This document shows positions 1-32,225 of a DNA stretch of 32,225 nucleotides, one piece after another (position 1 is the first letter of the stretch; each line of letters opens with the position of its first letter). The notes under the pieces were generated by a model. It had not been told where the DNA came from and made no database searches. It was given only the letters and a program-made list of their open reading frames with translations. The DNA is from an uncultured Pseudomonadota bacterium (GTDB lineage Bacteria; Pseudomonadota; Gammaproteobacteria; Competibacterales; Competibacteraceae): positions 1-32,225 of the forward strand of contig CAIMUS010000319.1 in assembly GCA_903844665.1 (NCBI GenBank), read 5' to 3'. A program made the position numbers and the translations under genes.

Positions 1-283
1 ACGGCCCCTGCCACTTTTGTCGGTAGAGAAACAGGAATATCTGGGCAAACCAGCGGCTGTAGAAGTCGTTATCCAGTTGAAACTGCGTCTCGACGAACAC
101 CCCTGGCAGATGGGGTAATTCCGGCTTTGGCAGTAACAGTCCATCGAGCCGGAAGCTGGTTTGTTTTAACTCTTCGGCATGCAGAGTGTATACCGCTCCG
201 GCCGGCGCCGGCCAATCGGCGAGTTCGAACACCAATCCCGGCAGCTCTTGAAACAGCCGGTAGAACAGACTATCGGTTTTCAT
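1..283 (-). CDS. DUF2887 family protein (Rpn/PD-(D/E)XK-like), N-terminal part only
   Basis: An open frame runs from an ATG at 283 leftward to the window edge without a stop, giving 94 residues. The protein opens MKTDSLFYRLFQELPG and continues with the PGVFVETQFQ and YSRWFAQIFLFLYRQ segments. This layout is typical of DUF2887, a family of short proteins related to the Rpn/transposase-31 nuclease-like group (family knowledge). The ExQ pair in VETQF fits the E-x-K/Q part of a PD-(D/E)XK core. The rest of the gene lies outside the window, so completeness cannot be judged. Function in vivo is unknown; proteins of this group are often dispersed and multicopy. A second Rpn-type gene lies at 10304-11275 and a Uma2 gene at 1872-2312. 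Confidence 0.72.
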   Translation of the reverse strand, partial: MKTDSLFYRLFQELPGLVFELADWPAPAGAVYTLHAEELKQTSFRLDGLLLPKPELPHLPGVFVETQFQLDNDFYSRWFAQIFLFLYRQKWQGP

Positions 284-394
284 AAAATTGCCTGCGAGTA
301 GAGGCGCACCATTCAGACCTGGAGCGGTAGAGATACGTTGGCCATTATGCCACGCTCAGCGGGCATGTAGGGGAACAGGAAAAGTGGCGCATGA

Positions 395-466
395 CAGGAG
401 CGAGCTTGCTCGCAACGGTGCCCGCTTGCTGGTGATCGCTCCCTTCGCGAGCAAGCTCGCTCCTAC
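395..466. repeat. REP-like palindromic element, copy 1
   Basis: Two inverted GGAGCGAGCTTGCTCGC arms (395-413 and 447-466) flank a spacer containing GCTTGCTGGTGATC. The reverse complement of the whole 72 bp is nearly identical to 24605-24680, so the same element is present twice in opposite orientations. Arm sequence and layout match paired REP/BIME elements known from Pseudomonas and other Gammaproteobacteria. No RAYT transposase gene is present in the window. Confidence 0.8.
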
Positions 467-480
467 GGAAAAGCCAGCGC

Positions 481-518
481 GCTTCGCAAGCTCTGCTCCA
501 TCCAGGCTACGCCGGCTG
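481..518. repeat. Dispersed 38-bp fragment, copy 1 (second copy at 1008-1045)
   Basis: This 38-bp stretch starts GCTTCGCAAGCTC and ends in CCGGCTG. It recurs at 1008-1045 with only a few substitutions. It lies directly after the REP-like pair and looks like part of an intergenic repeat family. Its second copy marks the point where the vapC-like gene is broken. Confidence 0.7.
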
Positions 519-657
519 CTCTTCAAAGGCGAGGATTTCAGCAAGACTGATATCGCGGTTGTCAGTTACTGAAATAGAATGGAGGGTACGCGATGAAAAA
601 AAGAGGTTGAAGATCGTCCTTGTACAATGATTCCCCTGGAAACCACGAGGTGACGCT

Positions 658-891
658 ATGGCAACCCACGTCAACATCGCCGACGCCGATGGACATCTGA
701 CTGAGCTTATCGCCTTGGCCAGGCAAGGCGAGGAAGTCGTGATCGAGGATGAAGACCGGAACCCTATCAAGCTGGTCGTGGTCAACCCTAAAAAGCAACG
801 GACCTTTGGCCAGCACGAAGGCAGGGGATGGATCGCCGACAACTTCAATGATCCACTGTCCGAAGACTTTTGGCTCGGCGGTAATCCATGA
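658..891 (+). CDS. Type II antitoxin, Phd/YefM family
   Basis: A 77-residue protein with the antitoxin pattern MATHVNIADADGHLTELI, then QGEEVVIEDEDRNPIKLV, then a short acidic tail ending in DFWLGGNP. This is the Phd/YefM fold: an N-terminal DNA-binding and dimerisation half followed by a flexible toxin-binding tail. The start is supported by GAGG 7 nt upstream. Its ATGA overlap with the next frame (888-891) is the usual translational coupling of antitoxin and PIN toxin. The cognate toxin is broken, so the antitoxin is probably an orphan that may still autoregulate or neutralise related toxins. Small antitoxins vary, but family assignment is fairly secure. Confidence 0.82.
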   Translation: MATHVNIADADGHLTELIALARQGEEVVIEDEDRNPIKLVVVNPKKQRTFGQHEGRGWIADNFNDPLSEDFWLGGNP

Positions 892-1142
892 AGCTGTTGC
901 TCGATACGCACGCCTTTATCTGGCTCGACTTGGCTACGAAAAAGATCTCCAGGACCGCAATGGCGGCCTGCCAGAACCCTGATAATGAACGGAAGAACCT
1001 GGATTACGCTTCGCAAGCTCCGCTCCATCCAGGCTACACCGACTGGACGACAAGAAAAAAGGAAAGAAAAAAGGGGCCAGGCTCAATTTATTCCGACAGC
1101 CCTAACAAAAGCATGCAGCCGACGTGCTACGCGCTTGGCTGA
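888..1142 (+). pseudogene. Truncated PIN-domain (VapC-like) toxin
   Basis: Translation starts MKLLLDTHAFIWLD, the first PIN-domain motif with the catalytic Asp in LLLDTH, and continues as a normal VapC N-terminus to about residue 34 (NPDNE, near 989). From there the frame reads into the dispersed repeat copy at 1008-1045 and low-complexity A-rich DNA, then stops at 1142. A PIN toxin is normally about 125-140 residues with three or four acidic active-site residues, and only the first is present. The overlap with the antitoxin stop (ATGA) shows this was once a coupled pair. An inactive remnant is the simplest reading. Confidence 0.8.
1008..1045. repeat. Dispersed 38-bp fragment, copy 2, at the vapC break
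   Basis: Second copy of the 481-518 sequence in the same orientation, with CTCCGCTCCATCCAGGCTAC shared apart from single substitutions. It lies about 20 bp after homology to a PIN toxin stops, so it or the event that delivered it probably truncated the toxin. Confidence 0.68.
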
Positions 1143-1156
1143 TGCTAATGTTAGAC
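1100..1156 (+). other. attC-like integron recombination site
   Basis: This 57-nt imperfect palindrome starts CCCTAAC (close to RYYYAAC) and ends GTTAGAC (exact GTTRRRY core, 1150-1156). The arms pair as AGCAT/ATGCT and CAGCC/GGCTG. One unpaired G (1115) sits between the two paired blocks of the left arm, resembling the extrahelical base that sets attC strand choice. The loop contains TGCTACGCG. Orientation implies a cassette gene to the left (the antitoxin and broken toxin) and a cassette junction at 1150, just before hicA. A non-integron palindromic repeat of similar shape is the main alternative. Confidence 0.6.
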
Positions 1157-1185
1157 AGTGCGAGAAAAGGCTTACAATTTAATCT

Positions 1186-1386
1186 ATGCCAAAACAGTAC
1201 ACCAGTCGAGAGTTGATCAAGCTGGCTGAAGAATATGGCTGGAGACTGGTCAGTGTCAAAGGAGACCATCACAACTTTAAGCATCCGGAAAGCCGGTTTA
1301 TAGTTACTATTGTGCATCCGCAGAAAGACGTTCCTGTCGGACGGGCATTCGATACCGTGAAGAAGATTAAACTGGAGGTCAAGTGA
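1186..1386 (+). CDS. hicA: HicA family mRNA interferase toxin
   Basis: A 66-residue basic protein with the HicA dsRBD-like fold. The N-terminal SRELIKLAEEYGW helix is followed by the signature GDHHNFKHP (residues 26-34), which carries the catalytic histidine, and then a final strand containing VTIVHPQKDVPVG. HicA proteins cleave mRNA when not bound by HicB. The gene begins 30 nt after the attC-like core, as an integron cassette gene would. It overlaps hicB at its stop codon. No strong Shine-Dalgarno is visible before the ATG; the closest is AAAAGG about 15 nt away. All signature residues are present, so the toxin looks intact. Confidence 0.9.
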   Translation: MPKQYTSRELIKLAEEYGWRLVSVKGDHHNFKHPESRFIVTIVHPQKDVPVGRAFDTVKKIKLEVK

Positions 1387-1655
1387 TGCGCTATCTCATC
1401 ATGCTGGAACAAACCGAAGCCGGGTTTGCCGTGCAAGTACCCGATTTAGCGATCGTGACCTACGGAGACACGATTGAGGCGGCAAAACAAGCGGCCTGTG
1501 AAGCCATCCAGATTAATTTAGAAACCTATCGAGAAGCCGGGCAAGCGGTACCTGAAAGACAATCAATCGAATACCATTTAGAGAATCCTGAATTTCGGGA
1601 ATTGGCATTCGCCTATGTTGAAGTGCCAGAGATCAAGGCACGGATAGCGGCGTAG
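1386..1655 (+). CDS. hicB: HicB family antitoxin
   Basis: An 89-residue protein opening MRYLIMLEQTEAGFAVQVPD, the degenerate RNase H-like HicB fold. DTIEAAKQAACEAIQINLE forms the following helix. HicB binds HicA and usually represses the operon. The ATG at 1386 overlaps the last base of the hicA stop and lies 7 nt from GGAGG. A GTG at 1383 would add one residue but sits too close to that ribosome binding site. No obvious ribbon-helix-helix or HTH tail is present after the HicB fold, so DNA binding is uncertain; this is the short, domain-only form. Confidence 0.88.
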   Translation: MRYLIMLEQTEAGFAVQVPDLAIVTYGDTIEAAKQAACEAIQINLETYREAGQAVPERQSIEYHLENPEFRELAFAYVEVPEIKARIAA

Positions 1656-1659
1656 AGGA

Positions 1660-1750
1660 ATAAGGAGTCAGCGCGTAGCGCGTAGGTTGGATTGAGGAAC
1701 GAACCTCAACATTTCCCAGTCAGCGTAGGGTGCGTTCCACGCACCATCCA
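1660..1750. repeat. Composite palindromic repeat
   Basis: Two small palindromes lie side by side. One is GTAGGTTGGATTGAGG paired with CCTCAAC (about 1682-1712). The other is GGTGCGT-TCC-ACGCACC (1729-1745), a perfect 7-bp stem. Both resemble short dispersed intergenic repeats seen widely in Proteobacteria. They directly abut the integrase relic and may mark its truncation point. Confidence 0.55.
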
Positions 1751-1762
1751 CCCGCTCTCGAT

Positions 1763-1822
1763 GTAGTGTTTCAGTTGGATTTGATCGCGCACCTGGTCGA
1801 GTAGACGGGGCTTGTCAGGCAT
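1763..1822 (-). pseudogene. Relic of an integron-type tyrosine recombinase N-terminus
   Basis: Reading leftward from an ATG at 1822, the first 20 residues are MPDKPRLLDQVRDQIQLKHY. This closely resembles the start of integron integrases (IntI), in which a Leu-Asp-Gln-Val-Arg segment and a Leu-Lys-His-Tyr segment precede a Ser-x-Arg-Thr-Glu motif. Here the homology ends exactly after His-Tyr and the frame runs into the palindromic repeat at 1660-1750. The SAM-like core-binding domain and the whole catalytic domain are missing. The fragment lies about 600 bp from the attC-like site, which supports an integron origin, although its orientation toward that site is not the usual divergent one. Confidence 0.62.
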
Positions 1823-1871
1823 GATGGGAGGGTGTATATTTTTTCGCAATAACACACAGAGGCTTGCAAAC

Positions 1872-2312
1872 ATGGATTGGGCAAACGTCATTAATAATCC
1901 TTACTTGAGGAACCTGCCGTTTAAGATCGAGCTCAATAGGTGGGGTAAAATCCTCATGAGTCCTGCGAGCAACAATCATGGGCGTATCCAGTATGAGGTG
2001 GGTTCTCACATCGACAGACATAAGCAGGGTGGCAAGATAATTATGGAGTGCTCGATTCAAACAAGTGATGGAGTCAAGGTAGCTGACGTCGCCTGGGCAT
2101 CGGATGCATTCATTGATAAATACGGATTCGAAACTCCCTACAAGAAAGCTCCTGAGATATTCGAGATAACGTCGCCCTCGAACTCAAAAGGTGAAATCGA
2201 AGAGAAGATCCAGCTTTACCTGGCTAGGGGAGCGATTGAGGTTTGGGTGGTTGATGAAAATGGAAACACGTCTTTTCTTACTGTAAATTTTCCAGTGATG
2301 GAGACAAGTTGA
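1872..2312 (+). CDS. Uma2 family (DUF820) putative endonuclease
   Basis: From the ATG at 1872 the protein has 146 residues: MDWANVINNPYLRNLPFKIE, then LMSPASNNHG, ECSIQTSDGVKVADVAWAS, and APEIFEITSPSNSKGEIEEK followed by LYLARGAIEVWVVDENG. These are the ordered blocks of the Uma2 restriction-endonuclease-like family. VADVAW supplies the Asp, and the EITSP strand and EIEEK supply the acidic and basic core residues. An upstream in-frame ATG at 1812 would add 20 residues without family similarity and would overlap the integrase relic, so 1872 is preferred. Uma2 genes are often multicopy and mobile, and their cellular role is not settled. The 3' end contributes one arm of an inverted repeat with 2371-2389. 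Confidence 0.85.
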   Translation: MDWANVINNPYLRNLPFKIELNRWGKILMSPASNNHGRIQYEVGSHIDRHKQGGKIIMECSIQTSDGVKVADVAWASDAFIDKYGFETPYKKAPEIFEITSPSNSKGEIEEKIQLYLARGAIEVWVVDENGNTSFLTVNFPVMETS

Positions 2313-2389
2313 TACGCTATTTTGTGTAGTAAGAGCAAAGATAACACTACATGTAGTGCTCACATGTTCTCATCACTGGAAAATTTACA
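2282..2389. repeat. 19-bp perfect inverted repeat with a nested palindrome
   Basis: TGTAAATTTTCCAGTGATG at 2282-2300, inside the 3' end of the Uma2 gene, is repeated exactly in inverse at 2371-2389. The 70-bp loop carries a perfect 14-bp palindrome, CACTACATGTAGTG (2345-2358). An RNA of this region would fold into a long hairpin just after the Uma2 stop at 2312. It could act as a terminator-like structure or be the scar of a local inverted duplication. Confidence 0.8.
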
Positions 2390-2460
2390 CTACCAAAATT
2401 TTCATCACTATATCTCCACACATAAACTTCATTACCATAAACAATTATAGCATACACTTT

Positions 2461-2610
2461 ATGCATGAAAAAATATCAGCTAAAAACTATCAAATTCAAC
2501 AGCCTAGCGCCAATCTGCCCGATCCGGACGTGATTGCCACAGAAATCGCCGAAGACCTGGAAGCGGCATTGCAACAATTTGCAACAATAGCCGAAGACCT
2601 GAAGCGGTAA
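2461..2610 (+). pseudogene. C-terminal remnant of a type I restriction-modification subunit
   Basis: The last 35 residues of this frame (LPDPDVIATEIAEDLEAALQ and FATIAEDL) resemble the acidic helical end of type I restriction-modification proteins (HsdM, possibly HsdR). The sequence before about 2480 is AT-rich, has no coding similarity I recognise and differs sharply in composition from this tail. No methylase NPPF/Y motif or helicase motif is nearby. I read this as the stranded 3' end of a gene whose body was deleted. Which subunit it came from is uncertain. Confidence 0.45.
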
Positions 2611-2853
2611 AGCCGCTCCAGGCCAGCCGCCAGCCGGTTGGTGAATATTTCACAAAATTTTAGGCAAAATGTTACATATATCCTGCGGTAGTTCTGTTAG
2701 TGTATTGACTCAATGGAAAGACCAAAAAGCGGCGTTAGGGACCGAACCAACAAAGAGACTTTTGTATAGTTAGGAGATAAAGGGTACCGCTAGCTGGCGC
2801 GACACTCTGGCAACCAGCGCGGTTTAATAAAACTCTATCGAGAGGATTGTGAG
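2611..2853 (+). other. Gene-free leader before the small membrane ORF
   Basis: No coding frame is supported here. The region includes an imperfect hairpin, GCTGGCGCGACACTCTGGCAACCAGC (about 2793-2818), ahead of the 35-codon ORF. TATAGT at 2765-2770 could be a -10 box but lacks a good -35 partner. I do not recognise a known riboswitch. Confidence 0.3.
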
Positions 2854-2961
2854 ATGAACAACCACTTTGCCAACCAGGCTATCATTGGTGTGATGACTTC
2901 ACTGAGTATAGGTAGCCTTTATCTGTTATTCGAGCTGTTTTATATCTGGTCGCAGCGCTAA
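2854..2961 (+). CDS. Small single-pass membrane protein, 35 residues
   Basis: The ATG at 2854 is preceded by AGAGGA about 8 nt upstream and opens a 35-codon frame: MNNHFANQAIIGVMTSLSIG followed by SLYLLFELFYIWSQR. Residues 9-31 form one hydrophobic helix with a short polar N-terminus and a WSQR end, as expected for a one-pass membrane peptide. A hairpin lies 50 nt after the stop. I do not recognise the family. The good ribosome binding site, clean transmembrane design, preceding leader and following hairpin argue that it is a real, separately transcribed gene. Confidence 0.55.
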   Translation: MNNHFANQAIIGVMTSLSIGSLYLLFELFYIWSQR

Positions 2962-3011
2962 TTGCAGAAAACGTTTTTCACGTTTCGAGATTGTCGAAGT
3001 CAATAACTCAG

Positions 3012-3036
3012 GCGCCAGCATCTTAATTGCTGGCGC
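3012..3036 (+). terminator. Hairpin after the small membrane ORF
   Basis: GCGCCAGCA (3012-3020) and TGCTGGCGC (3028-3036) form a perfect 9-bp stem with a 7-nt loop, 50 nt after the small ORF stop. There is no T-run after it, so as an intrinsic terminator it would be weak. Confidence 0.45.
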
Positions 3037-3109
3037 TCAAGGCCGATACGCAGGATCGAGAGACAGCATAGCGTCGCTTCATCCACCCACCTGATAAAAC
3101 GACTCCATA

Positions 3110-3140
3110 AAATATTTCAGGGAAATTCCCTGAAATATTT
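3110..3140. promoter_or_regulatory. 31-nt perfect palindrome upstream of the old yellow enzyme gene
   Basis: AAATATTTCAGGGAA (3110-3124) and TTCCCTGAAATATTT (3126-3140) are exact inverse copies around a single central A. It lies 147 bp before the old yellow enzyme start and is AT-rich in an otherwise GC-rich setting. It could be an operator for a dimeric regulator or a hairpin ending an upstream transcript. I cannot assign a regulator. Confidence 0.6.
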
Positions 3141-3287
3141 CGATCATGGCATGCCACACCGCGAAATCAACCTCTCCCCGACCGGGTTGGCACATTTTCT
3201 GTAATCCGCATCGAACCGAACGCGCCCTGCATCCCTCTTAAGACAGGATAGCTCGATCGTCCACCTGAACCCCCAAAGAGGAATCGC

Positions 3288-4355
3288 ATGACTGCTGATA
3301 ACGTGCTGTTCACACCCGTCGAAGTCGGTCGTTACACCCTCCCCAACCGGCTGGTGATGGCGCCGATGACCCGCAGCCGCGCCGACGACGCCGGCGTGCC
3401 CGGTGAGTTGGCGCCCGTCTATTATGGTCAGCGCGCCGGCGCCGGCCTGATCATCACCGAAGGCACCTTTCCCGCACCGATGGGCAAAGGCTACATCCGC
3501 ACGCCCGGTATTCACAACGATGCCCAGGCGGCCGCCTGGCGACGGGTGACCGAGGCGGTACACGCCAGGAACGGGCGGATTTTCCTGCAACTCATGCATG
3601 CCGGGCGCATCTCCGATCCCTCCTTCCTGCCGGATGACGCCACCCCCGTGGCGCCTTCGGCGGTACAGCCCAACGGCCAGTCCTTCACCGCCAAGGGCAT
3701 GAAACCGCATGTCACCCCGCGCGCCCTGGAAATCGATGAAATTCCCAGCATCATCGAAGCATACCGCCAAGCCGCGGTACGGGCGCTGGAAGCCGGTTTC
3801 GACGGGGTCGAATTGCATGCGGCTTCGGGCTATCTGCCGGAACAGTTCCTGTCTTCCAAAACCAATCTGCGGACCGACCGCTATGGCGGCAGCATCGAAA
3901 ACCGCGCCCGCTTTATTTTGGAAGTGCTGGCGGCTATGACGGCAGTGGCCGGCGGCGACCGGGTCGGCATCAAAATCGCGCCGGAAATGAATTTCAACGA
4001 TATCGCCGACGCCACCCCCCAGGAGACTTACACTTACCTGGTACAGGCTCTGGGCCCCTTCAAGCTGGCTTATCTGCATGTGGCCTTGTTCGGTACGCCG
4101 GTGGACTATCATGACCTGCTGCGGCCGCTGTTCAACAGCGCTTACCTCGCCGGCGGCGGGTTCGATCGGGCCAAAGCCGAGACCATGCTGAGTACCGGCC
4201 GTGCCGACGCCATCGTTTTCGGCGGCCTGTTCCTCGCCAATCCGGATCTGCCGGAGCGGTTCCGCCGGGGAGCGCCGTTGAACGAGCCGGACAAGAGGAC
4301 TTTCTACTCACCCGGACCAAAGGGTTATATCGACTATCCGACGCTCGAAGCTTAA
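3288..4355 (+). CDS. Old yellow enzyme family alkene reductase (NemA/OYE-like)
   Basis: A 355-residue single-domain FMN TIM barrel of the old yellow enzyme family, which reduces activated C=C bonds or nitro compounds with NAD(P)H. Visible blocks are NRLVMAPMTRSRA (with the flavin-tuning Thr at 28), AGLIITEGTFPAP, QLMHAGRI, FDGVELHAASGYLPEQFLSS (174-190), RTDRYGGSIENRARF and a C-terminal FGGLFLANPDLPERF. The substrate-binding pair, usually His-x-x-Asn or His-x-x-His, is His177-x-x-Ser180 here, while the proton-donating Tyr182 is kept. Lys229 (GIKIAPE) stands where Arg is more usual. The start is supported by GAGGA 5 nt upstream. It appears monocistronic; the physiological substrate is unknown. 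Confidence 0.93.
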   Translation: MTADNVLFTPVEVGRYTLPNRLVMAPMTRSRADDAGVPGELAPVYYGQRAGAGLIITEGTFPAPMGKGYIRTPGIHNDAQAAAWRRVTEAVHARNGRIFLQLMHAGRISDPSFLPDDATPVAPSAVQPNGQSFTAKGMKPHVTPRALEIDEIPSIIEAYRQAAVRALEAGFDGVELHAASGYLPEQFLSSKTNLRTDRYGGSIENRARFILEVLAAMTAVAGGDRVGIKIAPEMNFNDIADATPQETYTYLVQALGPFKLAYLHVALFGTPVDYHDLLRPLFNSAYLAGGGFDRAKAETMLSTGRADAIVFGGLFLANPDLPERFRRGAPLNEPDKRTFYSPGPKGYIDYPTLEA

Positions 4356-4384
4356 GCAAGCCGCCGGCATCCAATGGAAGTATT

Positions 4385-4420
4385 GATGGGCACGACGGCG
4401 CTGATGCCGCTTTGCCCATC
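4385..4420. repeat. Short hairpin repeat between the OYE gene and gspA
   Basis: GATGGGCA (4385-4392) and TGCCCATC (4413-4420) form a perfect 8-bp stem around ACGGCGCTGATGCCGC. It lies 30 nt after the old yellow enzyme stop. It could end that transcript, but no T-run follows. Confidence 0.5.
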
Positions 4421-4491
4421 CTACCGCTCTGGCTATGGGCTAAAATTCAGCATGCTCAGTATAATGAGGAAATCCACTAGCATTGACCGAT

Positions 4492-6132
4492 ATGTATACG
4501 GCGCATTTTGGCCTCGAAGCTAATCCGTTTTCGCTGACTCCGGACCCGGCTTACTTCTATTTGAGTCCCTACCATCAGGAGGCGCTGGCGCATCTTCTCT
4601 ACGGCATGGGGGAAGATGGCGGCTTCGTGCTGTTGACGGGCGAGGTCGGCACCGGCAAGACCATGCTGATCCGCACGCTGATGGAACAGCAGCACGAACA
4701 CGCCGATATCGCTCTGTGCCTCAATCCCCGCCTGAACGAGCAGGAACTGGTCGCGGTGATCTGCGATGAATTGCGGATCGATTATCCCCGTCAGGGCTGC
4801 ACCCTGAAAACCTTGATCGATGCCCTCAATACGCATCTGCTCGCGACCCACGCGCAAGGCCGCCGCACCGTGCTGATCATCGACGAGGCGCAGAATCTGG
4901 GCCATGAAGTGCTGGAACAGGTGCGGTTGCTGACCAATCTGGAAACCCGCCGCTATAAGTTATTGCGGGTGATCCTGGCAGGTCAGCCGGAACTGCAACG
5001 GCTGTTGGCGGGCCCGGAACTGCGGCAACTGGCGCAGCGCATCACGGCCCGGTATCACCTAATGCCGCTCGACCGCGAGCAAACGGCCGCGTATATCGCC
5101 CATCGCCTCCAGGTCGCCGGCGGCAGACCCGAGCTGTTCACGCGCGGAGCCGTGAAGGCCGTCTACCGACTGACCGGCGGCGTGCCCCGCCTGATTAATA
5201 TCATTTGCGACCGCGCCCTGCTGGGGACATACAGTCGGGGCCTGAAACAGGTCGATACGAGGCTGTTGCGGCAGGCGGCGCGCGAGGTGCTACCCCAGCC
5301 CGTCCAGAAACGCGGTTTCCGGTTCCGGCTGGCGCTGGAACTGGTTGCCCTGGGCGCATTATCCGTCGCCGCTGCCCAACTGTATCTACCCACTCTGCTC
5401 ACTACCCTGCCGCTGCCGGCCCGGGTAGCGTCCTACCTGCCTGACCGGCCGGCTGTCTCCACAGCCGTGACCCCGCCAACGGCTACGGCCACACCGACCC
5501 AGGACATTGCGGCAGTCTTGTTCGACAAGACCGCCGCCGATCCGGTAGCCCGGCTGCTGGCGTTGTGGGGGGATGACGCCCGGATTCCGACGGGACAATC
5601 GCCCTGCGACTATGCGCAAAGCCATAATTTACGCTGCCTGAGCGGGCGGGCGGACTGGCAGGAACTGCGCCGCTATAACCGTCCCGTCGTACTGCAACTC
5701 AAGTCGCCCCAGGGAGACAAGCGGCAGATTTTGCTAAAGTCGCTGACAGGCGAAACCGCCACCTTGGAAGTGGCCGGGCGCCTCCTGCAGGTTCCGCTGC
5801 CGCAGTTGCAGTCCTGGTGGACCGGCGATTACCTGATGTTCTGGCGTCCCCAGACTTCCTTGACCTTCATCGGTCCGGGTTCCACTGGTGAACCCGTAGT
5901 CTGGTTGCGCCAGCGTCTGGCCATGGCCGAAGGCCAGGAGCCGCCGGCCGGGCAGGATTTCTCCGCCGTGTTCGATCCCGCCCTGGTGGAACAGGTTCGC
6001 AATTTCCAGCGCGCCCATGATCTGCAAGCGGATGGGGTGGTGGGCCAGCGCACCATGGCGCTGCTGGACAACCTGGCCCCGGCGCCGGGAACGCCCGTGC
6101 TGACCGCACCCGCCGTAGCCAAGGTGAACTGA
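4492..6132 (+). CDS. gspA: GspA/ExeA-type AAA+ ATPase of the type II secretion accessory complex
   Basis: The 546-residue protein starts MYTAHFGLEANPFSLTPDP, the standard GspA/ExeA opening. An AAA+ domain follows with Walker A GEVGTGKT (about 50-57) and Walker B LIIDEAQ (about 128-134). A hydrophobic segment (LVALGALSVAAAQLYLP) anchors it in the inner membrane. A periplasmic C39-peptidase-like region includes SPCDYAQSHNLRCLSG. A C-terminal peptidoglycan-binding domain contains RNFQRAHDLQADGVVG. With GspB it uses ATP and peptidoglycan binding to help place the GspD secretin. It is followed after one base by gspB. A TTG at 4483, 12 nt after GAGGA, is an alternative start adding three residues. 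No other gsp genes are in the window, as is usual. Confidence 0.92.
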   Translation: MYTAHFGLEANPFSLTPDPAYFYLSPYHQEALAHLLYGMGEDGGFVLLTGEVGTGKTMLIRTLMEQQHEHADIALCLNPRLNEQELVAVICDELRIDYPRQGCTLKTLIDALNTHLLATHAQGRRTVLIIDEAQNLGHEVLEQVRLLTNLETRRYKLLRVILAGQPELQRLLAGPELRQLAQRITARYHLMPLDREQTAAYIAHRLQVAGGRPELFTRGAVKAVYRLTGGVPRLINIICDRALLGTYSRGLKQVDTRLLRQAAREVLPQPVQKRGFRFRLALELVALGALSVAAAQLYLPTLLTTLPLPARVASYLPDRPAVSTAVTPPTATATPTQDIAAVLFDKTAADPVARLLALWGDDARIPTGQSPCDYAQSHNLRCLSGRADWQELRRYNRPVVLQLKSPQGDKRQILLKSLTGETATLEVAGRLLQVPLPQLQSWWTGDYLMFWRPQTSLTFIGPGSTGEPVVWLRQRLAMAEGQEPPAGQDFSAVFDPALVEQVRNFQRAHDLQADGVVGQRTMALLDNLAPAPGTPVLTAPAVAKVN

Positions 6133-6133
6133 C

Positions 6134-6877
6134 ATGTCCTATATCCTGGAAGCGTTGAGAAAAGCGGAACGGGAACGCAGCGTGGGCCAAGTGCCGGATT
6201 TGACCGCGGTCTGCGCCCTGCCGGCGCCCCCGACGAAGCGGGTCTGGCCCTGGATCCTACTGGTGGGGGTGTTGGGTATCAACGCGGCGGTGCTGGCCTG
6301 GGTGTTTATTCCTCATGAGCAACCGGCCACCAGCCCGACCGCCGCTCCGCGCCTGGCCGCGGCGCCATCTCCCGGCCAATTGACCGCCGCCGATTTCGCC
6401 TCGCCGACGCCGCCCGCCGTTCCCAAGGCAACTCCGGAGATTCCGGCAAAACCGCCCGTCAAAGTAGCCAAACAGGAACCGTCCAGTGCGCCGGAATTCC
6501 CCAGGAGCCGACGTGCAGGCAGCGTTCGGACGGAACTGCTGGACAATCCGCCGCCGCTGGCAACCCGATCGCCTTTGCCGGAACTGCCGGCTGAAGACTA
6601 TCGCCCCCCGTCCGGCTTGAAGACGCCGGCAGTGGCGACCAAGCGACCGGTTAATCCGCCGGATCCACCGCTGGCGCCGAATTATGTCGCACCCGAGCTA
6701 AGCATGGATGTACATGTTTACAGCGACAAACCGGGCCAGCGCTTCGTGCTGATCAATTCCAGGCGTTACCGGGAAGGGGAGCAATTAAAGGAAGGGCCGG
6801 TGGTGGAAGCGATTACCCGGGAAGGCGCGCTGCTGCGCTCCGGCGAACAGCGCTTCATGCTCACCTTGCAGCATTAG
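6134..6877 (+). CDS. gspB: GspB general secretion pathway protein B
   Basis: The 247-residue protein opens MSYILEALRKAERERSVGQV, the conserved cytoplasmic stretch of GspB/ExeB. A single transmembrane helix (about 36-58, WPWILLVGVLGINAAVLAWV) is followed by a long Pro/Ala-rich periplasmic linker. The compact C-terminal GspB domain (about 190-247) contains LSMDVHVYSDKPGQRFVLIN and YREGEQLKEGPVVEAI. It partners the upstream ATPase GspA in secretin assembly for type II secretion. The start follows the gspA stop by one base, so the two are translationally coupled. Two copies of a 70-bp repeat begin 4 nt after its stop. Confidence 0.92.
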   Translation: MSYILEALRKAERERSVGQVPDLTAVCALPAPPTKRVWPWILLVGVLGINAAVLAWVFIPHEQPATSPTAAPRLAAAPSPGQLTAADFASPTPPAVPKATPEIPAKPPVKVAKQEPSSAPEFPRSRRAGSVRTELLDNPPPLATRSPLPELPAEDYRPPSGLKTPAVATKRPVNPPDPPLAPNYVAPELSMDVHVYSDKPGQRFVLINSRRYREGEQLKEGPVVEAITREGALLRSGEQRFMLTLQH

Positions 6878-6880
6878 GTC

Positions 6881-7042
6881 AGGTATTGCTGCTTTCCCCT
6901 CCTTTTCAAGGAGGGGTGGCGCGCAGCGCCGGGGTGGTTTCTTCGCGAGCAAGGGTAGGTATGGCTGCTTTCCCCTCCTTTTCAAGGAGGGGTGGCGCGC
7001 AGCGCCGGGGTGGTTTCTTCGCGAGCCAGCTCGCTCCTACAA
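6881..7042. repeat. Tandem 70-bp palindromic repeats plus a REP-like tail
   Basis: The 70-bp unit at 6881-6950 is repeated at 6957-7026 with a single mismatch (6887 versus 6963). Each unit has a CCCCTCC/GGAGGGG hairpin and the self-complementary GGCGCGCAGCGCC. The second copy ends in GCGAGCCAGCTCGCTCCTAC, a REP-like arm related to 395-466 and 24605-24680. On the minus strand that arm supplies the stop codon of the CorA gene. The hairpins could terminate gspB transcripts from the left and corA transcripts from the right. Confidence 0.85.
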
Positions 7043-8056
7043 CCAGCCAGCGCGCTTCAGTTTCCAGTACAGCAGCACGCACCCCACCCCGACCACGCCC
7101 AGCACCACCGGATAGCCGAACGGCCACTTGAGTTCGGGCATATCCGCAAAATTCATCCCATACAGGCTGAACAGCATGGTCGGAATAGCCAGAATCGCGC
7201 CCCAGCCCGCCAGCCGCTTGACCACATCGTTCTGGCGGAAGGTGACCAGCGCCAGATTGACCTGCATGGCGGTCGTCAGCATTTCACGCATATTGTCCGC
7301 CGCCTCCACGATGCGGGTGATATGGTCGTTAATATCGCGGAAATAGACCCGGCCTTCCTTAGAAACGATATCGGGATGCAGGCGCATCAGTCGTGAACAG
7401 ACTTCCAGCAGGGGCTGGACCGCATTACGCACATCCATCAGGCTGCGTTTAAGGTTATAAAATTCCGTGATCACGTGGCGGTCGAAATTACCCTGCAAGG
7501 TCACGGTTTCCAGTTGCTTGAATTTATCTTCGAAGATGTCGATCAGCGGGCGGTAATTGTCCACCACGAAATCCATGACCGCGTAAAGGACAAAGCCGGG
7601 TCCCTCGGCGAGCCGCTGCGGCCGCAGTTCACAATGCTGCCGAACGTTGGTATAGCTGAGCGAAGGGCCATGCCGCACGGTGACGATGAAGCGCTTACCC
7701 ACGAAAATATGGGTTTCGCCGAAGGCGATCACGTCGTCCACCAGCTGCGCGGTTTTCAGCACGATGAACAGCGACTCGCCATATTCCTCCAGCTTGGGCC
7801 GTTGATGGGCGGCGTGGGCGTCCTCGATGGCCAGTTCATGCAGGCTGAATTCTTCCTGGATTTTCCGCAGCACCTCCTCATCCGGTTCGTGCAGGCCCAC
7901 CCAGACAAAGACGCCGTCGCGCTTGAGAAACTCGCTGATATCTTCGACGGTAATGGCGCCAAGCGCTTTGCCGTGCTGGTAGGCAATACAATTGACCACC
8001 TGTTTATCCGGTCCGTAATCTGTTTGGGTAAAGCCGTGCAGTTGCAAAGAACTCAT
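7037..8056 (-). CDS. corA: CorA family Mg2+/Co2+ transporter
   Basis: A 339-residue protein with a large cytoplasmic alpha/beta domain and two C-terminal transmembrane helices. The first helix ends in the ion-selectivity signature YGMNF (within SLYGMNFADMPEL). The second (YPVVLGVVGVGCVLLYW) precedes a basic KLKRAGWL tail facing the cytoplasm. The N-terminal half carries FVWVGLHEP and ELAIEDAHAAHQRPKLEEYG, typical of CorA. CorA forms pentameric channels for Mg2+, Co2+ or Ni2+ uptake. Some CorA relatives (ZntB type) move Zn2+, but the GMN motif favours a CorA assignment. The stop codon TAG lies at the start of a REP-like element. The ATG start fits the family length. Confidence 0.93.
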   Translation of the reverse strand: MSSLQLHGFTQTDYGPDKQVVNCIAYQHGKALGAITVEDISEFLKRDGVFVWVGLHEPDEEVLRKIQEEFSLHELAIEDAHAAHQRPKLEEYGESLFIVLKTAQLVDDVIAFGETHIFVGKRFIVTVRHGPSLSYTNVRQHCELRPQRLAEGPGFVLYAVMDFVVDNYRPLIDIFEDKFKQLETVTLQGNFDRHVITEFYNLKRSLMDVRNAVQPLLEVCSRLMRLHPDIVSKEGRVYFRDINDHITRIVEAADNMREMLTTAMQVNLALVTFRQNDVVKRLAGWGAILAIPTMLFSLYGMNFADMPELKWPFGYPVVLGVVGVGCVLLYWKLKRAGWL

Positions 8057-8113
8057 CTGGATTCGCTCTGTTATTTCTTCAGTTTTTGCATGATTTAGAT
8101 GTCGTTGCCTGTT

Positions 8114-8199
8114 CCTGGGAGCGCCGGCGTCCCCGCCGGCATAGCCGGCCTTTGGCCGGCGTTCTCAGGGGGCCGGCGAGGACGCCGGCGCTCCCAGGG
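8114..8199. repeat. 86-bp palindromic GGGAGCGCCGGCG element, copy 1
   Basis: The element begins CCTGGGAGCGCCGGCGTCC and ends in the inverse GACGCCGGCGCTCCCAGG, with an internal GCCGGCCTTTGGCCGGC. A related copy is at 13499-13586. The long GC-rich stem would make a stable hairpin. It lies just upstream of corA and downstream of the caspase-FGE gene. No transposase is associated. Confidence 0.85.
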
Positions 8200-8355
8200 A
8201 GACCAGCCAGGATAAGGATTCTATCGACCAAGGCCAAATCTCCTGTTAAGAAGAGGTCGATCGTGTCTGCGCATGTCATACCCCTGAAAAATTCGCGACC
8301 AGGGGGCTTCGCCCATGGACCCCCAGAAAAAGGAAAAACGATCAAGGACAAAGGG

Positions 8356-10086
8356 TTAGGCCCTGGCTAGGCGAAAACCCCAGGTGTGGACCCCGGCGCG
8401 CGGGTCGGTCCAGATGCGCGCAGCCCCGCGCACCCCCTGCGGGACGGAGTCCCACGAGCCGCCCCGCAGCACACACGGGCCGCCAGTTTCGCTGCAAGTA
8501 CAACTTAGCTCCTTGCCTCCGTAATCCTTGTCATACTCCGAGCAGGTCCACTCCCACACATTTCCCGCCGTGTCGTACAACCCAAATGGATTTGCTGAAA
8601 AAGAACCTACCGGAGCCGTTTGTTTATTATCCCAGCGACTGCCGCAACCATTGCAGTTAGCCCGATTGCTTCCTATGGCAACCCCCCACCAGTACGGTGC
8701 CTGTATCCCCGCCCGCGCGGCATATTCCCACTCCGCCTCGGTCGGCAGCCGATAACGTTGCCCGGTTTGCTGGGAAAGCCACTTGGCATAAGCGTCTGCA
8801 TCGGACCAGCTTACGATGACGGGTTGTCGGTCACGGCCCCAGCCTTCATCAGCCGGTTTCTCCCGGCCTGTCGCCTCGGCAAAGCGATCATAATCCTCAA
8901 AGGTCACCTCGTATCTGCCGATGGCAAAGCTTTTGATACTCACTGGATGCTGTCGCTCATCGTGACTCCGACCTGCCTCACTCTCCGGCGATCCCATGAG
9001 AAACGTCCCCGCCGGAATCGTCACCATCTCCGGTCCTTGGGAGCCATCACTCAGAGTATCCCGGAACACCCGTCCCGGTTGCGATACTGGCTCTGGCGGT
9101 CGCGTAAAGGGACTTGGCAGTGTTACAGTCGGCGAGGCAGTGGCCACGGGCTTTTGCGGTTGTGTAGCAGGGCTTGGCAGTACGGGAGACGCCCCCGCCG
9201 GCGGAGTGGCGACCACCGGCGGCTCTCGCGGTCGCGTAACGGGAGAAGCTCCTGCCGGCGGAGCGATGGCCACCGGCGCATTGACTGCCGGCGGCGCCAG
9301 ATAAATCGGCGTTCCGCCCAGAGAACCATAGATGTAAGGTTCCTGGACATGATTCGTCATAGCCAGCACCGTATCCCGCACCTGACCGAACAACAGCCGC
9401 ACCTCCAGACCCGGCGTTTCCAGATGCTTCAACAAGGCGGTGGTGAAGGGACTGTGTTCGCCAACACCATCCGCCGCCACCGCATTATCCCGCGTCGCAA
9501 ACGCCACCAGGACATCCGACGGCGTTCTCTCGATGCGCGCCAGCCCCCGCCCAACCGCCACCGAACGGCTCGATCCCATGCTTTGCGCCAGCGTTTGCGT
9601 AAATGGATTATCACGGCAGGAATCCAGAATCACCAGCCCGAGACGGCTGGCCTGGCTGGCCTCTTTCAGCACATCGTCCAGGAGGATCAACCGCCGCAAG
9701 TCCCGCTCCTGATCCAGCCGGGCATCAACCGGCACCAGGTAATTATGTCCGTCCATCTGCATTCCATGACCCGCATAGAACACCAATGCCACCTCGGCCG
9801 CCCTCGCCCGATCGCCGAACTGGCCCAGGATGTCTTCCATCTCCAGCCGATTCAGATCGAACTTTTTCAGTACCGTAAAGCCCAGGCGCTCCAGCGCCGC
9901 CGCCACCGCGCGGGCATCCTTCACCGGGTTTTTCAACTCGGGTGCGTTTTTATAATCCCCATTGCCGATCACCAGGGCCACCCGCCCCGCGGCGAACGCC
10001 GGTGGGGCGGCAAGCAGCGATAACAACAGGATCAGAATCTGTTTGTGTACCTTGCCAAGGTGGCCTATCGACTGTAGGCTTCTCAT
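8356..10086 (-). CDS. Exported caspase-like protease fused to an FGE-sulfatase domain
   Basis: From the ATG at 10086 (AAGGAG 9 nt upstream) the protein has 576 residues. A signal peptide (about 1-33, ILILLLSLLAAPPAFAA) precedes a C14 caspase/metacaspase domain with GRVALVIGNGDYKNAPEL, catalytic His107 in FYAGHGMQ and Cys157 in LDSCRDNP. A Pro/Ala-rich linker (about 275-365) repeats PPAGASPV. The C-terminal domain is the formylglycine-generating-enzyme/SUMF1 fold: MVTIPAGTFLMGSPESE, YRLPTEAEWEYAARAG, GNVWEWTCSEYD, VLRGGSWDS and WGFRLARA. Longer starts up to 10194 lack a signal peptide at the N-terminus. Both caspase catalytic residues are intact. Such fusions are known in Gammaproteobacteria and are proposed to act in conflict or cell-death systems. 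Export to the periplasm, if real, makes this one envelope-facing. Confidence 0.92.
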   Translation of the reverse strand: MRSLQSIGHLGKVHKQILILLLSLLAAPPAFAAGRVALVIGNGDYKNAPELKNPVKDARAVAAALERLGFTVLKKFDLNRLEMEDILGQFGDRARAAEVALVFYAGHGMQMDGHNYLVPVDARLDQERDLRRLILLDDVLKEASQASRLGLVILDSCRDNPFTQTLAQSMGSSRSVAVGRGLARIERTPSDVLVAFATRDNAVAADGVGEHSPFTTALLKHLETPGLEVRLLFGQVRDTVLAMTNHVQEPYIYGSLGGTPIYLAPPAVNAPVAIAPPAGASPVTRPREPPVVATPPAGASPVLPSPATQPQKPVATASPTVTLPSPFTRPPEPVSQPGRVFRDTLSDGSQGPEMVTIPAGTFLMGSPESEAGRSHDERQHPVSIKSFAIGRYEVTFEDYDRFAEATGREKPADEGWGRDRQPVIVSWSDADAYAKWLSQQTGQRYRLPTEAEWEYAARAGIQAPYWWGVAIGSNRANCNGCGSRWDNKQTAPVGSFSANPFGLYDTAGNVWEWTCSEYDKDYGGKELSCTCSETGGPCVLRGGSWDSVPQGVRGAARIWTDPRAGVHTWGFRLARA

Positions 10087-10118
10087 GAATTCACTCCTTC
10101 GTGTACAACTTATCAATC

Positions 10119-10219
10119 GTAGGTCGGGCAAAAGCGAAGCGAAAGCGGCGCGTTGCCCGATAACCGAGGGTGGCCTCGGAGCCACGGCGCACATCGAGCA
10201 CGTCCTGTGCCCGACCTAC
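10119..10219. repeat. Inverted GTAGGTCGGGCA element
   Basis: GTAGGTCGGGCA at 10119-10130 is matched by GCCCGACCTAC at 10209-10219. Between them lie GCGAAGCGAAAGCGGC, GTTGCCCGATAAC and GGTGGCCTCGGAGCCACGG, which form smaller hairpins. It sits 32 bp upstream of the caspase-FGE start codon and may influence that gene's promoter region. GTCGGGTTACGG elements at 22858-23047 belong to a similar class. Confidence 0.75.
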
Positions 10220-10303
10220 TATTAAACCTGCTATCAAAATATAGCCAATTACCTTCAGTGCCCGACAGACGCCGCTGGTCGGCTTTTGTCTTTCGCCTTT
10301 CGC

Positions 10304-11275
10304 CTACTCCCCGAACACCGCCTCTAGCAACGGCGCGTCCAGCACCCGTTCCCCCCACACCTCCAATTGCGCCGGCTCCGCTCCCGCCAACTTCGTCTCC
10401 ACCCACCCGGGAATCGGCCCGAACCGGCGGATCAGCAGCCGTCTCAACAGCAGCACCTCGCCCGCCGGGATGCCCTTCTCGATACCCTTCTCGATGCCCT
10501 GTTGTTCCCACTGTTCTGCAATCGTCATCATCAGCTCACCTCCACCGCTCAAGACTGCCGTCGCCACCCGGCGCAACTCGTCAGCGTCCAATCGCTCCGT
10601 ACTCGCCCCTTGGGCCAGATAGCGCAGCAGCGTGACCACATAATCCAGCCCGCTCGAACTCTGCTCCAATTCCCGCAGCAGCCCGAGAATTTCCGGCAAC
10701 CGCTCCCGCAAGTCATCCCGGAAGATGTATTTCAAGGTTAGCAGCGCGGTTTGCAACATCACCGCGCCTCGCAACTCCTCGTCCCGGTAGCGACTCAGAT
10801 CGATCAAATAATAGACGCAGTCCGGTATGCACTCCCGCAGCGCCGGCACATCGGCCACTTCGTCGGCAAACCGCCGGCTCACCCGCCATGCCTTCGCGCC
10901 GTGATAAACCACCACCGGTATGATCACCGGCAACCGGCCGCTATGGCCGGTGTTCAACCACTGCTCCCAAATCCGCACCCGATAGCGCAGCAGGTCCAGC
11001 CCGATCCGCGATTCCACGTAGCTTTTGTGCTCGAACAGGACGTGAACGTAACCGGCTCCACCGCCACGCAGATCCACCTCGTACAGCAAATCCGTCGGAT
11101 GCTGCGCCAGGCCCGGGTCCAGAAATGAGTCCTTGCCCGCTCGCAGGGTTTCCCAATCCAGCGCCGTCGCCACCGCCGGTGGCAGGTAGCGCGCCAGAAA
11201 CTCCGCCGCCACTTCAGTTCGCCCAAACACCGCCTTGAAAAACCGATCATGGGGGCTGCTCAACGCCGTCATCAC
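10304..11275 (-). CDS. Rpn family recombination-promoting nuclease / transposase-31-like protein
   Basis: The 323-residue protein opens SPHDRFFKAVFGRTEVAAEF, the hallmark of the Rpn/PF04754 family. The PD-(D/E)XK core is visible as Asp62 (TDLLYEVDLRG) followed by FEHKS (Glu82 and Lys84). It continues with LLRYRVRIWEQWL and LPVIIPVVVYHG. The C-terminus has an EKGIEKGIPAGEVLLLRRLL segment and a DUF4351-like end (RRFGPIPGWVE to LEAVFGE). E. coli Rpn proteins are DNA endonucleases that promote RecA-independent recombination, and some act in phage defence; the role here is unproven. ATG at 11275 or 11272 are both possible. The gene is complete, with all core residues present. It lies between the caspase-FGE gene (same strand) and the divergent DUF4384 gene. 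Confidence 0.9.
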   Translation of the reverse strand: MMTALSSPHDRFFKAVFGRTEVAAEFLARYLPPAVATALDWETLRAGKDSFLDPGLAQHPTDLLYEVDLRGGGAGYVHVLFEHKSYVESRIGLDLLRYRVRIWEQWLNTGHSGRLPVIIPVVVYHGAKAWRVSRRFADEVADVPALRECIPDCVYYLIDLSRYRDEELRGAVMLQTALLTLKYIFRDDLRERLPEILGLLRELEQSSSGLDYVVTLLRYLAQGASTERLDADELRRVATAVLSGGGELMMTIAEQWEQQGIEKGIEKGIPAGEVLLLRRLLIRRFGPIPGWVETKLAGAEPAQLEVWGERVLDAPLLEAVFGE

Positions 11276-11595
11276 GTCCTCTCCGAGGCGCCAAAAAGCA
11301 TTTTTATCCAGCTTCTTAGCGCTTGGCTGATCGTTTATTGCTCATCCGGGCGTAAATCCGCGCTCATCGGCAAACTCATCACCTGTTGCGCGACCGCTCG
11401 GATCCGGTACCCGCAGCTACACTGCACTTCGTAGTAGCTGTTTTAGTCATGATATATTCCCTTCTCGACATTTTCCAATCGTGACTCCAGGGCAAGACAA
11501 TGTGCTCGCTGACTTGGGCTACTTTTTCACCTTAACAAACTTGGAACTACTGACCTTGAATAAACCAAATATACCCCAAGGAAGTTGACTCTCTC
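11276..11595. other. Divergent intergenic region between the Rpn gene and the EAD-DUF4384 gene
   Basis: This 320-bp stretch is less GC-rich than its surroundings and contains no supported gene. A 61-codon plus-strand frame crossing 11249-11434 is antisense to the Rpn start and has no recognisable family. The region should hold promoters for both flanking genes. TTGAATAAACCAAATATAC near 11553-11571 is AT-rich but gives no clear -35/-10 pair. Confidence 0.4.
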
Positions 11596-12408
11596 ATGAT
11601 CTATTCCGGTCCAAGCAAGGTCGAATTCTGTAGCCGTCTGGGGGATGACTGGAAGGCTTTGGCCGACTATCTGGAAATTCGCCCTGCCGACCAGGCCCGC
11701 TTCAAGCACGGCGACGAAGCTCGCGGCATTTGGGAATGGTTGGAAAATCGTGAGCGACTACAGGAACTGCCGGCAGCGCTTCAGCACATCCAGCGGGTCG
11801 ATCTGGTCGGTGTTTTAACAGAGAACCGGCCAACCCCGAAAATCAAAGATATAACCATCGCTGCTCTGATAACCGCCACCTTGATCGGTGCTATCGTGCT
11901 TCTGATCAATCCTGCCTCGCCGCGCATCCAGGTCAGCTACTACTACCGTCCCGCCGGCCAGGATGAATTGCGCACCCTCCCGCCTGGCAGTGAATTGCGT
12001 TCCGGCGATCACTACAAAATCTGGTTCTCGCCGGAGCAGGACAGCCATGTATACATCTTCTATATCGACAGCAATCAGGACATCTACCGCTTGTTTCCAA
12101 TGAAAAGCCTGCAAGGAGTCGCCCTCAATCAAACCAATCCGGTGAAGGCGGGACGCCAGTATCAACTGCCAGCCGACGATAAGGCATTCGTACTCCCGGA
12201 TGATCGGCTGGGTCAGGAAAAGATTTATGTGTTGGTATTTAAAGAATCCAATACGGTGTTGGAACAGTTGTACGACGCCCTCGAACAAGCCCGCCAGCAG
12301 CAGAACACCACCCAGATTGCGGACCGGCAAAATATGCTACTCGCCAAATTACAAAAAGAGGCGCCGGCTGTTCCCACATTTACGTTCGTCCATCTGGAAA
12401 AGAAATAA
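11596..12408 (+). CDS. Membrane protein with death-fold-like effector-associated domain and DUF4384
   Basis: A 270-residue protein of three parts. Residues about 8-75 (FCSRLGDDWKALADYLEI, ARGIWEWLENRERLQELPAA, IQRVDL) have the all-helical pattern of bacterial death-like or effector-associated domains (EADs), which recruit partners with matching EADs. A transmembrane helix follows at about 86-104 (ITIAALITATLIGAIVLLI). The C-terminal part (about 128-215; SGDHYKIWFSPEQDSHVYIF, YRLFPMKSLQG) is DUF4384, predicted to be periplasmic, followed by a Gln-rich helix. Topology would join a cytoplasmic adaptor to an envelope sensor. It is followed after 6 nt by a lipoprotein gene encoding a DUF4384 paralogue, so the two likely form an operon. 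The EAD assignment is by pattern only and is less certain than DUF4384. Confidence 0.72.
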   Translation: MIYSGPSKVEFCSRLGDDWKALADYLEIRPADQARFKHGDEARGIWEWLENRERLQELPAALQHIQRVDLVGVLTENRPTPKIKDITIAALITATLIGAIVLLINPASPRIQVSYYYRPAGQDELRTLPPGSELRSGDHYKIWFSPEQDSHVYIFYIDSNQDIYRLFPMKSLQGVALNQTNPVKAGRQYQLPADDKAFVLPDDRLGQEKIYVLVFKESNTVLEQLYDALEQARQQQNTTQIADRQNMLLAKLQKEAPAVPTFTFVHLEKK

Positions 12409-12414
12409 CACGCT

Positions 12415-13059
12415 ATGAAACGTGTCGGTTACTTTCGCTACCCAGCGGTGTTGCTGGTTTGCGCGCTCAGCGCTGGCTGCGCCTCCCCCAGCCGTGGTCT
12501 TCCAGGCATCGCCTACGATCCCGGAGCCTCGAAACTGCTTAATTTTCAAGAGAGTTACAAATACTGGGCTGGAGACCAAGGCGCGTTCAAGCCCTTCATG
12601 AACGGTGCCGTGCTGTATTCCGGCGATCATTACATCATTCAATTTACGCCCAGTGAAGACAGCTATGTCTATATCTTCCAGATCGACAGCAATCAGGGAG
12701 TCAATCAATTATTTCCCATGGAAAGCTTCAAGGGCGTGAAGCTCGACAATCGCAATCCGGTGCAGGCTGGTATGACCTATATTCTGCCCGCCCAGAATAA
12801 ATCATTCGTGTTGGATGATCGGACCGGGCGGGAAACCATCTATTTCATGGCCTCCCGACAGCCCGATCAGACGCTTCAAGAGCAATATGAAGCCCTGTCC
12901 CAGGCGCGGCAGGAGCAGAGAGCCAGCCTGATCAAGCAATTACAGGAGCAGTTGACAACCAGCATAAAAACACGCGGACTGGGCACAGTCGTATCGAATC
13001 AGGCCCAGGGCGCCCGGCGGGCGGAGCAGGTGAGCGTCGTCACGTTCGAGCATCGCTAA
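12415..13059 (+). CDS. DUF4384 domain lipoprotein
   Basis: A 214-residue protein with a lipoprotein signal peptide (VLLVCALSAGC, lipidated Cys22), so probably held in the outer or inner membrane facing the periplasm. The DUF4384 domain (about 65-165) contains SGDHYIIQFTPSEDSYVYIF, QIDSNQGVNQLFPMES and NPVQAGMTYILPA. It aligns block by block with the upstream protein's C-terminal half, including the EQYEALSQARQEQ tail, so the two arose by duplication. It begins 6 nt after the upstream stop. DUF4384 is often found beside or fused to caspase-like proteases (family knowledge), which fits the caspase-FGE gene 2.3 kb away. Ligand unknown. Confidence 0.82.
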   Translation: MKRVGYFRYPAVLLVCALSAGCASPSRGLPGIAYDPGASKLLNFQESYKYWAGDQGAFKPFMNGAVLYSGDHYIIQFTPSEDSYVYIFQIDSNQGVNQLFPMESFKGVKLDNRNPVQAGMTYILPAQNKSFVLDDRTGRETIYFMASRQPDQTLQEQYEALSQARQEQRASLIKQLQEQLTTSIKTRGLGTVVSNQAQGARRAEQVSVVTFEHR

Positions 13060-13075
13060 CCGCCGAGCAAGGAAG

Positions 13076-13444
13076 TTACAACCCAAATTCCTTCTTAACG
13101 CCCTGCGTCCCGACTTCGACCGACTGTTCCAGATCGAGCGGCTGGCCCGTCGGGGATTGTTTTACTCCCAGAATTTCCTCGGCGGCGTTCGCCACGGGAT
13201 CGTTGGCCGGGATGCAGGTCTTCTCGCTGAAGTGACTCTGGGCGCTGCAATCGTTTTTCACATAAGAAGGTCGGCTCTGGTCGGCGGAAGGTGGCGGAGC
13301 GCAGTTGACTGCACGGTTAAACTGGTCCACACCCGGATTGCACCCGGCGAGTGGATAATCGGGATTCGGCGGCGTAGTGTTGGCGCAGCCCTGTAACAGC
13401 AGCAGTAAGGCGCCGCTGGCGGCAACGGTGGTTAATCTGAGCAT
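13076..13444 (-). CDS. Small Cys-containing lipoprotein of unknown function
   Basis: A 122-residue protein with an N-terminal hydrophobic stretch ending in LLLLLQGC, a lipobox with Cys20. The mature part has four more cysteines (LAGCNPG, VNCAPPP, KNDCSAQ, KTCIPAN), which could form two disulfides in the periplasm. It ends VGTQGVKKEFGL. I do not recognise a family. It converges on the DUF4384 lipoprotein gene with a 16-bp gap and is followed upstream by the palindromic element at 13499-13586. The clean signal peptide and length support it as a real gene. Confidence 0.72.
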   Translation of the reverse strand: MLRLTTVAASGALLLLLQGCANTTPPNPDYPLAGCNPGVDQFNRAVNCAPPPSADQSRPSYVKNDCSAQSHFSEKTCIPANDPVANAAEEILGVKQSPTGQPLDLEQSVEVGTQGVKKEFGL

Positions 13445-13498
13445 GATGGATCGATCCGGTAGCCGTTAAGGGTGGAACAGCGAGCATGGTTGCCCGGT

Positions 13499-13586
13499 CC
13501 TGGGAGCGCCGGCGTCCCCGCCGGCAAAAATCCGGCCAAAGGCCGGCGCTTTCAAGGAGCCGGCGAGGACGCCAGCGCTCCCAGGG
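13499..13586. repeat. Palindromic GGGAGCGCCGGCG element, copy 2
   Basis: Starts CCTGGGAGCGCCGGCGTCC and ends GCGCTCCCAGGG, with internal TCCGGCCAAAGGCCGG. It matches the element at 8114-8199 with differences concentrated in the central loop. It separates the small lipoprotein gene from the ABC-2 permease gene, which are divergent. Confidence 0.85.
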
Positions 13587-13730
13587 GGACCAGCGGCAAT
13601 GATGAAGGCGCCTCGCACTTTTAATTGCACCCCAGCAACCAGGTGTAGCGGCGATCCGCCCGCTCCGCCATCCCCGATGGTATCATTGACCGCCTGTTGT
13701 AGGACCTTCCCTCATAAAGGAGATTCCTAA

Positions 13731-14504
13731 ATGCGAATCCGAGCCAATTTCATCGCTTTTAAAACCATCCTGATCAAGGAAATGCTGCGCTTTCTGCGCA
13801 TCTGGATCCAGACCATTCTGCCGGCGGCGATTACCATGAGCCTGTACTTTATTATCTTCGGCAAATTGATCGGCTCCCAGATCGGCCCTATCGATGGTTT
13901 TACCTATATGCAGTACATCGTTCCAGGACTGATCATGATGTCGGTCATTACCAATTCCTACGCCAATGTGGTGTCTTCCTTTTATAGCTCCAAATTCCAG
14001 CGCCATATCGAGGAAATGCTGGTATCGCCACTTCCCAATTACTTGATCTTGCTGGGCTTTGTCGCCGGCGGTGTAGCCCGCGGGTTGATCGTCGGCATCG
14101 TGGTGACCCTGGTCTCCCTGTTTTTCAATGACTTGCATATTCACAATTTCGCCATCATGGTAGCGGTGACGGTACTTACCGCTATCCTGTTTTCCTTGGG
14201 CGGCTTTGTGAATGCGATCTACGCCAACAGCTTCGACGATATTGCTATTATCCCCACCTTCGTGTTGACGCCTTTGACCTATTTGGGTGGGGTGTTCTAC
14301 TCCATCCGGATGTTGCCGGAGTTCTGGCAGAACGCTTCGCACCTCAATCCAATTCTTTATATGGTCAATGCGTTCCGCTACGGCCTACTGGGAATTGCCG
14401 ATATTAATATCTATCTGGCTTTTGCCATTATCCTGCTGTTTATCGCCGTTCTGTTCAGCTTCAGCCTGTGGTTGCTGGCAAGAGGGGTGGGCATTCGCCA
14501 ATAA
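13731..14504 (+). CDS. ABC-2 type transport permease (YadH-like)
   Basis: A 257-residue integral membrane protein with six hydrophobic segments and the ABC-2 permease layout. It has an N-terminal amphipathic stretch (FKTILIKEMLRFLRIWIQTI), the central YMQYIVPGLIMMSVITNSYA, and the C-terminal FVLTPLTYLGGVFYSIRMLP and HLNPILYMVNAFRYGLLG. These match the E. coli YadH family of exporters. YadH-type permeases normally follow a YadG-type ATPase, but here the upstream gene is a lipoprotein on the other strand, so the ATPase must be elsewhere. AAAGGAG lies about 8 nt before the ATG. The substrate is unknown. Confidence 0.9.
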   Translation: MRIRANFIAFKTILIKEMLRFLRIWIQTILPAAITMSLYFIIFGKLIGSQIGPIDGFTYMQYIVPGLIMMSVITNSYANVVSSFYSSKFQRHIEEMLVSPLPNYLILLGFVAGGVARGLIVGIVVTLVSLFFNDLHIHNFAIMVAVTVLTAILFSLGGFVNAIYANSFDDIAIIPTFVLTPLTYLGGVFYSIRMLPEFWQNASHLNPILYMVNAFRYGLLGIADINIYLAFAIILLFIAVLFSFSLWLLARGVGIRQ

Positions 14505-14519
14505 ACACCTTGAGAAGGC

Positions 14520-14543
14520 AGGGGAAATAACTTTCCCCTTTCC
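14520..14543 (+). terminator. Probable terminator after the ABC-2 permease gene
   Basis: AGGGGAAA (14520-14527) pairs with TTTCCCCT (14532-14539) around a 4-nt loop, 16 nt after the permease stop. The tail is pyrimidine-rich (TTCCTTCCC) but not a pure T-run, so strength is uncertain. Confidence 0.5.
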
Positions 14544-14609
14544 TTCCCAGTCGGGTGTCGGAACAATGTCGGAACAATGAGTAGCCTGGCGTTGCCACTG
14601 GCAGAGTGG

Positions 14610-15236
14610 CTAATAAGCCCAGGTGCGAATCGGCCCGGTATCGACGTGGACGAAATCGGAGCGCCGGTAATAACCCACGCCGCCGGCCTGGAGCGATAGC
14701 GCCGCCCGACGTAAGTCCCCCGTGCCGCGACCCGGCATGCGGATGTCGGTGGCCATGCCGTACATATGGAAGCTGTCTTTGGCCACCGCCCGACTCCGCC
14801 TACACAGCATGGCGTTGGTGGACGGCGAGCGATAACCGCTGATCACATGCAGCGGCACGGTGTCGTACTCCATGATCAATTGCAAGGTGTACAACTGGTC
14901 CAGCAGTCGCGGATCGTAGATCTTCATCTGATCCGTGTAGTAGTCGCGCAACGCCCAACTGACCTCCCGGAGGGATTCATGCAGGTAGCCATCGACAGGT
15001 GTCCAGTAAACCGACCGGATAGTTTCACTGGTATGGGGGTTGTAAATGAACAGTTCGCGGTCCTTGGCGGTCGCCACCCTGGCTAGGGCGGGAGCGACAG
15101 CCAGACCTCCCAGCGAGAGAGCAGCCAGTTTCAGGAAGCCACGTCTGCTCAAAGCAGGCGTGGCGTTCACAGGAGCCGGATTCTGGCTGTCATCTCTAAG
15201 GCTATTCAACGACTGAATAGTTGCTTTTGCTAGCAT
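14610..15236 (-). CDS. Tat-exported YcbK/DUF882 family peptidoglycan peptidase (M15-like)
   Basis: The 208-residue protein carries a twin-arginine signal (SRRGFLKLAALSLGGLA, residues 30-46) that follows an unusually long 29-residue polar n-region. The mature domain is DUF882/peptidase M15A-like. It has ELFIYNPHTSETIRSVYWT, then VPLHVISGYRSPSTNAML, with the zinc triad His157 (DSFHMYG), Asp164 (ATDIRMPG) and His197 (FVHVDTGPIRTW). Related E. coli MepK (YcbK) cleaves peptidoglycan crosslinks. The start at 15236 has AGGAG about 9 nt upstream. It is convergent with the ABC-2 permease and appears monocistronic. Confidence 0.9.
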   Translation of the reverse strand: MLAKATIQSLNSLRDDSQNPAPVNATPALSRRGFLKLAALSLGGLAVAPALARVATAKDRELFIYNPHTSETIRSVYWTPVDGYLHESLREVSWALRDYYTDQMKIYDPRLLDQLYTLQLIMEYDTVPLHVISGYRSPSTNAMLCRRSRAVAKDSFHMYGMATDIRMPGRGTGDLRRAALSLQAGGVGYYRRSDFVHVDTGPIRTWAY

Positions 15237-15355
15237 TATTCACATCTCCTGATGGCCTAAAGGATTCAGGTTCTCCGACTTTAGACCAAACCTCTTCCAT
15301 AAATCAAGAAAAATTAACAATCGGTCTCTTCTGTGTTCCTGCTTTTTCTATAAAG

Positions 15356-15489
15356 CTGTTATATAAGTAATTGATTTAAAATAATTAATGAATCTGGTAA
15401 GGGTATCCATAGCATGCTTCGATACTCCCACCATAGCTCGCAGAAAAATTTTTAATTATTTTAAATCAAATGCTTATACACCATAACAG
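15356..15489. repeat. Large AT-rich inverted repeat with a nested hairpin
   Basis: TATAAGTAATTGATTTAAAATAATTAA reading (15362-15388) is mirrored at 15452-15478 with two mismatches. The outer CTGTTAT/ATAACAG blocks (15356-15362 and 15483-15489) also pair across a 4-nt bulge. The 63-nt loop holds a second hairpin, GGGTATC/GATACtCCC. The whole is far more AT-rich than its surroundings and lies in a gap of about 340 bp. It may be a mobile-element remnant, a structured RNA or a termination structure; no coding frame crosses it. Confidence 0.7.
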
Positions 15490-15578
15490 GCAGTTAAACC
15501 AATATAATTAAATTATTAACAAATTAGTAGGTTATTAGCAAAAATCTGTTGTAAAAAGGATGCGGGTGTGTGGTTTCG

Positions 15579-15680
15579 ATGAGTAAATACAACAAGTCCC
15601 CCCGTTACCGCCATGGTCCGCGCTACGGTGAAAGCAGGCGGTTTTCAGCGAGCATCTATATGATTATGAAGAAAAAGTGA
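15579..15680 (+). CDS. Possible 33-residue basic peptide
   Basis: An ATG at 15579 opens MSKYNKSPRYRHGPRYGESR followed by RFSASIYMIMKKK and a TGA. The product is strongly basic (many Arg, Lys and Tyr), and there is no hydrophobic helix. The nearest purine-rich stretch, AAAAAGGA, is about 18 nt upstream, which is too far for a good ribosome binding site. It is convergent with the end of queG. I report it because composition changes from AT-rich non-coding DNA to codon-like sequence here, but it may not be translated. Confidence 0.3.
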   Translation: MSKYNKSPRYRHGPRYGESRRFSASIYMIMKKK

Positions 15681-15698
15681 GGCTTGGCGGGGAACTGA

Positions 15699-16769
15699 TT
15701 ACCCACCCCATCCTGCCGCCTGTTCCGCCAGCGCCCATTGCACCTGTTCCCGCACCAGCGCGGAAGGATACGCGGCGCGCGCCTGCAAGGCGGAGACCAC
15801 CGCGGTATCCGACGGCGCATTGCCGAGCGCCACGGCGATATTACGCAGCCAGCGTTCATAGCCGATGCGGCGGATGGCCGAACCTTCGGTGCGACGCAAA
15901 AAATCCGCTTCACTCCAGGCGAACAGGTCTACCAGCCGGGCATTGTCCAGGCTATGGCGCGGGCTGAAATCCGTCTCCGCCGTCGGTCGGGCAAAGCGAT
16001 TCCAGGGGCACACCAGTTGGCAATCATCGCAGCCGTAGATGCGATTGCCGATTGGACGGCGGAATTCCAGCGGAATCGAACCGTGCAGTTCGATGGTGAG
16101 ATAGGAAATACAGCGCCGCGCATCCACCTGATAGGGGGCGACAATGGCTTGGGTCGGACAGATATCCAGGCAGGCGGTGCAGCGGCCGCAGTGGGCGCTT
16201 CCGGGCGGATCCACCGGTAGGGGCAGATCGACATACAGTTCCCCCAGAAAGAACCAGGAACCGGCCCGACGATCCAGCAGATTGCTGTGCTTGCCGATCC
16301 AGCCCAACCCCGCTTGCTGCGCCAGCGCCTTTTCCAGCACCGGCGCGCTATCGCTGAATGCCCGGTAGCCGAACGGCCCGATCTCCGCCTCGATCCGCCC
16401 GGCCAGTCGTTGCAGCCGCTGCCGCAGCACCTTGTGATAATCCCGTCCCAGGGCATAGCGGGAGATGTATGCCAGGGTCGGCTCCGCCAGTACGGCGTGG
16501 GGGTCCGCGCCCGCCGGCGGCCAGTAATCCAGGCGCGCCGTGATGACCCGCAAGGCGCCGGGAAGCAGTTCCTGGGGACGGCTGCGCCGGACACCGTGAC
16601 GGGCCATATAGCTCATTTCGCCATGGTAGCCGGCGGCCAGCCAGTTCAGCAGATGGGTTTCATGCTCGCCCAGATCGGTAGTGGCGATGCCGATCTGCTG
16701 AAAGCCCAGATCCAGGCCCCAGCGTTTGATCTGGCCGGCCAAAGTATGCGGATCGAATGGGAAAGGCAT
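15699..16769 (-). CDS. queG: Epoxyqueuosine reductase
   Basis: A 356-residue enzyme for the last step of queuosine synthesis, reducing epoxyqueuosine to queuosine in tRNA with cobalamin and two [4Fe-4S] clusters. Seen here are LGFQQIGIATTDLG, the conserved GYHGEMSYMARH, the catalytic Asp140 in FSDSAPVLEKALA and LGWIGKHSNLL. The ferredoxin-like cysteines are HCGRCTACLDICP (Cys194, 197, 200, 204), Cys220, and CDDCQLVCPWN (Cys247, 250, 254). The C-terminal HEAT-like region (RRIGYERWLRNIAVALGNAP) fits tRNA binding. It is divergent from nnr with a 73-bp gap, the same arrangement as yjeS/yjeF in E. coli. Confidence 0.96.
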   Translation of the reverse strand: MPFPFDPHTLAGQIKRWGLDLGFQQIGIATTDLGEHETHLLNWLAAGYHGEMSYMARHGVRRSRPQELLPGALRVITARLDYWPPAGADPHAVLAEPTLAYISRYALGRDYHKVLRQRLQRLAGRIEAEIGPFGYRAFSDSAPVLEKALAQQAGLGWIGKHSNLLDRRAGSWFFLGELYVDLPLPVDPPGSAHCGRCTACLDICPTQAIVAPYQVDARRCISYLTIELHGSIPLEFRRPIGNRIYGCDDCQLVCPWNRFARPTAETDFSPRHSLDNARLVDLFAWSEADFLRRTEGSAIRRIGYERWLRNIAVALGNAPSDTAVVSALQARAAYPSALVREQVQWALAEQAAGWGG

Positions 16770-16842
16770 GGCGGTAGGATTGGTTTTCCAGAGATAATGA
16801 CGTTATTTTCCCGTAATTCTCATCTTCGAGGGAGTCTATTCC

Positions 16843-18330
16843 ATGCAAGCACTGCCTATTGCCCTCTACCGGGCCGCCCAGGTGCGGGAGCTGGACCGCA
16901 TCGCCATTCAGGAGCGCGGCATTCCCGGCTATACCCTGATGTCCCGTGCCGGCGCCACCGCCTTCGCTGCTTTGCAGGAACGCTGGCCCCAGACCCGACG
17001 GGTGGTCGTGGTGTGCGGCGGCGGTAATAACGGCGGCGACGGTTACGTGGTGGCGCGGCTGGCGCACCAGGCCGGCCTGGACACCCAGGTGCTGACTCTG
17101 AGCGAGCCGACGCGACTGGAGAACGATGCCCTGACCGCCTTTCAAGATGCCCAGGCGGCCGGCGTGGCGATCCAGCCCTTCGCCGCCGAACGGCTGGCCG
17201 GCGCCGATGTCATCGTCGATGCCATTCTGGGCACCGGCCTGGAGCGGGAGGTGAGCGGAGTCTGGCGCGACGCCATCAAGGCGATCAACAGCCGGTCCGC
17301 CGGCATTCTCGCCATCGATATTCCCTCCGGTCTGCAGGCCGATTGCGGCGCGATCATGGGCCTCGCCATCCATGCCGATCTGACCATCACCTTTATCGGT
17401 CTCAAGCAGGGCTTGTTTACCGGCCAGGGACCCGGCTGTTGCGGCACGATACTGTTCGACGATTTACAAGCGCCCCCCGATATCTATAGCCGCATTCATA
17501 CCGCCACCCAACGCTATACCGGAGTGGATCTACCCGAATTATTGCCGCGTCGGCCACGCAGCGCCCATAAGGGCCATCACGGCCATGTGCTGGTGGTGGG
17601 CGGCGAACTGGGAATGGCCGGCGCCGCGCGCATGGCGGCCGAGGCCGCCGCCCGCTGCGGTGCGGGCCTGGTCAGCGTGGCCACCCGCCAGATTCATGCT
17701 GTTGCCCAGGCCGCCGCCCGTCCCGAATTGATGTTTCGCGGCGTGGAGGATATAGCCGAATTGGGCGAACTCATGGCGCGCGCCGGCGTGGTGGCGGTCG
17801 GCCCCGGCCTGGGCCGGGGGGAATGGGGACAGGCCATGCTTCAGTTCGTGTTGGACAGCGATCTGCCCCTGGTGGTGGACGCCGACGCCCTGAACCTGCT
17901 GGCGGAAAATCCGGTCATGCGCGACAACTGGGTGCTGACGCCCCATCCCGGCGAGGCGGCGCGCCTGCTGCAAATGACTTCCGCCCAGGTGGAAGCCGAT
18001 CGCTTTACCGCCGTCTCGGAACTGGCCTTGCGCTTCGGCGGGGTCTGCGTCCTGAAAGGGGCGGGTTCTCTGATCGCCCAGCAACAGGAAGGAATTGCAG
18101 TCTGTAACAGCGGTAATCCGGGGATGGCGACGGGCGGCATGGGGGATGTGCTCACCGGTATTATTACCGGCCTGCTGGCGCAGGGATTGACGCCCTGGCA
18201 GGCCGCCAGAACCGGCGTCTATCTTCATGGTTGCGCCGGCGACCGGGCGGCGGCAGGGGGGGAAAGGGGCTTGCTGGCGATGGACCTGTTGCCGTTTCTG
18301 CAGGAACTGGTCAATCCCACCAACCCATGA
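16843..18330 (+). CDS. nnr: Bifunctional NAD(P)HX epimerase / ADP-dependent NAD(P)HX dehydratase
   Basis: The 495-residue protein has the YjeF_N epimerase domain first (about 1-215), with the GGGNNGGDGYVVARL dinucleotide loop and ADVIVDAILGTGLEREV. The ribokinase-like dehydratase follows (about 225-490), with HKGHHGHVLVVGGELGMAGA, GPGLGRGEWG, PLVVDADALNLLAE, TPHPGEAARLL and the nucleotide loop NPGMATGGMGDVLTGIITG. It repairs hydrated NADH and NADPH. The gene is the first of nnr-tsaE-amidase, and its TGA overlaps the tsaE ATG. Start context GAGGGAGT lies about 10 nt upstream. Length and motifs are complete. Confidence 0.96.
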   Translation: MQALPIALYRAAQVRELDRIAIQERGIPGYTLMSRAGATAFAALQERWPQTRRVVVVCGGGNNGGDGYVVARLAHQAGLDTQVLTLSEPTRLENDALTAFQDAQAAGVAIQPFAAERLAGADVIVDAILGTGLEREVSGVWRDAIKAINSRSAGILAIDIPSGLQADCGAIMGLAIHADLTITFIGLKQGLFTGQGPGCCGTILFDDLQAPPDIYSRIHTATQRYTGVDLPELLPRRPRSAHKGHHGHVLVVGGELGMAGAARMAAEAAARCGAGLVSVATRQIHAVAQAAARPELMFRGVEDIAELGELMARAGVVAVGPGLGRGEWGQAMLQFVLDSDLPLVVDADALNLLAENPVMRDNWVLTPHPGEAARLLQMTSAQVEADRFTAVSELALRFGGVCVLKGAGSLIAQQQEGIAVCNSGNPGMATGGMGDVLTGIITGLLAQGLTPWQAARTGVYLHGCAGDRAAAGGERGLLAMDLLPFLQELVNPTNP

Positions 18331-18842
18331 TCGAACTGGCGTTGGCATCCGCCGAGGCTACCGAGGCGATGGGCGCCCGCCTGGCGGACACCTTGCCACC
18401 GGGTTGCGTGGTCTATCTTCGTGGCGAACTTGGAGCCGGCAAGACCACGCTGGTGCGGGGTCTGGTGCGCGCCCTGGGCCATGCCGGACCGGTACGCAGT
18501 CCCACCTATACCCTGCTGGAGCCCTATACCGTGGCGGGCCGGCAGATCGTGCATCTGGATCTCTACCGGCTGGCGGACCCGGAAGAATTGGAATTCCTGG
18601 GCTTGCGGGATTTTCTCGATGGCCGCTCCATTTTTCTGGTGGAGTGGCCGGAGCGTGGCCGCGGTTTCCTGCCGCCGGCGGATCTGATTATCGAACTGCA
18701 ACATACCGCGGCGGGCCGTTTGTGTCGCCTGGCTGCCGCCAGCGCCAGGGGAGAGGCGGCGCTGCGTCAAGGCCCGTGGCGCCGGCTTCCAGCCGGCGAA
18801 ACGTTGCCAAGCGAGTCCAGTCCCATTAAGCTTGAACTTTAA
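18327..18842 (+). CDS. tsaE: tRNA threonylcarbamoyladenosine biosynthesis ATPase TsaE
   Basis: A 171-residue P-loop protein with Walker A GELGAGKTTLVRG (33-45), SPTYTLLEPY, HLDLYRLADPEELEFLGLRD and LVEWPERGRGFLPPADL. TsaE supports the TsaBD complex that makes the t6A modification next to the tRNA anticodon. The ATG at 18327 overlaps the nnr stop (ATGA), which fixes the start; the longer open frame upstream runs inside nnr. The C-terminal 20 or so residues (RRLPAGETLPSESSPIKLEL) exceed the family core and contain GCCGGCTTCCAGCCGGC, reading like a short repeat absorbed into the 3' end. Confidence 0.95.
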   Translation: MIELALASAEATEAMGARLADTLPPGCVVYLRGELGAGKTTLVRGLVRALGHAGPVRSPTYTLLEPYTVAGRQIVHLDLYRLADPEELEFLGLRDFLDGRSIFLVEWPERGRGFLPPADLIIELQHTAAGRLCRLAAASARGEAALRQGPWRRLPAGETLPSESSPIKLEL

Positions 18843-18863
18843 CCGCAAAAGAGGGAGGAACCG

Positions 18864-20036
18864 ATGCGCTTCGTCACCGCAGCCTGGGTAATGCTGGCGG
18901 CTTTGTGCGCCCTGGCTCCGCTGCCGGTGGCCAATGCCGGCGGCGGCAAAACCTTGATCGTGGCGATCGATCCGGGCCATGGTGGCAAGGATCAGGGCGC
19001 GGTCGGTCCCGGCGGAATGCTGGAAAAAGACATCGCATTGCAACTCGCCAGGCGACTGGCTGGCTTGGTGAACAGCCAGGGCGGGATGCGGGCGGTGCTG
19101 ACCCGCAGCGGCGATCGATTCCTGCATCTGCAGCAGCGTATCGACATCGCCCGCCGGTATAGGGCGGACCTGTTGGTGTCCATTCACGCCGATGCCTTCA
19201 CCAATCCCGAATCCAGAGGCTCCTCGGTATTCGTACTGTCCACGCGGGGCGCTTCCAGCGCGGCGGCCCAGTGGCTGGCGAAACGGGAAAATGCCGCCGA
19301 TTCCCCGGGCGTGGCCGGCCTGGATATCAAGGATGAGGTGGTGCGGGCGGTGGTGTTCGACATGTACCATGACGCCATTCTGGCCGACAGCATGACGCTG
19401 GCTGAACAGGTGCTGGCGCAATTGGGAAGAGTCGGCAGTCTGCATGCCGGCATGGTGGAACGGGCCGGCTTTGTCGTGCTCAAGGCGCCCGATATTCCTT
19501 CGATTCTGGTGGAGGCGGCGTTTATCTCCAATCTGGCGGAGGCTGCCCGGCTACGCAACGGCAAACAGCAGCAGCAACTGGCCGAGGCCCTACTGCGAGG
19601 TATCCGGGCCTACTTGAAAACCCAGGCGCCGGCATATCGGCTGGCGCATGCGACGCCAGCCGCAGAGCAAGGCCCGGTTGGCGCCGTGACGATACGGGCC
19701 AGCGCCCGCTCGCCGGCCCCGGCGGCGCCGAAGCGAACATCGGCTGCAAGCACCCGGCGGGCAAGCAGGCAACAATCCCAACCTGTCGCAGTGGCGGGTT
19801 CCAAAACCAAGGCAACCGGTCTGTCCTCACGCCCGCTTCCCAAGGCGTCGGCCAAGGTGGCGTCCAAACCGCAACCTGCATCCTCTGTCAAACCGACGGT
19901 GGCTAAAACGCGACCGGCGCGGCCAAAATCCACCAAAGTGGCGAGTCGGGATCAGGCGATCAAGCCGAGTGAAACTCTGGTCGAAAAGTGGAAGCGGCGT
20001 CCCGCCGCTTATCTGCTGACTATGGCAAAGGGGTAA
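18864..20036 (+). CDS. N-acetylmuramoyl-L-alanine amidase (AmiC/Amidase_3 family), no AMIN domain
   Basis: The 390-residue protein starts with a Sec signal peptide (about 1-25). The Amidase_3 zinc domain begins at once with LIVAIDPGHGGKDQGAVG (His39), then GMLEKDIAL (Glu54), SIHADAF (His108) and ILVEAAFISN (Glu217). It cleaves the amide between N-acetylmuramic acid and the stem peptide during cell separation. Unlike E. coli AmiC it has no N-terminal AMIN septal-targeting domain, and I see no clear LysM at the end. Instead residues about 255-390 are a Lys/Pro/Ala/Ser-rich basic tail, possibly for wall or DNA-polymer contact. The insert region (residues 128-200) typical of EnvC/NlpD-regulated amidases is present. 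GAGGGAGGA precedes the start. Confidence 0.92.
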   Translation: MRFVTAAWVMLAALCALAPLPVANAGGGKTLIVAIDPGHGGKDQGAVGPGGMLEKDIALQLARRLAGLVNSQGGMRAVLTRSGDRFLHLQQRIDIARRYRADLLVSIHADAFTNPESRGSSVFVLSTRGASSAAAQWLAKRENAADSPGVAGLDIKDEVVRAVVFDMYHDAILADSMTLAEQVLAQLGRVGSLHAGMVERAGFVVLKAPDIPSILVEAAFISNLAEAARLRNGKQQQQLAEALLRGIRAYLKTQAPAYRLAHATPAAEQGPVGAVTIRASARSPAPAAPKRTSAASTRRASRQQSQPVAVAGSKTKATGLSSRPLPKASAKVASKPQPASSVKPTVAKTRPARPKSTKVASRDQAIKPSETLVEKWKRRPAAYLLTMAKG

Positions 20037-20074
20037 CGGATCGCACTGCCCGCCGGGCGTTCCGCCGATAAGCG

Positions 20075-20188
20075 TTCAAACCCCTCCCCCTAACCCCTTC
20101 CCACAAGGGGAGGGGGAATAGATTAAGCTGCTGTTTTGCAAAAACTCCCTCCCCCCTTGTGGGGGAGGGTCGGGGAGAGGGGTCTGAA
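20075..20188. repeat. Inverted CCCCTCCCCC element
   Basis: GTTCAAACCCCTCCCCCTAACCC at the left is mirrored by GGGTCGGGGAGAGGGGTCTGAAC at the right. Inside are CTTCCCACAAGGGGAGGGGG and CCCTCCCCCCTTGTGGGGGAGG, each a hairpin. This is a known style of intergenic repeat in GC-rich Proteobacteria. It lies between the amidase gene and the convergent phosphatase gene, where it could stop both transcripts. Confidence 0.8.
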
Positions 20189-20300
20189 CGGTTACTTCCG
20201 CCGATGATTTTGGCAGTGGCCCCATGGGACGGCTGCCGGTGGACAGCCGCTGACCCTGCCGATCGGCGGCGACAGCAAATAAGGTCGGCCGCGCCTGCCG

Positions 20301-20780
20301 CTACAGGCTATAGCGCTGCCGCAGGTGGAGCAGGAAGCCTTCGGCGCCGGCTTCCAGCAGATCCATCACCCGTTCGAAGCCGACCTGGCTGCCGTAATAG
20401 GGATCGGGTATTTCCCGGTCGGCCAGATGCGGTGCGTAGCTCAGGAAAAGCTGGATCCTCTCAAGGTGCTCGGGCTGAGGACACGACTCGCGCAAATAGT
20501 CGTAATTCTCCCGATCCATGGCCAGTAGGTAATCGAACGCGGTAAAGTCTTCCTCCGCAATCCGGCGGGCGCGGATGCCTTTCAGTTTCACCCCTCGCCG
20601 ATCGGCGACGATCTGACCACGCCTATCCGGTGTGGCGCCGAGATGGAACGTGTGGGTGCCAGCCGACGCCACCAGTACTTTATCGCCCAGTCCGGCGTCT
20701 TCCAGCATGCGCCGCAGCGTGCCTTCCGCCATCGGGGAGCGGCAGACATTACCCATGCAAACGAACAGGATTCTACTCAA
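20301..20780 (-). CDS. Low-molecular-weight protein tyrosine phosphatase
   Basis: Starting from the TTG at 20780 the protein is 159 residues and opens MSRILFVCMGNVCRSPMAEG. It carries the CX5R phosphate loop (Cys8 to Arg14), and the general-acid motif IPDPYYG precedes the closing VMDLLEAGAEGFLLHLRQ helix. AGGA lies 7 nt before the TTG. A GTG at 20783 is nearly as good. An upstream ATG at 20900 would add 40 unrelated residues. Such enzymes dephosphorylate protein tyrosines; in capsule loci they act on Wzc-type kinases. No kinase gene is in the window, and the gene is divergent from the ELM1-family gene. Confidence 0.9.
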   Translation of the reverse strand: MSRILFVCMGNVCRSPMAEGTLRRMLEDAGLGDKVLVASAGTHTFHLGATPDRRGQIVADRRGVKLKGIRARRIAEEDFTAFDYLLAMDRENYDYLRESCPQPEHLERIQLFLSYAPHLADREIPDPYYGSQVGFERVMDLLEAGAEGFLLHLRQRYSL

Positions 20781-20966
20781 CACTGGTTCCTGCCTCGTCC
20801 CAGGCTGGTTTTGTGTAGAATGAAGGATGCCCTGAGAAAACCGTAACAACTTCGACCACATGACAGCCTGCACCGTGTTGCTCGACTCCAGACCAGTCAT
20901 ATAAGTTTACTCTGCCAATGCCTGAACTACCAAGTGGCAACCCGCAACCGACAGACCCATCGATCC

Positions 20967-22100
20967 ATGCTCATGACGCCTGAATCAACAGCACCCGGAT
21001 CGCTCGATCGGCCTCCCCGCATCTGGTTGGTGATCGGCGATAAACTGGGCGATAACGCCCAGGTGGAGATTATCGCGGCGGCGCTAGGCCAGCCGTGTGA
21101 GCGTAAGCAGCTTTATTTCCTGGCGCCTTACGTGCTCGGTAAACCGCCCTTCAAAGCCTCCCTGTACCATCTCGACAAAGCTCGTTCCGCAGCGCTGGAG
21201 CCACCCTGGCCGGAACTGGTGATTACCATCGGCCGGCGGCCTGCCATGGCGGCGCTGTGGATTCGTGAGCAATCCGGCGGACGGACCCAAATCGTCCTGT
21301 TGGGACGACCGAAACGCTGGCTCGAAAAATTCGCGCTGGTGATCGCCACCCCGCAGTACTGTCTGCCGAACCAACTTAACGTGCTGCCTATCGACCTGCC
21401 GTTGATGCGCAGCAACACCACCGCCGTCGCGGCGGCGGCCAACGCCTGGCAGGCCCGTCTGGCGGCGTTGCCCCGACCCTTGACTGCCGTGCTGGTGGGA
21501 GGGCAAACCAAGCCTTTTGTCTTCGATTCCAAGGTGGCCGCGCAGTTGCTGGCTCATATCGGGCAGATCGCGGCCGAGACCGGCGGTACGCTCTATATCA
21601 CCACCAGCCGGCGGACCCCGCCGGCAGTGGTCGAGGCATTACAGGCCGGCCTGCCACCGGGTGCAATACTATATCGCTGGCAGGCGAACGATTCCGCCAA
21701 TCCCTATCTGGCCCTGCTGGGTCTGGCCGATCGTTTCATCGTCTCCGGGGACAGTATTTCGATGCTGGTGGAAGTCGCCCGCCTGGGCAAGCCGCTCGCC
21801 ATCTTTCCACTCCCCTATAAGCTGGCCGTGGTGGAACGGCTGCGCAACGCCCTGACCCGGCTGGTACAGCCGGGCGCCGCCGGCAGACGGGCGCCGCTGC
21901 AAGCGCTGGGAGACGGGCTTTATCGGCTCGGTCTGATCGGCTATTCGCGGGATTTGACAGCGGTACACGAGTTGCTGATACAGCGCGGTCTGGCCGTGCG
22001 CCTGGGTGAACCTTTTCTGCCGCCTGGCCCCCAGTTGCTCGACGATCTGCCCCGCGTGGTGGAGCGCATCAAGGCGCTGCTACCGGGCGTAACGGCCTAG
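20967..22100 (+). CDS. ELM1/GtrOC1-family protein (putative nucleotide-diphospho-sugar glycosyltransferase)
   Basis: A 377-residue soluble protein. Family features are RIWLVIGDKLGDNAQVE at the N-terminus, then WPELVITIGRRPAMAAL, IVLLGRPKRW, VIATPQYCLPNQLNVLPIDL and, in the C-terminal half, LTAVLVGGQTKPF, TLYITTSRRTPP and DRFIVSGDSISMLVEVARLG. This two-half layout is that of the ELM1 (DUF1022) family, which has a GT-B-like fold and is often annotated as mitochondrial fission ELM1 by similarity. In bacteria it sits with surface polysaccharide genes. Starts at 20934 (GTG) or 20973 (ATG) are also possible; no clear ribosome binding site decides. It converges on the 2OG oxygenase gene with a 6-bp gap. 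Confidence 0.85.
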   Translation: MLMTPESTAPGSLDRPPRIWLVIGDKLGDNAQVEIIAAALGQPCERKQLYFLAPYVLGKPPFKASLYHLDKARSAALEPPWPELVITIGRRPAMAALWIREQSGGRTQIVLLGRPKRWLEKFALVIATPQYCLPNQLNVLPIDLPLMRSNTTAVAAAANAWQARLAALPRPLTAVLVGGQTKPFVFDSKVAAQLLAHIGQIAAETGGTLYITTSRRTPPAVVEALQAGLPPGAILYRWQANDSANPYLALLGLADRFIVSGDSISMLVEVARLGKPLAIFPLPYKLAVVERLRNALTRLVQPGAAGRRAPLQALGDGLYRLGLIGYSRDLTAVHELLIQRGLAVRLGEPFLPPGPQLLDDLPRVVERIKALLPGVTA

Positions 22101-22101
22101 C

Positions 22102-22115
22102 GCCGCTCAAGCGGC
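22102..22115. terminator. Shared hairpin between convergent ELM1 and oxygenase genes
   Basis: GCCGC-TCAA-GCGGC starts 2 nt after the ELM1-family stop and includes the oxygenase stop codon in its loop. Followed by TTT on the plus strand. The stem is only 5 bp, so it is a weak or partial terminator. Confidence 0.4.
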
Positions 22116-22730
22116 TTTGATCCAGCGTTTGATACGCTTGGCAATACTGCGGTCTTTTTGCGTATAATTGGAGACTCGCTTAGGCTTGACCCAACTGAGT
22201 TGGATGATACGACGTTCCCCCTCGAACGGCTTATGGCCATGGAAGGAGTTATCGCTGCGACGGAACACCAGCAACGTACCACCCACCGGCGGCGCCTCGG
22301 CGGCGTAATCCTCCATATCGGTGGCGGAGCGCAGCAGGCGCAGTTTCCCCCCTTCACTCGACCAGTCGGTATTCAAGTAGACCAACACGGTGATAATTTT
22401 GGTTTTGGAGTCGGTATGAATATCGCCGTCGCTGGGTTCGCAGTAGCCACGCACGGTGATCATGGTCGGGCAATCGGTCAGGTCGACGTCAAATTTGGTC
22501 GTGATCTGGCGTGCGAACTCAGGGCCTTGCAGTTCGTCCAGCAAAGCCTGGAAACCGGGACCATAGTGCAACTCTTCCAGGGGAAAATTACCCGGCCCCG
22601 CCATCGGCGGGAAATCCCGATTGATCCCGGCCAGCGCTTCGGTCTCGATGAAGGCCGGCACGATCAGAAAATCGAAAGGATCGCGTTGTAAGGGCGTGGC
22701 CGCCAAGGCGGCTAGATTGAACATTGACAT
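22107..22730 (-). CDS. 2-oxoglutarate/Fe(II)-dependent oxygenase (prolyl 4-hydroxylase-like)
   Basis: A 207-residue protein with a double-stranded beta-helix core. The iron ligands are His105 and Asp107 in GDIHTDSKTK and His164 in NSFHGHKP. The 2-oxoglutarate-binding Arg is at 173 or 174 (EGERRIIQLSWV). The N-terminal PFDFLIVPAFIETEALAGIN and the YLNTDWSSEGGKLRLL strand are typical of bacterial prolyl-hydroxylase-like enzymes. The C-terminus is unusually basic (QKDRSIAKRIKRWIKAA). Such enzymes hydroxylate protein side chains, sugars or small molecules; the substrate here is unknown. Two adjacent ATGs (22730, 22724) are possible starts. It is divergent from the sulfotransferase across a repeat-filled gap. 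Confidence 0.88.
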   Translation of the reverse strand: MSMFNLAALAATPLQRDPFDFLIVPAFIETEALAGINRDFPPMAGPGNFPLEELHYGPGFQALLDELQGPEFARQITTKFDVDLTDCPTMITVRGYCEPSDGDIHTDSKTKIITVLVYLNTDWSSEGGKLRLLRSATDMEDYAAEAPPVGGTLLVFRRSDNSFHGHKPFEGERRIIQLSWVKPKRVSNYTQKDRSIAKRIKRWIKAA

Positions 22731-22857
22731 ATGGGGTTACTCGGAACGGCAAACTGTAAGTTTATGGTCTATCCGGCTATGGAATGGGATGCTTAACCCT
22801 ATATTATTAAAGCATAACAGGATTCACCGCTTGGGGCTATTTCCGGCAACCCCCCCT

Positions 22858-23047
22858 GTCGGGTTACGGCGCGCCCACAAAGTCTCTGCCATCTCCAGGC
22901 CTGGCTGAAGGCGCGCCTAACTGGTCATGCTTTTCGGAGAGAAGCACTCCCAGTGATGAAAATCGGCCCATACGTCGGGTTACGGTGCGCCCGCCAGGTT
23001 TCTGCTATCTCCAGGCTTGGCGGAAGGGCGCACCTAACCCGACCTAC
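22858..23047. repeat. Two related GTCGGGTTACGG palindromic units
   Basis: Unit A (22858-22922) and unit B (22974-23043) are about 65 bp each and share GGGTTACGG-GCGCCC, TCTCCAGGC and GGCGC-CCTAAC blocks. Unit B is a palindrome: GTCGGGTTACGGTGCGCCC against GGGCGCACCTAACCCGAC. The pair fills most of the 384-bp gap between the oxygenase and the sulfotransferase, together with the tandem repeat at 23037-23090. The remaining 22731-22857 shows no gene or signal I can name. Confidence 0.8.
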
Positions 23048-23090
23048 GGGGATTTTCACGGTAACCCGACCTACGAGGATTTTCACGGTA
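23037..23090. repeat. 27-bp tandem repeat, two copies
   Basis: ACCCGACCTACG-GATTTTCACGGTA is present twice back to back (23037-23063 and 23064-23090) with one mismatch. The first copy overlaps the end of the preceding palindromic unit. It ends 24 bp before the sulfotransferase start, close enough to affect its promoter or ribosome access. Confidence 0.85.
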
Positions 23091-23114
23091 ACAACGAACT
23101 AAGGTAACACTGCC

Positions 23115-24038
23115 ATGCATACGATCATCAAAAAAATCACGCGGGAAGCCACTTTGTTGGCGCTCTTTTTCCTTCCCAAGGAAAAAAAGATACGCATCGA
23201 GCGCCGGCTGCGCGGTCGCGAGGAATTCCACCGCCTGCAACAGGCGGATTGCGTTATCGTCTCCTTTGGCAAAAGCGGTCGTACCTGGCTGCGCGTCATG
23301 CTGTCGCGGTTCTATCAGGTGAAACACAACCTGTCCCGGCGCAGTTTTCTCGGCTTCGATAATTTTCATCGCAAGAACCCGGCCATTCCCAAGGTGTTCT
23401 TCACTCACGACAATTATCTGAAGGATTATACCGAGCATAAGGATTCCAAAGTCGATTTCTACGACAAGAAGGTCGTTCTGCTGGCGCGCGACCCGCGCGA
23501 CGTGGCGGTATCGCAATTTTTCCAGTGGAAGTATCGGATGCGGCCGCATAAGAAAGGGTTAAACAACTATCCAGATCATCAGCAGGACATTTCGGTCTAT
23601 GACTTCGTCATCGACCCCGACGCCGGTCTGCCCAAGATTATCGACTTTATGAACGACTGGGCGCGGGAGCTGCCCCGGATCGAAAATATGCTGATCGTGC
23701 GGTATGAGGACATGCGGGCGCAGCCGGAGGCGGTATTGAAGCAGATTGTCGAGTTCATGGGGACGCCCGGCTCGACGGAAGATATTCGCGAGGCGGTAAC
23801 TTTTGCCTCTTACGACAATATGAAGAAACTGGAAGAGAAGAAAATATTCTGGCTGAGCGGCAACCGGCTGGTGCCCAAGGACAAGAGCAATCCCAATTCC
23901 TTTAAGGTGCGCCGGGCCAAGGTGGGCGGTTATCGCGATTATTTCGATGATCGGCAGGTGGCGGCAATCGATGCCCAGGTGCATGACAGGCTGGCGCCGC
24001 TGTATGGTTATAGCAGCGACAGCGCTCCTGCCGGGTGA
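23115..24038 (+). CDS. Sulfotransferase domain protein
   Basis: A 307-residue PAPS-dependent sulfotransferase. The 5'-phosphosulfate loop is SFGKSGRTWLRVML (50-63). The 3'-phosphate-binding motif is LLARDPRDVAVSQFFQWKY (about 122-140), and the C-terminal KVGGYRDYFDDRQ matches the RKGxxGDW-type motif. FFTHDNY around residue 98 could give the catalytic His. LPRIENMLIVRYEDMRAQPE is the usual second-half block. It transfers sulfate from PAPS to a sugar, lipid or protein hydroxyl. The N-terminus has one hydrophobic run (ATLLALFFLP) but no cleavage site, so it is probably cytoplasmic or peripherally bound. Neighbouring ELM1-family and oxygenase genes suggest glycan or surface-molecule modification. 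Confidence 0.9.
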   Translation: MHTIIKKITREATLLALFFLPKEKKIRIERRLRGREEFHRLQQADCVIVSFGKSGRTWLRVMLSRFYQVKHNLSRRSFLGFDNFHRKNPAIPKVFFTHDNYLKDYTEHKDSKVDFYDKKVVLLARDPRDVAVSQFFQWKYRMRPHKKGLNNYPDHQQDISVYDFVIDPDAGLPKIIDFMNDWARELPRIENMLIVRYEDMRAQPEAVLKQIVEFMGTPGSTEDIREAVTFASYDNMKKLEEKKIFWLSGNRLVPKDKSNPNSFKVRRAKVGGYRDYFDDRQVAAIDAQVHDRLAPLYGYSSDSAPAG

Positions 24039-24165
24039 ACAACGGGTGAAAATTCTGGTCTGGATTGGTATGGCCGTCGTTGCCGAAGCGCAAAGACTCA
24101 TCCTGAGCCGGAATCCAAGCAAAGAACAGATTAACCGCATATCAACCTCGTGAAAGGCGCCACCC

Positions 24166-24564
24166 ATGGATACACTCTCCTTAAGAAATGATATCGACAA
24201 ACCATCCCGCCAGAATGCTGAGCGGCAATCATCCCAGACCTCGACCAAGCCAGCGTCTAACGTGCTGCAGGCGAATTTCCTGGGCAACTTGATCGGCCAT
24301 ACAGTCACCGTCTATCTGGTCAATGGCATCCGTCTGTCCGGCCAGCTCCAGCAAATGGACCAGTACACCCTGTTGTTGGGTGGAGCGGAGGGGGGGCCAC
24401 CCCAGTTGGTATTCAAGCATGCGATCAGCACCATCCAGCCCGCCGATACGGGCGGAGGCGGCCACCGCTGGCCTCCGGGCAGGATGAGCCGCAATCGCCT
24501 GCCGGAACGGGATTACAACCGGGCGGTAAGAGATACGGAGGACACTCAGACCGAGGACTACTAA
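24166..24564 (+). CDS. Divergent Hfq-like Sm-fold RNA-binding protein
   Basis: Residues about 34-92 of this 132-residue protein match Hfq: LQANFLGNLIGHTVTVYLVN and GIRLSGQLQQMDQYTLLL form the Sm1 motif, and LVFKHAISTIQP is the Sm2 motif, with the YKHA signature changed to FKHA. Between them lies a longer loop, GGAEGGPPQ. It has a 33-residue polar N-terminal extension and a 40-residue Arg/Asp-rich C-terminal tail, whereas canonical Hfq has almost no N-terminal extension. Canonical hfq normally sits by miaA-hflX; this gene instead follows a sulfotransferase and precedes a REP-like element, so it is probably a second, specialised paralogue. A weak AAGG lies before the ATG. RNA binding is inferred, not shown. 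Confidence 0.85.
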   Translation: MDTLSLRNDIDKPSRQNAERQSSQTSTKPASNVLQANFLGNLIGHTVTVYLVNGIRLSGQLQQMDQYTLLLGGAEGGPPQLVFKHAISTIQPADTGGGGHRWPPGRMSRNRLPERDYNRAVRDTEDTQTEDY

Positions 24565-24604
24565 GAGGCTATACCAAATGGGCGTAACCAGTCGCCCGCT
24601 CTCG

Positions 24605-24680
24605 TGTAGGAGCGAGCTTGCTCGCGAAGGGAGCGGTCACCAGCAAGCTGGTGTTGTTCGCGAGCAAGCTCGCTCCTACA
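24605..24680. repeat. REP-like palindromic element, copy 2
   Basis: TGTAGGAGCGAGCTTGCTCG (24605-24624) and its inverse CGAGCAAGCTCGCTCCTACA (24661-24680) flank GGAGCGGTCACCAGCAAGC. It equals the reverse complement of 395-466 apart from a few central changes. It begins 40 nt after the Hfq-like stop. The rest of the 410-bp gap (24681-24975) holds a minus-strand terminator and no supported gene. Confidence 0.85.
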
Positions 24681-24836
24681 GGCGCCTTGAAGGGCTAATA
24701 CATGGGCTTCGACTCCACCCAGAAACCGCAGCAGTTCTGCACCCAGCACAGCATGACCACCATCGTGGCCGTCCATGCGGCCAGGAATACCTGATCCGCT
24801 TGGAGTGCAGGCCGGCGCTGGAGGAAGGGAGGGGAT

Positions 24837-24864
24837 AAAAAAAGCCAGCGTCCTGACTGCTGGC
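24837..24864 (-). terminator. Intrinsic terminator for the XRE regulator transcript
   Basis: Read on the minus strand, GCCAGC (24864-24859) pairs with GCTGGC (24849-24844) around AGTCAGGAC and is followed directly by seven T residues (24843-24837). This is a good Rho-independent terminator, about 110 bp downstream of the XRE gene. A 68-codon minus frame running through it is therefore not considered a gene. Confidence 0.8.
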
Positions 24865-24975
24865 TAATACTTAAGGGGAGGATTAAGCCCAAAACGACCA
24901 TTGGGTGAGATGCATTCTACCCGATCGGCTGGGCCGGAACTGTTAAGGAGTGTTAATTCGCCTGCCTGGACGCCA

Positions 24976-25455
24976 TCAGCTCACCGCTGTCCCTGGCGGT
25001 CCTGCCGACCGTAACGTGAACAGAATCTGGACCCATCCATCCCGCCGCGCCAGGTGCGCATGGCGCCAGTGGGTCGCCAGCCCGATCAGAGCCCGCCACT
25101 CCGCCGGTTCGATTTGCAGCACCTCCAGCAGGTCTCGCGCGGCGGCCAGATCTCGCAATCCTTCGGGAAGATCATAGCGGCCGCGGATGACCTCCAGGGG
25201 ATCGTCCACCTGATAAGGGTCCGGCGCCGGCTCGCTCACCTGCCCGGCCAGATAGCCCATCGACACGCCCAGGGCATCGACCAAACGTTTGAGCACAGCG
25301 AAACTGATGCCGCGATCCTGCTTTTCCAGGTAGCTGATATAGGACTGATCGACACCGATCTTCCCGGCCAGCTTATGTTGGGTCAGTCTGGCCGCCTGCC
25401 GCGCCTGCCGCAGCCGGCTATGGTCCAGTTTATTGTCGCTATTCTCGTCGCTCAT
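24976..25455 (-). CDS. XRE/Cro-type transcriptional regulator
   Basis: From the ATG at 25455 the protein has 159 residues. The HTH_3 domain lies near the N-terminus (about 12-68): RLRQARQAARLTQHKLAGKI, GVDQSYISYLEKQDRGISF and LKRLVDALGVSMGYLAG. The C-terminal half (PYQVDDPLEVIRGRYDLPEG, EWRALIGLATHWRHAHLARR) is a helical region I cannot assign. A TTG at 25467 would add four residues. It is divergent from the Toprim gene, 100 bp apart, and probably controls it and itself. An intrinsic terminator follows. This is the standard layout of a repressor with a replication or mobile-element gene. Confidence 0.9.
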   Translation of the reverse strand: MSDENSDNKLDHSRLRQARQAARLTQHKLAGKIGVDQSYISYLEKQDRGISFAVLKRLVDALGVSMGYLAGQVSEPAPDPYQVDDPLEVIRGRYDLPEGLRDLAAARDLLEVLQIEPAEWRALIGLATHWRHAHLARRDGWVQILFTLRSAGPPGTAVS

Positions 25456-25557
25456 GGGAGGAAACAACAGCCATCGGTTCAGGTTGAAAGCTCTGGATAA
25501 GCAGGAATTAATGATTTATTATTATAAAATGATTTGAATATTAATCAAAGGCTGATT

Positions 25558-26583
25558 ATGTTAGCCGCCAGATCGGGTCCTGTCGCCAGTTGTTATCGTG
25601 ATCCTCCGAACCGGATCGAACCGGAGACCCGCTTGCGGGCGGCATTAAAGCAGGCGGGCCAGCCTTACGAAGGGCCGTTCCGATATGGCGAATTCATCCG
25701 TTATGGCGACAAGGGCAGGAGCCGGCCCTGCTGGCTGATCATTCACCAGTTTGGCAACGGCCATCTGACAGCCGTATTCGGCGATTGGCGGCAAGGCTCC
25801 CGGCACGAGTTCAGGTCCTGGAGCGATGCTGCTTTTTCCTTCCCGATGGAATGGCGGCGCGAACTGGAGGAGTGGCGATGTCGGCAGGAGGCGGCGGTCG
25901 CCGCCAGACAGGCGCAGGCCGCCCGGCTGGCGGCGGAGCTATGGGGGCGGCTGGCGCTCACGGGTAACCACCCCTATCTGGAACGCAAGCAGGTTCCCGC
26001 CATGGGAGTGCGCTTCGGTTCCGACGAGCAGGGTCGCGGTCCCTGCCTGGTGATCCCGCTACGCAAACCGGGCGAGGCGCTCACCAGCTTGCAGTTTATC
26101 TATCCCGACGGCCGCAAGCACTTTCTGCGCGGCGGCGCCAAGAAAGGGGCGTTCCACGTTCTGGGCGGGATCGGCCCGGACAGCCTGCTCTATCTGGCGG
26201 AAGGTTATGCCACGGCAGCCAGTCTGCATCTGGCGACCGGCCGGCCGGCGGTGGTGGCCTTCGATGCCGGCAATCTGGCGGCGGTGGCGGCGGCGCTCCG
26301 ACGCATCTATCCGGCTGCCCGGTTGGTGCTGGCGGCGGACAACGATCGATGGAAAGCCGCCGAGATCGGCCCGGATGGCCGCCCCAAGGGTAACACCGGG
26401 GTCATGAAAGCCGCGGCGGTGGCCCGGCAATACGGCGCCTACCTGGTCGTGCCCGATTTCACCGGCCTGGATACCCATGACAGGCCGACCGATTTCAATG
26501 ATCTGGCGCGGCTGGCCGGTCTGGAGGAGGTAAGGCGGCAGCTTTCGCGTCCTGTGCGGCCAGGGCGGCCTTTTTCGCCTTGA
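25558..26583 (+). CDS. Toprim domain primase-like protein
   Basis: A 341-residue protein, ATG at 25558 with AAAGG about 7 nt upstream. Residues 20-90 form an N-terminal region with [11 protein letters not shown] and [19 protein letters not shown], as in plasmid and phage primase-helicase N-termini. Residues 135-205 include [34 protein letters not shown] and [14 protein letters not shown]. The Toprim core follows: Glu215 in [14 protein letters not shown] and Asp261-x-Asp263 in LVLAADND, with [12 protein letters not shown] at the end. No helicase motif is present, so it is the primase half only. Its last 89 bp overlap rnfB on the other strand. The divergent XRE regulator suggests origin from an integrated plasmid or phage. 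Confidence 0.85.
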
Positions 26584-27193
26584 CGCGGGCGACCGCCGCC
26601 TGAATCGCCTGTTTCAATTCATCCCGGCTGGGGGTGGAGGTTGCCCTGGTGGTGGCCGCTGTCTTGCTGCGCAGACGGGCTTCTTTCTCCTGCCGGTCGC
26701 GTTCCAGCCGGGCCAGGCGGGCGGTGTGGCGGCGGCGGGCGCGATCGGCCCGTTGTCGATCCCATTCCGGGGGTTGGGCGGGTTGCAGCGTGATGCAGTC
26801 GACCGGGCAGGGAGGAAGGCATAATTCGCAGCCGGTGCACTCCTGGGCGATGACCGTATGCATTTGTTTGGCCGCTCCCAGAATAGCGTCCACCGGACAG
26901 GCCTGAATGCACAGGGTACAGCCGATACAGGCTGGTTCGTCGATGACCGCCACCTGTCTGGGCTGGTGAACGCCGTGCGTCGGGTTCAGCGGCTTGGGGG
27001 CGCGGTCCAGGACAGCGGCCAGCGCCTCAATGACCGCCTCTCCGCCCGGCGGACATTGGTTAATATCCGCCTGGCCGGTGGCGATGGCTGTCGCATAAGG
27101 ACGGCAGCCGGCAAAGCCGCATTGCCGGCACTGGGTCTGCGGCAACAGCGCATCGATCCGCTCGGCAATGGGGTCGGGTTCGACCTGGGACAA
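26495..27193 (-). CDS. rnfB: RnfB/RsxB-like electron-transfer ferredoxin, without membrane anchor
   Basis: Starting at TTG 27193 (GAGGT 7 nt upstream) the 232-residue protein opens [20 protein letters not shown]. Cys22, 25, 30 and 47 ([15 protein letters not shown]) bind one [4Fe-4S] cluster in the Fe-S/FeS4 domain. Two ferredoxin motifs follow: [16 protein letters not shown] and [16 protein letters not shown]. The C-terminal 90 residues are an Arg/Lys/Ala-rich helical tail. RnfB passes electrons in the Rnf/Rsx complex. The usual N-terminal membrane helix is absent, as in some betaproteobacterial RsxB, and no other rnf gene is near. A longer frame from 27292 reads through an intergenic palindrome (27216-27316), so it is rejected. 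The last 89 bp are antisense to the Toprim gene. Confidence 0.86.
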
Positions 27194-27215
27194 CGCGATG
27201 ACCTCGTGAATGACT

Positions 27216-27316
27216 GTAGAGCCGGCATCTTGCCGGCTAAAGTTGTTAAGGGTGGGCAGCTTGTCTGCCCACGCGGGTTGTCTGGGTATCAACAGCCGGC
27301 AAAATGCCGGCGCTAC
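27216..27316. repeat. Inverted GTAGAGCCGGCA element
   Basis: GTAGAGCCGGCATCTTGCCGGC at the left and GCCGGCAAAATGCCGGCGCTAC at the right are inverted copies. Between them GGGTGGGCAGCTTGTCTGCCCAC forms a second hairpin. The element lies just upstream of the proposed rnfB start and extends the open frame by chance. Confidence 0.75.
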
Positions 27317-27328
27317 TAGGGAATCCCC

Positions 27329-27356
27329 GTAGGGGCGGTTCGCGAACCGCCCCTAC
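27329..27356. repeat. 28-bp palindrome, copy 1
   Basis: GTAGGGGCGGTTCG followed by its exact inverse CGAACCGCCCCTAC, a perfect 28-bp palindrome. An identical copy is at 28714-28741. The two copies bracket the patatin gene. Confidence 0.9.
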
Positions 27357-27398
27357 GGGCTCAGCCTGTAAAGCGTCCCGACTTAAGTGGATACCCCT

Positions 27399-28679
27399 TT
27401 AGCGGGCCGGGGGAACCGGAATGGCCGACGGCGGCATCGCGGCCTCTTTTTGCGGAACAGCGCTTTCCTGGGGCACAAAACCCGGCGGCGCCTTCGCCCA
27501 AGGGTAGCCTTTGGCCGCCATCCGGTAGCCCAGGTCGAAAAGCTGGCGCATATAGTTGGTATCGAATTCTTCCTCGCGACGCACGTCGAAGCTCGATGGA
27601 ATATAGGCCAGGTTGTAATCCAAGCCATCCCGCTTAGCGATCAGGTAGATACGATACAGATCGCCGACGCCCTGGGTCTGAATCAGGGTGAAGATAGCCC
27701 GCCTGGCGATGGACATCGTTCTACGCTCCACCTCGGCCCAGTCCGGGTCCAGCCGACTGTTACGGATGATATACAGTACCCGCTCGCGCTCGACACCCTG
27801 GGCGCGCGCCAGTTCCTGGACATTGATACTGGCGGGATAGATGAAGACCTGCGCCGTGGCGCCGCCGTCCACATGCATTTCCTGGTATTGGCGGCCGTCC
27901 GCTTCGACATCGATCAACACCGGCGGAAAGGCGCCGGGAATCGACGCCGAGGCAATCATGATGGTCTGAAACAGTTCCAATGCCTTGCGATGATGGCTGG
28001 CGGCGATCCTGGTCATGTTCCAGATGATGGGCTGTTGTGCATCGAGGTCGGTCGTGGCCACCAACAGCAACCGACCCTTTTCATATTCGGCGGCGATAGC
28101 ATCCAGCAGCGTCTGATTCACATACTTTTGCAGCAACTTCCACAGGGGCTGGTTATCAGCCATGGCATCACCGAACAGAGATGCCAACAGACTCCGGCGA
28201 ATCATAATGTTCCTGGGTGAGACCGTTGTGTAGACCTCTTTCAGAGTGGCGTCGTAGGCCGGTCCCAGAAAGGCAAAAGGTGCGGTCAGCGCACCGGTGC
28301 TGATGCCGGTCACCAGGTTGAACGATGGCCGGTTACCGGCCGTTGTCCAGCCGTTCAACAGCCCGGCGCCGAAGGCGCCATTATCCCCGCCGCCGGAAAT
28401 GGCCAAAAACACTGCGGGTGGGAGAGGACCTTGAAGGCCGTGTGCGACCCGGTAGGTCAGTTGGCGCCTGAGCGCGTCCTGGCCCTCGCGCACCATGGCC
28501 TCCTGATCCTTAAGGACGCGGTAACGTACACCTTCGAGGCCGGGGATGACCGCCTGATCTTGCAGCGCCTCGGGGACGGCGGTGTGGCGTGTGGGCGTGG
28601 CGCATGCCTGAAGGAAAAGCAGAACCACCACGGTCAACAGGAAGAGCGTTGTACGTAAGGTTGATGCCGTTTGTTTCAT
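27399..28679 (-). CDS. Patatin-like phospholipase lipoprotein
   Basis: A 426-residue lipoprotein (LLFLQAC, Cys26) with a patatin domain (about 88-310). The oxyanion loop is SGGGDNGAFGAGLL (95-108), the nucleophile Ser127 is in VTGISTGALTAPFAFLG, and the Asp of the dyad is Asp271 in HVDGGATAQVFIYP. These give a Ser-Asp lipid acyl hydrolase, expected to face the periplasm from a membrane anchor. The C-terminal 120 residues, including RRAIFTLIQTQGVGDLYRIY and EEEFDTNYMRQLFDLGYRMA, match the remainder of this family. A Pro/Ala tail ends the protein. It appears monocistronic and is bracketed by two identical 28-bp palindromes. Confidence 0.92.
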   Translation of the reverse strand: MKQTASTLRTTLFLLTVVVLLFLQACATPTRHTAVPEALQDQAVIPGLEGVRYRVLKDQEAMVREGQDALRRQLTYRVAHGLQGPLPPAVFLAISGGGDNGAFGAGLLNGWTTAGNRPSFNLVTGISTGALTAPFAFLGPAYDATLKEVYTTVSPRNIMIRRSLLASLFGDAMADNQPLWKLLQKYVNQTLLDAIAAEYEKGRLLLVATTDLDAQQPIIWNMTRIAASHHRKALELFQTIMIASASIPGAFPPVLIDVEADGRQYQEMHVDGGATAQVFIYPASINVQELARAQGVERERVLYIIRNSRLDPDWAEVERRTMSIARRAIFTLIQTQGVGDLYRIYLIAKRDGLDYNLAYIPSSFDVRREEEFDTNYMRQLFDLGYRMAAKGYPWAKAPPGFVPQESAVPQKEAAMPPSAIPVPPAR

Positions 28680-28713
28680 TAGAGTTACCTGATGAGTTGC
28701 AGCAGTTCGGAAA

Positions 28714-28741
28714 GTAGGGGCGGTTCGCGAACCGCCCCTAC
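28714..28741. repeat. 28-bp palindrome, copy 2
   Basis: Identical to 27329-27356. It lies 34 bp upstream of the patatin start codon. The following 28742-28960 stretch shows no gene or signal I can support. Confidence 0.9.
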
Positions 28742-28960
28742 ATGCTCCGGTTGCACCGTAGGGTATCGCTCGGCCGTTCGCCGAAGAGTTTATGGTACAC
28801 CACGGAAAACCGGGTAGTGCCTCTTAACTTCCGTGATGAATTTACTCCTTAATTTAACATTTTCCGGCTTACGTACCTCTTGTAGCCGGCATCACTCCAG
28901 CTTACCGGGCAATCAGTAAACTGCGCCGGCGAGGTGAAAGATGGGTCTCCATGCCGCCGC

Positions 28961-30013
28961 TTAACGCGGCGCGGTGACCAACTCGGCGTCGAAGAGATCC
29001 CCATGAGTGGGCCTGCCGCCGCTCAAGCCGAAATGGCGATAGGCATGCGGGGTGGCGGTCCGGCCGCGCGGGGTGCGCATGATAAATCCCTGCTGAATCA
29101 GGTAGGGTTCCAGCACCTCCTCGATCGTACCCCGTTCCTCGCCCAGGGCGGCGGCCAGGGTATCCAGACCGACCGGACCGCCGGCGAATTTATCGATTAT
29201 CAGCCACAGCAACTGCCGGTCCAGTTCGTCGAAGCCGCGCTGATCCACCTTCAGCAGTTCCAATCCCTGCCGGGCGACCTCGGTGCTGATCCGGCCGTCG
29301 GCCCGCACCTGGGCGTAGTCCCGCACCCGTCGCAACAGCCGGTTGGCGATACGCGGCGTTCCCCGCGAGCGCTGGCCGATCTCGGCAGCGCCTTCCAGTT
29401 CGGTTTCCACCGCCAGAATGCGGGCCGAGCGCTGCACGATCGACGTGAGTTCCTCGGGGCTGTAGAACTCCAGCCGGTGGACGATGCCGAAGCGGTCCCG
29501 CAGCGGCGACGTCAGCAGGCCGGTGCGGGTGGTGGCGCCCACCAGCGTAAACGGCGGCAGGTCCAGCTTGATCGAGCGGGCTGCCGGCCCTTCCCCGATC
29601 ATGATATCCAACTGGTAGTCCTCCATGGCCGGATACAGGATTTCCTCCACCACCGGGCTGAGGCGATGGATTTCATCCACGAACAGCACATCGCGCGGCT
29701 CCAGATTGGTCAGCAGCGCCGCCAGATCGCCGGGGCGCTCCAGTATCGGGCCGGAGGTCTGGCGCAGATTGACGCCCATTTCGGCGGCGATGATATGCGC
29801 CAGCGTGGTCTTGCCCAGACCCGGCGGGCCGAACAGCAGCACATGATCCAAGGCCTCGCGCCGGGCGCGAGCGGCGTGAATGAAAATCTCCAGTTGTTCG
29901 CGGATGGCTCGCTGGCCCACATAGTCGTTCAGCGTCCGCGGCCGGATGGCCCGGTCCAGGATGATTTCCTCGGTGACGGCTTTGGGATCGATCAGGCGCT
30001 CGGCTGGAATCAT
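28961..30013 (-). CDS. ruvB: Holliday junction branch migration helicase RuvB
   Basis: A 350-residue AAA+ motor with [20 protein letters not shown], Walker [14 protein letters not shown] (Gly62-Thr69), Walker [12 protein letters not shown] (Asp113, Glu114), sensor [19 protein letters not shown] and arginine finger in that block. The C-terminal winged helix has [22 protein letters not shown]. RuvB hexamers pump DNA through the RuvA-bound junction. It begins 23 bp after the ruvA stop in the yebC-ruvC-ruvA-ruvB order. Length is normal. Confidence 0.98.
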
Positions 30014-30036
30014 GATGGCGACTCACTCGATAAAAG

Positions 30037-30645
30037 CTATTTCCGCACGCTGGCCTGCAAGGCGCGGCGGATGATTTCCTCGCTGGGAAGGCCGTCCGTC
30101 TCCACGGCGTTGACCATCCGGGCGGCATCAGTCTGCCTGTAGCCCAGCGCCACCAGGGCGCTGATGGCGTCGTCGCTGGGATTGAGCGCAGCGGGTGCGA
30201 TCCACCGGCCAGCACCGGCACCGCTGCCTTCCCCCAGGTCCAAAGTCCCGATGCGATCGCGCATCTCCACGATCAGGCGTTCAGCGGTCTTCTTGCCGAC
30301 GCCGGGCAGACGGGTCAGGGCGGCGGTGTCGCCTTCCTGCACGCAGCGGGCAAAGCTGTCCACGCTCATTCCGGACAGGATCAGCAAGGCCAGTTTGGCG
30401 CCGATGCCGCTGACCTTGATCAGATTGCGAAACAGCGTGCGCTCCTCCATCGCGGCGAAGCCATACAACGTATGGGCATCCTCGCGCACCGCCAGATGGG
30501 TGTACAGGGTGAGTTCCTGGCCGGTTTCCGGTAGTTTATAAAAAGTGGAGATGGGCGCTTCCAGCTCATAGCCCACGCCGTTGACCTCGAGCAGCAGATA
30601 GGGCGGGTGTTTTTCGAGCAGAATGCCGCGCAGCCGTCCAATCAT
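30037..30645 (-). CDS. ruvA: Holliday junction DNA-binding protein RuvA
   Basis: From the ATG at 30645 the protein has 202 residues and opens MIGRLRGILLEKHPPYLLLE, the canonical RuvA start. VGYELEAPISTFYKLP and YTHLAVREDAHTLYGF complete the OB fold. Two helix-hairpin-helix motifs (VSGIGAKLALLILSG and LPGVGKKTAERLIVEMRDR) bind the junction. The C-terminal domain III (AISALVALGYRQTDAARMVN) contacts RuvB. The start overlaps the ruvC stop by ATGA. The longer open frame beginning at 30714 lies inside ruvC and is rejected. Confidence 0.97.
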   Translation of the reverse strand: MIGRLRGILLEKHPPYLLLEVNGVGYELEAPISTFYKLPETGQELTLYTHLAVREDAHTLYGFAAMEERTLFRNLIKVSGIGAKLALLILSGMSVDSFARCVQEGDTAALTRLPGVGKKTAERLIVEMRDRIGTLDLGEGSGAGAGRWIAPAALNPSDDAISALVALGYRQTDAARMVNAVETDGLPSEEIIRRALQASVRK

Positions 30646-31160
30646 CGCCGCCGCCTCCGTGGCAGGGCATGGTTGCCCAATCGTCTCAAGGTCTGCAAAG
30701 TATGGCCGTGGCACAGGGCCACCGCCAGCGCATCGGCGGCGTCCGCCGGTGGGGGAGTCGCAAGATTCAGCAGGGCGCAGACCATGTGCTGTACCTGTTC
30801 CTTGCTGGCCCCACCGTTGCCCACCACGGCCTGCTTGACGACCCGCGGCGCATATTCGCTGATCGGCAGCGCCGCCAGCACGCCGGCGCAGATGGCGACC
30901 CCCCGGGCCTGCCCCAGTTTCAGGGCGGAATCGGGATTGCGGTGCATGAATACCTGTTCCACCGCCATCTCCTCGGGCTGGTAGGCGGCGATCACATCGT
31001 TCAGGGATTGGAAAATAATCTTCAACCGCTCCGGCAGTGGCTGCTCGCTGGACGTGTGGATGCAGCCGCTATCGTTGTATTGCATGCGACTGCCCACCAC
31101 GTCGATGATCCCGTAGCCGGTGGTCCGTGAGCCAGGATCGACGCCGAGGATACGGGTCAT
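30642..31160 (-). CDS. ruvC: Crossover junction endodeoxyribonuclease RuvC
   Basis: A 172-residue resolvase with RILGVDPGSRTTGYGIID and the four acidic residues Asp8, Glu68 (EEMAVEQVFMHRN), Asp140 and Asp143 (PPADAADALAVALCH). These bind the two metal ions that cut symmetric strands of a Holliday junction. The segment YAPRVVKQAVVGNGGASKEQ is the family DNA-contact block. The Arg-rich C-terminus (RRRRR) is coded by the bases preceding the ATGA overlap with ruvA. It lies 18 bp after yebC. Confidence 0.97.
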   Translation of the reverse strand: MTRILGVDPGSRTTGYGIIDVVGSRMQYNDSGCIHTSSEQPLPERLKIIFQSLNDVIAAYQPEEMAVEQVFMHRNPDSALKLGQARGVAICAGVLAALPISEYAPRVVKQAVVGNGGASKEQVQHMVCALLNLATPPPADAADALAVALCHGHTLQTLRRLGNHALPRRRRR

Positions 31161-31178
31161 GGCGGTAGCCGTCCGCGG

Positions 31179-31922
31179 TTAGATCTGGGCCAGGATGTCT
31201 TCGGCGATATCGGCGTTGGAATATACGTTCTGGGTATCGTCCAAATCTTCCAGCATTTCCAGCAGCTTGACCATCTTCCGGGCGGTTTCCAGATCCAGCG
31301 GGGAGTTAGTATTGGCGCGCATAGTCACTTCCGCCCCCTCCGGTTCGAGACCGGCTGCCAGCAGCGCCCGCTTGACCGCCTCGAACTCCGCCGGTTGGGT
31401 CAACACGTCCACGGAGCCGTCTTCGTTCGTCACCACGTCGTCGGCGCCCCCTTCCAGCGCGACTTCCATAATCCGCTCCTCATCACAGCCCGCCGGATAG
31501 CTCAATACCCCGGTTGCGGTGAACAAAAAACCCACCGAGCCACTGGTGCCCAAACTGCCGCCGCATTTGCTGAAAGCATGTCGCACCTCGGCCACGGTGC
31601 GGTTGCGGTTGTCGGTCAGGCAGTCCACCATGACCGCCGTGCCGCCGGGGCCGTAGCCCTCATAGCGGATTTCCTCGTAGTTGGCGCCTTCCATGCCACC
31701 GGAGCCCCGCTTGATGGCGCGTTCGATGGTATCCTTGGTCATATTGGCGGTCAGCGCCTTGTCCACAGCGGTGCGCAACCGGGGATTGGCGTTGATGTCG
31801 CCCCCGCCCATCCGGGCGGAGACGGTGATCTCCCGGATCAGGCGGGTGAACAGCTTGCCCCGCCTGGCGTCCTGAGCATTCTTGCGGTGCTGAATATTCG
31901 CCCATTTACTATGTCCAGCCAT
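31179..31922 (-). CDS. yebC: YebC/PmpR family DNA-binding regulatory protein
   Basis: From the ATG at 31922 the protein has 247 residues and opens [20 protein letters not shown], the invariant YebC start. [37 protein letters not shown] and [20 protein letters not shown] are the next conserved blocks. YebC-type proteins have been described as transcription regulators and, more recently, as translation factors easing proline-rich stalls. An upstream start at 31970 would add 16 residues with no family similarity. It is the first gene of the yebC-ruvCAB order. Confidence 0.97.
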
Positions 31923-32225
31923 GCAATCCTCTACAGTTGGTTCACTCATCAGAATGCAGCAGTTTAGCATTGTGGCTCGAGGCTTCCCAGGCTACCTCGC
32001 TGTAAATCGCTACAGGACTGAATAATCTACAGTTTTTGCCATAATAATTTAGAGAGTGTCGGTCTGGAAGATTCCGCACACCCTCGAATGGCACTAACTT
32101 TTCATATAACTTTTTGATTTATATTAGTATTTATGCCACTTTGGGGCCATTTTGAGGTATCATAACCGGGTGGTGTTACGACAGTGTTGGCATGAAAAAA
32201 TTAAGTTATTCAAACAGTTACTTAT
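31923..32225. other. AT-rich right-edge region upstream of yebC
   Basis: This 303-bp stretch should carry the yebC-ruvCAB promoter and shows no complete gene. It turns AT-rich after about 32030. A plus-strand ATG at 32192 opens MKKLSYSNSYL and runs to the edge, too short to judge and without a ribosome binding site. TGGCAC at 32091-32096 resembles a sigma-54 -24 box, but the -12 GC is missing. Confidence 0.35.

Follow-up and report, generated by a model that had tools for sequence, protein, structure and literature searches.

Introduction

The lateral rim of canonical Hfq carries an Arg/Lys patch that drives sRNA-mRNA annealing; the rim arginines set the annealing rate independently of the other Hfq faces, and RNA has to compete for the rim with the protein's acidic C-terminal tip (PMC10628458). 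Departures from this design are known in Bacillus anthracis, where the divergent Hfq1 fails to form rings and Hfq3 has a rim of IEEQ in place of RRER and an effect that depends on its distal face (PMC5348863). Here we analyze an Hfq-family gene from a 32,225-nt stretch of DNA (the window, contig C319) of an uncultured Competibacteraceae bacterium, whose product has lost this rim patch. An earlier note, made from the letters alone, had proposed that the gene is an extended, specialised Hfq-like paralogue.

Results

A divergent Hfq with a predicted Sm fold

The window gene starts with ATG, preceded at a spacing of 8 nt by a putative Shine-Dalgarno sequence (AAAGG) that can be read directly from the DNA. 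Codon statistics score its frame at 0.13, versus −0.47 and −0.37 for the other two forward frames; GC3 is 0.72, and the N-terminal 33 codons are less genome-like at −0.24. In a profile search, residues 45–94 match the Pfam Hfq family PF17209 at 57 bits (1.5e-15), above the curated cut-off of 27 bits. The two NCBIfam Hfq models give 58.8 bits (equivalog cut-off 95) and 54.1 bits (cut-off 61.7), both below threshold. Because the Pfam cut-off is exceeded but the NCBIfam equivalog cut-offs are not reached, the protein is, by its profile scores, a divergent member of the Hfq family.

An AlphaFold2 model of the monomer, built from an eight-sequence alignment, has a core with pLDDT of about 90–95 (residues 41–90) and low confidence at both ends. 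Its modelled secondary structure follows the Hfq order, with a helix (H31–41) and then five strands. Every match listed by Foldseek is a solved Hfq chain, and VIA-align 2 superposes the model on solved Hfq chains with Z up to 10.9 and an rmsd of 1.9 over 64 residues. The model thus supports an Hfq Sm fold consisting of an N-terminal helix and a five-stranded barrel. Together, the reading frame, the Pfam score and the predicted fold bear out the extended Hfq-like ORF described in the earlier note and support an Hfq Sm fold.

The features singled out in that note are less distinctive than it had suggested. The Hfq core (LQxxFL) begins at residue 34, so the 33 preceding residues are real, but the genome's canonical Hfq itself has 6 residues ahead of its LQ, which leaves a net excess of about 27. 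The GGAEGGPPQ segment is present as well, but it corresponds to loop L4 and is 3 residues longer than in the genome's own canonical Hfq. The FKHA variant is no special feature, since it recurs in six other Hfqs (L061, L063, L066, L067, L072 and L093). The same applies to the charged C-terminal tail (40 residues with 7 Lys/Arg and 8 Asp/Glu), as the genome's canonical Hfq also has an acidic end.

Table 1 Features of the window gene and its immediate surroundings (window coordinates).
Feature	Position	Strand	Basis or description
Divergent Hfq paralogue, 132 aa	24166..24564	+	PF17209, 57 bits; AlphaFold2; VIA-align Z up to 10.9
N-terminal extension, residues 1–33	24166..24264	+	Predicted disordered, pLDDT about 55–63
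Rim segment N41–H45	24286..24300	+	Replaces R16-K17-E18-R19; 2 residues shorter, without Arg/Lys
Sm core: Sm1, loop L4 with GGAEGGPPQ, Sm2 FKHAIST	24301..24441	+	Pfam, alignment, AlphaFold2
C-terminal tail: Arg-rich, then acidic tip DTEDTQTEDY	24442..24561	+	Predicted disordered, pLDDT about 50–65
Sulfotransferase	23115..24038	+	PF00685, 94.8 bits; 127 nt upstream of the window gene
REP-type palindromic pair	24605..24680	.	24-nt arms, 28 nt apart; about 40 nt downstream

Lateral rim and RNA-binding faces

In the alignment to canonical Hfq, the rim sequence R16-K17-E18-R19 (RKER) is replaced in the window protein by IGH and a two-residue deletion. A sister paralogue on contig C34 has LDR at this position and has likewise lost two residues. 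The rim segment holds 0–1 Lys/Arg in the two paralogues and at least 2 in 72 of the 76 other Hfq rows; among all 78 rows, only the window protein and L043 have none. The rim arginine patch (R16/R17/R19) that identifies canonical Gram-negative Hfq is accordingly missing from the window protein. L043, which reads DALCAQQVQ, comes from another gammaproteobacterium (G102), for which no other match is shown.

Most residues of the two RNA-binding faces are kept (E. coli numbering throughout). On the distal face, Y25, N28, G29, I30, L32, Q52 and T61 are unchanged, and K31, Q33 and N48 are replaced by Arg, Ser and Gly, respectively. On the proximal face, Q8, Q41, K56 and H57 are unchanged, and F42, F39 and D9 become Tyr, Met and Ala. 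In the window protein's own numbering, the Sm2 KHA motif and the proximal pocket are represented by F83, K84, H85, A86, Q35 and Q66. Judged from the alignment, the distinctive change in both paralogues is the disappearance of the rim Arg/Lys patch with the distal and proximal residues mostly retained. The altered RNA handling suggested earlier is therefore a reasonable inference, but its basis is the loss of the rim patch in both copies; the earlier note had mentioned neither this loss nor the sister paralogue.

Three Hfq loci in one genome

The genome assembly (348 contigs, 98.9% complete, 1.7% contamination) contains three Hfq loci: a canonical gene on C101, the window gene on C319 and the sister gene on C34. 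The canonical hfq encodes 83 aa and lies within miaA-hfq-hflX-hflK-hflC-purA, so the place between miaA and hflX is occupied by this gene and the window gene lies outside it. Since a canonical hfq is present on another contig, the window gene is a paralogue, as the earlier note had supposed; the search beside miaA that it proposed finds the canonical gene on C101, which rules out the window gene as the genome's sole Hfq. Wrong binning of C319 is unlikely: rnfB is conserved in most genomes of the family, ruvB is 79–84% identical to the family's ruvB, and C319 shares its REP elements with C34 and many other contigs.

The sister gene encodes 113 aa, with an ATG at position 7685 and GGAG 8 nt upstream. 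Its product is 50% identical to the window protein over 76 aa; the window and canonical proteins share 48% identity, over 46 aa only. The two paralogues pair in the tree with support of 95/85. Their N-terminal extensions are equal in length (33 residues in the window protein, 34 in the sister) and of marginal sequence likeness (shuffle P 0.05 global, 0.64 local). Across 41 codons, the two genes differ at 17/9/22 sites at codon positions 1/2/3, with a dN of 0.32, a dS of about 2.3, which is near saturation, and a ratio of about 0.14. This ratio suggests that both genes are functional and are kept as proteins under purifying selection. At the sister locus L079 (G000:C34, 4471–8026), the paralogue adjoins a DUF2282–MbnB/TglH/ChrH–DUF2063–DoxX cluster that resembles a RiPP operon of the bufferin type.

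Genomic surroundings

For the sulfotransferase next to the window gene, which the earlier note had taken as a clue, there is no sign of a functional link to the Hfq. The REP 23-mer downstream has 145 copies in the genome at no more than 2 mismatches; in the window, REP elements (GTAGGAGCGAGCTTGCTCGCGAA) lie at 444–466 as well as in the pair listed in Table 1, and many of the genome copies are inverted pairs about 50 nt apart. Rfam matched no RNA element in the window or in the sister locus. Next to the paralogue, positions 24976–26583 encode an XRE-type regulator and a Toprim_3 primase-like protein, possibly mobile-element remnants. An RnfB-like ferredoxin protein (26495–27292, minus strand) is encoded next to patatin and Toprim genes. 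Most of the family has its sequence conserved at the nucleotide level, and at least one relative seemingly has an rnfA-like gene alongside. Positions 22858–23093 hold a dispersed repeat, up to about 240 bp long, with internal 54-nt and 27-nt direct repeats; copies at 85–94% identity are present on at least six further contigs, in two cases at the contig start. Farther away, 8356–10194 (minus strand) and 11596–13059 (plus strand) cover a protein with both caspase-like (Peptidase_C14) and FGE-sulfatase domains, beside one DUF4384 protein that carries a bacterial death-like domain (bDLD3) and a second DUF4384 protein. This group resembles a bacterial module for cell death or defence.

The queG-nnr-tsaE-amiB genes end 4.1 kb upstream of the window Hfq gene. 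The outgroup genome G037 carries nnr-tsaE-amiB and miaA-hfq-hflX-hflK-hflC-purA together on a single contig, where hfq follows the amiB core at a distance of about 3.6 kb. Given this proximity, the window locus is possibly a relict of an old hfq place. That reading stays a conjecture, since the paralogue is absent from all four family genomes with a strong amiB match (G003, G006, G013 and G017).

Distribution and origin

Among 40 genomes of the order, the paralogues are present in this genome only. Samples of 369 class and 398 phylum genomes yielded nothing better than ordinary Hfqs, and searches of viral contigs, genome contigs and phages found no close relative. Three pattern matches in genome contigs were not Hfq, and a long open frame in G118 apparently owes its length only to in-frame sequence that precedes an ordinary Hfq start. 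A phage-borne origin was rejected because the phage search gave only distant or canonical Hfqs.

Outside this genome, the nearest relatives are accessory Hfqs encoded by Paraburkholderia megaplasmids, with 59% identity over 58 core columns. These sequences have a small regulator-like gene directly downstream on the opposite strand (XRE in L063, a similar ORF in L067). One account of the origin is that an accessory Hfq was gained by horizontal transfer from a Burkholderiales megaplasmid lineage and serves the mobile or variable region with which it arrived. The plasmid Hfqs are the nearest relatives and group with the paralogues in the tree, the genes are missing from the remaining 39 genomes examined in the order, and Toprim and XRE genes adjoin the window gene. 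However, the grouping is weakly supported (50/87), the tree test does not reject a clade joining the paralogues to canonical Hfqs of the family itself (p-AU 0.129), the GC3 of the window gene fits the host, and no integrase was recognised beside it. The phylogeny that the earlier note had called for pairs the two paralogues with support but leaves their wider placement weak, and the tree fits transfer or local duplication alike. We regard transfer as a tentative account, at less than even odds.

Discussion

The best explanation of these observations, to which we assign a probability of about 0.5, is that the window gene encodes a ring-forming accessory Hfq that binds RNA without annealing it. 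The paralogue would still form a hexameric ring and, with most face residues kept, would bind A-rich RNA distally and U-rich 3′ ends proximally. Because both faces are kept, the rim patch is gone and rim arginines set the annealing rate, RNA would be bound without being matched, and sRNA-mRNA annealing by the paralogue would be little or none. Such a protein would hold, protect or sequester transcripts, or compete for them with canonical Hfq, and the disordered Arg-rich C-terminal tail and the N-terminal extension may tune contacts with RNA or partners. Counting against this explanation, the apparently ordinary Hfq L043 likewise has no rim Lys/Arg; the Arg-rich tail could also partly replace the basic charge of the rim, and B. 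anthracis Hfq1 is an example of a divergent Hfq that makes no rings (PMC5348863). Transfer from a plasmid lineage concerns origin and can be combined with an RNA-holding role.

Alternatively, the paralogue may join canonical Hfq subunits in mixed rings, or poison rings as a monomer, so that Hfq activity is lowered or redirected. The interface strands β4 and β5 are well preserved (QLVFKHAISTIQP versus QMIYKHAISTVVP), and B. anthracis Hfq1 offers a precedent as a dominant-negative monomer (PMC5348863), but the paralogue core also suits a self-made ring, and we consider this alternative unlikely. That the paralogue is a decaying duplicate without function is very unlikely, for although its distribution is patchy, its residues are divergent and its N-terminal codons atypical, both ORFs are intact, each has a ribosome-binding site, and the codon-position differences (17/9/22) and dN/dS of about 0.14 point the other way.

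If the accessory RNA-binding role is correct, these natural Hfqs, which keep both faces but not the rim, would uncouple binding from annealing with no need for laboratory mutation and beside a normal Hfq, so that one could ask what role is left to an accessory Hfq unable to pair RNAs. A bolder proposal, that a genus-specific rim-less pair forms a dedicated RNA-holding or Hfq-antagonising system and gives one gammaproteobacterium three functionally divided Hfqs, seems doubtful to us.

Comparison with known Hfqs

Accessory Hfqs are already known from Burkholderia (Hfq2, PMC7074383) and B. anthracis (PMC5348863), and the window gene is a modest novelty. With canonical E. coli Hfq it has in common the Sm core, N-terminal helix, KHA motif, pocket residues and acidic C-terminal tip; it differs in about 27 extra N-terminal residues, an L4 loop longer by 3, an Arg-rich tail, the loss of the rim patch with a two-residue deletion, and a location outside miaA-hflX. 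Burkholderia cenocepacia Hfq2 likewise accompanies a canonical Hfq in a proteobacterium as a second, divergent copy, but it is 175–216 aa long and its Gly-rich extension is C-terminal rather than N-terminal (PMC7074383); the window protein, at 132 aa with a 40-residue tail, has no such long Gly-rich end. B. anthracis Hfq3, encoded on pXO1, is also an accessory protein, one of three Hfqs, and without the rim arginine patch, but it belongs to a Gram-positive bacterium and is plasmid-borne, with a very short C-terminal tail and no reported N-terminal extension (PMC5348863). The Paraburkholderia plasmid Hfqs (PGU19 p3 and P. hospita pmHSR1_P) share NGIRLSGQL, FKHAIST and a weak rim (VSDK, VNDK) with the window protein, and differ from it in their plasmid location, in having no N-terminal extension of this length and in retaining the two rim residues that the paralogue has lost.
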